This document shows positions 1-64,000 of a stretch of DNA of 64,000 nucleotides, piece after piece (position 1 is the stretch's first letter; every line of letters starts with the position of its first letter). The DNA is from Photobacterium sanguinicancri (GTDB lineage: Bacteria > Pseudomonadota > Gammaproteobacteria > Enterobacterales > Vibrionaceae): NCBI RefSeq assembly GCF_024346675.1, contig NZ_AP024850.1, positions 62,001 to 126,000 of the forward strand, in the 5' to 3' direction. The notes beneath the pieces are model-generated. The model ran no database searches. It was not told the DNA's origin and was given only the letters and a program-made list of their open reading frames with translations. The translations under genes and the position numbers were made by a program.

Positions 1-965
1 GTATGTTGCTACCAAGCATCAATGTCAGCGCACATGATGCTGATGACATGATGACCAAACTAGATGATTTCCAAAACTTGAATGATCGTTTGGAAAACGA
101 TCCAAGTGTACGTGGTGAGTGGGAAGATGCGTTGCGTGCATTGGATAACGGCCAAATAGCAGCAGAAACCAAAGTCGGTATGGTGGTTTCTATCCCTAAC
201 CGCTTTGTGAGTGCTAGCCTATTTGCGAAAGCAAGTGTTGCGGCGTTTGCGGTTACCGAGGTGGCTGATAGTGACTTTGATAAAGATTCTAATCCAAATG
301 ACCTAGATTCGATGGCAACAGGTCTTGCGGGTGGTACGGTTGATTTGGGTGTGACACTAGCGAAATCTTTTGAGCTTAGTGCTTACGGTAAACGTTTCTC
401 TGTGGGGGTATCGCCTAAATTCCAAACGCTGGTTGCGCTAAACATGATGGAAAGCGTGAGTACCTTTGATTTTGAGATTGATGATCCAGAGCAAAGCTCG
501 GCATTCAATATGGATTTGGGTGTGTCTTACCAGCCAGTTGAAAATGTGACGATTGGTTTTTCTGCGATGAACCTTATCTCGCAAGAGCTAGAAACCAATA
601 AAATCATCGGTGATGCTGGCGAAAGCTACAGCGCGACCTTCATGGTTGAGCCACAGTACAAGCTAGGTGCCGCTTATGCCAATGGTTGGTTTACTGTGGC
701 GGCAGATGTTGATCTAAATAAACAACAATCCTTTAAGCAGTTTGATTACAGCACACAGTTTGCAAAGCTGGGTGTTGAGCTAGATGCATGGCAATGGGCG
801 CAGTTGCGTGCAGGTTACAGCCACAGCATGACAGATCACGCTGAGAGCTTAATGACGGCTGGTATTGGTTTCACACCGTTTGGCGCATTTGGTTTCGACC
901 TAGCGGGTCAGTTCGGTCAAGACAATAACTACGGTGTATCTGCGCAGTTAGTGTTTACACTATAA
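1..965 (+). CDS. TraF-like outer-membrane protein, 5' end missing
   Basis: The frame is open from the window edge, so the N-terminus and signal peptide lie outside; about 320 residues are visible. The chain alternates short hydrophobic and polar strands and ends in an amphipathic strand with the final residues LVFTL, as beta-barrel outer-membrane proteins do. Composition and layout resemble the Vibrio 'conjugal transfer protein TraF' (TraF_2) family. That family is annotated from weak similarity to F-plasmid TraF, and no transfer genes are nearby, so a conjugation role is not supported here. It ends just before a bidirectional terminator. The beta-barrel character is inferred from sequence pattern; the family name is moderately sure. 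Confidence 0.65.
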   Translation, partial: MLLPSINVSAHDADDMMTKLDDFQNLNDRLENDPSVRGEWEDALRALDNGQIAAETKVGMVVSIPNRFVSASLFAKASVAAFAVTEVADSDFDKDSNPNDLDSMATGLAGGTVDLGVTLAKSFELSAYGKRFSVGVSPKFQTLVALNMMESVSTFDFEIDDPEQSSAFNMDLGVSYQPVENVTIGFSAMNLISQELETNKIIGDAGESYSATFMVEPQYKLGAAYANGWFTVAADVDLNKQQSFKQFDYSTQFAKLGVELDAWQWAQLRAGYSHSMTDHAESLMTAGIGFTPFGAFGFDLAGQFGQDNNYGVSAQLVFTL

Positions 966-990
966 GCCACTGACTTCAGTTGATGCATTA

Positions 991-1022
991 AAAAAGGGAA
1001 GCTAACTGCTTCCCTTTTTTTT
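991..1022. terminator. Bidirectional rho-independent terminator
   Basis: A stem with left arm 991-1002 and right arm 1008-1019 has a GC core (GGGAAGC/GCTTCCC), a five-base loop and flanking A and T runs. It lies between the convergent TraF-like gene and gorA and can serve both. Confidence 0.85.
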
Positions 1023-1030
1023 TCTCAAAT

Positions 1031-1075
1031 CTTGTTATCTCGAATCTTGTTATCTCGAATTTTATTGTCTTAAAT
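1031..1075. repeat. 15-base tandem repeat, about three copies
   Basis: The unit CTTGTTATCTCGAAT occurs at 1031-1045 and exactly again at 1046-1060, followed by a diverged third unit at 1061-1075. It lies between the terminator and the 3' end of gorA. No function is apparent. Confidence 0.75.
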
Positions 1076-1086
1076 TCAGAGTGCGA

Positions 1087-2442
1087 CTAGCGCATAGTCA
1101 CGAACTCTTCCGAGCCTGTTGGGTGAATTGCCACCACTGAATCGAAGTCTGCTTTGGTAGCGCCCATTTTGATGGCAACGCCAAAGCCTTGGATCATTTC
1201 ATCAACGGTAAAGCCGATACCGTGAAGACCCACGACAGTTTCTTCTGGGCCTGCACACACTAGCTTCATCTTACAAGGCTGACGGTGCGCAGTAACGGCA
1301 GTGTACATCGCGGTGAAGCCTGATTTGTACACTTTCACATTGTCTTCGCCGTATTGTGCAATCGCTTCTGGTTCAGTCAGACCGATAGTACCAATTGGCG
1401 GGTGGCTAAATACCACGGTTGGGACTAGCTTGTAGTCCATCTTCGCGTTGGTTTTACCGTTGAATAGACGCTCAGATAACTGACGACCCGCTTTAACCGC
1501 GACAGGTGTTAGCTCGATACCGCCTTCCATGATATCGCCCACACAGTAAATGCCAGCTACATTGGTTTGTTGGTATTCATCTACTTTGATGTAGCCACGG
1601 TCGTTGGTTTCAACACCAGTTGCCGCAAGGTTGATCTTGTCTGTGGTTGGGTGACGACCAATCGCCCAGATGATTAAATCTGTGTTGTGTGATTCACCAT
1701 TTTCAAAGTGCATGGTGAAGGTGCCATCTGCTTCTTTAACCACTTCTTTGGGAATTGAGTGGGTGTGCAAGGTTGGGCCTTCTGCATCCATCACTTCAAC
1801 CAGAGTTTCTACGATCAGTGGATCGAAGCTACGCAGTGGCGATTCTTTACGTACGAACAGGTGAGTATCTGTGCCTAGTGCGCTCAGTACGCCTGCAATT
1901 TCTACTGCAATGTAGCCAGCACCAATAACGGCTGTACGTTTTGGTTGCTCGGTTAGCTCAAAGAAACCGTTTGAATCGATACCGTGGTCGGCACCAGGAA
2001 TGTTTGGAATGGTTGGTTCACCGCCTACCGCAATCAGAATATGATCGGCAGTGTAATGCTCGCCGTTAACTTCAATGGTTTTTGCATCAATGAAGGTCGC
2101 AAAACCGTTGATCACTTCGACTTTATTATTGCCAAGGACATTGTCGTACGCTTGGTGAATGCGACCAATGTAGGCTTCGCGACTTTCAACCAGTTTGCCC
2201 CAGTTGAATCCTTTAACATCGACATCAAAGCCGTAGTCTTTCGCGTAAAGGTGCATTGCTTCAGCAATCTGTGCGCCGTGCCACATTACTTTTTTAGGTA
2301 CACAACCTACATTTACACAAGTACCGCCAAGGGCTTTTGCTTCTACAATCGCGACTTTTGCGCCGTACATTGAAGCTCGGTTTGCTGAGGCAATACCGCC
2401 GCTACCACCGCCGATACAAATATAATCAAAATGCTTCGCCAT
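1087..2442 (-). CDS. gorA: Glutathione-disulfide reductase
   Basis: Reduces oxidised glutathione with NADPH in the cytoplasm, keeping the thiol pool reduced. The 451-residue protein matches the usual 450. It opens with the FAD-binding motif GGGSGG (residues 11-16), then the redox-active disulfide CVNVGC (Cys42, Cys47), an NADPH-binding GAGYIAVE motif near residue 170, and the C-terminal HPTGSEE, whose His is the catalytic acid/base of the partner subunit. A GTG four codons upstream is in frame, but the ATG at 2442 is preceded by GGAG at correct spacing and is the better start. Single gene, transcribed toward the shared terminator. Confidence 0.96.
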
Positions 2443-2564
2443 GACTTTCTCCACCTATTTGTAATTTTTTATCGCCATTTATTCTGGGTTTAGTGTAATG
2501 GAGAAAACTATGAGATACGAGCAGGAGTGGTGGGGATTGAAAAGAGAGAGAAAAGAGATGTGAG

Positions 2565-2588
2565 CTGGCGAGCATTGTGACTCGCCAG
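2565..2588 (-). terminator. Possible terminator of rlmJ
   Basis: CTGGCGAG (2565-2572) pairs with CTCGCCAG (2581-2588) across an eight-base loop. On the minus strand it is followed by a pyrimidine-rich stretch rather than a clean T run, so it is only terminator-like. Confidence 0.45.
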
Positions 2589-2617
2589 TCGATGTAACGT
2601 AATGGTGGGTGGCGCGA

Positions 2618-3457
2618 TTATTCCGGCACAATCCACTCAACAGTATTGAAACCCGTTACCGGTGAAATAGCGTGTTGTAGCCACGGTAGAATCGCCTTCA
2701 TTTGGCTTTCAAGTTTCCACGGTGGGTTAATTACAATCATGCCTGAGGCGGTCATACCACGTTCTTCAGTATCAGGCTCTACGCCGAGTTCGATTTTTAG
2801 GATCTTACGGATACCTGTATCTTCTAAGCCTTTGATCATTTTATCGATGTTTTCGCGGTAAACCACAGGGTACCAAATAGCATAAGTGCCGGTAGCCCAA
2901 CGCTTGTGGCTTTCACGGATGGCTTTTACCACATCCATGTATTCGCGTTTTAGCTCGTATGGAGGGTCAATCAACACCACACCACGACGCTCTTTGGGTG
3001 GCAGGCTGCCTTTTAAGCGTGTAAATCCATCTTCTTTATAGATCTTCACTTGGCGATCGCCACGGAATTCTTGCAGTAAAAGCGGGAAGTCTGTTGGATG
3101 CAGCTCGGTTAATACCATACGGTCTTGACCGCGGATCTGTGCGCTCGCCACCTTAGGTGAACCCGGGTAGTAACGCAGCTCTTCACTGTCGTTTAGCATT
3201 TTGATCGCATCAATGTACGGTGCAATCTCAGCTGGAATGTCGTCTCGCGACCAAATACGTGCGATCCCTTGAAGGAATTCCCCCGTTTTTTCGCTACGCT
3301 CATCTTGTAAATCGTAACGGCCAACCCCTGAGTGGGTATCGTGGTAAACGAATGGTTTATCTTTTTGCTTGAGCGAATCCAAAATCAGGCTTTGAACAAT
3401 GTGTTTTACCACATCGGCATGGTTGCCTGCGTGGAAGCTATGACGATAACTCAGCAT
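2618..3457 (-). CDS. rlmJ: 23S rRNA (adenine-2030-N6)-methyltransferase RlmJ
   Basis: Methylates A2030 of 23S rRNA using S-adenosylmethionine. The 279-residue length matches the family (about 280). It starts with the family signature MLSYRHSFHAGNHADVVKH and carries the amino-methyltransferase motif DPPY (in VLIDPPYELKREY, about residue 164). Divergent from prlC with about 220 bases between the starts, as in other gammaproteobacteria where the two genes are neighbours. No strong Shine-Dalgarno is visible at this ATG. Confidence 0.95.
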   Translation of the reverse strand: MLSYRHSFHAGNHADVVKHIVQSLILDSLKQKDKPFVYHDTHSGVGRYDLQDERSEKTGEFLQGIARIWSRDDIPAEIAPYIDAIKMLNDSEELRYYPGSPKVASAQIRGQDRMVLTELHPTDFPLLLQEFRGDRQVKIYKEDGFTRLKGSLPPKERRGVVLIDPPYELKREYMDVVKAIRESHKRWATGTYAIWYPVVYRENIDKMIKGLEDTGIRKILKIELGVEPDTEERGMTASGMIVINPPWKLESQMKAILPWLQHAISPVTGFNTVEWIVPE

Positions 3458-3676
3458 AAGGGGGTCTCTGCTACGAATAAGGATAGTGAGGCGCTATTAT
3501 CGCCAAATCATGATGAATATCCAGTTTCGAAGGTGCTAAGCGCTGGCTTATTTAAGTTGCTGGCACATAATTAAAGCCGAATGGGACATTAATTTTTGCT
3601 CTAAGGTTAACTAAGGGATTGAATTTAACCACAGAAAGACACATTTAATAGGGATAACCTCATAAAGGATAAGCGC

Positions 3677-5719
3677 ATGTCAAACCCACTATTGACCATG
3701 ACGGATCTGCCTCCGTTTTCTCTCATTAAAGCTGAGCACATTCAACCTGCTGTTGAACAAGCGATTGCTGACTGTCGTGCCAAGGTAGAAGAGGTATTGG
3801 CAAACGATGCGCCGCCAAGCTGGGATTCTATTTGTGAACCACTGGCGGAAACAGATGATCGATTAAGCCAAATTTGGTCGCCTGTTTCTCATTTAAACGG
3901 TGTGAAAAACAGCGCTGAATTGCGTGAGGCTTACGAAGGTTGTTTACCTATGCTGTCTGATTACGGCACGTGGGTTGGTCAACATAAAGGCTTGTACGAA
4001 GCGTACAAAGCGATTAAAGCGAGTGATGATTTTGCTGACATGAACCAAGCACAGCAAAAATCGATCACCGATGCGTTAAAAGACTTTGAATTGTCAGGTA
4101 TTGGTTTACCTGCTGATGAGCAACACCGCTATGGTGAAATCAGCAAGCGCCTATCAGAGTTAGCCTCAACCTTCAGTAATAATGTGTTAGATGCCACCAT
4201 GGGGTGGAGTAAGCAGGTAACAGATGAAGCTGAACTCACGGGTTTACCTGACTCAGCACTGCAAGCAGCTCAAGCCGCTGCGCAAGCGAAAGAATTAGAC
4301 GGTTACTTGTTTACGCTGGAAATTCCTTCTTACTTACCGATGATGACCTACTGTGACAACAGTGCCTTACGCCAAGAAATGTACGAGGCGTTTGTGACCC
4401 GTGCGTCAGATCGAGGCCCGAATGCAGGAACATGGGATAACAGTGAGATCATTGCTGAGAAGCTGAAACTAAGCCATGAATTAGCACGCTTATTAGGTTT
4501 TAGCACTTACAGTGAAAAATCGCTGGCGACAAAAATGGCGGAGTCTCCAGCACAAGTGTTGGGCTTTTTGAACGATCTCGCTACCCGCGCCAAGCCACAA
4601 GGTGAGCGTGAAGTGGCTGAGTTACGCGCGTTTGCCAAAGAAGAGTTTGGTGCAGATGATCTGCAACCATGGGACTTCGCGTTTTACAGTGAAAAACTAA
4701 AACAGCATCGCTACAGCATTTCTGATGAACAGCTACGCCCGTACTTCCCTGAGAAAACCGCAGTTGCGGGTTTGTTTGAAGTACTGAAACGTGTCTTCGG
4801 CATGGATGTGAAACAGCGTGATGGTGTTGATGTCTGGGATGATGCCGTTACTTTCTACGACATCTTTGACAGCAAAGGTGAACTGCGTGGTAGCTTCTAC
4901 CTCGATTTATATGCTCGTGAGCACAAACGTGGCGGAGCATGGATGGATGAATGCATGGTGCGTCGCACTCGCATTGATGGCTCGTTGCAGACGCCGGTTG
5001 CTTACCTAACCTGTAACTTCAACAAGCCGATTGGTGATAAGCCTGCCTTATTTACCCATGATGAAGTCGTGACACTATTCCATGAAACGGGTCATGGTAT
5101 TCACCACATGCTGACCCAAATTGATGCGCCTGCAGTATCGGGTATCAACGGTGTCCCTTGGGATGCAGTAGAGCTGCCAAGCCAATTTTTAGAAAACTGG
5201 TGTTGGGAGGAAGAAGCACTGGCGTTTATTTCGGGTCACTTTGAGACAGGCGAAGCCCTGCCAAAAGAAATGCTCGATAAAATGCTAGCGGCTAAAAACT
5301 TCCAATCAGCGATGGGTATTTTACGTCAGCTTGAGTTTGGTCTGTTCGATTTTAGCCTGTACACCCAATACGACCCAGAGATTGGTGCGCAAGTGCTGGA
5401 AACCCTAGCTGACATTAAATCACGTGTGTCTGTTGTACAGGGCCCCGAGTGGGGACGTTTCCCACATAGCTTCAGCCATATCTTTGCGGGTGGTTATAGC
5501 GCAGGTTACTACAGCTACTTGTGGGCCGAACTATTGTCTGCTGATGCATTCTCTCGCTTCGAAGAAGAAGGGATCTTTAACCCACAAACGGGTGCTGATT
5601 TCTTGGATTGCATTTTAGAGCGTGGTGGTAGTGAAGAGCCGATGACCTTGTTCAAACGCTTCCGTGGCCGTGAGCCACAGCTTGATGCGATGCTGCGTCA
5701 TTGTAGTATTACTGGCTAA
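3677..5719 (+). CDS. prlC: Oligopeptidase A (M3 zinc metallopeptidase)
   Basis: Cytoplasmic zinc endopeptidase that degrades short peptides, including cleaved signal peptides. At 680 residues it is full length. The zinc motif HETGH sits at residues 469-473, with the downstream glutamate ligand in the region around ENWCWEEEAL. The ATG follows AAAGGAT at good spacing. In Escherichia coli prlC belongs to the heat-shock regulon; I could not find a convincing sigma-32 promoter here. Divergent from rlmJ and ending at a strong bidirectional terminator shared with gppA. Confidence 0.97.
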   Translation: MSNPLLTMTDLPPFSLIKAEHIQPAVEQAIADCRAKVEEVLANDAPPSWDSICEPLAETDDRLSQIWSPVSHLNGVKNSAELREAYEGCLPMLSDYGTWVGQHKGLYEAYKAIKASDDFADMNQAQQKSITDALKDFELSGIGLPADEQHRYGEISKRLSELASTFSNNVLDATMGWSKQVTDEAELTGLPDSALQAAQAAAQAKELDGYLFTLEIPSYLPMMTYCDNSALRQEMYEAFVTRASDRGPNAGTWDNSEIIAEKLKLSHELARLLGFSTYSEKSLATKMAESPAQVLGFLNDLATRAKPQGEREVAELRAFAKEEFGADDLQPWDFAFYSEKLKQHRYSISDEQLRPYFPEKTAVAGLFEVLKRVFGMDVKQRDGVDVWDDAVTFYDIFDSKGELRGSFYLDLYAREHKRGGAWMDECMVRRTRIDGSLQTPVAYLTCNFNKPIGDKPALFTHDEVVTLFHETGHGIHHMLTQIDAPAVSGINGVPWDAVELPSQFLENWCWEEEALAFISGHFETGEALPKEMLDKMLAAKNFQSAMGILRQLEFGLFDFSLYTQYDPEIGAQVLETLADIKSRVSVVQGPEWGRFPHSFSHIFAGGYSAGYYSYLWAELLSADAFSRFEEEGIFNPQTGADFLDCILERGGSEEPMTLFKRFRGREPQLDAMLRHCSITG

Positions 5720-5748
5720 TCATCGGTTAGCAATTATCTACCGATAAT

Positions 5749-5780
5749 AAAAAAGGCTCCTAGTGAAGGGAGCCTTTTTT
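5749..5780. terminator. Bidirectional rho-independent terminator
   Basis: GGCTCC (5755-5760) pairs with GGAGCC (5769-5774), flanked by six As on the left and six Ts on the right, which extend the stem. It serves both prlC and gppA, which converge. Confidence 0.9.
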
Positions 5781-5822
5781 GATCGTACTAAAACAGTTAT
5801 CGCATGAATAAGATAGTGCCGA

Positions 5823-7325
5823 TTAGGCCTCGTCATCCATGGCGACGATGTGCAACGGCCAACCCAAATCGGTTTGGCGGTTCGCTTCTTGCTGAAGTTC
5901 TGCATTGGTCAGCGGATTGCTGACAAGCCATGCGTTGGGTAACGATAGCGTGAGATTATTGTCTGTTGCTGTTAGCGTCACAATCGGTTGATGCTGGTGG
6001 TCGCGACGATGACAAAGTATCACGGCTAATCGCAGTAAGCGTAGAATACGGGTTGCACTTGATGCAGATAAAGCATGCTGTTCTGGCAAGCTGGTGAGCG
6101 CTTCACGGTGACGACGAAGTAACTCGGCAATCAGGTGTTTCTGCGCACGGGTAAAGCCGGGCAGATCGATATGGTTGACCAGGTATGCCGCATGCTCGCC
6201 GCTTTTTTTGAACTCAATACTCGCGCCAATTTCATGCAAGGTACTGCTGGCATGAAGCAGGCAAGGGGCTTGCTGTTCAAGTTGCCATTCATCTTGGCAA
6301 CTAGTGAGCAGGGTCATTGCGGTATTCGCCACATTATCGGCGTGAATTGCATCAAGCTGAAAGCGTCGTTGAACACTGTTGAGGGTGCGTTCACGAACAT
6401 CATGATGACGCATTTGGCTCATCATTTCGTAAACCATACCTTCACGCAGTGCACCACCGGCAAGCGTCATGGTCTCGATATTGAGCGATTCAAACAGGGC
6501 GATAAGAATCGATAAACCACTCGGGAACACCAATGCTCGTTCTAAGGTTAACCCTTCAATGTCTAAATCTTCCAAGCGTTCATATTGCATCGCCTGACGC
6601 TGCATGCGTTTCAATTTCTGCAGCGTAATAACTTCATCCATGCCTTGTGCCAGCATGATTTCTTGTAAGGCTTGTACCGTGCCACTGGCACCCACGCAGG
6701 TATCCCAGCCTAGCTGTTTGTACTGCGCTAAGATCGGATCAATGGCCGCTTTAGCTGCGGTGATAGCGGCGTCAAAGTTAGCGGCACTGAGTGCGCGGTC
6801 TTTGAAGTAACGTTCAAGCCAGGTGACACAGCCAATTTTTAGGCTAGTGAGGGCACTGGCATCAAATGCAGAACCAATGATGACCTCGGTACTGGCTCCG
6901 CCAATATCGACCACTAAGCGTTTGTCACTGCCACCTGAAGTATGCGCGACACCTTGGTAGATGATACGCGCCTCTTCTTCACCCGGAATAATATCAACCG
7001 GGTGACCGAGAATCGTTTTTGCTTTGGCAAGAAAAGTATCAGCATTTTCCGCTGTACGAAGCGCGGCGGTACCCACAATACGAATGCGCTCTGCGGGAAT
7101 GTCTTGAAGACGTTCAGCAAATAGGCTTAGACATTCCCAGCCACGCTGCATGGCTTCATCGCTGAGGATATTGTCGTGGTTTAACCCTGCGGCCAAACGC
7201 ACTTTGCGCTTTATTTTTGCGAGTGTTTTAACACTGCCAGCAACTTCGCGGACAATCCACATGTGAAAGCTGTTGGAGCCTAAATCAATTGCTGCGTACA
7301 AAGGTGATACTGAGCTTCTTTCCAT
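5823..7325 (-). CDS. gppA: Guanosine-5'-triphosphate,3'-diphosphate pyrophosphatase (Ppx/GppA family)
   Basis: Hydrolyses pppGpp to ppGpp, shaping the stringent response; the family also cleaves polyphosphate. The 500-residue chain opens with the phosphate-1 motif of the sugar kinase/Hsp70 fold ([14 protein letters not shown], residues about 11-24), has the PGEEEAR loop near residue 137 and the DIGGAST phosphate-2 motif near 161, followed by an HD-like C-terminal domain. Ppx and GppA are hard to separate by sequence, but position directly after rhlB, opposite trxA and rho, is that of gppA. Its start lies 17 bases from the rhlB stop, so the two are probably co-transcribed. Confidence 0.9.
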
Positions 7326-7342
7326 AGATTTATCGATTCTTA

Positions 7343-8641
7343 TTATTTCTGCGTTTGCGGACGACGACGCTGACGAGATTGTCCCTGACCTTGTCCCTGA
7401 CGCGAATTGTTACGACGGTTACCATTTTGGCGTGGAGTGCGTTGTACAGGCAGTGCCGCTGGCAATTCTGTCATTAGCGCTTCGCTGTCGTACTTAGAAA
7501 CTGGGATTGAGTGCTCAATGTAAGTTTCAATTGCTGGTAGGTTAATTGCGTAACCTTCACAAGCAAAACTGATCGAGTGACCACTTGCACCTGCACGGCC
7601 AGTACGACCAATACGGTGAACGTAATCTTCAGCATCATCAGGTAGGTCGTAGTTAAATACGTGAGTTACCTGTGGAATGTGTAGACCACGTGCAGCAACG
7701 TCTGTTGCGACAAGAATATCAATTTCGCCTTGGGTGAATTGCTCAAGAATACGCATGCGTTTCTTCTGCGGAACATCACCTGTTAGCAAACCAACACGGT
7801 GGTCATCGGCTGCTAGATGCGCCCAAAGATCTTCACAACGGTGTTTAGTATTGGCAAAAATGATTGCGCGATCTGGCCACTCTTCTTCAATCAAGGTTTG
7901 CAGTAAGCGCATTTTTTCTTGATTTGAAGGATAGAAAAGCTCTTCTTGAATGCGGTGACCTGTTTTTTGTTCAGGCTCAACCACAACGCTTTCTGGGCTG
8001 TTCATGTGTTCAAAAGCGAGTTCTTTTACGCGGTAAGACAGCGTTGCAGAGAACAGCATGTTAAGACGTGCTTCCGGTGCCGGCATGCGACGGAACAAGA
8101 AACGGATATCTTTAATGAAACCCAAATCGAACATGCGATCGGCTTCATCAAGTACAACCACTTGGATACTGCGTAGATCGATAACACGTTGCTTGTAGAA
8201 ATCGATAATACGGCCACACGTACCCACCAGAATATCAACACCATTTTCGAGTGTTTTCTGTTGTTTTTCGTACGCTTCACCACCGTAAGCTAAGCCTGCG
8301 GTTAGACCCGTGCTTTCTAATAACGGTTTAGCATCGTTATAAATTTGAATCGCCAACTCACGCGTTGGAGCCATGATAATCGCGCGTGGGTGGTTCTGCT
8401 TACGCTCTGCTGATGCAGGGTTAAGTAGTAGGTGATTAAAAGTAGCAGTCAGGAAGGCAAGGGTTTTACCCGTACCTGTTTGAGCCTGTCCTGCAATATC
8501 TTGGCCGGAGAGCACTACCGGCAATGCCAAGGCTTGGATCGGGGTACAATTGTAGAAACCCTTGCTGTCCAAACCTGCTACAACCGTTGGTTCTAGACCA
8601 AGGTCGGCAAATTTTTGCTCTGTGATATGAGTCGTCTTCAT
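7343..8641 (-). CDS. rhlB: ATP-dependent RNA helicase RhlB
   Basis: DEAD-box helicase that unwinds structured RNA for the RNase E degradosome. All motifs are readable in order: Q motif (CTPIQ), Walker A (AQTGTGKT, about 53-60), PTREL, DEAD ([13 protein letters not shown], about 164), [17 protein letters not shown] and HRIGRTGR. The final 35 residues are a basic, Gln/Arg/Asn-rich disordered tail, which in E. coli RhlB contacts RNA and RNase E. At 432 residues it is slightly longer than the E. coli protein (421). First gene of an operon with gppA, divergent from trxA. Confidence 0.96.
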
Positions 8642-8973
8642 TGCTATAGAATATCAGCTTAGGGTTGCAATACGAAACGGATTCAATTCAAATAGGGTAA
8701 CGATTTGCTCTTTATACTATGAGATAGGTCAGGTTTAACGTAATTCGACTAGCCTGATTCAAACTTTGTAGCGTATAAATAATACTTATCAGACGAGCTA
8801 TCTGATCATGTAAGCGGATTTAAATAACCTATATAAAGCCTAAATACCCCAGACTAGACAGACTAGTTATTGCTGTTTACGCTTTGAATATACTGGCGGT
8901 TTATCAGTTAAACATTGAACATTTACTTATCCAGATTGGTATAAGCTAATAAAATCAACCATTGGAGTGGAAG
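8642..8973. other. 332-base divergent promoter region, rhlB/trxA
   Basis: AT-rich intergenic region between two divergently transcribed genes. It must hold both promoters; the only one I can propose is an extended -10 for trxA at 8937-8945. I see no ORF with a ribosome binding site, RNA gene or strong hairpin. Confidence 0.6.
8915..8945 (+). promoter_or_regulatory. Candidate trxA promoter
   Basis: TTGAAC at 8915-8920 and an extended -10 TGGTATAAG at 8937-8945, spacing 19. The spacing is long but the extended -10 could compensate. It would place transcription start about 20 bases before the trxA ATG. Confidence 0.35.
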
Positions 8974-9300
8974 ATGAGCGACAAGATTGTGCAGCTAAGC
9001 GATACAAGCTTTGAAAGTGATGTAATTAACGCTGCAGGACCTGTACTAGTCGATTTTTGGGCTGAATGGTGTGGTCCATGTAAAATGATTGCCCCAATTC
9101 TTGACGAAATTGCTGACGAGTACGAAGGCAAACTGACGATTGGTAAGCTAAACATTGACCAAAATGCAGCAACACCTCCTAAGTTTGGTATTCGCGGCAT
9201 TCCAACATTATTGCTATTTAAAGATGGCAGCGTAGCGGCGACCAAAGTGGGCGCGCTATCAAAATCTCAACTTAAAGAGTTCCTAGACGCGAACGTTTAA
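8974..9300 (+). CDS. trxA: Thioredoxin 1
   Basis: Small cytoplasmic dithiol reductase serving ribonucleotide reductase, methionine sulfoxide reductase and many others. The 108-residue protein has the active site WCGPCK (Cys33, Cys36), the buried Asp27 and the cis-proline loop GIPTLLLF near residue 77. An in-frame TTG lies four codons upstream, but GGAG at 8964-8967 sits correctly for the ATG at 8974, and this gives the standard N-terminus MSDKI. Followed by a hairpin terminator and then rho, the conserved trxA-rho order. Confidence 0.97.
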
Positions 9301-9314
9301 GCTGTAAATACGAG

Positions 9315-9350
9315 CTGTGCACAATTTCTTTGTTGTGCACAGTTTGTCTT
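9315..9350 (+). terminator. Terminator-like hairpin after trxA
   Basis: CTGTGCACAA (9315-9324) pairs perfectly with TTGTGCACAG (9333-9342) over an eight-base loop, followed by TTTGTCTT. It lies 15 bases after the trxA stop and would separate trxA from rho, or act in the rho leader. Confidence 0.65.
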
Positions 9351-9494
9351 CCGACTATGCTAGACGGATGGAAGGTTTAGTGCTAACTTATCGCACGACA
9401 TTATCAAACTTGTTCATTTCATGACCAGCCCCATTGGTCATTAACTCTCTCAACTATATAGAACCCCATTTTGACAAACAAGAAACCCACCACT

Positions 9495-10760
9495 ATGAAT
9501 CTTACAGAACTGAAGAGCCAACCTATTCCAAAGCTTGTTGCGCTTAGCGAAAGCTTAGGATTGGAAAATCTAGCGCGTTTAAGAAAGCAAGATATTATCT
9601 TTGCAATTCTTAAACAACACGCGAAGGGTGGTGAGGACATATTTGGCGATGGTGTTCTAGAGATTCTTCAAGACGGCTTCGGCTTCCTTCGCTCTTCTGA
9701 TAGTTCTTACCTCGCTGGCCCTGATGACATCTACGTCTCTCCAAGTCAAATCCGCCGTTTCAACCTTCGTACTGGTGACACCATTGCTGGAAAGATTCGT
9801 CCACCAAAAGACGGTGAGCGTTACTTTGCACTATTAAAAGTCAACGAAGTTAACCACGATAAGCCGGATAACGCTCGTAATAAGATTCTATTTGAAAACC
9901 TAACTCCGCTTCACGCTAACGATCGTATGCGTATGGAACGTGGTAACGGTTCAACAGAAGACATCACGGCACGTGTTCTTGATTTAGCATCACCAATTGG
10001 TAAAGGTCAGCGTGGTCTGATTGTTGCTCCGCCGAAAGCGGGTAAAACCATGTTGCTACAGAACATTGCACAAAGCATTGCTTACAACCACCCAGAGTGT
10101 GAGTTGATGGTATTGCTGATTGATGAGCGTCCGGAAGAAGTAACAGAGATGCAACGCCTAGTTAAAGGTGAAGTTATTGCATCAACGTTCGATGAGCCTG
10201 CATCTCGCCACGTTCAGGTTGCTGAAATGGTTATCGAGAAAGCAAAACGTCTTGTTGAGCACAAAAAAGACGTGGTTATCCTTCTGGATTCAATCACACG
10301 TCTAGCACGTGCATACAACACCGTTGTACCTTCATCAGGTAAAGTACTAACCGGTGGTGTTGATGCGAACGCCCTTCACCGTCCTAAGCGTTTCTTCGGT
10401 GCTGCACGTAACGTAGAAGAAGGCGGTAGCTTAACTATCATCGCAACAGCGCTAGTGGATACTGGTTCTAAAATGGATGAAGTTATTTACGAAGAATTTA
10501 AAGGTACAGGTAACATGGAACTGCACCTATCTCGTAAAATTGCTGAAAAACGCGTATTCCCAGCTATCGACATTAACCGTTCTGGTACACGTCGTGAAGA
10601 ACTACTGGCGAAATCTGACGAGCTACAGAAAATGTGGATCCTACGTAAGATTGTCCATGCAATGGGCGAAATCGATACGATGGAATTCATGATCGACAAG
10701 CTCTCAATGACCAAAACGAACGATGAGTTCTTCGATGCTATGCGTCGCCAAAACTCATAA
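9495..10760 (+). CDS. rho: Transcription termination factor Rho
   Basis: Hexameric RNA-dependent ATPase that terminates transcription and suppresses antisense RNA. The 421-residue chain follows E. coli Rho (419) almost throughout: N-terminal helix bundle from MNLTELK, RNA-binding cold-shock-like domain with GFGFLR, Walker A APPKAGKT (about 177-184), Walker [14 protein letters not shown] and the secondary-site Q and R loops ([19 protein letters not shown]). A TTG eight codons upstream extends the frame, but family alignment fixes the start at 9495. No clear Shine-Dalgarno precedes this ATG. E. coli rho is autoregulated in its leader; no leader peptide was identified here. Confidence 0.97.
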
Positions 10761-10805
10761 TTGAGTTGGTCTTGAGCTAGAAAGTTAGCTCGGTCACAAA
10801 TTAAA

Positions 10806-10832
10806 GAAACGTCGCCTAGTGCGGCGTTTTTT
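10806..10832 (+). terminator. Rho-independent terminator of rho
   Basis: Left arm AACGTCGC (10808-10815) pairs with GCGGCGTT (10821-10828), one G-T pair, five-base loop, followed by a T run to 10832. Confidence 0.85.
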
Positions 10833-10852
10833 ATTGCTTGTCTTTCAGGCAT

Positions 10853-10869
10853 ACTGAATTAAATTCAGT
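10853..10869. promoter_or_regulatory. 17-base perfect palindrome
   Basis: ACTGAATT and AATTCAGT flank a single central A. It lies after the rho terminator and 220 bases before the next gene, so it may be an operator; no cognate regulator can be named. Confidence 0.4.
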
Positions 10870-10939
10870 GTTCAATTGCGTCTTGATGACGAAATCATTA
10901 CGTATAGGTGTAAGGTTGCTTATTGAGGTGGTGGTTATT

Positions 10940-10958
10940 AATAAGAATAATCATTCAG
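10940..10958. promoter_or_regulatory. Fur-box-like site
   Basis: AATAAGAATAATCATTCAG matches the 19-base Fur consensus GATAATGATAATCATTATC at 13 of 19 positions by eye. It lies about 130 bases upstream of the exported protein gene at 11090. Iron control of that gene is therefore possible but unproven. Confidence 0.35.
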
Positions 10959-11089
10959 CTTGGTATTATGATTGGAATACTGTATAGGTAATAAATAGGC
11001 AAGTCAGGATGACAGTATTACCTATGATGCAATATAGATAGTAGAGCACAGAATGTTCTTCATCTTCCTTTCGAAAAATAGGAGATAAC

Positions 11090-12079
11090 ATGCGACAAGG
11101 ACTGTGCATGATACCCTTGCTACTGACGATGTGGACAGCGCCCGCTTTGGCACAAGATGTGTCAGAACAACAGGTACTCGACACCTTAGCATCAGCGCAA
11201 GTGCAGACTCGGGTGAACGCCCTTACCACGCTCTATAAGCGTAATGATTTTCGCGCCTTAGAATTTAACCTCTCGCAATTACCATCACTCTCTCAAGAAG
11301 CTGTTCGTGAAAAATTAGTATTATTTGCGGTGGAATTTGGTCAAGTTGATCAAGCTAAAGCTACATGGTTGGCTGAACAAGCAGGGCGTAAACCTACTTT
11401 TACCATAGTAGAACAAGGGGATGGTTACCTAGTGACCAAAGCTGCTTTTCACTATGGGGCACCAGCACGTACCTTGATCCAGCATTGGGAGCATCAATTA
11501 CAAGCCGATGACATGGTGCGTAAAGCAGAATCTGGCACCTTGCAGCTATCGCATTGGTTAACAACAGATGCTGTGGTACAAAAGCGCCGTCGTGACTTGT
11601 TTTTAGAACGGGTGGATACTCTTTCCCCCGATGCAATCGCCACCTTAGTCACCCAGTTTCAATCTGACAACCAACTGATGTGGCTCCCTGATAATGCCAT
11701 TATTGCCAGTTTAGCTGCGCATTCTGGCGACAGTAAAATGTATCAACTGTTATGGCGCCGTCGTACCGATACCTATAGCTATCAAGAATTAACGCGCTTA
11801 ACCGAGATGGCGCCGACCCCTTTAGCGCTTGAGCAATTGATGGCGGCCACTACCAACCCATCATTAAAGCGACAAGCCTATCGCTCATTGATCACCCTAA
11901 GGCCGATGCCTGCGTCAACGCGCCAATTCTTGATCGCCAAAATGGGCGAGGTTGATGAAGGCCAAGTCGTCGCACAGCAACTAGCGCAGCAAGGCTACAC
12001 CAGTTGGTTACGTCAGCTCGCCACATCACACAGCAGTAATGTACTGAAAAAGAATCTTCAAATTGTACTCGAGCAGTAA
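11090..12079 (+). CDS. Exported alpha-helical repeat-like protein, function unknown
   Basis: I do not recognise a named family. The 329-residue protein starts with a cleavable-looking signal peptide (hydrophobic core to about residue 20, cleavage predicted after ALA before QDVSEQQ), so it is probably periplasmic. The rest reads as consecutive amphipathic helices with leucine- and alanine-rich pairs, resembling HEAT or TPR-like solenoids, for instance around residues 30-80 and 175-310. The ATG has a good AGGAG upstream. It stands between rho and ubiD as a single gene; a Fur-like site lies in its upstream region. A role in iron or envelope physiology is only a guess from that site. Confidence 0.8.
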   Translation: MRQGLCMIPLLLTMWTAPALAQDVSEQQVLDTLASAQVQTRVNALTTLYKRNDFRALEFNLSQLPSLSQEAVREKLVLFAVEFGQVDQAKATWLAEQAGRKPTFTIVEQGDGYLVTKAAFHYGAPARTLIQHWEHQLQADDMVRKAESGTLQLSHWLTTDAVVQKRRRDLFLERVDTLSPDAIATLVTQFQSDNQLMWLPDNAIIASLAAHSGDSKMYQLLWRRRTDTYSYQELTRLTEMAPTPLALEQLMAATTNPSLKRQAYRSLITLRPMPASTRQFLIAKMGEVDEGQVVAQQLAQQGYTSWLRQLATSHSSNVLKKNLQIVLEQ

Positions 12080-12187
12080 CTGATAATCATAATCAGGTGA
12101 GATTAGGTTAACAACTCGTTATAATATCGCCCATTAATTGATGGGCACTCGCATAGTGAGGGTGCCGCTTGGTAACGGGTAGCACCT

Positions 12188-14071
12188 ATGAAATTCAAGG
12201 ACCTGCGCGACTTTATTGATCGCCTTGAGCAGCAAGGGCAACTAAAGCGAATATCGCAGCCTATCGATCCCAATCAAGAAATGACCGAAATCAGTGATCG
12301 CACGCTTCGCGCGGGCGGTCCTGCATTGCTATTTGAAAATCCTGTTGGCTATGACATGCCAGTATTGACCAACCTGTTTGGCACGCCTGACCGTGTTGCT
12401 ATGGGGATGGGCCGACAGGACGTCAAAGAGCTACGCGAAGTGGGTAAGCTGCTGGCGTATCTAAAAGAACCAGAGCCGCCGCGAGGCTTTCGTGACGCAC
12501 TGGACAAACTGCCCGTGTTCAAGCAAGTCTTAAACATGCCAGTGAAGCGCTTACGTAAAGCGCCGTGCCAAGAAATTGTATGGCAAGGTGATGAGGTTGA
12601 CCTTGATAAAATCCCAGTGATGAGCTGCTGGCCAGACGATGTGGCGCCACTATTAACTTGGGGCTTAACCATTACCAAGGGACCGAACAAAAAACGCCAG
12701 AATCTGGGTATTTACCGTCAACAGAAGTTGGGTAAAAACAAAGTGATCATGCGTTGGCTTGCTCACCGTGGTGGGGCGCTTGATTTACGTGACTGGATGG
12801 AAACCCACCCAGGCGAACCTTTTCCTGTAACTGTTGCCTTTGGTGCGGATCCTGCGACGATTCTCGGGGCGGTGACCCCAGTGCCAGATACCTTATCTGA
12901 GTATGCTTTTGCAGGGCTGTTACGTGGCAGCAAAACCGAGGTAGTGAAAAGCCTTAGCAATGACCTTGATGTCCCCGCGAGCGCAGAAGTGGTGTTAGAA
13001 GGGTATATCGACCCGACGGAGTTTGCCGATGAGGGGCCTTATGGTGACCACACCGGTTATTACAATGAAGTCGAAAGCCATCATGTGTTTACTGTTACCC
13101 ACGTAACCATGCGCAATAACCCGATTTACCACAGTACCTATACGGGCCGTCCGCCCGATGAACCAGCGGTATTAGGCGTGGCACTTAACGAAGTGTTTGT
13201 GCCTATTTTGCAAAAACAATTCCCTGAAATTACCGACTTTTACTTACCGCCTGAAGGGTGTTCATACCGCATGGCGGTAGTGACCATGAAGAAGCAATAC
13301 CCAGGTCATGCGAAACGCGTCATGATGGGCGTGTGGTCTTTCTTGCGTCAGTTTATGTACACCAAGTTTGTGGTGGTGTGCGACGACGATGTCAACGCAC
13401 GTGACTGGAACAGCGTGATTCACGCAATGACCACTCGCATGGATCCGGTGCGCGACACCGTGATGATCGATAACACCCCAATTGATTCCTTGGACTTTGC
13501 TTCGCCTGTCGTTGGCTTAGGGTCAAAAATGGGCTTGGATGTCACGATCAAATGGGAAGCAGAAACGGCAAACTCACCGAGCGAAGCATTAACCGTTAAC
13601 CATGATTTTGATGTCGATGCGGGGCTTAAAGCGTTGCGAGATCAACACCCTGAAATTCTCGATTGCTATTTACCACCCGAAGCTGATGCGCACCGTATGG
13701 CGATTGTCAGCATCAAAAAAGAAGGTGCAGGTCAGGCAATTGCAGTGATGGAAGCTGTGTGGGCTTTCTTAGCACAATTCACCGATGCCAAATTTGTGAT
13801 TGTCTGTGATGATGATGTCAATGTACGCGATTGGAATGATGTGATTTGGGCGGTCACTACCCGAATGGATCCAAGTCGTGATGCCATTATGATTAATGGG
13901 GCGGCAGCGGAGCAACTTTCGTTGGGTAGCAGCTCTAAAATGGGCTGGGATGCGACCAATAAGTGGCAAGGTGAAACGGATCGCGAATGGGGTACCCCTA
14001 TTAGCAAAGATCCCGCGATTGTTGCTAAAGTCGATGCTATTTGGGATGAGTTAGCGATTTTTAAATCGTAG
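12188..14071 (+). CDS. ubiD: 4-hydroxy-3-polyprenylbenzoate decarboxylase UbiD with duplicated C-terminal domain
   Basis: Decarboxylates the polyprenyl-hydroxybenzoate intermediate of ubiquinone synthesis with the prenylated-FMN cofactor made by UbiX. The N-terminal two thirds match E. coli UbiD (497 residues), including the [12 protein letters not shown] region that carries active-site acids. This protein is 627 residues because a segment at about 344-460 recurs at about 486-597: both copies contain a YLPPE, an FV(I/V)VCDDDVN(A/V)RDWN and a TTRMDP motif and end near a KW..ET. Copy one keeps the LDFASPV stretch, copy two keeps the family's terminal EWG..I and IWDELAIF tail. Downstream genes are ferredoxin and fre. 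No strong ribosome binding site is visible. Confidence 0.95.
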
Positions 14072-14182
14072 TTATCTCCAAGGCTGAACAGGTTATCATA
14101 GGTGATGACCTGTTTTTAATGAGTCTTGTTAACGTGCCAGTACTAACCGCATTTTAGCCAAGACACTATTACTAAGAATATT

Positions 14183-14449
14183 ATGACGTACCAAGTTCGC
14201 CTGCTACCTGCTGATGTCACTTTTACTGCTACCGAGCATGAAAGCGTCTTGCAGGCTGCGCTCAACGCAGGCATTGCTTTTCCTAATCGTTGCCAAGTCG
14301 GTGCATGTGCGATGTGCATGTGCCGAAAACTATCGGGTGAGATAACTTACCAACTTGAGCCTATGCTTACTGAGAAAGAGCAAGCGCAGGGTTGGATGTT
14401 TACTTGCCAAGCAACGGCGAAAAGCGACTTGGTGCTCAGCATGGATTAG
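14183..14449 (+). CDS. Plant-type 2Fe-2S ferredoxin
   Basis: An 88-residue one-electron carrier. The cluster motif is C-x4-C-x2-C in RCQVGACAMCMC (first ligand about residue 37), with the fourth cysteine in MFTCQA near residue 74; this is the plant/adrenodoxin-like 2Fe-2S fold without extra domains. It lies 111 bases after ubiD and 44 bases before fre, on the same strand, so it is likely co-transcribed with the flavin reductase. Fre-like reductases normally lack an iron-sulfur domain; the pair could act together as a split ferredoxin reductase, but this is inference. Confidence 0.88.
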   Translation: MTYQVRLLPADVTFTATEHESVLQAALNAGIAFPNRCQVGACAMCMCRKLSGEITYQLEPMLTEKEQAQGWMFTCQATAKSDLVLSMD

Positions 14450-14493
14450 CGACATCGAACGCGACCATGCTCCTGAACGACTAGAGGACAACC

Positions 14494-15204
14494 ATGTCGA
14501 TTAAATGTGAAGTAAAGTCAGTTGAATCATTAGCATGTAATACATTCCGTATTTTATTGCAGCCAGAACAAGCGATCGATTTCAAAGCCGGTCAGTACCT
14601 GTTAGCCGTGATGGGTGAGAAAGATAAACGCCCATTCTCGATAGCAAGCAGCCCGTGCCGTGAAGGTGAGCTAGAGCTTCATATTGGTGCCGCAGAGCAT
14701 AACCCGTACGCGATTGAAGTGGTGGAAACCATGAAAGCGGCACTTGCTGCGGGCACGCCTGTTGAAATCGAAGCACCACACGGTGACGCTTGGGTACGCA
14801 CTGACAGCGAGAAGCCGCTACTGATGATTGCGGGTGGTACGGGCTTTTCTTACGTACGCAGTATTTTAGATAACTGTTTAAGTCGTGGCGTGAACCAGCC
14901 TATCTTTGTTTACTGGGGTGGCCGTGACGCATGCCAGCTGTACGCAAATGATGAACTACAGGCGTTGGCGGATAAACACGCGAACCTGACTTACGTGCCT
15001 GTGGTTGAGCAAGCTGAAGCTGCTTGGCAAGGCAAAGTGGGCAATGTACTGGAAGCCGTGAGCAACGATTTTGTTAGCCTATCAGCTTACGATATCTATA
15101 TTTGTGGCCGTTTTGAGATGGCAGGCGCAGCACGCGAACTGTTCACCGCAGAAAAAGGTGCAGAGCGTGAGCGTATGTTCGCCGATGCGTTTTCGTTTAT
15201 CTAA
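14494..15204 (+). CDS. fre: NAD(P)H-flavin reductase Fre
   Basis: Reduces free FMN, FAD or riboflavin with NAD(P)H; E. coli Fre also reactivates ribonucleotide reductase and reduces iron(III). The 236-residue protein aligns along its whole length with E. coli Fre (233): flavin-binding motif RPFSIAS (about 49-55), NAD-binding IAGGTGFSY (about 112-120), YWGGR, and the C-terminal GRFEMAG and DAFSFI. The ATG has AGAGGA upstream. The ubiD-fre neighbourhood is conserved in gammaproteobacteria. LuxG is a paralogue, but there are no lux genes here. Confidence 0.94.
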
Positions 15205-15247
15205 GACGAAATGGCAGCAGTTTAGCTAGCTTGGGATGATATATATA

Positions 15248-15275
15248 AACGGCGAGCCATTGGCTCGCCGTTTTT
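15248..15275 (+). terminator. Strong rho-independent terminator after fre
   Basis: An 11-base stem, AACGGCGAGCC (15248-15258) with GGCTCGCCGTT (15262-15272), three-base loop and a T run. It lies between the convergent fre and EamA genes; the plus-strand orientation has the better T run. Confidence 0.9.
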
Positions 15276-15310
15276 GTTGTTACGACATGAGAAACATGGC
15301 GAGGTGGTGG

Positions 15311-16192
15311 CTACACACTCGCTTGGCGCGATGCCGCGACCTTACGTTTGACCCAAGTTTCATTTAGCCACAATGAAAAGACGATGATAATGCCGCCAAT
15401 GATCAAGCGTGGGTAATCAACATCACGATTCCAAATCACGATATTTACAATCAATCCCGCAGGTACTAAGGCATTATTCATGATTGCCAAGGCACCAGCA
15501 TTGACCATGGTTGTTCCTTTGTTCCATAAAAAGTAGCCTAAGCCTGACGCCATCGTACCGAGGTACAGTAGCACCCCCCATTGAGTGGTAGTGGTGGGCA
15601 GCTTATCGGTATTACCAAACATCAAAAACATCGGTATGGCGACGCACATTGCGCCTAAATAGAACAAGCCAAACACAGTATGCTGCGGGATATCTTTGTT
15701 TTCTTGCTCCATGGTTCGCTTATAGCCGACTTGGCCAATCGCAAAGCTTAGGTTAGCGCCTTGGACGATTAAAAAACCCATAATGAAGTTTTCATTAATG
15801 CCTTCAAATTTAATGACGGCTGCGCCCAAGACGGCAATAACCGCGGTCACAAGATACCAAGCTGAAAACTGACGGTGCAGTGCATCGTAAATCAGAGTGA
15901 CATAAATCGGCGTGAAAACAGTGAAGAGCAGCACTTCAGGTACCGATAGATACAGGAAAGACTGGTAATAGAAGCAGTACATGATGCCAAGCTGAAAGGC
16001 ACCCACCACCATTAACTTAGCTGCTAATTTGGGGTGTAAGTATTGCTTACGTAAGAAAGGTAAAAACACCAGTGCCGCTAGTGACACACGAGTGAGTACC
16101 GAGAACCAAGCGTCGACTTGACCCGCAAGATATACCCCAATCAGGCTAAATGAAAACGCCCAGAGCAAGGTAATAGCTGAAAGATATCCCAT
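15311..16192 (-). CDS. DMT-superfamily (EamA) transporter
   Basis: An inner-membrane transporter of 293 residues with about ten hydrophobic segments arranged as two EamA halves (for example residues 6-25, 60-85, 90-110, 137-155, then a second set ending near 275). The loop between halves carries charged residues (RTMEQENKD). Likely substrates of the family are amino acids or other metabolites; nothing in the sequence identifies one. It is a single gene on the minus strand, upstream neighbour uspA. Confident on the family, not on substrate or direction. Confidence 0.85.
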   Translation of the reverse strand: MGYLSAITLLWAFSFSLIGVYLAGQVDAWFSVLTRVSLAALVFLPFLRKQYLHPKLAAKLMVVGAFQLGIMYCFYYQSFLYLSVPEVLLFTVFTPIYVTLIYDALHRQFSAWYLVTAVIAVLGAAVIKFEGINENFIMGFLIVQGANLSFAIGQVGYKRTMEQENKDIPQHTVFGLFYLGAMCVAIPMFLMFGNTDKLPTTTTQWGVLLYLGTMASGLGYFLWNKGTTMVNAGALAIMNNALVPAGLIVNIVIWNRDVDYPRLIIGGIIIVFSLWLNETWVKRKVAASRQASV

Positions 16193-16284
16193 AACAATTC
16201 GATTAATCCATAGATGTCATGGCGATAGTGTACCTGAAAGCCTTTGCAACAAGCATGAAAATGCTAGTTTAAGGCAAGAGGTCG

Positions 16285-16309
16285 GAGCGGTAAGTTGGCT
16301 TTACCGCTC
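16285..16309 (-). terminator. Possible terminator after uspA
   Basis: GAGCGGTAA (16285-16293) pairs with TTACCGCTC (16301-16309) across seven bases, 19 bases after the uspA stop on the minus strand. The following tract is only moderately T-rich. Confidence 0.5.
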
Positions 16310-16327
16310 GAGGTGACGATGGCGGTA

Positions 16328-16750
16328 CTATTTTAGTGGCACCATTAGCATATCAACAGGTGTACGGTTGATTAGCTGTTTCGCTGAAGACAGAATTTTA
16401 CTCCAGAAATCTTGGTGGTGACCACACACTATCAGTTCGATATCAAGGTCATCGATCGCCTGACAGATTTCATCGGCTAAATCACCACTGCCCACAAGGG
16501 TGTGAGAAACGGGATACCCTGCTTTTTCTGATAGGGATTTTAAGTGGTGCTGCGCTTCATCTGCCATACGATGCTGAGCATCAGACAGGTTAATATCAAT
16601 CAGGCCGGTATAAAGTTCGGCATAATTCACATCAATATGGATCAGCGATAATTTAGCATCAACAGCCTTGGCCAATGCGGCAGCTTTGTTGACTAAAACG
16701 AAGCTGTCTTCCGATAGATCAATAGCAACGAGAATGTGTTTGTAAGCCAT
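16328..16750 (-). CDS. uspA: Universal stress protein A
   Basis: Small cytoplasmic stress protein of the UspA family, 140 residues. It opens with [16 protein letters not shown], typical of UspA, and contains the Usp core ending in [12 protein letters not shown]. It lacks the full ATP-binding G-2x-G-9x-G(S/T) motif, as true UspA proteins do. An upstream in-frame ATG would add 25 residues, but AAGGAG before the ATG at 16750 fixes this start. Divergent from ftnA-uspB, an arrangement that recalls the E. coli uspB/uspA locus. Confidence 0.93.
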
Positions 16751-16895
16751 AACTTTGCACTCCTTATCACGGTTTAATTTCATGCTACCACTGAGTATGG
16801 CGCAAAAATATCGTGTAGATCTCACCCTTGATGCTAACTATAAAATTCCATACAGAGTGGTCTTTTTGTCTTTTCTTTTCGTATCTTATCCCTAA

Positions 16896-16914
16896 CTGAG
16901 GAGTGTCACCTCAG
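16896..16914. promoter_or_regulatory. Inverted repeat between uspA and ftnA
   Basis: CTGAGG and CCTCAG are separated by seven bases, centred between the two divergent starts. Possible operator; no regulator can be named. Confidence 0.35.
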
Positions 16915-16996
16915 ATACTTACTTTTGTTATGTTGCAAACTTGATTGTGCGCTGTGACAATGTCTCTATTACAATTGTATAAGAAGGAGTAGTGCG

Positions 16997-17524
16997 ATGT
17001 TAGCGCAAGCGATGGTTGAAAAACTGAATGAGCAAATTAACTTGGAGTTTTTCTCTTCAAACCTATACCTGCAAATGAGTGCATGGTGTGAAGATAAAGG
17101 CTTTGAAGGTGCTGCTGAGTTTCTTCGTGCCCATGCTGTTGAAGAAATGGAACATATGCAGCGTTTATTCACGTACGTGAGTGAAACGGGTGCAATGCCG
17201 ATTCTGGGTGCGATTGAAGCACCAAAACACGAATTTGCATCACTGGGTGATGTGTTCCGTGAGACGTATGAGCATGAGCAGTTGATTACTAAACAAATCA
17301 ACATGCTGGCGCATGTGGCGTTCACTACTCAAGATTACTCAACATTTAACTTCTTACAGTGGTATGTCGCAGAACAACACGAAGAAGAGAAGTTGTTTAA
17401 AGGTGTTCTAGACAAGATTGAGCTGGTTGGTGAAGACGGTAAAGCCTTGTTCTTTATCGACAAAGACTTGGCAGCGATGGCCAAAGCTGGATCGTCGTCT
17501 GTGATGGATACGCAAGCAGGTTAA
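16997..17524 (+). CDS. ftnA: Non-haem ferritin
   Basis: Forms a 24-subunit shell that oxidises iron(II) and stores it as ferric mineral. The 175-residue chain aligns with E. coli FtnA (165) with ferroxidase ligands Glu17, Glu50 and His53 in the conserved EEMEHM segment, and the C-terminal [15 protein letters not shown] helix. The last ten residues extend beyond E. coli FtnA. The ATG follows AAGGAG. It precedes uspB by 70 bases and is probably co-transcribed with it; uspA is divergent. Confidence 0.96.
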
Positions 17525-17594
17525 ATCATAGTATAGGGTGTATTGATGCACCCTTTATCCCCTGCTTGTGTCTAAGGTAGTTTGGGGGTTGTTT

Positions 17595-17933
17595 ATGATT
17601 AGTGGGGATGCATTACTGCTGGCGCTGTTTATGGTTGCCGTTGTTAACGTTTCTAGGTATGTCAGTACATTACGTACATTACTCGCCATCATGCGCGAGT
17701 GTGATCCCTTGCTTTATCAGCAAGTGGATGGTCGTGGTTTCTTCTCATCTCAAGGCAATGTCAGTAAACAAATTCGTTTGTTTCACTACATTCGCAGTCA
17801 GCAATACCATAAGCATCATGATCCTGTATTTATGGCCAAGTGCATTAAAGTTCGTCGGTTATTTATTCTTGCCAGTACCTTCTTGATGGTTTTCTTCATT
17901 GCCATTTTCGTGGTTGCTTACCTCGGCATGTAA
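17595..17933 (+). CDS. uspB: Universal stress protein B homologue
   Basis: A 112-residue inner-membrane protein with one hydrophobic segment at each end (about 5-22 and 92-110) and a charged centre. It aligns with E. coli UspB, sharing CDPLLYQ.VDG.GFF.S and the K..RL..YI and RR.FI stretches. In E. coli it is induced in stationary phase and affects ethanol resistance. A start nine codons upstream is possible, but the ATG at 17595 matches the family and follows a G-rich GGGGGTTG. Neighbours ftnA and divergent uspA support the assignment. Confidence 0.9.
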   Translation: MISGDALLLALFMVAVVNVSRYVSTLRTLLAIMRECDPLLYQQVDGRGFFSSQGNVSKQIRLFHYIRSQQYHKHHDPVFMAKCIKVRRLFILASTFLMVFFIAIFVVAYLGM

Positions 17934-18039
17934 TACCGATTGTCCGATCTCGGCCGAATATCGAGGTGATTTCTGTTTGCCAATCGTCGTTATTGCGCTT
18001 AACTTTACGGCTATTGAACGCAAAAAGTTATGATTATTG

Positions 18040-19158
18040 ATGGAAAAAATGACAACCTGGTGGGCCTCATTAGAACAAGGCTCTAGCCCTGATTGGCTCT
18101 TCAATGTGGGCTTATTATTGACCTTAAGTGCTGTGCTCTCGGGGGCTTGGTGGCTGATCAGTCGCCGCCTTGCTCACATCGCAGAAACCACCAAAATCAT
18201 CTGGGATGATGCATTAGTGCATGCAGTGCGTCGCCCTGTCTCTTGGTTGATTTGGCTCTGGCCTGCACTGATCTCCGTCGGTGTGGCTGTGGAGAATACC
18301 AGCCATTATTCAACCGCATTTCTGGTTGTCGTACGTCACTTACTCTTGGTCTGGACGCTCACTTGGGTATTGCTTCGCTTAATTTCCAATGTCGAAGTAG
18401 CATTAGCGGATAAAGCGAAAGACCTCACCACTTTAAATGCTGTTTCTAAAGTGCTGCGCCTGATCGTTATGGTGATCGGCGGCCTTGTGATGATGCAAAA
18501 CCTTGGGCTGAGCTTATCGGGCATTTTAACCTTTGGTGGTGTCGGTGGCTTAGTCGTTGGTATGGCAGCCAAAGATCTTTTGGCTAACTTCTTTGGCGGC
18601 ATGATGATTTACTTTGATCGCCCGTTTAAAGTCGGGGATTGGATCCGTAGTCCTGATCGCCTCATTGAAGGGACAGTCGAGCGTATTGGTTTTCGCATGA
18701 CAGTGATCCGCACTTTTGACAAGCGCCCGCTGTATGTGCCGAACTCGGTGTTTAGTTCTATTGTGGTGGAAAACCCATCGCGGATGTCGAATCGTCGGAT
18801 TAAGCAAAAAGTCGGGCTGCGCTATCAAGATGCGGCTGTGGTGGGAAATGTGGTGGAAGGGATCAAGCAGATGTTACGTCAGCATCCAGAGATTGATAGC
18901 CAGCAAACCTTGATTGTCAGTTTTGATAATTACGGACCATCATCGCTTGATATCTTGGTATATACCTTCACCAAAACCGTGAATTGGATTGAATATAAAG
19001 ACGTACAACAAGATGTGATGCTTAAAATCGTTGGGATTGTGCATCAGCATGGCGCTGACTTTGCCTTCCCAACCAGTACGGTGCAGTTGGGTGATAACGC
19101 CTTGATGGCACTGCAGTCTCCTTCGTCTAAGGTGCAGTTTGAGTCACCCGAGTGCTAA
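18040..19158 (+). CDS. MscS-family mechanosensitive ion channel
   Basis: Inner-membrane channel that opens under membrane tension to release solutes. The 372-residue protein has about five hydrophobic segments, then the MscS pore helix and beta domain: GGVGGLVVGMAAKDLLANFFGG (about 168-190) with the Gly/Ala-rich packing face, followed by DRPFKVGDWI and the VPNSVFSS..VENPSRM segment typical of the family. It is larger than E. coli MscS (286) and closer to YnaI/MscM-type paralogues. The start could be the TTG one codon before or the ATG three codons after. A terminator follows. Confidence 0.9.
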   Translation: MEKMTTWWASLEQGSSPDWLFNVGLLLTLSAVLSGAWWLISRRLAHIAETTKIIWDDALVHAVRRPVSWLIWLWPALISVGVAVENTSHYSTAFLVVVRHLLLVWTLTWVLLRLISNVEVALADKAKDLTTLNAVSKVLRLIVMVIGGLVMMQNLGLSLSGILTFGGVGGLVVGMAAKDLLANFFGGMMIYFDRPFKVGDWIRSPDRLIEGTVERIGFRMTVIRTFDKRPLYVPNSVFSSIVVENPSRMSNRRIKQKVGLRYQDAAVVGNVVEGIKQMLRQHPEIDSQQTLIVSFDNYGPSSLDILVYTFTKTVNWIEYKDVQQDVMLKIVGIVHQHGADFAFPTSTVQLGDNALMALQSPSSKVQFESPEC

Positions 19159-19214
19159 GGCTGTAGGATTGCGGTTGGTATTCGCCGCTCAGGCGGGTAA
19201 AATGTGCGCAAATG

Positions 19215-19241
19215 AGGGATGCTATATCGGCATCCCTTTTT
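19215..19241 (+). terminator. Rho-independent terminator after the MscS gene
   Basis: AGGGATGC (19215-19222) pairs with GCATCCCT (19230-19237), seven-base loop, followed by a T run. It ends 28 bases before the next ATG. Confidence 0.75.
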
Positions 19242-19268
19242 CATTGCGAGAAAAGCAGGTTGAGTGAG

Positions 19269-20456
19269 ATGGCAGAACAGTTTGATGTAGTGATTATTGG
19301 TGCGGGTGCCGCAGGGTTGATGTGTGCTGCTGAGGCGGGCAAGCGAGGCCGTTCGGTGCTGGTGGTTGATCATGGCAAAAAACCGGGCCGTAAAATCCTG
19401 ATTTCAGGCGGTGGTCGTTGTAACTTTACCAATTACGATGTGGCGGCAAATAACTTTGTCTGTCGTAACCCTCACTTTGTAAAATCGGCTTTGTCGCAAT
19501 ATACCCAATGGGATTTTCTGGCAATGATTGGTAAACATGAGGTTGCCTTTGAAGAACGCGAGCATGGCCAATTGTTTTGCTTAGATTCAGCCAAAGACAT
19601 TGTCAAAATGCTATTGGCTGAGTGTGACTTACCAACAGTATCACAACGCTATCAAGTCGATGTGCATGATATAACTAAGACGGAAGATGGCTTCACGCTA
19701 AAATTGAACACCGATACCGTTCATTGCCAGTCATTGGTGGTGGCGACGGGTGGCTTGTCGATGCCGAAATTGGGTGCAACGCCATTTGGTTACCAGATAG
19801 CGGAACAATTTGGTTTGAAGCGTATCCCGACCACGGCAGGCTTAGTGCCATTTACGTTGCATAAAGAAGATAAAGAAGCGTTTGCTGAGCTTTCAGGTAT
19901 TGCTATTCCGACGGTGATTGATGCGGAAGATGGCACCTCATTTAAAGAAAATTTATTGTTCACCCACCGTGGTTTATCTGGGCCTGTAGTGCTGCAGATA
20001 TCCTCTTACTGGACGCCGGGACAAAAAGTGACGGTTGATCTATTACCGAATGATGATTTAACTGAAACGTTGACGGCAATGCGTGAAGCACACCCTAATC
20101 AAAGTCTGAAAAACTCATTGTCTCGTTTATTACCTAAGCGTTTAATCGAAGTCTTGATTGCGCGTGGCGATCTGGAAGATAAACCCTTAAAGCAGTTTAA
20201 TCCGAAAGACATTACCACCTTAGCGGACTATTTCCACCGCTGGACCATTGCACCCAACGGCACTGAAGGTTACCGCACAGCGGAAGTGACCTTGGGTGGG
20301 GTAGATACCAACGAATTGTCATCGAAAACAATGGAAGCTAAGCAGGTTTCTGGTTTGTATTTTATCGGTGAAGTGATGGATGTTAGCGGTTGGCTTGGTG
20401 GGTATAACTTCCAATGGGCATGGTCGAGTGGCTATGTCGCAGGGCAATACGCTTAA
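19269..20456 (+). CDS. yhiN: YhiN/HI0933-family NAD(P)/FAD-dependent oxidoreductase
   Basis: A 395-residue flavoprotein of unknown reaction. The N-terminus is a dinucleotide-binding motif (VVIIGAGAAGLMCA, residues about 7-20), followed by the HI0933 signature KPGRKILISGGGRCNFTN (about 36-53), a second ATGGLSMPKLG motif, and the C-terminal GLYFIGEVMDVSGWLGGYNFQWAWSSG. A longer frame adds 19 residues, but the ATG at 19269 matches family starts and sits after a weak GAGTGAG. In E. coli yhiN is also near uspA/uspB, so the neighbourhood is partly conserved. Confidence 0.9.
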   Translation: MAEQFDVVIIGAGAAGLMCAAEAGKRGRSVLVVDHGKKPGRKILISGGGRCNFTNYDVAANNFVCRNPHFVKSALSQYTQWDFLAMIGKHEVAFEEREHGQLFCLDSAKDIVKMLLAECDLPTVSQRYQVDVHDITKTEDGFTLKLNTDTVHCQSLVVATGGLSMPKLGATPFGYQIAEQFGLKRIPTTAGLVPFTLHKEDKEAFAELSGIAIPTVIDAEDGTSFKENLLFTHRGLSGPVVLQISSYWTPGQKVTVDLLPNDDLTETLTAMREAHPNQSLKNSLSRLLPKRLIEVLIARGDLEDKPLKQFNPKDITTLADYFHRWTIAPNGTEGYRTAEVTLGGVDTNELSSKTMEAKQVSGLYFIGEVMDVSGWLGGYNFQWAWSSGYVAGQYA

Positions 20457-20481
20457 ACATTTTTGTTGTGCCCTAAAACAG

Positions 20482-20523
20482 AAAGCGCTGCTTTTACAGA
20501 CGATGTAAAATAGCGCTTTTATA
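20482..20523 (+). terminator. Long hairpin terminator after yhiN
   Basis: Two stacked stems: AAAGCGCT (20482-20489) with AGCGCTTT (20512-20519), and TTTTACA (20492-20498) with TGTAAAA (20504-20510), loop GACGA, then TTTATAT. Confidence 0.7.
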
Positions 20524-20662
20524 TAAATTATCTGCAAAAACAAAGTGTTGAAATATCCGGTTTTCACCTGCAATTTTTTCGTATAAAAAGCTCGACCTTC
20601 ATCCAAAAAGGTCTATAATCCGCCAGCTTTTTTTACGATCTAAATAATTGGAGATATCGGTA

Positions 20663-21202
20663 ATGACGAAAGTTGCGCTTAAAGCGGTTGCAATGGCAGT
20701 GCTAGCAACATCACTAACGGGTTGTATTGGTCAAATGGGTACCTCTGCGGCTGTGACAAAACTGAACTTGTCAGCGGTGGATAATCGTTATGGTCGTGCA
20801 GGACTGTTTGTATTGCTAAGTCCGGTTTACGGTATTGCAGCAACGGCAGATATGTTCATCTTCAACAGCATTGAATTCTGGACGGGTAAAAACCCAATCA
20901 CAGGTCGTTCACCAGCGGTAGTTGATATGCCTGTTGATGCTATTTTCAAAGTAAATAGCAAACTAGATAAAAGCATGACAACAGCGCCATTGGCTAGCGT
21001 TCGTCAAAGTAATGTTGATGCAGCAAGCTTTGAACAAATTGATGCTGAGACCCTAGATATGCATGTTGCTTACCAAAATGGTGAGACAGCGGTATTACGT
21101 GGCAAGAAAGTAGAAGATGGTGTGGATTTCTACCTTGATGGTCAATTCGTAACAACCGTAAGCATGGACGAATTAACACAATACGCGCATAACTTATCGT
21201 AA
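20663..21202 (+). CDS. DUF3332-family lipoprotein
   Basis: A 179-residue exported lipoprotein of unknown role. The signal peptide ends in the lipobox LTGC, so Cys21 should be lipidated. After this comes the DUF3332 signature around NRYGRAGLFVLLSPVYG and FNSIEFWTGKNPITGRSPAVVDMP. The central hydrophobic stretch (about residues 50-75) could insert in or lie against a membrane. Found widely in Vibrionaceae. The ATG at 20663 is preceded by GGAGATAT; an in-frame TTG five codons earlier overlaps that site and is unlikely. Single gene with its own terminator. Confidence 0.85.
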   Translation: MTKVALKAVAMAVLATSLTGCIGQMGTSAAVTKLNLSAVDNRYGRAGLFVLLSPVYGIAATADMFIFNSIEFWTGKNPITGRSPAVVDMPVDAIFKVNSKLDKSMTTAPLASVRQSNVDAASFEQIDAETLDMHVAYQNGETAVLRGKKVEDGVDFYLDGQFVTTVSMDELTQYAHNLS

Positions 21203-21223
21203 TTGTAAGTCACAGCGAGTATG

Positions 21224-21254
21224 AAAAAATGGGCGCTTCGGCGCCCATTTTTGT
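21224..21254 (+). terminator. Rho-independent terminator with TTCG loop
   Basis: A 13-base stem, GGGCGC core (21231-21236) with GCGCCC (21241-21246), closed by the very stable TTCG tetraloop and flanked by A and T runs. It also faces the convergent tetR gene. Confidence 0.92.
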
Positions 21255-21278
21255 ATCTGTTGTTTAATCGCGTAGGCT

Positions 21279-21875
21279 TTATGCTGAGGTATTACTTGGG
21301 TTAGCGATCGCTTGCCAAAATAAGTCAAAAGCGTGTTGCTGAAATTCTGGGTCTGTTGCGTATTCTGGGCAATCAATCAGTAAACTGGCGGTGGCCAAGT
21401 ATTGAGTATGGCAAAAATTAAACAGCAAGGGTCTCGGACGAGGGAATAATTCCCCGCTGATAATTCCCTCTTCAAGTAAGGCCATTAGGAACCCCATGGT
21501 GCTTGCCATCATTTCGTGTTGCTGTTGAACACTCGAATGTGGATCGCTTGCCATTTGACGTAAAAATTGCAAATGAGTTGGATGGTGTAATGCCCACTCT
21601 AAGGCTGTCTGCCAGTAGTGCTCGACTTGCGCTTTTAATGACAACAAGGGATCGGCAGGTGTCATTGCTGCACTGAGCTCAGTCTTGGTGAGCAGGTACA
21701 AATTATCAACCAACTCTTTTTTAGTCGCAAAGTGATGAAAAAGTGTGCCATTTGCGACGCCAGCTTGTTGGGCTATTTTGGCGGTCGCAGTACCTTGGAT
21801 CCCATGTTCGACAAAGAGGCTAAGGGCGGTATCTAAGAGTTGCTGTTTTTTATGGCTGGCCATTTTTTCTCTCAT
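21279..21875 (-). CDS. TetR/AcrR-family transcriptional regulator
   Basis: A 198-residue repressor-type protein. The N-terminal helix-turn-helix (residues about 10-56) reads LLDTALSLFVEHGIQGTATAKIAQQAG followed by GTLFHHFATKKELV, the TetR signature; the rest is a helical ligand-binding domain. It lies 24 bases after the aldehyde dehydrogenase gene and should be co-transcribed with it. The perfect palindrome overlapping that operon's promoter (23428-23451) is the obvious operator, giving autoregulation. The ligand is unknown, perhaps an aldehyde. The start could instead be the ATG four codons in. Confidence 0.9.
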   Translation of the reverse strand: MREKMASHKKQQLLDTALSLFVEHGIQGTATAKIAQQAGVANGTLFHHFATKKELVDNLYLLTKTELSAAMTPADPLLSLKAQVEHYWQTALEWALHHPTHLQFLRQMASDPHSSVQQQHEMMASTMGFLMALLEEGIISGELFPRPRPLLFNFCHTQYLATASLLIDCPEYATDPEFQQHAFDLFWQAIANPSNTSA

Positions 21876-21899
21876 TTTTCTACTTGGGATACAAAGGTG

Positions 21900-23396
21900 T
21901 TAGCGAATAAAGAAGGCTAACATGATTTTTTGAATAATACCGCCATACGGTGGCGTGACCAGCTTACCGGTATTTATTTTCCCGCGAGTGAGCACGGTTT
22001 TGGCTTTGGAAAAGGTTAGAAAGCCTTCATGACCATGATAGTGCCCCATCCCAGAAGCGCCGACACCGCCGAATGGTGCGTCATCAGCTGCTACTTGAAA
22101 GATAGATTCGTTGATTGCCATACCACCGGCGTGAGTGGTGGTTTTTACTCGAAGCTGTAGCTCAGGGTCAAAACTCATCAAGTAAAAGGCTAGCGGGCGA
22201 GGGCGTTGCTGAATATAGGTTAATGCATCATCGATTGAGTGATATGGCACGATAGGTAAGATAGGGCCAAAGATCTCATCCTGCATCAACTGCATTGTAT
22301 CTTTAGTTTCGAGTACCAAATGCGTCACCATGCGGTGCTGCTCGTCGTTACGGGCGTCATCATGGCACGGAATTATTTCGGCACCTTGCTGCTTAGCATC
22401 GGTTAAGTAATCGCTTAGTCGTTGGTATTGGCGAGCATTGATCACCGAAGTGAAGTCTTTGTTTGCCACCCCTTTCGGGTACATCTTATTGAACTGCTTT
22501 TTATATTCTTCGACAAAATCTCGCACTTTCTCTTCTGGGACTAGTGCGTAATCAGGGGCGACACAAATCTGGCCTCCATTGAGGCTTTTACCAAAAATCA
22601 TTCGTTCAACGGCAGTGGCTAGTGGCATATCGGGGGCGACCAACACTGGCGACTTTCCGCCTAATTCCAGTGTGACTGGAGTCAGGTTGTCGGCAGCAGC
22701 GCGCATGACATGGCGACCTACAGTGGTTGAGCCAGTGAAAATCAAATGGTCGAACGCTAGGCCGCTGAAGGCCGCTGCGACATCGGCTTCGCCTTCGACC
22801 ACACTGACTTGCTCTGTAGTGAAAGCGTCGGCGAGCAGCTGAGTGATCACGACATTGGTTTTTGGTGTGAACTCACTCAGCTTGATCATCGCGCGGTTGC
22901 CGGCAGCAAGAGTGGTGATCAGTGGCCCCATGCTTAGCATCACAGGGAAATTCCACGGCACGATAATGCCCACAACGCCCAAGGGCTGATAAATCACTTC
23001 CACTTTTGCTGGAGCGAGTAGTAGCCCTGCATGACGGCGAGACGGCTTCATCCACTTCTTCAAGCGTTTAACGGTGTAGTTAATATTCTGAATACAGGGC
23101 AAAACATCACTGATCAGGCTGTCATGGTTACTGCGCTGACCAAAGTCTTGGTCGAGTGCTTGGCATAAGGCTTTTTTATGGTTCAGTATTGCCTTTTTTA
23201 GGGCTTTTAAGTGGCTGATACGTTCAGCGAGATCTGGATAGGGCTGTGCATTAAATGCTTGGCGTTGTTGGTCTAATTGGAACTGAAGCTGAGTGATATC
23301 GAAGTGGTCAGTGACGATATTATCGGAAGCGGGATGATTCGAACCGATTTTCTCAGGAGTTACGCGCTCGGAAACAGTAGAGGGTGCCACAGTCAT
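21900..23396 (-). CDS. Aldehyde dehydrogenase, coniferyl-aldehyde-dehydrogenase-like
   Basis: Oxidises an aldehyde to the acid with NAD(P)+. The 498-residue protein has the ALDH core: PWNFP (about 147-151), Rossmann FTGSTTVGR (about 220), general base Glu244 in LELGGK and nucleophile Cys278 in NGGQICVAPDY, then EIFGPILP and the C-terminal PFGGVGASGMGHYHG. The short class-3-like architecture and this terminal motif fit the coniferyl aldehyde dehydrogenase group; the natural substrate may be a fatty or aromatic aldehyde. The hydrophobic tail (IIQKIMLAFFIR) may touch the membrane, as in class-3 fatty ALDHs. Upstream operator and downstream tetR suggest aldehyde-induced expression. Confidence 0.92.
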   Translation of the reverse strand: MTVAPSTVSERVTPEKIGSNHPASDNIVTDHFDITQLQFQLDQQRQAFNAQPYPDLAERISHLKALKKAILNHKKALCQALDQDFGQRSNHDSLISDVLPCIQNINYTVKRLKKWMKPSRRHAGLLLAPAKVEVIYQPLGVVGIIVPWNFPVMLSMGPLITTLAAGNRAMIKLSEFTPKTNVVITQLLADAFTTEQVSVVEGEADVAAAFSGLAFDHLIFTGSTTVGRHVMRAAADNLTPVTLELGGKSPVLVAPDMPLATAVERMIFGKSLNGGQICVAPDYALVPEEKVRDFVEEYKKQFNKMYPKGVANKDFTSVINARQYQRLSDYLTDAKQQGAEIIPCHDDARNDEQHRMVTHLVLETKDTMQLMQDEIFGPILPIVPYHSIDDALTYIQQRPRPLAFYLMSFDPELQLRVKTTTHAGGMAINESIFQVAADDAPFGGVGASGMGHYHGHEGFLTFSKAKTVLTRGKINTGKLVTPPYGGIIQKIMLAFFIR

Positions 23397-23427
23397 GATC
23401 TCGTCCTTAAAATTACCTAAGTAAAAT

Positions 23428-23451
23428 AAAACCGACTAATTAGTCGGTTTT
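23428..23451. promoter_or_regulatory. 24-base perfect palindrome, predicted TetR operator
   Basis: The core ACCGACTAATTAGTCGGT (23431-23448) is extended by three A/T pairs on each side. It lies about 32 bases before the aldehyde dehydrogenase ATG and covers the proposed -10 element, so a bound repressor would block RNA polymerase. The regulator encoded at the end of the same operon is the likely ligand. Confidence 0.8.
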
Positions 23452-23465
23452 TAGAGTATAGGCAA
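23437..23465 (-). promoter_or_regulatory. Candidate promoter of aldehyde dehydrogenase-tetR operon
   Basis: On the minus strand TTGCCT (23465-23460) and TAATTA (23442-23437) are separated by 17 bases. The -10 is the centre of the palindrome. Confidence 0.5.
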
Positions 23466-23511
23466 TAATAGCTAAGGTGCAAGTTAATAAGATCATAATT
23501 TTGACGAAGGC

Positions 23512-24126
23512 TTAATGTCGGCGATGACCGCTGCGATCAGCATGGAATACCGCAGAAAAAGCGGTGAAATAGTGTTGAAGTTGGTTGGCTTGCTGAGGCT
23601 GATTTAATAATGACAGTAGCGCAACCCCTGTTTCGCAGGTACATAAATTACCGGCTTGCTGGTTACGGCGCAGCTGATATTGAGAGAGTGCTGTCGGCGT
23701 TAAACTTAGGCGGGGTAACGTCGCGAGCCACGGGCTTTTTCTCACCATTTTTCGCGCTTCCTGCCAAGTAGCATCTAACAACACAAATAGCGGTATTACG
23801 GTTGAGATTGCCGCCGTAGAGCATGATGGCAGTGACTCTGGTGCGCCCGTAAATGGGGTCGCGGGATGCTCATCATCAGCAGGAAATAGTAACCAAGGTT
23901 GATAGAGAGGATCGGCTAGCTTATCAATTAGCGCTGTTGGTGAATTAACCCGATCCCAAATAACGCGCTCGCAATGCGGCAAGGTTCGGATCATGAGTTC
24001 GCCTGTATTGGTGGCTTTGCGGCATTCATTTGGGTGGGTCAGCAACACAAAATGAGCAGAGCTGGTTAACTTGGGTTCATGTGAACAAATACAGTTATGC
24101 GTGAAGCCACAGCGTGGGCAAGACAT
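23512..24126 (-). CDS. tapT: tRNA-uridine aminocarboxypropyltransferase, DTW domain
   Basis: Transfers the aminocarboxypropyl group of S-adenosylmethionine to uridine 47 of tRNAs (acp3U). The 204-residue protein begins with a zinc-ribbon-like CPRCGFTHNCIC, has the hinge HPNECRKATNTGEL and the DTW-family motif DATWQEARKM (about 118-127), and ends after RNQQAGNLCTCETGVALL. This layout equals E. coli YfiP/TapT. The start codon agrees with the first cysteine pair. Same strand as, but about 115 bases from, the aldehyde dehydrogenase. Confidence 0.87.
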   Translation of the reverse strand: MSCPRCGFTHNCICSHEPKLTSSAHFVLLTHPNECRKATNTGELMIRTLPHCERVIWDRVNSPTALIDKLADPLYQPWLLFPADDEHPATPFTGAPESLPSCSTAAISTVIPLFVLLDATWQEARKMVRKSPWLATLPRLSLTPTALSQYQLRRNQQAGNLCTCETGVALLSLLNQPQQANQLQHYFTAFSAVFHADRSGHRRH

Positions 24127-24240
24127 GCGCGAATTCTCAATAGTATGGGTTTAATCAGATAGGGGATTGTGCGGTAATCATGCTGTCGCTGCAATATGAG
24201 CAACGACAGCAAAGTGTTCTGTGGGGAGAACGTTGTCGGA

Positions 24241-25314
24241 TTATGGCTGACGTTTCAGCTGTAACCCCCCGTCGCCTAAACTGTATTCGTTGCCGTTAAT
24301 GATTTCATCATGAGCGATGAGTCGTTGACCTTTTTCGGTGTCTTCAAGGGTGTAAATACGCTCACTCAGTAGCCGACGGCCTTGGTGTGAGGTCATCATT
24401 ACTTTGACACTGTCTTCGCTGACTTGCTGCCATAAACCCTCTTCTTCCAGTGCGGGCTCATTGCTGTCGTATTCATAGCGAGTTATAGCTGAGTGATCGG
24501 GCAACAGAGTGAGTGTGGTTGTTAGCCCTGGAGTGTTGGTGGCATCGGCCGTCGTTTTGTATTGGCCGACCCAATTAGCGGTTACATCGGTAGCCCCCAA
24601 GGTGGCACAGCCTTTGAATTTTTTACCTTGCCAAGTGAGGCTTGATTGCCACCCGTAGAGCGAATCACTCATGGTGTCGTTGCAATGGCCTTTGGTAAGT
24701 ACTAAGCGGAAATCTTTGCCTTGGTAAACTTGCTTGCCCGACGTGGCTTGGCGTTGCGTGATCGCTTGTTGCTGATTATTCGCACCTATTTGCGAGAAAA
24801 CAACCGCATCTTTTTGAATCTTAACGTTCCAGCTTGGCTCCATGCCAAATGCGCTGGTGGTATGGGCGCTCATTTGGCAACCGCCACGCATTTCTGCGGA
24901 TAGAAGGTTAGTTTGTTTTACCCTTAGGCGGCCGTCGTAATCTGCGGCAAAACCATCTTCTGGGGCAGGTTCGAGCATCCCGATGACCTCGGCATACATT
25001 GGCTCATAATTGTACGGCGCAATTTTTCGAATTTCGTTGTGGTCGCTAGGTGGAAACACAATCCAATATTGCTTAGTGCTGTTGCAAGGCTGGAAGGTGT
25101 AGCTTTCATGGCCCCATGTCACCATGCCGCGCATCATAAAAGCTTGAACTTTGGATCCCGAGCCAGTCTCGGTATTGGCGAGGACACCTGTTATGGCATC
25201 GGTAGCCGGTGTTGTTTGGCTGGTGTTACCCGTTTGGTCGGGTTGGCTGGCACAGCCTGCTAATAACGCGAGAGTTGCGAGTGGCAGCGCCAGCGGAGTC
25301 CAAAGCTTCATCAT
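24241..25314 (-). CDS. COG3650-type lipoprotein with NlpE-like C-terminal part
   Basis: A 357-residue predicted lipoprotein; the signal peptide ends in LLAGC (Cys21 or so). After a Thr/Gln/Ser-rich linker comes a domain with RGMVTWGHESYTFQPC and ELEPAPE-like loops resembling COG3650 (residues about 60-145). The rest has KGHCNDTMSDSLYGW (about 209-223), also typical of COG3650, and a strand-rich end with TLTLLPDHSAITRYEYD and IYTLED like the NlpE N-terminal domain. Function unknown; an outer-membrane or periplasmic location is inferred. Good GAGG ribosome binding site. A second ATG follows directly. Confidence 0.7.
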   Translation of the reverse strand: MMKLWTPLALPLATLALLAGCASQPDQTGNTSQTTPATDAITGVLANTETGSGSKVQAFMMRGMVTWGHESYTFQPCNSTKQYWIVFPPSDHNEIRKIAPYNYEPMYAEVIGMLEPAPEDGFAADYDGRLRVKQTNLLSAEMRGGCQMSAHTTSAFGMEPSWNVKIQKDAVVFSQIGANNQQQAITQRQATSGKQVYQGKDFRLVLTKGHCNDTMSDSLYGWQSSLTWQGKKFKGCATLGATDVTANWVGQYKTTADATNTPGLTTTLTLLPDHSAITRYEYDSNEPALEEEGLWQQVSEDSVKVMMTSHQGRRLLSERIYTLEDTEKGQRLIAHDEIINGNEYSLGDGGLQLKRQP

Positions 25315-25429
25315 TTACCTCTTCATCGAGAGTGGTGGAATATAGTATGGTGAGCATCATGCTCCTGTGCGTTATGAGCTTACCTGCTATAACTTCAGAT
25401 AACAAAGACCCTGCACCAAGAGGCCTTTC

Positions 25430-25888
25430 ATGGCGAAATGGTTATTTAAAACAGAACCAGATGCGTTCTCGATAGACACTTTAAAGCAGCAAAAAGTTTC
25501 ATGTTGGGAAGGCGTACGCAATTATCAAGCCCGTAATATGATGCGCGATGCGATCAAATTAGGTGATGAAGTCTTTATTTACCACTCGTCTTGTAAAGAC
25601 GTGGGCGTGGTGGGTATTGCGACTGTCGTAAAAGAGGCATACCCAGACCATTTTCAATTTGATCCGCAAAGCCCTTACCATGACCCAAAATCGACACCCG
25701 ACAACCCGCGTTGGATCATGGTTGATATTGAATACCAACGGCATTTACGTTTAGTGTCGTTAAAACGGATGAAGGCGACAGAAGCGCTGGTGGCGATGCC
25801 ATTGGTACAGCGAGGAAATCGTTTGAGCATCATGCCTGTGACAGAGCAAGAGTGGACCACGATATTACAGATGACCGGGCAGTATTAA
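25430..25888 (+). CDS. EVE-domain protein
   Basis: A 152-residue single-domain protein of the EVE fold (PUA-like, thymocyte nuclear protein 1 family). It starts MAKWLFKTEPDAFSID, continues with WEGVRNYQARNMMR and GDEVFIYHS, and has the later DPRWIMVD-like strand (NPRWIMVDIE); these are the hallmarks of the family. EVE domains bind modified bases, in DNA or RNA, and occur alone or in restriction and anti-phage modules. No such partner lies here, so a housekeeping RNA role is more likely. Divergent from the lipoprotein gene. Confidence 0.88.
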   Translation: MAKWLFKTEPDAFSIDTLKQQKVSCWEGVRNYQARNMMRDAIKLGDEVFIYHSSCKDVGVVGIATVVKEAYPDHFQFDPQSPYHDPKSTPDNPRWIMVDIEYQRHLRLVSLKRMKATEALVAMPLVQRGNRLSIMPVTEQEWTTILQMTGQY

Positions 25889-25899
25889 GCGGTCGCTAA

Positions 25900-25940
25900 A
25901 ACAAAAACGACTTTGGCGCATAGGCGGCAAAGTCGTTATC
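25900..25940 (-). terminator. Terminator of yigL, between convergent genes
   Basis: AACGACTTTG (25906-25915) pairs with CAAAGTCGTT (25928-25937). On the minus strand the stem is followed by a T-rich tract, so it mainly serves yigL. Confidence 0.75.
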
Positions 25941-25957
25941 AGTCAGCGGGCTGAAGA

Positions 25958-26755
25958 TTACAGCACGTTTTTGACGAGGTAATGAGCCACGGCTTCATCT
26001 TCACATGAGCCGATCACTTCATTGTTTGGTAGTGCGCGTTTGACTTTCTCGTGTGCCGTGCCCATGACTAAGCCTTTGCCTGCCATTGATAGCATTTCAG
26101 CATCGTTCATGCCATCACCAAAGGCAATACAGTCGGCGAGTGTTAAGCCTTTTTCTTTGGCTACCGCTTCAAGGGCATGGCCTTTGGATACGTTGGCATC
26201 CATGACTTCTAAGCACCATGGTGTTGAAAATGCGATATTCGCTTTATCGCCAAATGCGGCGTTAAATTTTTCTTCCCACTCCACCAACTTTTCGTGGTCT
26301 TGGTCATCTCGGGTAAAAAAGACTTTAGCAATGCCATCGACTGGTGGATTTTCGACATCAAATAGCTGGTAGGTGAAGGTCTCGTGGAAATCACGTAGCT
26401 TTTCATCTTCAGTGTTGAGTAGCCACTGATCGTTTTGATAAATATGAATTTTTAGCTCAGGGTCCGTTTTTGCCATCGCTATTACGCCTAAAACGACTTC
26501 TGCTGTTACATCTTGCTTGAAGATCGCTTCGCCTTTGCAGTTGTGCACACGTGCGCCATTAGAGGTGATCATGTACGCTGGAATGCCTAACTCTTCACGC
26601 ATACCCGCCACATCAATGTGATGACGGCCAGTGGCGAAAATGAAATGACGGCCAGCTTGGTGAAGGCGGTTTAACACTTCTTTGGTGTAAGGCGCGAGTT
26701 TATGATCCGGTGTTAATAAGGTGCCATCCAAATCTGACGCTACAATCTTGTACAT
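25958..26755 (-). CDS. yigL: Cof-type HAD phosphatase YigL
   Basis: Haloacid-dehalogenase phosphatase that in E. coli acts on pyridoxal phosphate and sugar phosphates. Motif I DLDGT is at residues 8-12 (Asp nucleophile and acid), motif II FATGR near 44, the K of motif III in VSKGHALEAVA, and motif IV FGDGMNDAEML; the inserted Cof cap lies between. The 265 residues align end to end with E. coli YigL. The ATG at 26755 gives the family start MYKIVASDLDG; an upstream GTG/ATG pair is in frame but less likely. It follows pldB by about 93 bases, the order seen in E. coli. Confidence 0.93.
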   Translation of the reverse strand: MYKIVASDLDGTLLTPDHKLAPYTKEVLNRLHQAGRHFIFATGRHHIDVAGMREELGIPAYMITSNGARVHNCKGEAIFKQDVTAEVVLGVIAMAKTDPELKIHIYQNDQWLLNTEDEKLRDFHETFTYQLFDVENPPVDGIAKVFFTRDDQDHEKLVEWEEKFNAAFGDKANIAFSTPWCLEVMDANVSKGHALEAVAKEKGLTLADCIAFGDGMNDAEMLSMAGKGLVMGTAHEKVKRALPNNEVIGSCEDEAVAHYLVKNVL

Positions 26756-26848
26756 GAACATTCCCACTCTGAGCTATCTCGGCGGCACAATCGCTGACGA
26801 GGACAGGATCGATTCTAAACCACTTTTGCGGAAGGAAAAGAGGCTAAT

Positions 26849-27850
26849 TTATTTCGATTCGCTTTCCGCTTTTTTAAAATGTGTCAAAGTGGCAGCTAAT
26901 ATTGGGGTGCGGTACTTATCTTGTTCGAACAATAATTCGTGACGAGCACCATGAATAACTTTGATCTCGCAATCACCGCCAGCTTGGTTTACCGCGTGGT
27001 GGAAAACATCGTGGGCCGAGTTATCGACGACGGTGTCGTCACTGCCTTGGATTAGTAGCACTGGCGCTGTTATTTGATAGGCGTGCTGCACACATTTTTT
27101 GGCCGCTGCCATCCCTTGCCATACCCAGCGAGCACTTGGACCCCCAATTTTCAGCTCTGGTTTATGTTCGTATAAGTCACGAAACCATTGATAGCGAACT
27201 TCACTTTGGCTCAGTTTATTATCCAAAAACGGTTTTGGATAATAAGGGACTTGCCCCGGCGCATAGTCAGGTTGGCTTTGCAGCTGCTCGATAACACGTG
27301 CTAATGGTGATGCGATCGGCTTCATCCATTGGGTTAAATGAATGCCGTGCATCGGTGCACTTAACACGACGCTATCGAAGAAATCTGGGTGTTGTTCGAC
27401 AAAAAGCGTACCGACAGTGCCACCCATCGAGTGTGCCAGCATGAAGTGTTGCTGGTAGCCGCGTGGGGCGACAACGGTATTAATGAAAGTATTAAAATCG
27501 TCGACATAATGATCAAACTCTTCCACGTGGCCTAATTCGGTATCGTCAACGAGGCGATCGGAAACCCCTTGACCACGATGGTCGATCGCAAAAACATCGT
27601 AACCTTGCTGGGTTAAGTCATAAAAAAGTTCTTGGTATTTCCAATAACTTTCGATGCGGCCATTGATCACTACGATGGCTTTATCACTGTTAAAACCCGT
27701 TAAGCTGACCCAACCGATAGTCAGATCATCAACCCCTTTGAATTCGCCTTCTTCTCGTTGTTGCCACAATGCCGCTGCGGGACCTTGCATGGTCTCTGTA
27801 AAGTGAGGTTCGAGTGAGAAATCATAAAAGTGTGGAGGTTGCGCTGTCAT
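26849..27850 (-). CDS. pldB: Lysophospholipase L2
   Basis: Alpha/beta hydrolase that cleaves lysophospholipids at the inner membrane. The 333-residue protein has the nucleophile elbow AHSMGG (about 143-148), the oxyanion region HRGQGVSDR, the acid GSDDTVV and the catalytic His in IHGARHELL near residue 308. The start at 27850 follows GAGAG; an in-frame TTG four codons earlier was not chosen. The neighbours yigL (same operon) and divergent rhtB repeat the E. coli order rhtB-pldB-yigL. Confidence 0.92.
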   Translation of the reverse strand: MTAQPPHFYDFSLEPHFTETMQGPAAALWQQREEGEFKGVDDLTIGWVSLTGFNSDKAIVVINGRIESYWKYQELFYDLTQQGYDVFAIDHRGQGVSDRLVDDTELGHVEEFDHYVDDFNTFINTVVAPRGYQQHFMLAHSMGGTVGTLFVEQHPDFFDSVVLSAPMHGIHLTQWMKPIASPLARVIEQLQSQPDYAPGQVPYYPKPFLDNKLSQSEVRYQWFRDLYEHKPELKIGGPSARWVWQGMAAAKKCVQHAYQITAPVLLIQGSDDTVVDNSAHDVFHHAVNQAGGDCEIKVIHGARHELLFEQDKYRTPILAATLTHFKKAESESK

Positions 27851-28061
27851 GCTAGCTCTCAAATTGAGGGTGGAAGGAGACCAAAATAATTCAATAAATA
27901 TGAGTGGTTCAGCCCATAAATTGTTGTATGTCAGTATAACCTAAACTGAAGAGTAGCGAATAGAAGGCAGCAAGTTGCTTTAAAGCCTATTCTGCTGTTA
28001 ACTAGCGCCAATATTGATAGCTTTATTGTTTATTGAGCTCGCGTAAAAGCAGGAGTATGTT

Positions 28062-28679
28062 GTGAGTGTTGATATTTGGTTAGCCTATTTGGCGACGGCG
28101 ATTGTTTTTAGTTTTGCTCCAGGTTCTGGTACGGTAAATTCCATTAGTAATGGAATGGTCTATGGTTTCCGTAAATCGTTGTCATCAATTATCGGGTTAC
28201 AAGTTGGCTTGACGTGTCACATTATCTTGGTAGGGGTTGGGCTGGGGGCTTTGGTGGCTCAGTCGGCAACTGCGTTTACTGTGATTAAGTGGGTTGGTGC
28301 GCTGTACCTGATTATTTTGGGGATCCAAAAGTGGCGTGAACGTGCAACCTTCGATCTCAACCCTCAGCAAGCGTCAGTCTCAAGTAGCCGTTTGTTCCGT
28401 CAGGCGATTTTGGTGAATTTAACCAACCCAAAGAGTATTGTTTTTTTGGTGGCGTTATTCCCGCAATTTATTCAGCCGTCTGCACCACAACTGCCACAAT
28501 TATTGATATTGGGTGTGACGACAGTGATGGTTGATATGTGTGTCATGCTGGGATATGTCACCTTAGCTTCGCGTTTATCGGGCTACATTCGTTCAGAGCG
28601 TATTATGGGGGCGCTTAATCGTGTCTTCGGGTCAATGTTTATTGGATGCGGTGCATTATTGGCATCAGCACGAGCATAA
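28062..28679 (+). CDS. rhtB: Homoserine/homoserine-lactone efflux protein
   Basis: LysE-superfamily exporter of about six membrane segments in the inner membrane. The 205-residue protein aligns with E. coli RhtB throughout: SFAPGSGTVNSIS near residue 18, NLTNPKSIVFLVALFPQFI (about 123-141) and the terminal NRVFGSMFIGCGALLASAR. The start is GTG, preceded by AGGAG six bases away; the earlier ATG at 28056 is out of frame and stops at once. Divergent from pldB, conserved order. Substrate assignment comes from E. coli. Confidence 0.9.
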   Translation: MSVDIWLAYLATAIVFSFAPGSGTVNSISNGMVYGFRKSLSSIIGLQVGLTCHIILVGVGLGALVAQSATAFTVIKWVGALYLIILGIQKWRERATFDLNPQQASVSSSRLFRQAILVNLTNPKSIVFLVALFPQFIQPSAPQLPQLLILGVTTVMVDMCVMLGYVTLASRLSGYIRSERIMGALNRVFGSMFIGCGALLASARA

Positions 28680-28715
28680 CACTGACCGTTCTTTGTTGTT
28701 TAATGCTGGTGTTTC

Positions 28716-29954
28716 ATGAAATCACGTAATGACCAAGCCATGTATTCTTATGTTGCGCGTCAGCCGATATTCAATCGGCAACAGCGCACGGTTGGCTATG
28801 AATTACTGTTTCGTGATGGCGAGAATAATGCATTCCCTGATATTGAAGCCAACAAAGCGACTAGCCGCCTGTTAGTGGAAAACTATATGGCGGTTGGCGA
28901 TAACGCTGCCATTTCAGGACAACGTACTTTTATCAATTTCCCGCAAGACAGCCTACTTCAATTGTTACCCCTTCTATTGCCTAAGCGTAGTATCGTGGTT
29001 GAAGTCTTAGAAACGTGCGAACCCAACGATGCGCTTTTTACTGCGATAAAATTATTGTACCAACGTGGCTATATTATTGCGTTGGATGATTTTGAAATGT
29101 CCCCAGCATGGCGCCGTTTTTTACCGTATGTACGAATTATCAAACTAGATTTGATCAAGCTTGGTATCGAAAAATCGTGTGATTTCGTCAATCAATATCG
29201 ATCTCGTAAGCTGAAATTTTTAGCAGAGAAAGTGGAAACCAAAGATGAATACGAGACCGCATTAGCCGCGGGGTTTCATTTTTTCCAAGGGTATTATTTC
29301 TGCAAGCCTGAATTACTTAAAAATCGGCAAGTTGAGCCAGAGAAACTAAACACTGTTTTGTTGTTGCAAGAAATTTGCCGCGATCCTGTTAATTTCAAAC
29401 GCATCGAACAGATCATTACCAGCGATGTATCTTTGTCGTATTTATTACTGCGTTATGTCAATGCCGCGTCTAACCGAACTGTTGAGCCGATCAGCTCATT
29501 CCGTCAAGCCTTGGTCTATTTAGGGGAAGATAAAATCCGCCTCTTTATCGGGGTAGTAGCAACTGCCCATGCCGCGTTAGATAAACCGAGAGAGTTGTAT
29601 TTGATGTCGCTACAACGCGCGCGGATGTGTGAATCGTTAGCGACGGGCAGTGGAACTCAAGAACAATCGCATCAAGCGTTTTTGGTGGGGATGTTTTCGT
29701 TGTTGGATGCCTTGTTGGATACGTCACTTGATCAGCTGGTGAAGGTGTTACCGTTACAAGAAGATGTGGAAGCCGCGTTATTGCATCATCAAGGGCGATT
29801 AGGTCATACATTGGCGTTATTGGAAGCGTACGATCAGGCTAACTGGCATCTTGTCAGTGAGTATTGCGAGCAACTCGGCATTGCTGAAAATGTTGTTACC
29901 CGCAGTTATCAGCAAGCATCCCGTTGGTCTGAGGATATGCTTCGCATTCAATAG
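28716..29954 (+). CDS. EAL-HDOD domain signalling protein
   Basis: A 412-residue YuxH-type protein with an N-terminal EAL domain (residues about 10-200) and a C-terminal HDOD domain (about 205-390). The EAL core is degenerate: the EAL triplet reads ELL (YELLFRDGE), the metal-binding DDF is followed by E, and the final part retains LAEKVET. Such proteins usually lack c-di-GMP phosphodiesterase activity and act by binding c-di-GMP or partners; the V. cholerae relative CdgJ influences motility. No good ribosome binding site is seen; a second ATG lies eight codons in. Neighbours do not reveal the pathway. Confidence 0.9.
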   Translation: MKSRNDQAMYSYVARQPIFNRQQRTVGYELLFRDGENNAFPDIEANKATSRLLVENYMAVGDNAAISGQRTFINFPQDSLLQLLPLLLPKRSIVVEVLETCEPNDALFTAIKLLYQRGYIIALDDFEMSPAWRRFLPYVRIIKLDLIKLGIEKSCDFVNQYRSRKLKFLAEKVETKDEYETALAAGFHFFQGYYFCKPELLKNRQVEPEKLNTVLLLQEICRDPVNFKRIEQIITSDVSLSYLLLRYVNAASNRTVEPISSFRQALVYLGEDKIRLFIGVVATAHAALDKPRELYLMSLQRARMCESLATGSGTQEQSHQAFLVGMFSLLDALLDTSLDQLVKVLPLQEDVEAALLHHQGRLGHTLALLEAYDQANWHLVSEYCEQLGIAENVVTRSYQQASRWSEDMLRIQ

Positions 29955-30134
29955 GTGCGTATGATCCTATGTCGGTCTGTGCGCGACGATGAACCTTTTG
30001 TGAAACCCTGCTCGATATTGCCTATCTCCTCTCACTTTTATTTACACTGCTTCTTTTGGACTAGACCATTTTTGTTGCGCCACCGTGTGATCACAAGCGG
30101 GTAGTGCGATGAGGTGGTAATAAAAAGGAATGCT

Positions 30135-31022
30135 GTGTCTATCTTCGCTGTTGTCTTGGTGGTGATCTCCGCCGTTATCCATGCCAGTTGGAATCTGTTG
30201 GGTAAATCACGTACGCCTACGCCGACATTTTTTGGATTGGCCAGTTTGGGGGCCGGTATCTTGCTATCACCCGTTCTGGTGTATGTATTAAATTTGCCTA
30301 TTTCATTGCCCATGACTTTTTGGTGGTTGCTGCTGGTCAGTGGCTTTTGCCAGATGGTGTATATGGCCGCATTGGCATTGGCTTATCAACAAGCAGATGT
30401 GGGGGTGGTATACCCGATTGCTCGCGCATTGCCTGTTTTGATGGTGGCGGTGATAACGGCGCTGTTTGGGCAATCGCTGCCTGTGTCCGTGTGGATCGGC
30501 ATGGTTGTCGTTACTCTTGGTTGCTTGTTGGTGCCGTTAGTGACGTTTAAGCAGTGGCATTGGCGTGCTTATACTCAACTGGGTTGTTTGTGGGCACTGG
30601 TAGCCGCGATCGGTACGGCTGGCTATTCGGTGATCGATAAATCTGCACTCAATATATTGGCGGCGACAGGCTTACCGTCATGGTTGATGGCGATGTTTTA
30701 TTTGGGTGCCCAGTTTTTAGCGACTGGGTGTTGGCTAAGTTTATTCTCTGTGCCGCGTTCGGGGCGCAAAGAATTAGCCAAAGTATGGCAAGACCGAAAG
30801 ATCGCTTTAGTGACAGGAGTGATGATGGGGGGGACCTACGGGCTGGTCTTATTTGCAATGACCCTGACGGACAACGTTAGTTATATCGTTGCTTTGCGCC
30901 AGTTGAGTATTCCTGTTGGAGTTGCTCTGGGGATTTGGTTGTTAAAAGAACCGTCCCACCGTCCACGAGTCATTGGAGCCGCGTTGGTCTGTATGGGGTT
31001 AATGGCGGTGTCATTGCGCTGA
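30135..31022 (+). CDS. DMT-superfamily (EamA) transporter
   Basis: An inner-membrane transporter of 295 residues with about ten hydrophobic segments in two repeated halves; the typical first-half motif is SAVIHASWNLLGK, the later GVVYPIARALPVL and LRQLSIPVGVALG are conserved EamA helices. I chose the GTG at 30135 because AAGGA precedes it at correct spacing; an in-frame GTG seven codons upstream lacks one. Substrate unknown. A hairpin follows and separates it from the convergent AbgT gene. Confidence 0.85.
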   Translation: MSIFAVVLVVISAVIHASWNLLGKSRTPTPTFFGLASLGAGILLSPVLVYVLNLPISLPMTFWWLLLVSGFCQMVYMAALALAYQQADVGVVYPIARALPVLMVAVITALFGQSLPVSVWIGMVVVTLGCLLVPLVTFKQWHWRAYTQLGCLWALVAAIGTAGYSVIDKSALNILAATGLPSWLMAMFYLGAQFLATGCWLSLFSVPRSGRKELAKVWQDRKIALVTGVMMGGTYGLVLFAMTLTDNVSYIVALRQLSIPVGVALGIWLLKEPSHRPRVIGAALVCMGLMAVSLR

Positions 31023-31050
31023 TTTTATCGCTAATGGCCTCTAGATAAGA

Positions 31051-31075
31051 CAACGCCGAGCAAGGCTCGGCGTTG
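31051..31075. terminator. Hairpin between convergent genes
   Basis: CAACGCCGAGC (31051-31061) pairs with GCTCGGCGTTG (31065-31075), an 11-base perfect stem and three-base loop. T-runs are weak in both directions, but placement between two gene ends suggests termination. Confidence 0.65.
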
Positions 31076-31134
31076 GTATTTACTCTTTATCGGTTGCTGA
31101 AGAAGGGGGAAGTCCTTCAGCTAACAGCGACTAA

Positions 31135-32733
31135 TTAGCCACCGACGTTGTAATAAGTTGCCGCGCCAGGGCCAACTGGAATACCAAGCACAAATACCCA
31201 CACGTAGAACATGATGCTCCAACCAATGACGAACACAATCGAGTAAGGCAGCATGGTTGAAATCAGCGTACCTAAGCCGAGGTTTTTCTGGTAACGCGAT
31301 GCGACAGCCAGAATCATCCCGAAGTAGCTCATCATTGGGGTGATGATGTTAGTAACTGAATCACCAATACGGTAAGCCGCTTGAATCGTTTCTGGTGCGT
31401 AGCCAACCAGCATCAACATAGGAATGAAGATAGGTGCAGTAACTGCCCACTGTGCCGATGCAGAACCGATCATAAGGTTGATGAAGCCACACATTAGAAT
31501 GAAAGCGAAGAATAGCGCAGGACCAGTCAGACCAATAGATTGCAGGAAGTCTGCTCCACCTACTGCGAATACCTGACCAAAGTTAGTCCATTTAAAGAAC
31601 GCCACAAACTGCGCAGCAAAGAACACCAATACGATGTACATGCCCATCGATGACATCGATTTAGACATCGCATCAATGACATCGCGATCACTCTTCATGG
31701 TCCCAACCACTTTACCGTAAACAAAGCCAGGGACTGCGAAGAACACAAAGATAAAGGCAACAATGCCTTTCAGGAACGGTGAACCCGCCACTAGACCTGT
31801 GGTTGGGTGACGTAAAATGCCATCAGCAGGCACAATTGTTAGCGCTAGCAAGCCAGCAACAACCAGAGCAGCCACACCAGCTAAACGCAGGCCTTTTTTC
31901 TCTAGGTTGGTCAGCTTACCCATCTTGTCGCCAGACAAGTCTTCAGCGGCATCGTCAGGGTTGTATTTACCAAGCTTAGGTTCGACGATTTTCTCGGTAA
32001 CAAACGCACCCATGATGGTAATCGCGAATGTAGAAGCAAACATGAAGTACCAGTTAACTTCAGGGCCGACAGTGTAGTTCGGGTCGATCATTTGTGCTGC
32101 AGTTTCTGTAATACCTGACAGCAGTGGATCAACCGTACCCAGCAGAAGGTTGGCACTGTAACCACCGGACACACCAGCAAAAGCAGCGGCTAAACCAGCA
32201 AGCGGGTGACGACCCAGAGAGTGGAATAACATTGCAGCCAGTGGGATTAGTACCACATAACCTAGCTCAGATGCAGTGTTAGAAATGATACCGGCGAATA
32301 CAACAACCAAAGTCACCATACGGCGAGATGCGCCCATGACAAGGCCACGCATTGCAGAAGATAGGAGACCTGAGTGTTCTGCAATTGCCACACCTAACAT
32401 GGCAACCAGTACGGTACCGAGTGGTGCGAAACCGGTGAAGTTTTTCACTAGGTTTGCCACGATAAGCTGTAAGCCTTCGGCATTAAACAAGCTAACCACG
32501 TGGATCATACCGTCAGCAGCACGACCAGCAGCGCCTTCAGGGCGAGGGTCGACAACGGAAACTTCGAAATAACCTGCAATCCCAGATGCCACTAAAATAG
32601 CGACACAAAACATAGCAAAAAGGGTGATTGGGTGAGGTAGTAAGTTACCTAGCCACTCAACGGTGTCGAGAAAGCGGGTAAAAAGGTTCTTTTTAGGCGC
32701 TTTAGGGGCCTGTTGTGAAGCAGATGAGTGCAT
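31135..32733 (-). CDS. AbgT-family transporter
   Basis: A 532-residue inner-membrane protein with about 10-12 hydrophobic segments. The AbgT hallmarks are visible: NTASELGYVVLIPLAAMLFHSLGRHPLAG (about 151-180), GGYSANLLLGTVDPLL, and the C-terminal re-entrant region GSASAQWAVTAPIFIPMLMLVGY and RIGDSVTNIITPMM. Known members are E. coli AbgT (p-aminobenzoyl-glutamate uptake) and MtrF/YdaH, reported to export sulfonamides and p-aminobenzoate. No abgAB hydrolase genes are adjacent, so direction and substrate remain open. Good AGGAAGAG ribosome binding site. Confidence 0.92.
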   Translation of the reverse strand: MHSSASQQAPKAPKKNLFTRFLDTVEWLGNLLPHPITLFAMFCVAILVASGIAGYFEVSVVDPRPEGAAGRAADGMIHVVSLFNAEGLQLIVANLVKNFTGFAPLGTVLVAMLGVAIAEHSGLLSSAMRGLVMGASRRMVTLVVVFAGIISNTASELGYVVLIPLAAMLFHSLGRHPLAGLAAAFAGVSGGYSANLLLGTVDPLLSGITETAAQMIDPNYTVGPEVNWYFMFASTFAITIMGAFVTEKIVEPKLGKYNPDDAAEDLSGDKMGKLTNLEKKGLRLAGVAALVVAGLLALTIVPADGILRHPTTGLVAGSPFLKGIVAFIFVFFAVPGFVYGKVVGTMKSDRDVIDAMSKSMSSMGMYIVLVFFAAQFVAFFKWTNFGQVFAVGGADFLQSIGLTGPALFFAFILMCGFINLMIGSASAQWAVTAPIFIPMLMLVGYAPETIQAAYRIGDSVTNIITPMMSYFGMILAVASRYQKNLGLGTLISTMLPYSIVFVIGWSIMFYVWVFVLGIPVGPGAATYYNVGG

Positions 32734-33224
32734 GTAGATTCTCTTCCTTTTCGTTTTAATCCCATCAATGGGAACATCTTTATGTGCGAAAGGTTACGCT
32801 ATTGTTAACGCTGTGAACAAGAGGAAACTATTTCAAAATGTTTCCAGTGTCACGTAAATGTCTGCATTTTGTTAATAATATAGATGTTTTGGTTGTTTTT
32901 TTGAGCAAAAGCAGAGCGCAAATGCGCTCTGGTGTTGTGTGTTGTGTTGCATTTTAATGCTTTGCTAAGTGATTGATTGATCGTTAATGAGAATGCTTTC
33001 GCGGTAGCGAGGTGGCTTTAACATCATTTGGATTGCCGAACGGCAGTAAAAAAGATCTATTCTGTCACATGTTTTTTACATTATTTTAGATAGAGAACCG
33101 ATGAAAATTGCCGAGTTCGGTCAAAATGCTGTCAATTCGCTTAAAATGAATGATGTTGTGGTTAATGATTCCTGTTGGCTATGCTACAAAAGATAAGATG
33201 TAGTTCTGGTTGGTGGGGTGCACA
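32734..33224. other. 491-base intergenic region, AbgT/acyltransferase
   Basis: AT-rich region between divergent genes. It contains a hairpin with arms 32912-32919 (CAGAGCGC) and 32924-32931 (GCGCTCTG) not followed by a clean T run. A 31-codon ORF at 33101-33196 has no good ribosome binding site. No RNA gene recognised. Confidence 0.55.
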
Positions 33225-34229
33225 TTGCGTCAAAAAATTTATTTCTTCGATTTATTGCGCTGTGTGGCGGCGATTGCGGTGGTGGTGATCCACGTGCTGG
33301 GACCTTACCGAGAGCAGTTAGGGAGTATCGCGAATACTGATTGGGCAATCGCGATAGGCTTTAATAGTGCAAGTCGGTGGGCTGTTCCTGTCTTTATTAT
33401 GATCACAGGCGCACTGATGCTGACAGATAAGCGCGAGTTCGTATTGGATTACTACTTGAAAAGGCGACTCGGCAAAGTGTTGGTGCCATTTCTTGTGTGG
33501 TCGGTGTTTTATGCTTGGTTATCAGGTGTGTCACTGAGCGGATTTGATGGCGGACTGGCATGGTACACTTTGCTTGAGCTGCCGTTCCACGAGACCTATT
33601 ACCACCTTGGCTTCTTCTATTACTTTATCCCTCTGTATTTTGTAATTCCCTTTTTCCGCTGGGCTGTGCAATGTGCCGATCGGACGGCGGTTATAGCTTT
33701 CACTGCCTTATGGCTCGGCATAACAACATTATTTCTATTTAAAATTGATGGTCCTTGGAGCCAGCAGTTGGTGTTGTATAGCGGGTATTTATTGCTGGGG
33801 TATTGTTTGTTTCACTACCAATGGCCTGCGCGACGTTGGTTGATTGGACTGGGTATCGTTATGCTGGTGGCAACAGCGTATAACGTGATAAGTGCGAGCT
33901 TTGCTGCCGATGAATATACCGTTGGGCGGTGGCTATCGTACAAAACGGTGAATACAGCGTTGATAGCCGCAATGGTGTTTACCCTTTGCCAACGTTATGG
34001 TGAAGGGCTGAAAGGAAAAGCACAGCAGAGTATTGGCTTTATAAGCCGCTATAGTCTTGGAGTGTACTTACTGCATCCGTTGTTCTTGTGGCCCGTACGT
34101 GCCTTTGACCTTTATTGGGGATCACCATTGCTGATGATCCCATTCTGGACGGTGGTTTGTGGCGGGTTAGCATTAGCCAGTAGTTACTTACTGGCGAAGC
34201 ACAAGCTAACAGCATGGCTCGTGCCGTGA
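33225..34229 (+). CDS. Acyltransferase 3 family membrane protein, WecH-like
   Basis: A 334-residue integral membrane protein with about ten hydrophobic segments. The N-terminal FFDLLRCVAAIAVVVIHV carries the family's active-site His (IHV) and the R/E region, followed by SRWAVPVFIMITGALML typical of acyltransferase 3. It resembles E. coli WecH, an O-acetyltransferase for enterobacterial common antigen, in length and layout, but the acceptor sugar here is unknown. I chose TTG at 33225 after GGGGTG; GTG at 33213 and TTG at 33210 are in-frame alternatives, so the exact start is uncertain. Confidence 0.82.
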   Translation: MRQKIYFFDLLRCVAAIAVVVIHVLGPYREQLGSIANTDWAIAIGFNSASRWAVPVFIMITGALMLTDKREFVLDYYLKRRLGKVLVPFLVWSVFYAWLSGVSLSGFDGGLAWYTLLELPFHETYYHLGFFYYFIPLYFVIPFFRWAVQCADRTAVIAFTALWLGITTLFLFKIDGPWSQQLVLYSGYLLLGYCLFHYQWPARRWLIGLGIVMLVATAYNVISASFAADEYTVGRWLSYKTVNTALIAAMVFTLCQRYGEGLKGKAQQSIGFISRYSLGVYLLHPLFLWPVRAFDLYWGSPLLMIPFWTVVCGGLALASSYLLAKHKLTAWLVP

Positions 34230-34275
34230 TGTGTGGCGAGGCAAAGTAGGCCGGTTAGCGTGGTATTGGTCTTAT

Positions 34276-34608
34276 TTAGTCGCGCTGTAAAGCAAAGTGC
34301 AAAAACTGCCTGCCGCGGTAGGTCATGATGCCTTGATCCCCAGGATTGAGCGCCTGAAAATAATGAATACCCACCATAAACTCTCGTCTAGGCCCGCCTT
34401 CGGTGGGCTCGACATAGATCCAATACTCCTCATTGTCATCCCCAGGCTGCGCCCCAATAATGGGATTGCTTTGTTTATCGAGCACGCAAACCTCGACTTT
34501 TTTTTCTGGGGCCTCAAGCCCAAGGCTATGGCGACGGTAAGAATAGAGAAAATAACTGATAGCGATAGCCAGTGCAGCCAGCAAGGCTAGCTGAATCCAA
34601 AATGGCAT
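34276..34608 (-). CDS. yhhM: DUF2500-family protein (YhhM-like)
   Basis: A 110-residue protein with one N-terminal membrane helix (residues about 3-22) and a soluble domain of about 85 residues rich in strands, with KVEVCVLDKQSNPIIGAQ near 40. It resembles E. coli YhhM (DUF2500). The frame continues upstream for 106 codons without a natural start context, while the ATG at 34608 has AAGGAG, so the short form is chosen. E. coli yhhL, yhhM and yhhN cluster near ftsY; homologues of all three are scattered in this region. Function unknown. Confidence 0.8.
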   Translation of the reverse strand: MPFWIQLALLAALAIAISYFLYSYRRHSLGLEAPEKKVEVCVLDKQSNPIIGAQPGDDNEEYWIYVEPTEGGPRREFMVGIHYFQALNPGDQGIMTYRGRQFLHFALQRD

Positions 34609-34878
34609 GAGAGAGCTCCTTGAACAATGTCTGCCTGTATTGATCGCCATTTTAGGGGGAAAGGCTACGACGGATCCCACAAAGCGTGATCTAATCAGGT
34701 TTTTCACTGAGGATGCATAGCGCATTGTGAGCATTAGCGGACTTTTTTTGCTTAACGTTAAACAAAGATTGCATTGCGTAGGTGAGGCAGTAATGTAAAA
34801 GAAGGCATACAACACATCATCATTATGTGAAAGTCGGCGTTGTTGATGAGGGTTGTATTGATAAAAGGGAGATAGCCT

Positions 34879-35244
34879 ATGGCCAATATCGAAATGGTCG
34901 TGACAAAGACACGGCGTATCGAGCACTTACTGCGTGAGCATTATCATGCGGAAGGCAAAGGCTTACATCAGTTGATCACCAGCTGTGAAGAGCGACTACC
35001 ACATGAAGTGATTCCCAAATTGCGTTTTATTGCCTCTGTAAGAAATAAAACCGTTCATGAAGAGGGTTACAAGCTTGATGATAAGAAAGGTTTTATTGCC
35101 GCTTGTCGTCAGTGTGAAAAGGAACTCACACCTCGAAGTGGTCGTTTTATTTGGGGATTAACATTGTTAATCGTACTGGGCTTTACTGCGCTAGCATTGT
35201 GGTTTTATTCGGCGAATTGGCACAATATTAATTTAACGCCATAG
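34879..35244 (+). CDS. Membrane-anchored HEPN-like (DUF4145-like) protein
   Basis: A 121-residue protein: a helical N-terminal domain of about 85 residues and one C-terminal membrane helix (about 91-112) with a short tail. The second half of the domain reads LRFIASVRNKTVHEEGYKLDD, a match to the R-x4-H motif of HEPN domains and to DUF4145-type proteins. In many HEPN proteins these residues form an RNase site; here activity is unknown. The ATG follows AAAGGGAG. Divergent from yhhM with a strong terminator behind it. Not in a toxin-antitoxin arrangement, as no partner gene overlaps. Confidence 0.75.
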   Translation: MANIEMVVTKTRRIEHLLREHYHAEGKGLHQLITSCEERLPHEVIPKLRFIASVRNKTVHEEGYKLDDKKGFIAACRQCEKELTPRSGRFIWGLTLLIVLGFTALALWFYSANWHNINLTP

Positions 35245-35303
35245 TGATAGAAGGTTCAGGCATTAGGCAGAAGTGAACGCTTAATTCAGATATATTCAGA
35301 ATG

Positions 35304-35338
35304 AAAAAAGGGCACCCATTGGGTGCCCTTTTTTTTGA
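35304..35338. terminator. Strong bidirectional terminator
   Basis: A 14-base stem with GGGCACCC (35310-35317) and GGGTGCCC (35321-35328), three-base loop, A run left and eight Ts right. It serves the HEPN-like gene and the small ORF at 35352. Confidence 0.92.
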
Positions 35339-35351
35339 AATTTTTATTTGC

Positions 35352-35432
35352 TTAGTAAAGCATTGGCAGCGTCATGAGGCCCGCAACAACTGCGATCATC
35401 ATAAGCCCTTGTTTTTGGGAAGAAGTGAACAT
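35352..35432 (-). CDS. 26-residue hydrophobic small protein (candidate)
   Basis: A very short ORF, too small for most gene callers. It starts with ATG at 35432, preceded by AAGGAG at eight-base spacing, and ends at TAA before a strong terminator on the minus side. The peptide begins MFTSSQKQG and continues as about 17 residues of a hydrophobic helix ending in LPMLY, i.e. a single membrane span. A CRP-like site lies about 170 bases upstream. I do not recognise a family; good ribosome binding site, terminator and composition suggest a real small membrane protein. Coding status is inferred. Confidence 0.6.
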   Translation of the reverse strand: MFTSSQKQGLMMIAVVAGLMTLPMLY

Positions 35433-36285
35433 ATTGAGGCTCCTTAATTAGCTGCTAAAGATATGTTGTTAATAACAATAGCATTGTTTTCATGCTTTAG
35501 GCAACCTTGAATGTCATTTTGTTGTAAAAAACACAATTTTAAAGTCAATATTTAAGGGTTTTATTACTATTAAACTGTGTTTTTTGATGTGGTTAAAAAG
35601 TGAGTGATTGCGATCACACTTTAGTTTTCGTCGTTAAGCTGTTGATTTTATGGTGTTTAATTATGGTTATGTTGCGTTATTTATCGTCAGTATGAGTGTT
35701 GTTTATTGTGGCTTATGTTTTTTTGAGTAATTCAAGGTTTGGCTTTCCTAATGGCGCTGTCGCGATGTAAAGCTAGCGGTTTGTAAGGGAATGCTTTCTG
35801 CAAATAGAATATTTATCTATTAATCAACCAACTAAAGCCATTTTATCGCTTCTGAAATTTCTATATTTTTCATCATCGGGTAGTGTCGTTAGTTACGGTT
35901 GAGTTGAACCGTTCCCAATGAAATTTATATTGTTAAGCTGTTGTTTTTACAGTGATTTGATTGGTGATTTTAAAACTTTATGAAGTTGTTTTTATGTGTT
36001 TTTACCGATTTTTAAGCATATGGTTTTTTGTTTTGTTCGATTTTTTCTGTTTTTAAGCGGGAAACCGTTTGCGTGGGAGTTTTTATTTTAATGAGGCTTG
36101 CAGTATAAGGAGTAAAGATCATTGCATAAGTTATTTGGGGTTAAAGAGGCTAATCTATCTGAGTGTGATATATCGCAATAGGGAAAGTTAGGTTTTATAA
36201 GCGGTGTCTAGTTATCGAGGTGAGTGACTAGACAATAATGATTGGATTTTTACACTGTGCTGCATTAATCAAAAATGGTGATGTT
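35433..36285. other. 850-base AT-rich non-coding stretch
   Basis: Long, very T-rich on the plus strand, with no convincing protein ORF. It contains a CRP-like site (35603-35618), two copies of an 18-base near-identical repeat 299 bases apart (35633-35650 and 35932-35949), and an AAGGAG at 36107-36112 ahead of a 19-codon TTG ORF. Long untranslated leader, small RNA or regulatory region are possible; none is demonstrated. Confidence 0.6.
35603..35618. promoter_or_regulatory. CRP-like binding site
   Basis: AGTGATTGCGATCACA matches TGTGA-N6-TCACA at nine of ten fixed positions. It is nearest the small ORF on the minus strand (about 170 bases) and over 600 bases from yhhN. Confidence 0.55.
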
Positions 36286-36921
36286 ATGTGGGTTTGGTTA
36301 GCCATTTCGTTTTCAGCGTTGCTGCACATTAACGCGGCCTATAAAGGGCCAAAGTGGCAGTTTTATTTTTTTAAGCCATTAACGACAGGATTGTTAATGG
36401 TCACCTTATGGCAGCATGGCCTCTCACATTTTTATCAACAGGCTATCTTTGTGGGTTTGTTGTGCTCGATGGTGGGTGATATCTTCCTGATGTTGCCAAG
36501 AGATCGGTTTGTCCAAGGGCTGGGTAGTTTTCTGGTTGCCCATATTATTTATTCCGTCGCCTTCTGGAGTCAGCTGACAAGCAGCATGGTGTGGTGGCTT
36601 CCTGCCATGCTTTTTGGTAGCGGGGTGATTGTGTTTTTGTTACTGCTACCAACATTGGGTCGCCTTGTTATTCCCGTCGCCTTGTATATTGGCATGATAA
36701 CGCAAATGGCATGGGCCGCTGGGGAGTTTTGGTTAACTACCCAAAGCCTAATGGGCGCTTTTGCTTTTGGTGGTGCCTTGATCTTCATGGTGTCAGATTC
36801 TGTATTGGCCATTGATCGTTTCCGAGGGCCTTACCACAGCGCCACTGCAATCGTAATGACAACCTATTATCTCGCGCAGTCTTTGATTGTCCTATCGGCA
36901 TTGATGATGGCATCAGCATAG
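36286..36921 (+). CDS. yhhN: YhhN-family membrane protein (lysoplasmalogenase-like)
   Basis: A 211-residue integral protein with about eight hydrophobic segments. It shares with E. coli YhhN the pattern WVWLAISFSALLHINAAYKGPKWQ at the start, GLLCSMVGDIFLMLPRDRFVQGLGSFLVAH (about 62-91) and late AGEFW and YYLAQSLIV. The family includes TMEM86 lysoplasmalogenase, with conserved Asp residues in the GD and SD motifs (about 69 and 168). The ORF extends 16 codons upstream to 36238, but the family start corresponds to the ATG at 36286. Function in bacteria not settled. Confidence 0.85.
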   Translation: MWVWLAISFSALLHINAAYKGPKWQFYFFKPLTTGLLMVTLWQHGLSHFYQQAIFVGLLCSMVGDIFLMLPRDRFVQGLGSFLVAHIIYSVAFWSQLTSSMVWWLPAMLFGSGVIVFLLLLPTLGRLVIPVALYIGMITQMAWAAGEFWLTTQSLMGAFAFGGALIFMVSDSVLAIDRFRGPYHSATAIVMTTYYLAQSLIVLSALMMASA

Positions 36922-37040
36922 TCTGATGAGCATGATGTGATAATTGGGCTCTTCGCGAACTATCATTATTCCATCCTCCCCTTGAAAGTGCGGAGGCCTT
37001 ACGGCGGTCTGATTGGTATTAGCGAAGATAGGGAGATGGG

Positions 37041-37364
37041 ATGTCAGTACATTGGGTTGTAGTGTATCGCGCTGCCAATAGCTTGGAAGCGCATTGCTTA
37101 AAAGGGTTATTGGAAAGCGACAATATTGGCGTAAAACTCACTGGGGAAAATTTATCTTCTGCTGCAGGCGAACTGCCAGCAAACGTAGTGGAAGTCGGTT
37201 TGTGGGTGGACGCATCCGACGTTGCTCAAGCCACGGTTATTTTACAGCATTATGAACAACAGCAGTTGGGTGAAGATTGGCAGTGCCGACATTGCAACGA
37301 GATAAATGAAGCTCAGTTTGAAGTGTGTTGGCAGTGCGGCTGTGACCCGTCGGAGTCAGAGTAG
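37041..37364 (+). CDS. DUF2007 protein with C-terminal zinc ribbon
   Basis: A 107-residue cytoplasmic protein. Residues 1-75 form a DUF2007 signal-transducer-like domain (VYRAANSLEAHCLKGLLESDNI, family-typical start), and the end carries CRHCNEINEAQFEVCWQCG, a four-cysteine zinc ribbon. DUF2007 domains resemble PII-type folds and occur in proteins of unknown function. Good GGGAGATGGG ribosome binding site. Same strand as yhhN and yecH, with gaps over 100 bases, so operon membership is unclear. Confidence 0.83.
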   Translation: MSVHWVVVYRAANSLEAHCLKGLLESDNIGVKLTGENLSSAAGELPANVVEVGLWVDASDVAQATVILQHYEQQQLGEDWQCRHCNEINEAQFEVCWQCGCDPSESE

Positions 37365-37481
37365 TTGAACGCAGCATTATAAGGTGCATATAAAATACAT
37401 TTATTTGTTTTGGGTCAACAACCCAATGTGAAGATATGCTGTAATACCGCTATTGTTTATCATCACCAATGAGAATTCATC

Positions 37482-37724
37482 ATGACTGAATCTGTTCACG
37501 CCCACAATGTCCTTAATATGCTGCTTGAAGATGGCGCAGATTTCACATTAGCATCGCTACGCCAAGCTGTCGTAACACAATTTGGTGATGATGTTCGCTT
37601 CTATACTTGCAGCCAGCAAGGTTTAACGTTTGATGCACTACTGGCATTCTTGCTTGATCGCCGCAAAGTTATTCAAGATGGCGACAAGATTACAGCAAAC
37701 CGTGACCGTATGTGTAGTCACTAA
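37482..37724 (+). CDS. yecH: YecH-family (DUF2492) metal-binding-like protein
   Basis: An 80-residue protein aligned with E. coli YecH: SVHAHNVLNMLLEDG at the start, RFYTCSQQGLT in the middle and a terminal Cys-Ser-His (MCSH). The conserved His and Cys residues could bind metal, which is the basis for the family name; function has not been shown. Single small gene, preceded by weak TGAGAATTC spacing. Confidence 0.85.
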   Translation: MTESVHAHNVLNMLLEDGADFTLASLRQAVVTQFGDDVRFYTCSQQGLTFDALLAFLLDRRKVIQDGDKITANRDRMCSH

Positions 37725-37880
37725 AATTTAATAGAATAAATTCGTTTTGAGGGGGTGGTTTTAATCGCCTCCTAATTGTTCGTTTGTTATACTCCTCCCG
37801 CGCTTACTTCAGCCGTCCGGCTGACAACGCCTATATCTACTTATACATACTTACAACTACTCTCAACTTGAGGTCTGCCT

Positions 37881-38474
37881 GTGGAAATTATATCTGCGGC
37901 GGTCATGTTATTTTTAATCATGGATCCGCTGGGTAATCTGCCAGTAATGTTGTCGATCCTGCGGCATATTGAGCCGAAACGTCGACGTCTCATTATGGTG
38001 CGGGAATTGTGTTTTGCGTTGATTATTTTACTGCTGTTTTTATTTGGCGGTAAACAGATGCTGGCTTTCCTGCATGTATCAACGGAAACCGTTAGTATCT
38101 CAGGCGGTATTATTCTGTTCCTCATTGCGATCAGGATGATCTTCCCTCAACCGGGTGGTGTGACTGGGCTTGCGGCAGGTGAAGAACCTTTCCTCGTGCC
38201 TATGGCAATTCCCATGATTGCGGGGCCATCAGTATTGGCATCATTGCTACTACTGTCGAATCAAGATCCAACCCGTACCTGGGATTGGGCGCTTTCAGTG
38301 CTATTGGCATGGGGCGCGACATTTATTATCTTGATGTTTTACGAAGTATTTAACCGCATACTGGGTGAACGAGGCTTGAAAGCCATCGAACGTTTAATGG
38401 GGCTATTGTTGATTATGATGGCGACCCAAATGTTCTTGGATGGTATTCGTTCATACCTACATATTGGGGCATAA
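37881..38474 (+). CDS. yhgN: MarC/YhgN-family inner-membrane protein
   Basis: A 197-residue membrane protein with six hydrophobic segments. It matches E. coli YhgN throughout, notably MDPLGNLPVMLSILRHIEPKRRR, ETVSISGGIILFLIAI, EEPFLVPMAIPMIAGPS and ERLMGLLLIMMATQMFLDGIR. MarC proteins were once linked to antibiotic resistance, but this has been withdrawn; role unknown. The start is GTG with GAGGTC upstream. It ends at a strong terminator facing yhhL. Confidence 0.9.
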   Translation: MEIISAAVMLFLIMDPLGNLPVMLSILRHIEPKRRRLIMVRELCFALIILLLFLFGGKQMLAFLHVSTETVSISGGIILFLIAIRMIFPQPGGVTGLAAGEEPFLVPMAIPMIAGPSVLASLLLLSNQDPTRTWDWALSVLLAWGATFIILMFYEVFNRILGERGLKAIERLMGLLLIMMATQMFLDGIRSYLHIGA

Positions 38475-38531
38475 CAGCAGCTAGCTGTAGCGAAGTAACC
38501 TGAAATTACGGCTAAATAGCGATAAATATAG

Positions 38532-38559
38532 AAAAGGCGGCTAATCAGCCGCCTTTTTT
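38532..38559. terminator. Bidirectional terminator
   Basis: AAAAGGCGGCT (38532-38542) pairs with AGCCGCCTTTT (38547-38557), four-base loop, T run to 38559. Lies between convergent yhgN and yhhL. Confidence 0.92.
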
Positions 38560-38585
38560 GTATCTGGTGTTTTCCGCGAATTATT

Positions 38586-38852
38586 CTACATCATGTATTT
38601 ACGGCGAATATCGAGCAGAGCGAAAATGCCGAAAAACAAAATCGACCACTTTTCCCACTTGGTCATAGCCACTTTATCGCCAAATGCACCAATGAACATC
38701 AGTGCTTGAACGCCATGCATCATAAACAAGAAGCCAGTCATAATGTAAAGCACAATGGCCGTTAGCCCTGGAAACGGGTGGAAAATATTAATTGCTAGCA
38801 CGAGCCATACAAAGCCAATAGCCACTTTGGCCAGTAATAGTAATGTTTTCAT
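38586..38852 (-). CDS. yhhL: DUF1145 membrane protein (YhhL-like)
   Basis: An 88-residue protein with three hydrophobic segments (about 3-22, 26-55, 66-80) and a basic end (DIRRKYMM). It corresponds to E. coli YhhL (DUF1145), which also follows rsmD. Its ATG overlaps the rsmD stop by one base (TAATG), so the two are translationally coupled. Function unknown. Confidence 0.88.
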   Translation of the reverse strand: MKTLLLLAKVAIGFVWLVLAINIFHPFPGLTAIVLYIMTGFLFMMHGVQALMFIGAFGDKVAMTKWEKWSILFFGIFALLDIRRKYMM

Positions 38853-39454
38853 TATTCCTCTCTTTCAAATAAGCGATAGCTCACTTGCCCAGCGATTTTC
38901 TCTCGGTGGAGATGCCAATGTGCAGGTGTGGGCAAATCGCCTAGTTCCTTTTCTGTTTCGATATAAATCATGGCTTGTGGTGTGAGCCAACCGTTATTCT
39001 CAAGTAGCTCAATCACACTCGCGATCAAATCCTTACGAAATGGAGGGTCAATGAAAACCACATCGTGCGGTGTGCCTGCTTGAGCCAGAAACTTAAGGGC
39101 ATCCGTATTGTGCAATGTGGCATTTTCAGCGCCAATTGTCGCCAAGTTTTGTTTGATTTGATTAGCAGCTTTGCTATCGAGTTCTAATAACGTCAGGCTG
39201 TCAGCACCACGAGAGAGAGCCTCAAACCCTAATCCGCCACTACCCGCAAAAAGGTCTAAACATTTTGCCTGGTACAAGTCTTGTGCTAACCAATTAAAGA
39301 CAGTTTCTTTGACACGATCAGTCGTTGGACGCAGCCCTTCAACATCATGAACAGGGAGTTTTCGCCCACGCCAGCGGCCGCTGATGATTCTGACGAATCC
39401 TGTTTGGCGGTTATTTTGTTGATTTCGCCCTGATTGTTGCTTGTGTCTCGTCAT
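38852..39454 (-). CDS. rsmD: 16S rRNA (guanine-966-N2)-methyltransferase RsmD
   Basis: Methylates G966 of 16S rRNA during 30S assembly with S-adenosylmethionine. The 200-residue protein has RIISGRWRGRKL near residue 22, DLFAGSGGLGFEALSRGA (SAM motif I, about 67-84) and the N-methyltransferase motif DPPF (about 138). The first 20 residues form a polar, basic extension. Divergent from ftsY, the conserved arrangement rsmD/ftsY; cotranscribed with yhhL. Confidence 0.95.
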   Translation of the reverse strand: MTRHKQQSGRNQQNNRQTGFVRIISGRWRGRKLPVHDVEGLRPTTDRVKETVFNWLAQDLYQAKCLDLFAGSGGLGFEALSRGADSLTLLELDSKAANQIKQNLATIGAENATLHNTDALKFLAQAGTPHDVVFIDPPFRKDLIASVIELLENNGWLTPQAMIYIETEKELGDLPTPAHWHLHREKIAGQVSYRLFEREE

Positions 39455-39698
39455 AAATTTCGTCGACCGTTAAGAAAATGATAGTATACACCTGTTTTTC
39501 GGTGGCAAATTAGCCACGTTAACACCATGACTATTTCGTTTGCTTATCTCTTACTGCTTATCTGCTGTTTTCTTTATAGGCAGCATGTATGCAACAGCAA
39601 TACATAAGGGGTGAATGAACGAAATGGCCATGAGTTAGGTTTTAACTCAACAGGCTGACATTGTGATAATTGTACCAATCAAGCTGTAGGATTTGCCA

Positions 39699-41018
39699 AT
39701 GGCAGAAAAAAAGAAACGCGGTTTATTTTCGTGGCTAGGGTTTGGCTCTGAAGAAAAAGCAGAATCAAATGTTGAACAACCCGCTGTAGATGAAACTGCG
39801 CAACAAGAAACGGATACCCAAGCGGCGGCAGATGCTCAAGCGGTAGCGAAAGCAACTGAACAAGCAGAAGCACAGGCAGCTGTGAAAGCGGCTGAAGAAG
39901 CAGAAGCGCAGGCAGTAGCGAAAGCAGCTGAAGAAGCAGAAGCGCAGGCCGTAGCGAAAGCGGCTGAAGAAGCAGAAGCACAGGCAGTTGCGAAAGCGGC
40001 TGAAGAAGCAGAAGCACAGGCAGAAGCCCAAGCTGTTGAAGAGGCAGAAGCTGCCGCGACAGCTGCGGAAGTACACGAACAAGAAAAACCAAAGAGTGAA
40101 GGTTTTTTTGCGCGCTTAATGCGTGGCTTAAAAAAGACAAAAATGAATTTCGGTTCTGGCTTCTTTGATTTATTCAGCGGTAAAAAAATTGATGATGAGC
40201 TTTATGAAGAGCTGGAAGAGCAATTACTGATCGCCGATGTCGGTATGGATACGACTAACAAGATCATTAAAAACTTAACCGAGCGTGCTAGTCGTAAAGA
40301 TCTGAAAGACGGAGATGCGCTTTATGGCCAACTTCGCGAAGAATTAAGCGAAATGCTGGCAACTGTCGAGCAGCCATTGGTGATCGATACCACTAAAAAA
40401 CCCTTTGTTATTTTGATGGTGGGTGTAAATGGTGTGGGTAAAACGACCACCATTGGTAAGCTTGCGAAGCAATTTCAGCGTGATGGGAAATCAGTGATGC
40501 TGGCGGCGGGTGATACTTTCCGTGCCGCTGCGGTTGAGCAGCTACAAGTTTGGGGTGAGCGTAATAACGTCCCAGTTGTTGCTCAGCACACGGGTGCCGA
40601 CAGTGCTTCTGTTATTTTTGATGCGATCGAATCTGCAAAAGCTAAAAATGTCGATGTTGTGATTGCCGACACTGCGGGTCGTCTGCAAAACAAAGGTCAC
40701 TTAATGGAAGAGTTACGCAAAATTGTACGCGTAATGAAGAAAGTGGACCCAGAAGCACCACACGAAATAATGCTTACTGTCGATGCAGGCACGGGGCAAA
40801 ATGCGATTAGCCAAGCCAAACTCTTCAGTGATGTTGCACCTGTTTCAGGTATTACGCTATCGAAGCTGGATGGAACGGCAAAAGGTGGTGTCATTTTTGC
40901 GATTGCCGATCAATTTAATATTCCAATCCGCTACATTGGTATTGGTGAAGGCATCGACGATTTACGTCCATTTGCCTCAGAAGAGTTTATTGAAGCGCTA
41001 TTTAGTGACGAGGGTTAA
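39699..41018 (+). CDS. ftsY: Signal recognition particle receptor FtsY
   Basis: GTPase that docks the signal recognition particle with its cargo ribosome at the membrane. The 439-residue protein has an acidic Ala/Glu-rich A domain (about 15-130), then the NG domain: N helices from EGFFARLMRGLKKTK, G1 GVNGVGKTTTIGKL (about 244-257), RAAAVEQL, G3 DTAGR and the G4/G5 region SKLDGTAKGG. Residues about 60-107 are four 12-residue repeats encoded by 36-base units. The ATG at 39699 follows AGGA; an in-frame TTG two codons earlier is less likely. First gene of ftsY-ftsE-ftsX. Confidence 0.96.
   Translation: MAEKKKRGLFSWLGFGSEEKAESNVEQPAVDETAQQETDTQAAADAQAVAKATEQAEAQAAVKAAEEAEAQAVAKAAEEAEAQAVAKAAEEAEAQAVAKAAEEAEAQAEAQAVEEAEAAATAAEVHEQEKPKSEGFFARLMRGLKKTKMNFGSGFFDLFSGKKIDDELYEELEEQLLIADVGMDTTNKIIKNLTERASRKDLKDGDALYGQLREELSEMLATVEQPLVIDTTKKPFVILMVGVNGVGKTTTIGKLAKQFQRDGKSVMLAAGDTFRAAAVEQLQVWGERNNVPVVAQHTGADSASVIFDAIESAKAKNVDVVIADTAGRLQNKGHLMEELRKIVRVMKKVDPEAPHEIMLTVDAGTGQNAISQAKLFSDVAPVSGITLSKLDGTAKGGVIFAIADQFNIPIRYIGIGEGIDDLRPFASEEFIEALFSDEG
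39876..40019 (+). repeat. Four 36-base tandem repeats within ftsY
   Basis: Units begin at 39876, 39912, 39948 and 39984 and encode close variants of AVAKAAEEAEAQ. Codon-level differences (GCA/GCC, GCG/GCA) show some divergence, so this is not a sequencing artefact of identical copies. Confidence 0.9.
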
Positions 41019-41021
41019 TTC

Positions 41022-41696
41022 GTGATTCGATTTCAGCAGGTAAGTAAAGTATATCGTGGCGGTGGCGGCAGCCCGGCATTGCAAAAAGTAGATTTCCATC
41101 TGCAAAAGACCGATATGGCTTTTTTAACAGGTCACTCAGGGGCTGGTAAAAGTACCCTGCTGAAATTGATTTGCGCCATTGAACGACCGAATGACGGTAA
41201 AATTTTATTTAATGGCCATGATATTAGCCGGTTAAGTAATAAAGATATCCCATTTTTACGTCGTAACATTGGCATGATTTTCCAAGATCATAAATTGTTG
41301 CTTGATCGTACCGTGTACGACAATGTGGCATTGCCATTACGGATTAATCAATCATCTGAAACGGACATTAAACGTCGCGTTTCAGCTGCATTAGATAAAG
41401 TGGGCTTGTTGGATAAAGCCCGCTGTTTACCGCTCCAATTATCGGGTGGTGAACAACAACGCGTCGGTATTGCCCGTGCGGTTGTTAACAAACCTATGCT
41501 GCTATTGGCCGATGAACCTACCGGCAACTTAGACGCAGCGCTGTCACAACAAGTGATGGATTTATTTGAGGAATTCAACCGAGTTGGTGTGAGTGTATTA
41601 ATGGCAACCCATGATACCTCGTTGCTAAATTCGCGAAATTATCGCCGACTCGATCTACACCAAGGTTGTTTAAGGGAGCTGACTCGTGGCGCGTAA
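41022..41696 (+). CDS. ftsE: Cell division ATP-binding protein FtsE
   Basis: ABC-type ATPase that with FtsX controls septal peptidoglycan hydrolysis through murein hydrolase activators. The 224-residue protein has Walker [10 protein letters not shown] (about 38-46), Q-loop, the signature LSGGEQQR (about 138-145), Walker [13 protein letters not shown] and the H-loop ATHD. The start is GTG, three bases after the ftsY stop with GAGG upstream. The gene overlaps ftsX by 11 bases. Confidence 0.96.
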
Positions 41697-42612
41697 TAAG
41701 CATGGTTTCTTTGCGATTCATAAACAGCAAGCTGTAGCGGCTCTACAAGACCTATTCAAGCGCCCGCTTGGCAATGTGCTAACGCTGGCGGTACTCGCAT
41801 TAGCGCTTACCTTACCTGCGACCTTCTATCTATTGGCGAAAAATGTCGCCTTGGTTGGCCAAGCATGGGAAAGCTCAACACAATTGACCCTCTATATAGA
41901 AGAAGGGATCGCTGAACCGACAGCCAATCGCCTTGCTGGCGAATTACGCGGCTGGTCTGAAATTGAAAGTGTGGAATACATTTCCCCCGATGAAGGCTTA
42001 CAGCAGTTTCGTCAAAATGCGGGTTTTGATCAGGCTCTCAGCTTGTTGGATGAGAATCCATTGCCTGCGGTCATGGTGATCCGCCCGACTGAAAACTGGC
42101 AGAGCAGTGCACAAGCAACCGCGCTTGCGGCAAAGTTGCGTACTGAATCGGCGATTGCCGAAGTGCGTTTAGACAGTGACTGGTTACAACGTTTAGCCGC
42201 CATCAAACAACTCGCTATTACCTTGGCAACGATTGTGTCAGGCCTGATGTTAATTGCCGTTTTCTTGATTGTCGGTAACACCTTGCGCCTGCAAGTACTG
42301 AATCAGAAAGACGAAATTCAAGTGATGAAATTGGTGGGTGCAACCGATCAATTTATCTTGCGACCTTACCTTTATACCGGTGTTTGGTACGGCCTGATTG
42401 GCGGTATTAGTGCATGGGTTTTGACTGCCATAGTGACAATTCTACTCGATAGCGCTGTCGCAACATTGGCGGGTTTATATGAAAGTAGCTATCGTTTAGT
42501 TGGCTTGAGTTGGGATGAAACCTTAATTTTATTGATGATTGCAGCGTTCCTCGGCTTAGGGGCTGCACGCTTATCAGCAGGTCGTCATTTGAAAGAAATT
42601 GAACCTGTCTGA
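41686..42612 (+). CDS. ftsX: Cell division protein FtsX
   Basis: Membrane partner of FtsE in the divisome. The 308-residue protein has four membrane segments: the first at about 32-52, a periplasmic loop to about 160 that contacts murein hydrolase activators, then three at about 175-195, 232-255 and 275-300, with the MacB/FtsX motif LRLQVLNQKDEIQVMKLVGATDQFI between. GTG start inside ftsE with AGGGAG upstream; overlap of 11 bases implies translational coupling. Confidence 0.95.
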   Translation: MARNKHGFFAIHKQQAVAALQDLFKRPLGNVLTLAVLALALTLPATFYLLAKNVALVGQAWESSTQLTLYIEEGIAEPTANRLAGELRGWSEIESVEYISPDEGLQQFRQNAGFDQALSLLDENPLPAVMVIRPTENWQSSAQATALAAKLRTESAIAEVRLDSDWLQRLAAIKQLAITLATIVSGLMLIAVFLIVGNTLRLQVLNQKDEIQVMKLVGATDQFILRPYLYTGVWYGLIGGISAWVLTAIVTILLDSAVATLAGLYESSYRLVGLSWDETLILLMIAAFLGLGAARLSAGRHLKEIEPV

Positions 42613-42734
42613 CATTTTTTTGTCAATATTTGGTGTAGTTTACCCAGCTTGCTTGCAACCGAGGGGTCTTTTTAGGCATTATAGGCGGTTCAAGTAACTT
42701 TTCATTCGTATAAAAAACACACGAGGTTTTTTAC

Positions 42735-43595
42735 ATGGCAAAAGCGATGTCTTCAATGGCTTTGGTTTCCGCAGATAGTTTGGATAGCTATATCCAAACC
42801 GTGAACGGCTACCCAATGCTTACCGCTGAGCGCGAACGTGAGCTTGCTGAACGTTTGCATTACGACGGTGATATCGATTCAGCAAAATCTCTCGTCATGT
42901 CGCACCTGCGTTTTGTTGTTCATATTGCACGCGGTTATTCTGGCTATGGGTTACCTATGGCTGATTTGGTGCAAGAGGGCAACATTGGTTTAATGAAAGC
43001 AGTGAAGCGCTTTAACCCAGAAGTAGGGGTTCGATTAGTTTCATTTGCTGTGCATTGGATTAAAGCTGAAATTCACGAATACGTATTACGTAACTGGCGT
43101 ATTGTGAAAGTTGCGACCACCAAAGCACAACGAAAATTGTTCTTTAACCTGCGCAAAGCGAAAAAGCGTTTGGGCTGGTTTAACAATGAAGAAGTAAACA
43201 TGGTAGCGGAAAAGCTCGGTGTGGATGCTTCTGAAGTACGTGAAATGGAATCGCGTCTGGCTGCGCAAGATCCAACATTTGAAATGCCAGCAGAAGATGA
43301 CGATCGCAACACTGGTTATACAGCCCCTGTTTATTTCTTAGAAGACAAAGCGTCTGATGTGGCTGTTAGCCATGAAGAAAATAACTGGGAATCGCACGCT
43401 AATAATCGTTTATCGCACGCATTAGCGACGCTTGATGAACGCAGTCAACACATTGTACGTTCTCGTTGGTTAGACGATGAAAAAACAACGTTGCAAGAAT
43501 TGGCAGATAATTATGGTGTATCTGCAGAGCGAATTCGTCAGCTAGAAAAGAATGCGATGAAGAAGCTTAAAGCGGCGGTGGGTGATTTATTCTAG
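42735..43595 (+). CDS. rpoH: RNA polymerase heat-shock sigma factor RpoH (sigma 32)
   Basis: Directs RNA polymerase to heat-shock promoters and is itself controlled by translation and by DnaK/FtsH. The 286-residue chain matches E. coli (284): region 2 with [37 protein letters not shown], the RpoH box [10 protein letters not shown] (about 132-141), and region 4.2 with [27 protein letters not shown]. The ATG follows GAGG. A 9-base-pair hairpin at 42778-42799 lies just inside the coding region, which is where E. coli rpoH mRNA carries thermosensing structure. The gene follows ftsX by 122 bases. Confidence 0.97.
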
Positions 43596-43629
43596 GATCG
43601 AATAAGCCCTTCTGATCACGCTACAAATG

Positions 43630-43655
43630 AAGCCGGTATGATACCGGCTTTTTTA
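43630..43655 (+). terminator. Rho-independent terminator of rpoH
   Basis: AAGCCGGTA (43630-43638) pairs with TACCGGCTT (43642-43650) over three bases, then a T run. Confidence 0.9.
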
Positions 43656-43696
43656 CGCCTAAAATTTGAGAGTTACCTCACACTTGTGCGTAGCTC

Positions 43697-44093
43697 TGTG
43701 CATTACTTAGCATCTTATCCACAGTTTATAATGGATCCAAACTACATGTAGTGGATCCTAAATCTGAAAACCACATTATCAACGTAATTCACAGACTTTT
43801 CCACAGTTGGTCGCTTTGTGATCGTTTTTTGATTGAGTGTTCTATCAGTGGGCGATCAACACCTTGTCCCTGCTGGGTTTATGCACAATGACTTCGGTGT
43901 GGATAAGCCATTTTTTCGCTGTGAGCTTGTGAGTAACTGTTGCCATGGAGTGGGGCGAATACCCAGTAACAGGGATTGGCATCATGGAATGATCGCAAAA
44001 CGGACGATCGTCACATATTATGGATCTAATAATAAAGCGGTCGGATCATTGATTCAGACCCTATTCAATAAAAAGTGAGAAAGTGAATGGATC
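43697..44093. other. DnaA-box and GATC-site cluster between rpoH and glpE
   Basis: Three exact matches to the DnaA box TTATNCACA: 43715-43723 (plus), 43879-43887 (plus) and 43898-43906 (minus). One-mismatch boxes at 43697-43705 (minus) and 43797-43805 (TTTTCCACA), and a weaker TTATCAACG at 43776-43784. Nine GATC sites start at 43734, 43754, 43820, 43854, 43991, 44006, 44023, 44044 and 44090, where one or two would be expected by chance. AT-rich GATC-led stretches occur at 43820-43832 and 44023-44035. This resembles an origin or DnaA-titration locus; the function is inference. No protein is recognised here. Confidence 0.6.
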
Positions 44094-44407
44094 AGTTTGA
44101 ACATATTTCAGTGCAGGATGCGTATAGCATGTTGCAGCAAGCACAAGGGATATTGGTGGATATTCGAGATCCCCAGTCACATGCCTTAGCACATCCTCAT
44201 AACGCCTTTCATCTGACCAACGACACCATGGTGCGTTTGATGGATGAAGTGGATTTTGATCAGCCTATTATTGTGATGTGTTACCACGGCATTAGTAGCC
44301 AAGGTGCGGCACAATACTTGATTAACCAAGGGTATGATGCGGTATATAGTATGGATGGTGGCTTCGAGGCTTGGCGTCGAGAAGGTTATCCAGCCAAAGA
44401 GCAGTAA
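44087..44407 (+). CDS. glpE: Thiosulfate sulfurtransferase GlpE (rhodanese)
   Basis: Single-domain cytoplasmic rhodanese, 106 residues as in E. coli (108). It moves sulfane sulfur from thiosulfate to cyanide or dithiol acceptors; the nucleophile is Cys65 in the loop [10 protein letters not shown], and the CDC25-type ends [15 protein letters not shown] and GGFEAWR are present. Its place with glpG fits the E. coli glpEGR operon, although a direct part in glycerol-3-phosphate metabolism is not established. Weak ribosome binding site (GAAAGTGA). Confidence 0.95.
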
Positions 44408-44424
44408 ACGCGGAGTAATAAGCA

Positions 44425-45264
44425 ATGCATCGGTTAGTCGGACTTCCTAATCCTCGACAGGCGCAAGCCTTTATCGATTATATGGCCTCACGTGGTATCA
44501 CCATTCAAATGGCATCAGAGCCGGAAGGGGTGTTTGCCTTGTGGTTAGCAGATCGCCAGTATTTGGTTGAAGTGGAAGCTGAGCTGGCCGCTTTTATTGC
44601 TGATCCTTATGCCAAGCGCTATTCAGCCGCATCGTGGGAGGTTGCTGAAAGTCGAACGGCGAAGTTCTACTACCAAAACCCGAGTTTGCTTAAAATGGTA
44701 AAAACCCAAGCCGGACCTTTTAGTTTATCGGTGATGGTGGTGGTGATTACTATCTATGTTTTGTGGTTTTTAGGGTTTCGTCAGCCGATTTTTGCTCTTA
44801 CCCATTTTCCGACAATGCAAGGTGATGAATGGCAGCTATGGCGTTATTTCTCCCATGCGCTAATCCATTTTTCGGCTTTGCATATTGTCTTTAACTGCCT
44901 GTGGTGGTGGATTTTAGGGGGGCAGCTGGAGCAACACAGCGGTAGCGGTAAGCTCATTCAAGTCTTCTTGTTCTCTGCGCTTATCTCTGGCTTTGCCCAG
45001 TTTTGGTTGCATGGTGCAAACTTTGGTGGTTTGTCGGGGGTGGTATACGCCTTGATGGGTTACATCTGGTGGCTTGGCTGGTTAGCACCAGAACGTGGCT
45101 TAGTGTTACCTAAGCCTTATGTGGGCTTTATGCTGGCATGGCTGGTTATTGGCTTTGCCGAACCTTTTGGTATGTCGATTGCGAACATGGCACACCTGTT
45201 TGGTTTACTGAGCGGTTGCGCGCTAGGCTTTATTGATGCCAAACGAACCCCAAGCCATGCTTAA
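44425..45264 (+). CDS. glpG: Rhomboid intramembrane serine protease GlpG
   Basis: Cleaves membrane proteins within the bilayer. The 279-residue protein has an N-terminal cytoplasmic domain (1-95) and six membrane helices. The catalytic dyad is Ser204 in GGLSGVVYALMGY and His257 in ANMAHLFGLLSG; the oxyanion region HxxxN (His-Ile-Val-Phe-Asn near 153-157) is conserved. It starts 17 bases after glpE with GGAG upstream and ends at a terminator, so glpE-glpG is the operon here. Confidence 0.95.
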   Translation: MHRLVGLPNPRQAQAFIDYMASRGITIQMASEPEGVFALWLADRQYLVEVEAELAAFIADPYAKRYSAASWEVAESRTAKFYYQNPSLLKMVKTQAGPFSLSVMVVVITIYVLWFLGFRQPIFALTHFPTMQGDEWQLWRYFSHALIHFSALHIVFNCLWWWILGGQLEQHSGSGKLIQVFLFSALISGFAQFWLHGANFGGLSGVVYALMGYIWWLGWLAPERGLVLPKPYVGFMLAWLVIGFAEPFGMSIANMAHLFGLLSGCALGFIDAKRTPSHA

Positions 45265-45303
45265 TATCGGTTAGTTTTAGCATCCGCTTCAAATTATCTT
45301 ATT

Positions 45304-45337
45304 AAAACGCAGTCAGTGATGGCTGCGTTTTTCTTTT
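45304..45337 (+). terminator. Terminator of glpG
   Basis: AAACGCAG (45305-45312) pairs with CTGCGTTT (45323-45330) across about ten bases, then TTCTTTTTT. Confidence 0.75.
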
Positions 45338-45472
45338 TTATTCAGGTAGATATAAAAAGGTCAAATTGTTTAATTCTGAATCGTTACCAAACGTGTTGAA
45401 TAATGAAGCGTGATCAACTTCTGAGTAAAAAAGAGCCGTAAACTGCTGCTAATTGAAAACTTAATCTTCGTT

Positions 45473-45488
45473 TATGATTGTTTTCACG
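45473..45488. promoter_or_regulatory. CRP-like site upstream of glpT
   Basis: TATGATTGTTTTCACG matches TGTGA-N6-TCACA at eight of ten fixed positions, about 125 bases before the glpT ATG. CRP activates glpT in E. coli. Confidence 0.45.
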
Positions 45489-45498
45489 GTTTTTGTTG

Positions 45499-45551
45499 TT
45501 TGTTCGCGCAATAATTCGCGCACTTTGAGCGTTTTCACTTTTTAAACGCTC
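45499..45551. promoter_or_regulatory. Possible GlpR site and hairpin before glpT
   Basis: TTTGTTCG at about 45499-45506 resembles a GlpR half site (ATGTTCG). Just after it, GAGCGTTT (45527-45534) and AAACGCTC (45544-45551) form an inverted repeat, bracketed by two CACTTTG copies. Operator function is a suggestion only. Confidence 0.35.
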
Positions 45552-45611
45552 ACTTTGTCCCAATACGTTATTTTCACCATCGCCATAAGAATATTATATA
45601 AGGAACATCTT

Positions 45612-46976
45612 ATGTTTGGCTTGTTTCGCCCTGCAGCTCATATAGAGCGATTAGCCGGAGATCAAACTGATCCCGTCTATAAGCGCCTTCGTTGGCAATT
45701 ATTTGCTGGTATTTTCTTCGGGTATGCCGGTTACTACTTAGTACGTAAAAACTTCAGTTTGGCGATGCCATTTCTGATTGAAGAATATGGTTATAGCCGC
45801 GGTGAACTAGGTGTTGCTTTAGCTGCGGTGTCGATTGCTTACGGTTTATCTAAATTTTTAATGGGGAATGTGTCTGACCGTTCAAACCCTCGCTACTTTT
45901 TAGCCGCAGGTTTGACGATGTCCGCACTGGTGATGCTGTGCTTTGGCTTTATGCCATGGGCGACAGGTAGTATCGCTGCGATGTTTATCCTTTTGTTCTT
46001 AAACGGTTGGTTCCAAGGTATGGGTTGGCCAGCTTGTGGGCGAACCATGGTGCACTGGTGGTCACGCAAAGAGCGGGGTGAAATTGTATCAGTTTGGAAC
46101 GTTGCCCATAACGTGGGTGGTGGTTTGATTGGTCCAATGTTCCTTCTTGGTCTGTGGGCATTTAACGATGACTGGCGTTCAGCCTTCTATGTACCTGCTT
46201 TCTTTGCACTATTGGTAGCTGCGTTCAGTTTGTTAGTGATGCGTGATACTCCGCAATCTTGTGGTCTGCCTTCAATCGAAGAGCATAAAGACGATTACCC
46301 AGATAGCTACGACGAATCACATGAAAAAGAGATGACAGCGAAGGAAATTTTCTTCAAGTATGTCTTTAATAACAAACTACTTTGGTTCATTGCTATCGCG
46401 AATGCGTTTGTATACTTGATCCGCTACGGTGTATTGGACTGGGCGCCAGTTTACCTAAGCGAAGTGAAACATTTCACGGTAGATAAATCATCTTGGGCTT
46501 ACTTCTTATACGAGTGGGCTGGTATCCCTGGCACGCTATTGTGTGGTTGGATGTCGGATAAATTCTTCAAAGGCCGTCGTGCGCCAGCGGGTATTTTGTT
46601 CATGGCATTAGTGACCGTGGCGGTATTGGTTTACTGGTTCAACCCTCCGGGTAACCCAACGGTTGATATGATGGCGTTGGTTGCAATTGGCTTCTTGATC
46701 TACGGTCCAGTTATGCTGATTGGTCTGTACGCACTAGAACTTGCACCGAAGAAAGCAGCGGGTACTGCTGCTGGTCTGACGGGTCTGTTTGGTTACTTAG
46801 GTGGTGCAGTGGCAGCAAATGCAGTCTTAGGCTATACCGTTGACCACTTTGGTTGGGATGGTGGCTTCCTGGTACTGACTGCATCGTGTGGTTTCTCTAT
46901 CTTCTTCCTAACACTGGCGTTAGTGGGTGAGAAAAAGATTGAGCATGACCACCATGTAACAGAACAAAATGCCTGA
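45612..46976 (+). CDS. glpT: Glycerol-3-phosphate transporter GlpT
   Basis: Inner-membrane antiporter of the major facilitator superfamily exchanging glycerol-3-phosphate for inorganic phosphate; it also admits fosfomycin. The 454-residue protein matches E. coli GlpT (452) with twelve membrane segments, the substrate-binding Arg in [17 protein letters not shown] (about residues 36-52), the conserved [18 protein letters not shown], and the second Arg in [18 protein letters not shown]. The start at 45612 follows AGGA; an upstream frame extension was not used. It lies between glpG and glpR, an order that differs from E. coli, where glpT is elsewhere. Confidence 0.96.
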
Positions 46977-47024
46977 TTGAGATCGCCATCATTGGCATCT
47001 TAAGAGTGCTGTAGGTAATATGAT

Positions 47025-47052
47025 AAGGCTCCGTATTCGCGGAGCCTTGTTG
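47025..47052 (+). terminator. Hairpin between glpT and glpR
   Basis: AAGGCTCCG (47025-47033) pairs with CGGAGCCTT (47040-47048). The T run is short, so it could be a partial terminator allowing readthrough into glpR. Confidence 0.6.
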
Positions 47053-47073
47053 TAACTAGGAGCCGCGTGAGCA

Positions 47074-47835
47074 GTGAAGCAGAGTAAACGTCATCAAGAA
47101 ATTATCGATCTTGTGAAAACACAAGGTTATGTCAGTACCGACGATTTAGTTGATCGCTTTAACGTCAGCCCACAAACAATCCGTCGTGATTTAAACGAAA
47201 TGGCGGCTGACAACAAAATTCGTCGTCACCATGGTGGCGCCACCATTCCTTCTAGTTCTGTGAATACTTCATACAGTACCCGTAAAGTGATGCAATTGGC
47301 CGAAAAGGACCGTATTGCTCAGGCGATGGCCTCTCATATTCCAGATGGTGCGACCCTATTTATTGATATTGGTACTACCCCTGAAGCAGTTGCTCGTGCC
47401 TTGCTGGATCACAATGACCTACGCGTGGTGACGAATAACCTCAATGTGGCGAGTATTCTCACGGGAAAAGATGATTTCCGGGTGATTCTCGCGGGTGGCG
47501 AAGTGCGTAACCGCGATGGTGGCATCGTGGGTGAGGCAACCCTCGATTTTATTTCTCAATTCCGACTAGATTTCGGGATTATGGGCATCAGTGGTATCGA
47601 CCTTGATGGCTCTTTATTAGACTTTGATTACCATGAAGTGCGCGTTAAGCAGGCGATCATTGAAAACAGCCGCTGTGTCATGTTGGGCGTCGACCATACT
47701 AAGTTTGGCCGTAATGCGATGGTGAATTTGGGTGACATCAGCCAAATCGATATGCTGTTTACTGATCAGCAACCACCAGCGGAATTGAACCAACGAGTGA
47801 TAGAGCACGAGATTCATCTCGAGATTATTGCTTAA
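47074..47835 (+). CDS. glpR: Glycerol-3-phosphate regulon repressor GlpR
   Basis: DeoR-family repressor, inactivated by glycerol-3-phosphate. The 253-residue protein matches E. coli GlpR: winged helix with YVSTDDLVDRFNVSPQTIRRDLNEMA (about 19-44), then HHGGATIPSSSVNTSY and the effector domain with FIDIGTTPEAVARALLDHNDLRVVTNNLNVA and GGEVRNRDGGIVGEATLDFISQFRLDFGI. The start is GTG at 47074, confirmed by family alignment; the AGGAG is about ten bases away. Likely represses glpT and glpD, before which GlpR-type operators are visible. Confidence 0.96.
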   Translation: MKQSKRHQEIIDLVKTQGYVSTDDLVDRFNVSPQTIRRDLNEMAADNKIRRHHGGATIPSSSVNTSYSTRKVMQLAEKDRIAQAMASHIPDGATLFIDIGTTPEAVARALLDHNDLRVVTNNLNVASILTGKDDFRVILAGGEVRNRDGGIVGEATLDFISQFRLDFGIMGISGIDLDGSLLDFDYHEVRVKQAIIENSRCVMLGVDHTKFGRNAMVNLGDISQIDMLFTDQQPPAELNQRVIEHEIHLEIIA

Positions 47836-47856
47836 CCTCTTCTATTTTCGAAAACG

Positions 47857-47890
47857 AACGGGCTACCTTTATTGGGTAGCCCGTTTTTTT
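47857..47890 (+). terminator. Strong terminator of glpR
   Basis: AACGGGCTACC (47857-47867) pairs with GGTAGCCCGTT (47875-47885), then a T run. Confidence 0.93.
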
Positions 47891-47947
47891 TGTGCTAATG
47901 ATCATGCTGTACGAATAAACAGCAAGAATTGTGATGATCTTGATCAA

Positions 47948-47990
47948 TATGTTCGCTACTATGTTCGCAATCGAGCATTTTAATGTTCGT
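47948..47990. promoter_or_regulatory. GlpR operator cluster upstream of glpD
   Basis: ATGTTCGCAATCGAGCAT (47961-47978) is a near-perfect palindrome, ATGTTCG against CGAGCAT, matching the GlpR consensus ATGTTCG-N4-CGAACAT with one mismatch. Further ATGTTCG half sites lie just before (about 47949) and after (about 47983). The three half/whole sites are regularly spaced and lie 55-95 bases before the glpD ATG. Confidence 0.8.
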
Positions 47991-48044
47991 TTTGTTTCGG
48001 TTTTGAGATTAACGAAGAGTCAGATCAAAGGTGAGGTAGATCGC

Positions 48045-49562
48045 ATGGTAGTAGAACGCAATGAAGTGCTCGACGTAATTGTTGTGGGTGGTGGTATTAA
48101 TGGGGCGGGGATTGCCGCTGATGCCGCTGGTCGTGGCCTTAAGGTTGGTTTATATGAAGCTAATGACTTTGCTTCAGCAACATCATCTGCCAGTTCGAAG
48201 CTTATCCATGGTGGTTTACGTTATTTAGAGCATTATGAGTTTCGCTTGGTCGGTGAAGCCTTGGCTGAGCGTGAGGTGTTATTACGTAAAGTGCCGCATA
48301 TTGCTCGTCCGATGCGCTTTCGTTTGCCTCACCGTCCTCACCTTCGCCCTGCGTGGATGATCCGTGCTGGTTTATTCCTTTATGATCACCTAGGTAAGCG
48401 TACGACTCTGCCTGCGAGTGAAGGCCTCAAGTTTGGTGCCGATTCGGTATTGGCCCCTGAAATTACCCGTGGATTTGAATATTCAGATTGTTGGGTAGAT
48501 GATGCGCGCCTCGTGATTCTGAATGCAATGGAAACGGCAGAAAAGGGCGGGGAAGTCCGTAACCGTTGCCGTGTCGAGCAAGCACTTCGTGAGGGCGACA
48601 TTTGGCGTGTTACGATCCGTGATATGCGAACTAACCAAACTTTTGAGCGCCGCTCACATGCCTTAGTGAATGCGGCGGGACCTTGGGTAAAAGCGTTCTT
48701 TGACCAAAGTTTAGCGCAGGCATCACCGCGAAACATTCGCTTGATTAAAGGGTCACACATTGTGGTGCCACGCGTGCACGATCAGCCACAGGCGTACATT
48801 CTACAAAACGAAGATAACCGCATTGTGTTTGTGATCCCTTATTTAGACCGTTTCTCAATTATTGGTACCACGGATGTGGAGTACCAAGGCGATCCACGTG
48901 AAGTGGCGATTGATGAAAGCGAAATCAATTATCTGCTTAACGTTTACAACAATAACTTCAAAAAAACACTGCAACGTGACGATGTGGTATGGACCTACAG
49001 TGGGGTACGCCCATTGTGTGATGATGAATCGGATTCACCACAAGCGATAACCCGTGATTACACCTTAGAGTTGGAGCAGGATGGTCAAAATGCACCATTA
49101 CTGTCTATTTTTGGCGGCAAGTTAACGACTTATCGTAAATTGGCTGAAGCGGCAATGAACCATCTATCTCCCTTCTTTGCGCAGATGCAGCCATCGTGGA
49201 CCGCTGATTCATACTTGCCGGGAGCTAGTGCCCACTTTAACCGCGACCAGGCTCAGCAACAGTTGATGCAACAATCCCCTTGGTTGGATGACTTTACGGT
49301 TGATCGCTGGCTAACGAATTATGGTGAACGAGCGTTACAACTTGTAGCTGGCGTGGAAAAACAAGAGCAGATGGGGACTGATTTTGGTCAGGGCCTAACA
49401 GCTTGTGAACTTGATTACTTGGTAGCGCATGAATTTGTGCAAACGGCAGAAGATGCATTATGGCGCCGTAGTAAGTTAGGTTTATATCTATCAGCAGAGC
49501 AACAGCAAGCGGTGGCTGAGTACCTGAAAGCACATCCCTCGCAGGCAGATGTTGCCGCTTAG
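48045..49562 (+). CDS. glpD: Aerobic glycerol-3-phosphate dehydrogenase GlpD
   Basis: Membrane-associated flavoprotein that oxidises glycerol-3-phosphate to dihydroxyacetone phosphate and reduces ubiquinone. The 505-residue protein (E. coli 501) starts with VIVVGGGINGAGIAADAAGRGL (FAD motif), has SSASSKLIHGGLRYLEHYEFRLV, NAAGPWV, PYLDRFSIIGTTDVEY and FGGKLTTYRKLAE. The frame opens 38 codons upstream through the operator region, but the ATG at 48045 has GAGG at correct distance. Electron output fits the quinone genes and oxidase nearby. Confidence 0.96.
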   Translation: MVVERNEVLDVIVVGGGINGAGIAADAAGRGLKVGLYEANDFASATSSASSKLIHGGLRYLEHYEFRLVGEALAEREVLLRKVPHIARPMRFRLPHRPHLRPAWMIRAGLFLYDHLGKRTTLPASEGLKFGADSVLAPEITRGFEYSDCWVDDARLVILNAMETAEKGGEVRNRCRVEQALREGDIWRVTIRDMRTNQTFERRSHALVNAAGPWVKAFFDQSLAQASPRNIRLIKGSHIVVPRVHDQPQAYILQNEDNRIVFVIPYLDRFSIIGTTDVEYQGDPREVAIDESEINYLLNVYNNNFKKTLQRDDVVWTYSGVRPLCDDESDSPQAITRDYTLELEQDGQNAPLLSIFGGKLTTYRKLAEAAMNHLSPFFAQMQPSWTADSYLPGASAHFNRDQAQQQLMQQSPWLDDFTVDRWLTNYGERALQLVAGVEKQEQMGTDFGQGLTACELDYLVAHEFVQTAEDALWRRSKLGLYLSAEQQQAVAEYLKAHPSQADVAA

Positions 49563-49602
49563 TATGATGACGTTACATTGAACAGCGCTGACTGGTAACA
49601 AT

Positions 49603-49638
49603 AAAGGCACTCCTCGGAGTGCCTTTTGTCTTTTTTGC
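49603..49638 (+). terminator. Terminator of glpD
   Basis: AAAGGCACTCC (49603-49613) pairs with GGAGTGCCTTT (49616-49626), a tight loop, followed by T-rich sequence. Also faces the convergent FliL-like gene. Confidence 0.88.
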
Positions 49639-49659
49639 TAACCAGCAATGAGGTTGGTA

Positions 49660-50088
49660 TTACTGGTATAAGTACTTGGTAAATAGCAGTTCTGTTAGCA
49701 GCTTTTGATTGGTTTCGGCGATTAATAGCTCGTTAACGGTATCGAGACATATTTGGCGAATTTCTTCACGACCCGCCAGTGATTTTACTTTTGCTTCTGG
49801 CTGGCGGCCGATAATAGTGATAATGGCATCACGGATCAGCGGTGAATGTTCTTCTACTATTTTGATTAAGCTTGGGTCTATCACCATTAGATCAATTTGA
49901 AGGCGAAGATAGCCTAAACGGTTGCCTTGGGTAACGTAGTTGGTCGTAATATCGGGTGCTAACGTGTAATACGAATATTGCGGCTTAGCTTGGGCAGTTT
50001 CTTCTTCTGCCAAGGAAAGCGGAGAAAACAGCATACAGGTCAGGAGTAGCATTAGGTTAACGATTTTTGATTTCATCATAATATTCAT
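49660..50088 (-). CDS. FliL-family exported protein
   Basis: A 142-residue protein with an N-terminal hydrophobic segment that looks like a cleavable signal peptide (SPLSLA, about residue 28). The rest matches the FliL domain: YYTLAPDITTNYVTQGNRLGYLRLQIDLMV (about 41-70), RDAIITIIGRQ and EIRQICLDTVNELL. Flagellar FliL is a stator-associated single-pass protein; this copy is away from flagellar genes, a paralogue common in Vibrionaceae near ubiCA, and its role is unknown. Three possible ATGs in the first five codons, none with a clear ribosome binding site. Confidence 0.8.
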   Translation of the reverse strand: MNIMMKSKIVNLMLLLTCMLFSPLSLAEEETAQAKPQYSYYTLAPDITTNYVTQGNRLGYLRLQIDLMVIDPSLIKIVEEHSPLIRDAIITIIGRQPEAKVKSLAGREEIRQICLDTVNELLIAETNQKLLTELLFTKYLYQ

Positions 50089-50246
50089 CAGTTTGTGGGA
50101 ATTAACTGTCAGGAATCGCTTTCTTTCGATCGTAACGATATTCGTACCCGTTACAGCTTGCTACAATAGTGAACCTTAATGGTAATAAATTAACCACATT
50201 CTACCAAGCTATTTTATGAATGCTTGCCAGAATTTGATTTGGAAAA

Positions 50247-50789
50247 ATGTCAAAATTCAAGCAGTTGTACAAACCTCTATTAGATGATGCGAAGTGGCAA
50301 TTACCGGATCACTTAGGCATTGAGGGCACCGAAATTGGGCATTGGTTGCTTGAACAGGATTCATTGTCACGTCGTTTTCAGCGCCACTGTGAAGTCTTTA
50401 CTGTGTCTTTGATTGAGCAGGTTAAGATTGCACGTACTGCGTTGACGGATGATGAACGCGCGTTAATTGGTGATGCTGATTGCCTGATGCGGAAAGTGAT
50501 CTTACGAGGTGATGACGAGCCTTGGGTTTTCGCGCGCACCTTGATCCCAATCTCAACCCTAACAGGGCAAGAAAGTGACCTCGAACAGTTAGGCGAAATG
50601 CCATTGGGCTTTCGTGTTTTCACCGATCGCAGCGCACGCCGTGATGCGTTAGAGGTTGCGGATGTAGGTACGGCAGAATCCCCGTTATGGGCGCGCCGCT
50701 CTCGCTTATGGATAAACGAAAAACCGTTGCTGGTGGCGGAACTCTTTCTCGCCCAAGCACCTATCTACACCAAGGAGAGCCAATGTTAG
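50247..50789 (+). CDS. ubiC: Chorismate-pyruvate lyase UbiC
   Basis: Converts chorismate to 4-hydroxybenzoate and pyruvate, the first committed step of ubiquinone synthesis. The 180-residue protein resembles E. coli UbiC (165): [12 protein letters not shown] near residue 36, [17 protein letters not shown] near 86, and the [20 protein letters not shown] end with the conserved Arg and Glu that bind the product. It overlaps ubiA by seven bases. Divergent from the FliL-like gene. Confidence 0.94.
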
Positions 50790-51643
50790 CGATGACCAAG
50801 GCGAAAGCGTATTGTCAACTTGCCCGGTTTGATCGACCGATTGGCAGCTTGCTGCTGCTTTGGCCTACATTATGGGCGCTGTTTCTTGCTGCCGACGGCT
50901 TTCCTAACTGGGAAGTGCTGATTGTTTTTGTGTTGGGCGTGATTTTTATGCGGGCCGCCGGCTGCGTGATTAATGATTTTGCCGATCGTAATTTTGATGG
51001 CCATGTGAAGCGTACTGCGCACCGTCCAATGCCCTCGGGCAAGGTGTCGGAACGTGAAGCGTTGGGGTTATTTGGTTTATTGGTACTGGTGTCATTTTTA
51101 TTGGTACTTACCATGAATACCTTAACCATCATGCTCTCTGTGGTGGGGTTGTTATTGGCGGCCACGTACCCGTTCATGAAGCGTTATACCCATTTGCCTC
51201 AACTGGTACTAGGGATGGCGTTTGGTTGGTCGATCCCAATGGCCTATGCAGCCCAGTCGGGTGAGTTACCCCCCGCGGCTTGGTTGTTGTTCTTGGCCAA
51301 TATTGTATGGACGATTGCCTACGATACTCAATATGCGATGGTTGATCGTGATGATGACTTGAAAGTCGGGATTAAATCGACCGCGATCTTGTTTGGCCGT
51401 TTCGACAAGATGATAGTGGGTGGGTTACAGTTCGCGACATTAGTCTTGTTGATTGCAGTCGGTGTCGTGTTGTCACTGAGCCAAGTGTACTACTGGTTCT
51501 TACTGCTAGCCTCTGGTTTGTTTGTCTATCAGCAACAACTACTGCGTGATCGCGAACGTGAACCGTGTTTTCAGGCATTCTTAAATAACAATTATGTCGG
51601 CATGCTGATTTGTATCGGTATTGGTTGGAGCGTCTGTTTCTAA
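50783..51643 (+). CDS. ubiA: 4-hydroxybenzoate polyprenyltransferase UbiA
   Basis: Membrane prenyltransferase attaching the polyprenyl tail to 4-hydroxybenzoate. The 286-residue protein has eight to nine membrane segments and both aspartate motifs: [15 protein letters not shown] (about 69-83) and [20 protein letters not shown] (about 181-200). The frame runs back to 50687 in another reading, but the ATG at 50783, with AAGGAG five bases upstream, gives the family N-terminus [18 protein letters not shown] after three residues. Translationally coupled to ubiC. Confidence 0.95.
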
Positions 51644-51672
51644 CCGTATTTAGAGCAGATCATGCCGTGACT

Positions 51673-51698
51673 AAAAAGCACCTTCTGGTGCTTTTTTT
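51673..51698 (+). terminator. Terminator of ubiA
   Basis: AAAAAGCACC (51673-51682) pairs with GGTGCTTTTT (51687-51696), TTCT loop, T run. Confidence 0.92.
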
Positions 51699-51922
51699 GT
51701 ATCTGTGGCTAACCAGCTAGAATGATCAGTGACTTAATTATATTGGTATCATAGAGCTTTAGGGTTAGCGTGAACTAAAAGCCTTAAAGCTGTACATCTA
51801 AGGTAAGATAAATATTTTTATTGTTGTAAATCTGATGGTTATTGGCTTTAGAGTTATGGTGTACCTATTGCTCTAAAGCGTATTCATGTGCTGAAAATGG
51901 ACTGCAAGAGATGATTAAATGC

Positions 51923-51948
51923 AAAAAAAGCCGCTCGAAAGCGGCTTT
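51923..51948 (-). terminator. Terminator of plsB
   Basis: AAGCCGCT (51928-51935) pairs with AGCGGCTT (51940-51947), CGAA loop. On the minus strand the stem is followed by a run of Ts, 22 bases after the plsB stop. Confidence 0.88.
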
Positions 51949-51969
51949 AGATGATGTGATTAGCTTGGC

Positions 51970-54411
51970 TTAATCGTTAGTGATCTCACGCTCTTCACGG
52001 CTCATGACCGCGTGAATGGTGAGTTTCACTTCTGGCGAAACCAGACTTGCTAACTGATCGGCCAGTTCTTCCACTGGACGTGAAACCGCATGACACTCTT
52101 CGTTGAGATAGCCTTCTTCACGCAGTGTTTTAACCAGCGTTGCAAACACCCCTTTATCGAAGAACTCAGGTGCATTGATCCCATGTAGGCGACTTAGACG
52201 CTGTGCCATCATTTGGCTTTGCTGCTCTAAATCACTTTTCATCATTTGCGGTTCTGTACGCAGTAATGTAAGTGCAATAGCATAACGTTGCAGCGTTTCA
52301 GAGATGGTGCGTGCAAGCAGCTGTAGTGGCCCAATGCGGGCATTGTTCATCGAAATATGAACGCCATCATTAAGCAATAGACGCTGGCGAACAAGCTCTG
52401 CAATTAGCTCATCAATCACCGCACCTAATTCTTCTTTTTCATAGCGTAGGAATAGCTCTGCTTTTAAGAATGGGTACAGTTTTTCAACTTGATCGTGAAT
52501 TTCATCAACCGTTAGGGTCTGATATTGCACCACAATATGGGCAATCAGCGATGGCAGTGCAAACAAGTGAATGATGTTATTGCGGTAATAGGTCATTAAG
52601 ATCGATTGCTCACGATCAAGCGAGATAATCTCACCTAACGCATCACGCTCAACCAAGAATTTATCCATCTCGATCGCATGAGGGACCAAGTCTGCAGCAT
52701 CTTCAGAAGGCATGGTACTTTGCTCTGAGTATGGCGTATTACGCATTAACTCTAAGTAACATGTGACTTGCTGCTCTAGCTCTTCACGGCTTAACGCGCG
52801 CTGTCGTGATGACAACAGTGCCAGACCACATAGCGTCAGGGCATTGGTGGCTGCCGCATCGTTAATGTGAGTCATCATTTTCACTGCTAAGCTATTTACT
52901 ACTGGGTTTAACCAGTGTGGACGCTGCGGTTCAATCGGGTCGATGTCTTTGTGCCAATCCGGCGCGTGATCGTTCAGATATTGATTGATCGGAATAGGTT
53001 CGCCGAAGTTTACGTACCCTTGGCCAAAGTTACGTAATTTTCGTAAGGTACGCAGGATTTGGCCAAAGTTTTCTTTCTCTTTACGTTTACCTTGTAGTTC
53101 TTTGGCGTAGGTGCTGACTTCCATCACGTGTTCGTAACCGATGTAAACAGGAACTAACGTCACAGGACGGTTGAGACCACGCAGCATCGCTTGAATCGTC
53201 ATTGATAACATGCCGGTTTTGGCCGGTAGTAAACGACCAGTACGTGAGCGGCCACCTTCGCTGAAGTATTCTACCGAATAGCCTTTGGCAAACAGCTCGG
53301 CCAAGTATTCACGGAACACGGTCGAGTACAGACGGTTACCTTTAAAGCTACGACGAATAAAGAAACCACCACCGCGGCGGAAGATCGGGCCTGCAGGGAA
53401 GAAATTCAGGTTGATGCCCGCAGCAATGTGCGGCGGCACTAAGCCTTCTTTATACAATACGTACGACAGCAACAAGTAATCCATGTGGCTACGGTGACAA
53501 GGCACGTACACAATCTCATGACCGTCTTGGGCTAACTGACGAACACGCTGCGCGTTGTGAATATTCAAGCCTTGGTACAAGCGATTCCAGAACCAGCCAA
53601 GAATACGCTCACCGTGACGGATCAATGAGTATGAGAAGTTAGCGGCAATTTCTTCCATCATATCGACGGCTTCTTTGCGCACTTTCTCGATCGGCACATC
53701 GCGGCTTAATGCTTCTTCTTCCACGACTTTTTCAATGGCTTTAGACGCTAATAGGCGTTTAAACAGCAATTGGCGATCTGGCAATTTAGGACCAGAAGCT
53801 GCCAGTTGTTGGCGAGAAAAGTGAATTTTAGCGACACGCGCCAGTTTATGCGCTATTGCGTTATCAATGCCGTGGTGATCAGCCATGTAGCGTAACGATA
53901 CTGGTGAGCTTAAACGCACCATACAGTCACGACCGTGTGCCAATATTGTAAACATCTTTTCTGGGCCCGTTAAGGCACGCAGAACCGGTTTATGATTGGT
54001 TTCTTTACCTGGCTTACGACCCCATAGAATCGATGCAGGGATCAGCTGAATATCAAGTTCAGCATCTTGTTTGTGCAGTTCGAGTAGTTCAGTGAACTGA
54101 ATGAGCGACGAGGGTGGTAATTCACCATCGCTGCCAAAAATACTGGGAGCATCTGCGACAAAGACAAAGCGATTGAATGTGCGATCACCTATTTCGAGCG
54201 GTGAGAGTGGGTCTGGAAGGCCAAGCTCTTTTGTGCTGCGACGTAGTGTTACCAAATCCGTTGTTGAACGAAAAGGTAGGATATAGATGATAGGACGCGC
54301 TAAGTCTAACGCCAAATCTTCTACTGGGTTAGACGGAATTGAATGCGTTTTAACCAGCAGAGAAAGCGGCAAATTGAGTGTTTTTTGATAAAATTTCTGC
54401 CAACTTGACAT
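51970..54411 (-). CDS. plsB: Glycerol-3-phosphate 1-O-acyltransferase PlsB
   Basis: Membrane-bound first enzyme of phospholipid synthesis, acylating glycerol-3-phosphate from acyl-ACP or acyl-CoA. The 813-residue protein (E. coli 807) has the catalytic H-x4-D at His306-Asp311 in [23 protein letters not shown] block II ([12 protein letters not shown]), [18 protein letters not shown] block III and [15 protein letters not shown] block IV. The long C-terminal half is helical. A hairpin at 54423-54443 sits directly before the start codon. Divergent from lexA, the widely conserved plsB/lexA pairing. Confidence 0.97.
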
Positions 54412-54422
54412 ATCTTTTACTA

Positions 54423-54443
54423 GCCTCGGTTTTTTAACGAGGC
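54423..54443 (-). promoter_or_regulatory. Hairpin in the plsB leader
   Basis: GCCTCG and CGAGGC (arms 54423-54428 and 54438-54443) with a nine-base loop, ending about 12 bases before the plsB ATG. It could mask or border the ribosome binding site. Confidence 0.4.
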
Positions 54444-54666
54444 AAGGATATCATTAAACACGCGCAATCTTGCAGCGAAAATCATTTAGAAGATGGTAAA
54501 GGTGACATTTTTATTGTTCATATTTGCTAACTAATTGTTTAGTGATGGCGCTCACTAAATTATCAGGCGTAATAATGTATTTCGGCAGAGGTTTACGTGG
54601 AGATATACCGCAGGTAAAAGTTAATTGTTGTTTTGATCGACAAGTCGCTTTTCAAGCAGGCTAACA

Positions 54667-54701
54667 CTGGATATACTCACAGTGACTGTATAAAAAGACA
54701 G
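54667..54701. promoter_or_regulatory. Two LexA (SOS) boxes
   Basis: CTGGATATACTCACAG (54667-54682) and CTGTATAAAAAGACAG (54686-54701). The second fits CTGT-N8-ACAG exactly; the first has one mismatch in the left arm. They lie directly upstream of the lexA ATG, so LexA represses itself. Confidence 0.93.
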
Positions 54702-54709
54702 GGTATGCT

Positions 54710-55330
54710 ATGAAGCCGTTAACGCCGCGCCAACAAGAAGTCTTTGAGCTAATCAAAGCAAAAATCGAAGATGCTGGAATGCCGCCTACACGTGCTGAAA
54801 TAGCGCGTGAACTTGGATTCCGCTCTGCGAATGCTGCAGAAGAACATTTAAAAGCACTTGCGCGTAAGCAGGTGATTGAAATTATTCCTGGTGCTTCACG
54901 AGGCATCCGCCTTATTGCCAGTAATGATGAGCCAGAAGAAAAAGGGTTACCACTTATCGGCCGAGTTGCTGCTGGTGAGCCTATTTTGGCGCAAGAACAC
55001 GTTGAAACACATTATGAAGTGGATGCGTCACTCTTTAAGCCTCGCGCAGATTTCTTATTGCGTGTTAGCGGTATGAGTATGAAAGATATCGGCATCATGG
55101 ATGGTGATTTACTGGCGGTGCATAAAACGCAAGACGTGCATAACGGCCAAGTGGTTGTTGCTCGTGTTGATGATGATGTCACCGTGAAACGCTTAGAGAA
55201 GAAAGGCTCGCAGGTATTACTGCATGCTGAAAATGAAGAGTTTGCGCCGATTGTGGTCGATTTAAGCCATCAGCACCTTTCAATTGAAGGGATTGCGGTT
55301 GGTGTTATTCGCAACAGTGACTGGATGTAA
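54710..55330 (+). CDS. lexA: LexA repressor
   Basis: Represses DNA-damage genes and self-cleaves when RecA is activated. The 206-residue protein has the N-terminal winged helix ([29 protein letters not shown] and helix [13 protein letters not shown]), cleavage bond Ala88-Gly89 in RVAAGEP, catalytic Ser123 in SGMSMKDIG and Lys160 in [10 protein letters not shown]. Four residues longer than E. coli LexA, inserted before the cleavage site. The ATG at 54710 is only eight bases after the second SOS box, and an out-of-frame ATG precedes it. Confidence 0.97.
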
Positions 55331-55368
55331 TTTTCAGCCTCACATCTTCACCGCTTCACTTTCATCAA

Positions 55369-55396
55369 GCGCTCGTCATACCGACGGGCGTTTTTT
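55369..55396 (+). terminator. Terminator of lexA
   Basis: CGCTCGTC (55370-55377) pairs with GACGGGCG (55383-55390), one G-T pair, five-base loop, six Ts. Confidence 0.82.
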
Positions 55397-55552
55397 ATTT
55401 CCTGCCTTTTATTGTTTTCTCTGATTTGGAAGATCCAGAGAATATCTTTGCAAAAGTAAATGAGAGTTATTATCATCCCTGTATTCACCATTGAGTGTGC
55501 TCACCAGTGAGCATGTTCGCCGATCTGCGTGATCATAGGGAGATGAAAAATC

Positions 55553-56350
55553 ATGGGCAGTCCAGTACGCTACAAAATACCACCGAAATTGCTCCAGCCG
55601 CTGTGGCTTCGCAGCCGAGAAAGCATGGATGATAATGGACTGATCTATGATCCTGTGGCGGCAGCGGCATGCAGCCAATGCCACCTTGTTCCTGATTGTT
55701 TATCGGGTAATGTTACCGAGCGTCAATTGCTGCACGCCACCTTAACTTTGCAATGCGATAAGGTGGTTTTACAGTTTCTACGCCGTAATCCCAATGGCTA
55801 CGTCATCAATGTGGGGGCAGGGCTAGATACCAGATTTTACCGACTAGATAACGGAAGATGCCGTTGGTTCGAGCTAGATACCGACGAGAATTTACTTTGG
55901 CGTGAACGTCTTTTTCATAAAAGCGAACGTTATACCATGCGCACTGGTTCTGTCACTGAACTGAGCTGGTTAAAAGCGCTCCCTGCCATGAATAATGTCC
56001 CTGTACTCTTGATGTGTGATCAAGCATTACTGCAATGCAATAACAGCCAACTGGCTCAGTTTATCCAACGTATTGGTTGTCATTTCAGTAAGCTTGAAGC
56101 GTGTGTTGTACTGGCAGGAGATGCATGTGATTCGTTATTAGCGCAAAAAATGGGGACAGAAAAGTACCAGCATGGCTTTGCTGAATCCGCCCAGCAGATA
56201 CTCAATTGGCTGCCTTGGGCTGAATTGGTGAGTTACCAAAGTCCTTTCGATCATCACTGCGGTCGCTGGCGTTCATGGCAGCGCTGGGTTGCCAAGATGA
56301 CTAGCTTAAAATATCGCCTGACTCCTGTTGTTGTTCACTTCCGCCTATAA
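55553..56350 (+). CDS. Class I SAM-dependent methyltransferase, leucine-carboxyl-methyltransferase-like
   Basis: A 265-residue protein. The SAM-binding motif reads VINVGAGLDTRFYRLD (about 84-99), followed by WFELDTDENLLWRERL, the arrangement of the LCM/PPM1-type family that also includes polyketide methyltransferases and bacterial TcmP-like enzymes. The substrate is unknown. Several cysteines near residues 40-50 (ACSQCHLVPDC) may bind metal or be coincidental. It sits alone between lexA and the oxidase operon, with a poorly placed GGGAG about 11 bases before the ATG. Confidence 0.8.
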   Translation: MGSPVRYKIPPKLLQPLWLRSRESMDDNGLIYDPVAAAACSQCHLVPDCLSGNVTERQLLHATLTLQCDKVVLQFLRRNPNGYVINVGAGLDTRFYRLDNGRCRWFELDTDENLLWRERLFHKSERYTMRTGSVTELSWLKALPAMNNVPVLLMCDQALLQCNNSQLAQFIQRIGCHFSKLEACVVLAGDACDSLLAQKMGTEKYQHGFAESAQQILNWLPWAELVSYQSPFDHHCGRWRSWQRWVAKMTSLKYRLTPVVVHFRL

Positions 56351-56572
56351 CGCCCTTTTTATCTAGCTACTTCACCTAAAGTCGAATGGTTTTGGGTGTC
56401 GCTTCGTTTGTTATCTCTCTATTTTTAAACTGGTAATTTATTGCACTATCGTCAGATCATGTCCTAAGTTAAATGTAAATGAAGTGTTAATTTGACGGCG
56501 GAAAAGGTATTTTTTTCCTGTCTCGACGCTTAGGGATATCGTCTTGTTGGTGTTACCAGGGGAGGGATCGGG

Positions 56573-57724
56573 GTGACAATTCGCCAATTGTTCTATGGGC
56601 TGTTTGCTGCCTTTTGGGCACTACCAGTTGCAGCCGAAACGAAAACCATGCCACTGAATATGACCCAAGGGGTCACCGACATTAGCCAGCAGGTTTTTGA
56701 TCTCCACATGACCATTTTTTACATCTGTGTCGTGATAGGGATCATCGTGTTTGGGGTCATGTTTTGGGCCATTATTCATCATCGTCAATCGCGTGGTGCC
56801 GTTGCCGCGTCTTTCCATGAAAGCACCAAAGTTGAAATCCTATGGACGCTAATTCCATTTGTGATTTTGATTGTGATGGCGATCCCTGCAACCAAAACCT
56901 TGCTGGCGATGGAAGATACGACGAAACCTGATCTGACTGTGCTGATCACCGGTTCGCAGTGGAAGTGGCACTACAGCTACTTTGACCAAGATGTTGAGTA
57001 TTTCTCGCTGTTAGCGACATCACCCGCCCAAATAGCCAACGAACGTGAAAAACGCGATAACTACTTACTTGAAGTCGATCGCCCTTTAATTCTGCCTATT
57101 GGTCAAAAAGTTCGCTTTCTTATTACTTCCCAAGATGTCATTCACTCGTGGTGGGTACCTGCTTTCGCGGTGAAAAAAGATGCTAATCCAGGCTTTATTA
57201 ATGAAGCGTGGACCCGTATTGAAGAGCCGGGTATTTATCGCGGCCAATGTGCAGAGCTGTGTGGTAAAGACCATGGCTTCATGCCGATTGTGGTGATTGC
57301 GAAAACTCAAGTGGATTACGAAGAGTGGTTACAAACCACTAAGGTTGCTCAGCAACAAGCCCGTGAAGAAGAGCAACGTTTGTTAGATATGCAGTTACCT
57401 ATGGATGAATTGATGGCGCTGGGTGAAAAAACCTATCAGACACGTTGCGCTGTGTGTCATCAGCAGGCAGGGCAAGGGATCCCTGGTGCATTCCCTGCGC
57501 TGGCTGGCCAGGGATTGTCGGTCGATAAAAGTAAGAAGCTTGAGCATATTTCGATTGTTGTACACGGTAAGGCAGGTACGGCGATGCAAGCTTTTGGCCC
57601 GCAGTTAAGTCTAAAAGAGATCGCGGCAGTGATCACTTACGAGCGTAACGCATGGGGAAATGATACTGGCGATACGGTGCAAGCCGCCGAAGTACAAGCC
57701 GTGTTGAATGGCGAGAATCTTTAA
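56573..57724 (+). CDS. coxB: Cytochrome c oxidase subunit II with fused cytochrome c domain
   Basis: Holds the CuA electron entry site of an aa3-type oxidase (caa3-like because of the fused haem). After a signal peptide (cleavage about residue 21) come two membrane helices (about 46-68 and 88-106) and a cupredoxin domain with ligands His191, Cys226, Glu228, Cys230, His234 and Met237. The C-terminal part contains a haem c motif Cys292-x2-Cys295-His296 and an axial Met near residue 332. The start is GTG with GGAGGG upstream. First gene of the oxidase operon. Confidence 0.96.
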   Translation: MTIRQLFYGLFAAFWALPVAAETKTMPLNMTQGVTDISQQVFDLHMTIFYICVVIGIIVFGVMFWAIIHHRQSRGAVAASFHESTKVEILWTLIPFVILIVMAIPATKTLLAMEDTTKPDLTVLITGSQWKWHYSYFDQDVEYFSLLATSPAQIANEREKRDNYLLEVDRPLILPIGQKVRFLITSQDVIHSWWVPAFAVKKDANPGFINEAWTRIEEPGIYRGQCAELCGKDHGFMPIVVIAKTQVDYEEWLQTTKVAQQQAREEEQRLLDMQLPMDELMALGEKTYQTRCAVCHQQAGQGIPGAFPALAGQGLSVDKSKKLEHISIVVHGKAGTAMQAFGPQLSLKEIAAVITYERNAWGNDTGDTVQAAEVQAVLNGENL

Positions 57725-57739
57725 GGGAGCAAGAGACCA

Positions 57740-59398
57740 ATGACGGATATGTTACGAGAGCAAACCGACGTTGAGCAGCCTGATTCGCCGCCATCCGAGA
57801 GTGAGCATTCAAACCATAACGAGGCGGGTCATGGCCATCATGAGCACCAGCATGGTCATCAACCTAAAGGGTTAATGCGCTGGGTGCTGACCACTAATCA
57901 TAAAGAAATCGGTTCGCTGTACTTAATGTTTAGCTTTGCGATGTTCTTGACGGGTGGTGCAATGGCGATGGTGATCCGTGCTGAGCTTTTTCAGCCAGGA
58001 TTACAGTTAGTTGAGCCTAACTTTTTTAATCAGATGACCACAGTTCACGGCTTAATCATGGTATTTGGTGCTGTAATGCCCGCTTTTACAGGGTTGGCGA
58101 ACTGGATGGTGCCTTTGATGATCGGTGCGCCAGATATGGCGTTACCGCGGATGAATAACTGGAGCTTTTGGATCCTGCCTTTTGCATTTGCCATGCTGCT
58201 GGCTTCGTTATTTATGGAAGGTGGCGGTCCCAACTTTGGTTGGACCTTCTATGCGCCGCTTTCCACCACGTACAGTCCAGCCAGTACGGGGTTGTTTGTC
58301 TTTGCGATTCATATCATGGGGATCAGTTCCATCATGGGGGCAATCAATGTGATTGTGACCATCATGAATCTACGCGCGCCAGGTATGACTTACATGAAGA
58401 TGCCGCTGTTTGTGTGGACATGGCTGATCACGGCATTCTTATTGATCGCGGTTATGCCAGTGTTAGCGGGTGCGGTCACCATGGTGCTGACCGATAAATA
58501 CTTTGGTACCAGCTTTTTTGATGCGGCAGGCGGGGGCGATCCTGTGATGTTCCAGCATATCTTCTGGTTCTTTGGGCATCCTGAAGTCTATATTATGATT
58601 TTGCCGAGTTTCGGTATCATTTCTGCCATTATCCCTGCATTTTCTCGTAAGAGACTCTTTGGTTATAGTTCGATGGTCTATGCGACCGCGTCGATTGCCG
58701 GGTTGAGCTTTTTAGTCTGGGCTCACCACATGTTCACCACGGGGATGCCCGTCGCGGCTGAACTCTTCTTTATGTATTGCACCATGCTGATCTCCGTGCC
58801 AACTGGGGTGAAGGTGTTTAATTGGGTGGCCACCATGTGGCGAGGATCGCTGACCTTTGAGGTGCCAATGCTCTTTGCGATCGCCTTTATCATCTTGTTT
58901 ACCATCGGGGGTTTCTCTGGCTTGATGTTGGCGATAACGCCTGCTGATTTCCAGTATCACGATACCTATTTTGTGGTGGCACATTTCCATTATGTGCTGG
59001 TGTCTGGAGCGATATTCTCGATCATGGCGGCAGCGTATTACTGGCTCCCTAAATGGACGGGGTACATGTTTGATGAGCGCTTAGCAAAATGGCATTTTTG
59101 GTGCTCGGTGGTGTCAGTTAATATTCTCTTTTTCCCTATGCATTTCCTTGGTTTAGCGGGGATGCCACGCCGTATTCCTGATTATGCGCTTCAGTTTGCT
59201 GATGTGAACATGGTGGTCAGTATTGGTGGCTTCTTGTTTGGCTTATCACAATTTATTTTCTTAGCTGTCATCATCAAATGTGTTCGAGGTGGAGAGCCTG
59301 CGGCCGCAAAACCATGGGATGGTGCCGAGGGGCTTGAGTGGACAGTGCCGTCACCTGCACCTCTTCATACCTTCTCGACGCCACCAAAAGTAGATTAG
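57740..59398 (+). CDS. coxA: Cytochrome c oxidase subunit I
   Basis: Catalytic subunit with haem a and the haem a3/CuB site, twelve membrane helices. The 552-residue protein carries the haem-a ligand His103 in TTVHGLIMVF, CuB ligands in WFFGHPEVYIMIL and the adjacent WAHHMF, and HDTYFVVAHFHYVL with the haem ligands of helix X. The His-Tyr pair is preserved, and the WFFGHPEVY motif includes the glutamate of the D proton channel. The N-terminal tail has eight histidines in residues 23-40. AAGGGAGC precedes the ATG, 15 bases after coxB. Confidence 0.97.
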   Translation: MTDMLREQTDVEQPDSPPSESEHSNHNEAGHGHHEHQHGHQPKGLMRWVLTTNHKEIGSLYLMFSFAMFLTGGAMAMVIRAELFQPGLQLVEPNFFNQMTTVHGLIMVFGAVMPAFTGLANWMVPLMIGAPDMALPRMNNWSFWILPFAFAMLLASLFMEGGGPNFGWTFYAPLSTTYSPASTGLFVFAIHIMGISSIMGAINVIVTIMNLRAPGMTYMKMPLFVWTWLITAFLLIAVMPVLAGAVTMVLTDKYFGTSFFDAAGGGDPVMFQHIFWFFGHPEVYIMILPSFGIISAIIPAFSRKRLFGYSSMVYATASIAGLSFLVWAHHMFTTGMPVAAELFFMYCTMLISVPTGVKVFNWVATMWRGSLTFEVPMLFAIAFIILFTIGGFSGLMLAITPADFQYHDTYFVVAHFHYVLVSGAIFSIMAAAYYWLPKWTGYMFDERLAKWHFWCSVVSVNILFFPMHFLGLAGMPRRIPDYALQFADVNMVVSIGGFLFGLSQFIFLAVIIKCVRGGEPAAAKPWDGAEGLEWTVPSPAPLHTFSTPPKVD

Positions 59399-59406
59399 GG
59401 GCGGTT

Positions 59407-59970
59407 ATGGCGAATCAAGATCTTCAAGACTCGGCCAAGAAAAAGCAGCGTTCAGTGTGGTCCTTAGTGATGATGGCTGTTGCGATGTTTGGTTTTGCTT
59501 TTGCACTTGTGCCGCTCTACGACGTGTTTTGCGATATCACTGGGATTAATGGCAAAACCTCGTCAACGCCTGCCGCAATCGCTGAGAATCGGATTGATAC
59601 CAGTCGAACGGTGACGGTTGAATTCGTGGCTTACATCAATCAGGGCATGAAGTGGACATTTACACCGCAAGTGACGCGGATGGAAGTGCACCCCGGTGAA
59701 ACCCATAAAATTGCTTATGCGGCGCAAAACCTGACTGCTAAAGCCAGTGTTGGTCAGGCCGTACCATCCGTTTCACCGGGACTGGCCGCCAAGTACTTCA
59801 ATAAAATTCAGTGTTTTTGTTTTAATCACCAGCCATTAGAGGCGGGTGCGTCAGCAGAGCTACCTTTGGTGTTTTATATCGATCCTGATCTGCCTGATGA
59901 CATTAATACGCTCACTTTAGCTTACACCTTGTATGACGCGCAGCCGACAGATACTGCGCAAACACAGTGA
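59407..59970 (+). CDS. ctaG: Cytochrome c oxidase assembly protein CtaG/Cox11
   Basis: Inserts copper into CuB of subunit I. The 187-residue protein has one N-terminal membrane helix (about 22-40), the YDVFCDITGINGKT segment with its conserved Cys, and the copper-binding CFCF pair in KIQCFCFNHQPLEAG, in an immunoglobulin-like periplasmic domain. The ATG at 59407 lies eight bases after the coxA stop; the longer upstream frame overlaps coxA and was rejected. Confidence 0.95.
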   Translation: MANQDLQDSAKKKQRSVWSLVMMAVAMFGFAFALVPLYDVFCDITGINGKTSSTPAAIAENRIDTSRTVTVEFVAYINQGMKWTFTPQVTRMEVHPGETHKIAYAAQNLTAKASVGQAVPSVSPGLAAKYFNKIQCFCFNHQPLEAGASAELPLVFYIDPDLPDDINTLTLAYTLYDAQPTDTAQTQ

Positions 59971-59980
59971 GGTTATAACA

Positions 59981-60919
59981 ATGGCAAACCCGTACGACGA
60001 ACACGATCAAGCGATGACACCGCTTCAGTCATCACAGGCTGAAACGAACCCTAACCATAAGCATGAAGCCTATTATGTACCCGCCACTAGTGCATGGCCC
60101 ATTGTGGGGGCTGTAGCACTTTTTTTGATTGCGCTCGGTGCCGGTTCAACCGTTGGTGGACTCATGGCTGGGCAGGGACCTTGGGTGTTGCTGGCCGGTG
60201 TTGGTCTCTTACTCATCATGCTGACGGGGTGGTTTAGGGATGTGATTCGAGAGTCGATGGGCGGCTTATACAGTGCGCAATTGGACCGCTCGTTTCGCCA
60301 AGGCATGAGCTGGTTTATTTTTTCCGAGATCATGTTCTTTGCCGCTTTCTTTGGCGCACTATTTTATGCGCGCATGATTGCGGTGCCATGGCTGGGTGGT
60401 GCAGGAAACAATGCAATGACCAATGCCGTGTTATGGCCCGAGTTTATTGCCCAGTGGCCATTGATTGTCACGCCAAGCGGTGGCGAGACACAGGCGATGG
60501 GGCCATTGGGTTTACCGCTTTATAACACGCTTATTCTGCTGACCTCATCGGTCACTATTCATATCGCCCACACCTCGTTAGAAAAAGATAACCGCCCTCG
60601 TTTAACCCTATTTTTATTGTTGACTGTATTGCTGGGGGGGCTGTTTGTTTACCTACAAGGGGTGGAATATATTCACGCTTATCAGGATATGGGTCTAACG
60701 TTAGATTCAGGTGTCTACGGTAATACCTTCTTTATGCTGACGGGCTTCCATGGGCTGCATGTCACCTTAGGTACCATCATCTTATTTATTGTGTGGTGTC
60801 GGGTACTCAAAGGGCATTTTAGTGCAGAAAAGCACTTTGCGTTTCAAGCGGGCGCTTGGTATTGGCACTTTGTCGATGTGGTGTGGTTGGGGCTATTCAC
60901 TTTCGTCTACATTCTTTAA
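59981..60919 (+). CDS. coxC: Cytochrome c oxidase subunit III
   Basis: Structural subunit of the aa3 oxidase, 312 residues with seven membrane helices. Typical blocks are GWFRDVIRES near residue 94, GMSWFIFSEIMFFAAFFGALFYARM, and the C-terminal GFHGLHVTLGTIILFIVWCRVLKG and AWYWHFVDVVWLGLFTFVYIL. The first 35 residues are polar. The ATG has GTGAGG before it and lies ten bases after ctaG. Confidence 0.95.
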   Translation: MANPYDEHDQAMTPLQSSQAETNPNHKHEAYYVPATSAWPIVGAVALFLIALGAGSTVGGLMAGQGPWVLLAGVGLLLIMLTGWFRDVIRESMGGLYSAQLDRSFRQGMSWFIFSEIMFFAAFFGALFYARMIAVPWLGGAGNNAMTNAVLWPEFIAQWPLIVTPSGGETQAMGPLGLPLYNTLILLTSSVTIHIAHTSLEKDNRPRLTLFLLLTVLLGGLFVYLQGVEYIHAYQDMGLTLDSGVYGNTFFMLTGFHGLHVTLGTIILFIVWCRVLKGHFSAEKHFAFQAGAWYWHFVDVVWLGLFTFVYIL

Positions 60920-60971
60920 TTGGCCATTTGAATGAGCATTGCAACTGCTGTGTTTAGACCTAGGTTGATGG

Positions 60972-61178
60972 CTAAAACGGGCGAGGATTAGGCTCAACGA
61001 GTCCTGTTGCAATGCCAATCAGCAATAATGCAAATACCACAACAGATAACCATAATCGGTGACCTAAGTAGCGAGAAAGCGGCACACCTTGGCGCTTGCC
61101 GAGCATCACAGGCAGTGCACGGAAAAGATTAAAAATGATGAATACCAACAAACAAACAACAAGGGCTTTGATCAGCAT
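60972..61178 (-). CDS. DUF2909 twin-membrane-helix protein, opposite strand
   Basis: A 68-residue protein with two hydrophobic segments (about 3-22 and 43-62) joined by a basic loop (LGKRQGVPLSRYLGHRLW). It matches DUF2909, found beside cytochrome oxidase genes in many gammaproteobacteria. It is encoded against the operon, between coxC and SURF1. CGGAG is at a good distance from its ATG. An assembly role is plausible but unknown. Confidence 0.82.
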   Translation of the reverse strand: MLIKALVVCLLVFIIFNLFRALPVMLGKRQGVPLSRYLGHRLWLSVVVFALLLIGIATGLVEPNPRPF

Positions 61179-61220
61179 GTAAACACTCCGGCAGGCAGTA
61201 ATCGGTTGATATGAGGTGGT

Positions 61221-61898
61221 ATGCGACGGATCGGATTCATACTTTTTACTGTGGCGGTAATGCTGACATTGGTCAAGTTAGGCTTGTGGCAATTAGCGCG
61301 GGCGCAAGAAAAAGAGGCATTAAGCCATGCCTTGAAGCACCGCAGTGAACAGATGTATTACAGCTTAGCTAGTTTGCCGAGCGATCCGCGATGGTATGGG
61401 TTAACGCTTCATGGGGCGTTTGAACACCGTTATGCCGTGCTGCTCGATAACCAAATTTATCGTGGTCGAGTGGGTTATCACCTGCTGTACCCCCTCAAAG
61501 TGAATAAGGATTGGGTACTGGTTAATCTGGGCTGGATTGCCGCGCCAACGTACCGTGAACAATTACCTGTTTTGCCTGAACATCATGGGGAATTACGCGT
61601 TGAGGGGATTATCGCACCGCCCTCACTAATGCCCACATTAGCAGCCCCCAGTGCAACGATAGAGTGGCCGCAACGGGTGCAAGTGATCGATTTAACTTTG
61701 CTATCTCAGCAGATGGATTTACCGCTTAAACCCTGGGTTTTACAAATCGATCCCGATAATGCCTTGGCGTTACAACAAACTTGGACCCCAGTCGTGATGG
61801 GGCCGCATAAACACTACGCTTATGCCGTGCAATGGTTTTTGATGGCGATGGCGATTTCTGGGTTAGCCTTCTGGTGGTTAAAAAGGACGAGAGCATGA
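61221..61898 (+). CDS. SURF1-family oxidase assembly protein
   Basis: Aids haem a insertion into subunit I. The 225-residue protein has a membrane helix at each end (about 4-20 and 202-218) and the SURF1 blocks LALWQLARAQEKE-like (LGLWQLARAQEKEAL), GRVGYHLLYPLKVNKDWVLVNLGWI (about 87-112) and the C-terminal HKHYAYAVQWFLMA. Its stop overlaps the next ATG (ATGA). Confidence 0.93.
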   Translation: MRRIGFILFTVAVMLTLVKLGLWQLARAQEKEALSHALKHRSEQMYYSLASLPSDPRWYGLTLHGAFEHRYAVLLDNQIYRGRVGYHLLYPLKVNKDWVLVNLGWIAAPTYREQLPVLPEHHGELRVEGIIAPPSLMPTLAAPSATIEWPQRVQVIDLTLLSQQMDLPLKPWVLQIDPDNALALQQTWTPVVMGPHKHYAYAVQWFLMAMAISGLAFWWLKRTRA

Positions 61899-62470
61899 GC
61901 AAACAAGGAAGCAAACGGAGTGCGTTGTTACTGTTGTTAGGCATATTTGTGTTGCCACTGTTGTTAGCTAAATTGGTGCTGGATTTGAATTGGTATCAAG
62001 GCGGGATCACCAATCGCGGTAAGTTACTGGATTCGCCGCTCACGCCGCAATGGTTGACCGAATTAGGCGGCAGTAAGGAAGGGCAATGGCGTCTGATTTA
62101 TTTACTGCCGGAACAGTGTGACAGTGCCTGCCAAGGTGCGTTATTCAATTTACGCCAAGTACCCGTTGCCGTAGGGGCGGGGAAAGATCGGGTTGATAGT
62201 ACGGTGCTGGTGGCGGAGTCGGCACAAGCGACATTGTCGACAGAAATACAGTCTCATCTTACGGGGATCAAATTGCTTTCTATCCCGCCTCATGTTGTTG
62301 CTCAAATTAATACGTTTGAATTTGGCACCAAAGCCATTTATATCGCCGACCCATTAGGGAATGTGATGATGGCTTACCCACTGGTCAGCGATAAAACGGC
62401 TATTTTGGCACAAGGGAAAGATGTGCTTCGTGATTTAAAGCGCTTATTGAAGGTGTCTAAAATCGGCTAA
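61895..62470 (+). CDS. SCO-like thioredoxin-fold membrane protein
   Basis: A 191-residue protein with one N-terminal membrane helix (about 10-28) and a periplasmic domain. It keeps a C-x3-C motif, Cys75 and Cys79 in EQCDSACQG, and a late IYIADPLGNVMMAYPL that resembles the SCO strand YLIDPxG, so a SCO1/SenC-like copper or thiol role in CuA assembly is suggested. The His normally found a few residues before that tyrosine is absent. Start codon overlaps the SURF1 stop by four bases; AGGACGAG ribosome binding site. Family assignment is moderate. Confidence 0.7.
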   Translation: MSKQGSKRSALLLLLGIFVLPLLLAKLVLDLNWYQGGITNRGKLLDSPLTPQWLTELGGSKEGQWRLIYLLPEQCDSACQGALFNLRQVPVAVGAGKDRVDSTVLVAESAQATLSTEIQSHLTGIKLLSIPPHVVAQINTFEFGTKAIYIADPLGNVMMAYPLVSDKTAILAQGKDVLRDLKRLLKVSKIG

Positions 62471-62479
62471 GGAGAGCCT

Positions 62480-63754
62480 ATGGCGAATACGACGTATCGA
62501 TATTTAGTGTACGCCACACTGGGATTGTCATTGATCGTGATTATTTTAGGGGCGTATACACGATTGACCGAAGCGGGGCTTGGCTGCCCTGATTGGCCTG
62601 GGTGTTATGGCACGTTGACGGTTCCTCAGACTGCGGAACAATTAGCTCAGGCGCAATTGTCCTATCCTGATGCGCCAGTTGAAGTTGAAAAAGCATGGAA
62701 TGAAATGATCCATCGCTATGTTGCTGGTTCTTTGGGGGTGTTGATCTTGCTGATTAACATTGCCTCTTGGCAACAAATATCCCGCCCTAAAAAACTGCCT
62801 ATTTGTTTACTCATTGTCGTGTGCTTTCAAGCAGCATTGGGCATGTGGACCGTGACATTAAACCTAATGCCTATCGTTGTGATGGGGCATTTGCTTGGTG
62901 GCTTTACGATTGCGTCACTTTTATTGCTGTTGGCTTTGCGAGTGCGACAACAAGCACGGCAGTTACACGCCTTGTTAGCATTGCCTTCTGATTCACTCGA
63001 TGCGCCCTCACCACCGTTAGCTAGCGGTGATGATCAAAAGTTGCAGCACGCCTTTAATGAATTAGATTTTGAAGTCAGTCGCCAGCCGATTTTGCCTGTT
63101 GATACGTTTGAACAATTTAACGAGAAGATTGTACGTGAACAAAACTGTCAGCAGCATGCGCCTTCTGACGCCGGATTGTCACAGTACCGCTCTCCGACAA
63201 GGCTACTCGTTATGATGGGCGTTAGTGTGTTGATTGTGGTGATTGGTCAGATCATGTTGGGAGGGTGGACCGCAGCGAACTATGCCGCGGTGGTCTGTAC
63301 CCAATTGCCGTTGTGCGAAGTCAATTGGTTAGCACAATATGATGTCAGCGCGTTTACGCCTATCCAACCTGAGCACGAAAGCTATCAATTTGGGGTGCTG
63401 GATTACTCTCAACGCGTCACTATTCATGTTACGCATCGTTTAGGTGCTGTCGTAGTCTGTGGATTTGTTGGGGTGTTGATTTGGCAACTGCTTCGTTATC
63501 CTCAATATCGTAGCTTAGCTGCGATATTGAGCGGAGTATTGGCACTGCAAATACTATTGGGGATCACCAATGTAGTTGCTCATTTACCACTCGCAATAGC
63601 TGTTGCCCATAACGTGGTGGGTCTGGGGCTATTACTGACCTTAGTGGCGATTAACTACCGACTGGCGCTGGATTATCGTCAGGCAAAGGACAACCCAGCC
63701 GCGCATGCGTTGGGCACGAAAGCATGGACAGCAGAGGAGCAGCATCATGGCTAA
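62480..63754 (+). CDS. ctaA: Haem A synthase CtaA/Cox15
   Basis: Oxidises the C-8 methyl of haem O to make haem A. The 424-residue protein has about eight membrane helices in two halves and conserved histidines in EMIHRYVAG (about 76-84), MGHLLGGF, HVTHRLGAVV and VAHNVVGLGL. The first half holds the GAYTRLTEAGLGCPDWPGCYG loop (about 22-42) with its Cys pair. A polar insert of about 80 residues (160-235) separates the halves. ATG with AGGAGAG upstream, nine bases after the SCO-like gene; it overlaps ctaB by eight bases. Confidence 0.93.
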   Translation: MANTTYRYLVYATLGLSLIVIILGAYTRLTEAGLGCPDWPGCYGTLTVPQTAEQLAQAQLSYPDAPVEVEKAWNEMIHRYVAGSLGVLILLINIASWQQISRPKKLPICLLIVVCFQAALGMWTVTLNLMPIVVMGHLLGGFTIASLLLLLALRVRQQARQLHALLALPSDSLDAPSPPLASGDDQKLQHAFNELDFEVSRQPILPVDTFEQFNEKIVREQNCQQHAPSDAGLSQYRSPTRLLVMMGVSVLIVVIGQIMLGGWTAANYAAVVCTQLPLCEVNWLAQYDVSAFTPIQPEHESYQFGVLDYSQRVTIHVTHRLGAVVVCGFVGVLIWQLLRYPQYRSLAAILSGVLALQILLGITNVVAHLPLAIAVAHNVVGLGLLLTLVAINYRLALDYRQAKDNPAAHALGTKAWTAEEQHHG

Positions 63755-64000
63755 GTCACAAGTATTTACCTCGCCCCGATCGCACGCGGCATCATCGGCA
63801 AAGCCAGCGTTATGGCAAGACTATCTCACTATGACCAAGCCCAAAGTGGTGGCTATGCTGCTATTAACCGCTTTGGTTGGGATGTGTTTAGCAGTTACCG
63901 GTATTCCTCCACTGAAGGCGGTTATTTTGGGTTTGGCGGGGATTGGCTTTCAGTCTGCTGCGGCCGCGGCGTTTAACCATGTCTTGGATCGTCGGTTTGA
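63747..64000 (+). CDS. ctaB: Protohaem IX farnesyltransferase CtaB/CyoE, 3' end missing
   Basis: Makes haem O from haem B for the oxidase. Only about 84 residues are in the window. After a polar start the chain reads DYLTMTKPKVVAMLLLTALVGM, typical of the family's first helix, and reaches the prenyltransferase aspartate motif NHVLDRRFD at the edge. The ATG overlaps the ctaA stop by eight bases with GAGGAG upstream. The remaining helices lie beyond the window. Confidence 0.92.
   Translation, partial: MAKSQVFTSPRSHAASSAKPALWQDYLTMTKPKVVAMLLLTALVGMCLAVTGIPPLKAVILGLAGIGFQSAAAAAFNHVLDRRF

Follow-up and report, generated by a model that had tools for sequence, protein, structure and literature searches.

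Downstream of rpoH (42735..43595, + strand), whose product carries sigma-70 regions 1.2, 2 and 4, lie a terminator-like hairpin recognized by reading (43630-43655), a cluster of DnaA boxes and GATC sites, and then glpE (44087..44407, + strand), which encodes a rhodanese domain and is followed by glpG. The window, the 64-kb stretch of DNA that we analyzed, spans positions 62,001-126,000 of contig C1 (3.70 Mb), one of the two contigs of the genome. As the preliminary description had reported, exact matches to TTATNCACA are present at 43715 (+), 43879 (+) and 43898 (-), one-mismatch boxes at 43697 (-) and 43785 (+), and nine GATC sites from 43734 to 44093; no other exact match occurs in the window. 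Under the wider consensus TTWTNCACA, TTTTCCACA at 43797 is a fourth exact box. Three exact boxes per 64 kb is an ordinary count (3.4 in shuffles), and the whole 5.55-Mb genome holds 179. Their clustering exceeds chance, because at this density the genome as a whole would be expected to hold about 0.003 triples within 192 bp; this part of the original claim stands, but of the three exact boxes only that at 43715 shows good conservation across the genus. When the window was scanned in 400-bp steps, the locus reached up to seven boxes with at most one mismatch, four of them exact, compared with five boxes, none exact, at the best position elsewhere. The 491-bp gap between rpoH and glpE contains 10 GATC sites, where the GATC frequency of the window itself predicts 2.3 (P about 1.4e-4, uncorrected for multiple looks), and the entire window is GATC-rich (299 sites versus 187 in shuffles).

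The interval 43697..44093 singled out at first proved too wide. The conserved unit is a non-coding core of about 90-100 bp on the + strand (43712..43814), which is matched once per genome and was delimited with a genus alignment, a family alignment and the corresponding genus and family models; two of the three exact boxes, TTATGCACA at 43879 (+) and TTATCCACA at 43898 (-), fall outside it (43879..43906). The core starts with box A (TTATCCACA, 43715..43723), followed by a pair of GATC sites at 43734 and 43754, 20 bp apart and flanking CTACATGTAG (43733..43758), and then by box B (TTATCAACG, 43776..43784), box C (TAATTCACA in this genome, 43785..43793) and box D (TTTTCCACA in this genome, 43797..43805). 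All four boxes are on the + strand, with start-to-start spacings of 61, 9 and 12 bp. Core length is near-rigid: one internal indel column was found in the 50 genus sequences and one in the 46 sequences of the family alignment, a single-base column beside the first GATC, and lengths otherwise differ only at the alignment ends. Much of the conserved left half of the core consists of ACTACATNTWGTGGATC, which is not a DnaA box. Beyond the core, TGTGGATAA is present somewhere in 28 of 52 genus gaps and in 17 of 39 other family gaps.

A search with a 1.1-kb stretch gave matches in all 52 genus genomes, and in many of them the intergenic part of the match covered only about 43715-43811. The alignment of the rpoH-glpE gap in the genus had 51 rows; a genome that is 74% complete (G047, locus L058) was left out because the gap extracted for it was short, its core later being located between rpoH and glpE, and the identical cores of L009 and L010 were collapsed, so that the genus alignment holds 50 distinct core sequences. 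The family alignment holds 46 sequences, six of them shared with the genus alignment. Its leaning is toward good matches, because the 40 non-genus loci were picked among the match places of the genus model for genus spread and good scores; among the loci of 14 further genomes that were read besides, several are degenerate. Across the genus, 53 of the 104 core columns are invariant, and mean column identity in the core is 85% versus 66% and 60% in the intergenic flanks, a value comparable with the end of rpoH (83%) and the start of glpE (86%). Outside the core, mean column identity is 40% for the box at 43879 and 68% for that at 43898. Conservation in close relatives, which the preliminary description had chosen as the test of its reading, is therefore strong for the core, whereas these two boxes drift. 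The AT-rich stretches that had been likened to unwinding 13-mers are not conserved either (58% mean column identity at 43820; a gap in most relatives at 44023).

Within the core, the degree of conservation differs from element to element. The GATC pair is complete in all 50 genus sequences and in 115 of 117 named loci, which were chosen by the B-C-D array alone; in the family alignment, the first site is kept in 44 of 46 sequences and the second in 46 of 46. Box D shows no mismatch to TTWTNCACA in 49/50 genus and 45/46 family sequences (94 of 96 rows, six sequences being shared); it reads TTTTCCACA or TTATCCACA in 49/50 and 44/46, respectively, and TTATCCACA in 19/46 family sequences. Box B is identical (TTATCAACG) in 50 of 50 genus sequences and is replaced in the family alignment by TTATTCACG (5/46) or TTATTAACG (2/46), and in two divergent genomes it is TTATTCACA, an exact DnaA box. 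Variation in boxes B and D keeps or improves the DnaA consensus, as would be expected of DnaA sites. Box C is elsewhere mostly CAATYCACA or CTATTCACA. Box A matches the consensus without mismatch in 48 of 50 genus sequences but in only 19 of 46 family sequences, and has 0, 1, 2 and 3 mismatches in 39, 63, 12 and 3 of the 117 named loci. Because box A is so often inexact and boxes B and C carry 1-2 and 1-3 mismatches across the two alignments, the affinities of the boxes are uncertain.

The genus model found one match each in 294 of 296 family genomes, covering 12 of 13 genera, with one strong match in the genome analyzed here. The two genomes missed were G193 (1.0 Mb) and G052 (2.6 Mb). The family model matched positions 55-95 right after rpoH in G193 (E 2.8e-5), and likewise a remnant in the same place in G192 (1.1 Mb; E 1.5e-6); in both remnants box D has one mismatch, and box A and GATC are absent from the 66 bases upstream. 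In G052, the only full-size family genome that lacks the core, the family model gave a chance-level match only (E 0.046). Other degenerate members include G047 and G053, in which the 66 bases preceding the array contain no GATC, G070, in which they contain one, and G065, in which A, C and D are kept and box B is lost. SeqA was found in all six degenerate or missing members that were searched for it (G192, G193, G052, G053, G065 and G070). The SeqA match of G193 (C1:125808-126090) is split over two frames, by possible decay or a sequence error.

Scanning named genomes with a sequence pattern gave at least 120 loci; among the matches listed, 119 bear Vibrionaceae titles, from Vibrio, Aliivibrio, Photobacterium, Salinivibrio, Enterovibrio, Grimontia, Veronia and one 'Vibrionaceae bacterium', the species met by name not including Vibrio cholerae. 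One listed match, in a Firmicutes MAG, was taken as chance, with no rpoH or glpE there. Searches across the order, run with stricter filters under which weak matches are lost, gave matches in 26 of 295 genomes for the genus model, 23 of them in the family, and in 54 of 394 genomes for the family model at E<=0.01, comprising 34 family genomes (73.9-89.4 bits) and 20 others (<=25.4 bits). Eight of these 20 non-family matches were examined, and no match to ftsX, rpoH, glpE or glpG was found within the surrounding 8-11 kb; three of the eight are DnaA-box-rich and lie upstream of genes that by reading are murJ-, polA- and cysB-like, and one overlaps an ORF in part. A comparison of the core with the E. 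coli rpoH stretch gave no match beyond a single base. As far as searched, the core thus appears to be specific to Vibrionaceae. In other families of the order, two box-rich places of partly similar layout were seen upstream of a murJ-like gene (L303 4529-4581, in G563) and a cysB-like gene (L305 5176-5251, in G557), both genes again being named by reading.

Among the matches listed, 105 of 120 loci are flanked, within the set limits, by rpoH upstream and glpE downstream, and 12 of the remaining 15 lie no more than 450 bases from the end of their stretch. The array is separable from both neighbors. In G055, the core precedes glpE, and the upstream stretch that was read, about 0.9 kb long, contains a PanZ-family gene but no rpoH match; in Vibrio albus, no glpE match was found, and a gene that by reading is glpG-like follows the core. 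The two ~1-Mb genomes G192 and G193 keep the B-C-D array beside rpoH without a close glpE: their rhodaneses are only distant (22-27% identity), no glpG match was found in the stretches read, and in G193 rpoH and a UbiA-family gene converge on the array from either side. G052 has neither the core nor a close glpE. The distance from core to glpE varies from 67 to 329 bp, as opposed to the nearly fixed inner spacing. On balance, the box array seems to be retained in its own right.

Several other identities for the element were rejected. An RNA gene or UTR element is opposed by the lack of any Rfam match in 42400-44500 and by an RNAalifold consensus of five pairs, with no compensatory change and no covarying pair. 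A small protein is unlikely, with stops in five of the six frames of the core and the sixth broken by an indel in relatives. Neither window stretches compared with plasmids and E. coli genomes nor the stretch of a Vibrio relative compared with plasmids and phages gave a match to the core, which argues against a plasmid, phage or E. coli origin; five plasmid-collection matches of a window stretch covered the rpoH end only. The chromosome 2 trigger site crtS, which we take to lie around xseA, resembles the core in being non-coding, on chromosome 1, Vibrionaceae-wide and present once per genome. However, the crtS motif CAGnATATGTAACTnATGCTTTCGG, as given in a passage of PMC5854411, has no match in the window with up to three mismatches allowed, and it was not found in L079 around xseA either, so the search did not place crtS in this genome.

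The core stands outside oriC. Like oriC or ori1, it combines DnaA boxes of mixed strength with GATC sites, but it has no conserved unwinding element and no mnmG or mioC neighbors. The chromosome 1 origin does lie by mnmG and mioC, as had been supposed: an origin region with DnaA boxes is found there, and its TTATCCACA box is 113.7 kb from the core on the 3.70-Mb chromosome, so that the core is origin-proximal in the manner of datA. Several conserved DnaA boxes in a fixed array outside oriC are a mark of chromosomal DnaA-box control clusters that the core displays, and the closest parallel among these may be E. coli datA, likewise an intergenic DnaA-box cluster near oriC with boxes on both sides of a spacer. 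In E. coli, datA lies between tRNA-Gly genes and queG, a locus other than that of the Vibrionaceae core, which also differs by its GATC pair. Sequence relation is absent: the E. coli datA stretch with boxes 2, 3 and 7 scored at best 5.5 bits with the family model (E 0.63). The IHF consensus WATCAANNNNTTR has no 13-mer without mismatch in the 50 genus and 46 family core sequences; 13-mers with one mismatch, which IHF sites tolerate, occur in 21/50 and 13/46, somewhat more often than in shuffles (15% and 17%), and they overlap box A rather than the spacer in 21/21 and 11/13. According to passages in PMC5742627 and PMC4585315, datA is duplicated early owing to its position near oriC in E. coli, and the former passage describes the datA and oriC complexes as mainly head-to-tail assemblies of ATP-DnaA; the single orientation of the boxes in the core fits such complexes.

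Overall, we tentatively propose that the core serves chromosome 1 as a DnaA control site close to the origin and, as far as searched, peculiar to the Vibrionaceae, and that its role is most likely negative, like that of datA; this reading was already on the list of candidates in the preliminary description. Judging from the sequence and from known DnaA biology, DnaA binding, a preference for the ATP form, bending, SeqA binding and a negative sign would be expected of it. Box D, with its consensus sequence, would anchor DnaA, and boxes B and C, which are weaker, share its orientation and start 21 and 12 bp before it, would allow growth into a head-to-tail ATP-DnaA oligomer, which box A, 82 bp upstream of D, might join if the spacer bends. 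Lying ~114 kb from oriC1, the site would be doubled soon after initiation, and the second copy could titrate DnaA and/or promote the hydrolysis of DnaA-bound ATP, preventing the refiring of oriC1. The GATC pair suggests a possible Dam/SeqA target, at which hemimethylated new DNA would be distinguished from old DNA and the activity of the site timed. Against such gating, several degenerate members have lost the pair, and yet SeqA is present in the six that were searched.

The opposite sign has to be weighed as well. A DARS-like activator, at which ADP-DnaA assembles, releases ADP and is recharged with ATP to promote initiation, would also be a short intergenic core of DnaA boxes, like DARS1 and DARS2 of E. 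coli. The 12-bp spacing of boxes C and D on one strand is that of DARS1, as in the strand reading AATACACATGGTTATCCACAGG, and the best score of the family model among seven control loci fell on the gap upstream of mutH in the own genome (14.3 bits, E 0.0011, the alignment including a 10-base insert). However, a passage in PMC8682772 defines DARS by the opposite orientations of its core boxes I and II; the core lacks such a pair, all four of its boxes pointing in one direction, and the family matches in the order search, at 73.9-89.4 bits, stand far above the score of the mutH gap. Its position near oriC is also unlike that of the E. coli DARS loci as described in part of PMC5742627. Additionally, the activating side seems to be covered at other loci. 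DARS-like loci in V. cholerae are mentioned in a section of a review (PMC6090056), and in the own genome a DnaA-box cluster upstream of mutH (C1:3076465; L180 690-713) matches a segment of the E. coli rppH-mutH gap, the DARS2 region, at 34 of 36 bases. A DARS-spacing pattern with at most three mismatches matched 37 times in this genome, compared with 36 for the reversed control pattern; therefore, the pattern match in the mutH gap is by itself no evidence, and it is the placement upstream of mutH together with the shared bases that supports this cluster. Given the same-strand boxes, the proximity to oriC1 and the DARS-like loci elsewhere, we favor a negative, datA-like role, and consider an activating one unlikely. 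On chromosome 2, head-to-head boxes with DARS spacing are seen at C2:303708-303731 (L172 1501-1524), in a pattern search that overall ran at control level; 21 of their 24 bases are like the E. coli DARS1 core, and they lie downstream of a gene that by reading is small and NrdG-like. Near-palindromic head-to-head box pairs of DARS-like spacing with one or two mismatches also occur at C2:999012 and C1:1088475.

The remaining readings seem less probable still. The box cluster and a GATC pair kept in 115 of 117 named loci might serve as a passive DnaA sink or a SeqA foothold without catalytic effect, and a passage on subtilis and Streptomyces in PMC5742627 favors a sink; however, a fixed, family-wide spacing of weak boxes exceeds what a sink needs, and the two GATC sites are missing from G047, G053, G192 and G193, which makes this proposal quite doubtful. 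DnaA-dependent transcription control of glpE-glpG would account for the location of the core upstream of glpE in most loci read, for its staying next to glpE in G055, whose upstream neighbor is not rpoH, and next to glpG in Vibrio albus, and for G052, whose lack of both core and close glpE counts against the control-site reading. In G192 and G193, however, the array persists beside rpoH without a close glpE, between converging genes in the latter, and the variable distance to glpE contrasts with the nearly fixed inner spacing, so that we regard such control as improbable. That another protein binds here, at a site resembling DnaA boxes by chance, could explain why ACTACATNTWGTGGATC, so prominent in the left half, is not a DnaA box; the changes in boxes B and D track the DnaA consensus, and box D is exact nearly throughout, which renders this very improbable. 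Least credible by far is a relic or secondary replication origin, another of the candidates listed at the outset: the boxes, GATC density and AT-rich stretches of this genome speak for it, but no unwinding region is conserved, since these stretches drift, and an origin region between mnmG and mioC is already present.

A bolder version of the datA-like reading holds that the core is the missing origin-proximal DnaA off-switch of this family. It would inactivate DnaA without an IHF bend, with the GATC pair placing it under Dam/SeqA control, and would add to datA and DARS a third class of DnaA control site, one that sets the timing of chromosome 1 and, through crtS, of chromosome 2. We consider this version rather unlikely, because of the IHF-consensus counts and the loss of GATC in divergent members. 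The Vibrionaceae are a model for two-chromosome bacteria, and their DnaA control has been described largely by analogy with E. coli. The kind of element, a chromosomal DnaA-box control cluster, is known; new would be its sequence, the GATC pair, the family-wide fixation and the absence of opposed DARS boxes. A search of the open-licence literature yielded no title or abstract start naming this locus and no report of a Vibrionaceae datA equivalent. In a transposon study of V. cholerae, every intergenic region was classified, according to a part of PMC3799429. The core offers a defined target for asking what limits initiation on chromosome 1 and whether a DnaA site away from the origin is gated by Dam methylation, and the persistence of the array in ~1-Mb genomes without the usual downstream gene adds to its interest as a target.

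A second conserved patch lies between the core and glpE at 43998-44018. It is GGACGATCGTCACAT-like, contains the GATC at 44006 and shows 97% mean identity in the genus alignment; lying about 75 bp before glpE and retained by many members of the genus, it is possibly the site of a glpE regulator.
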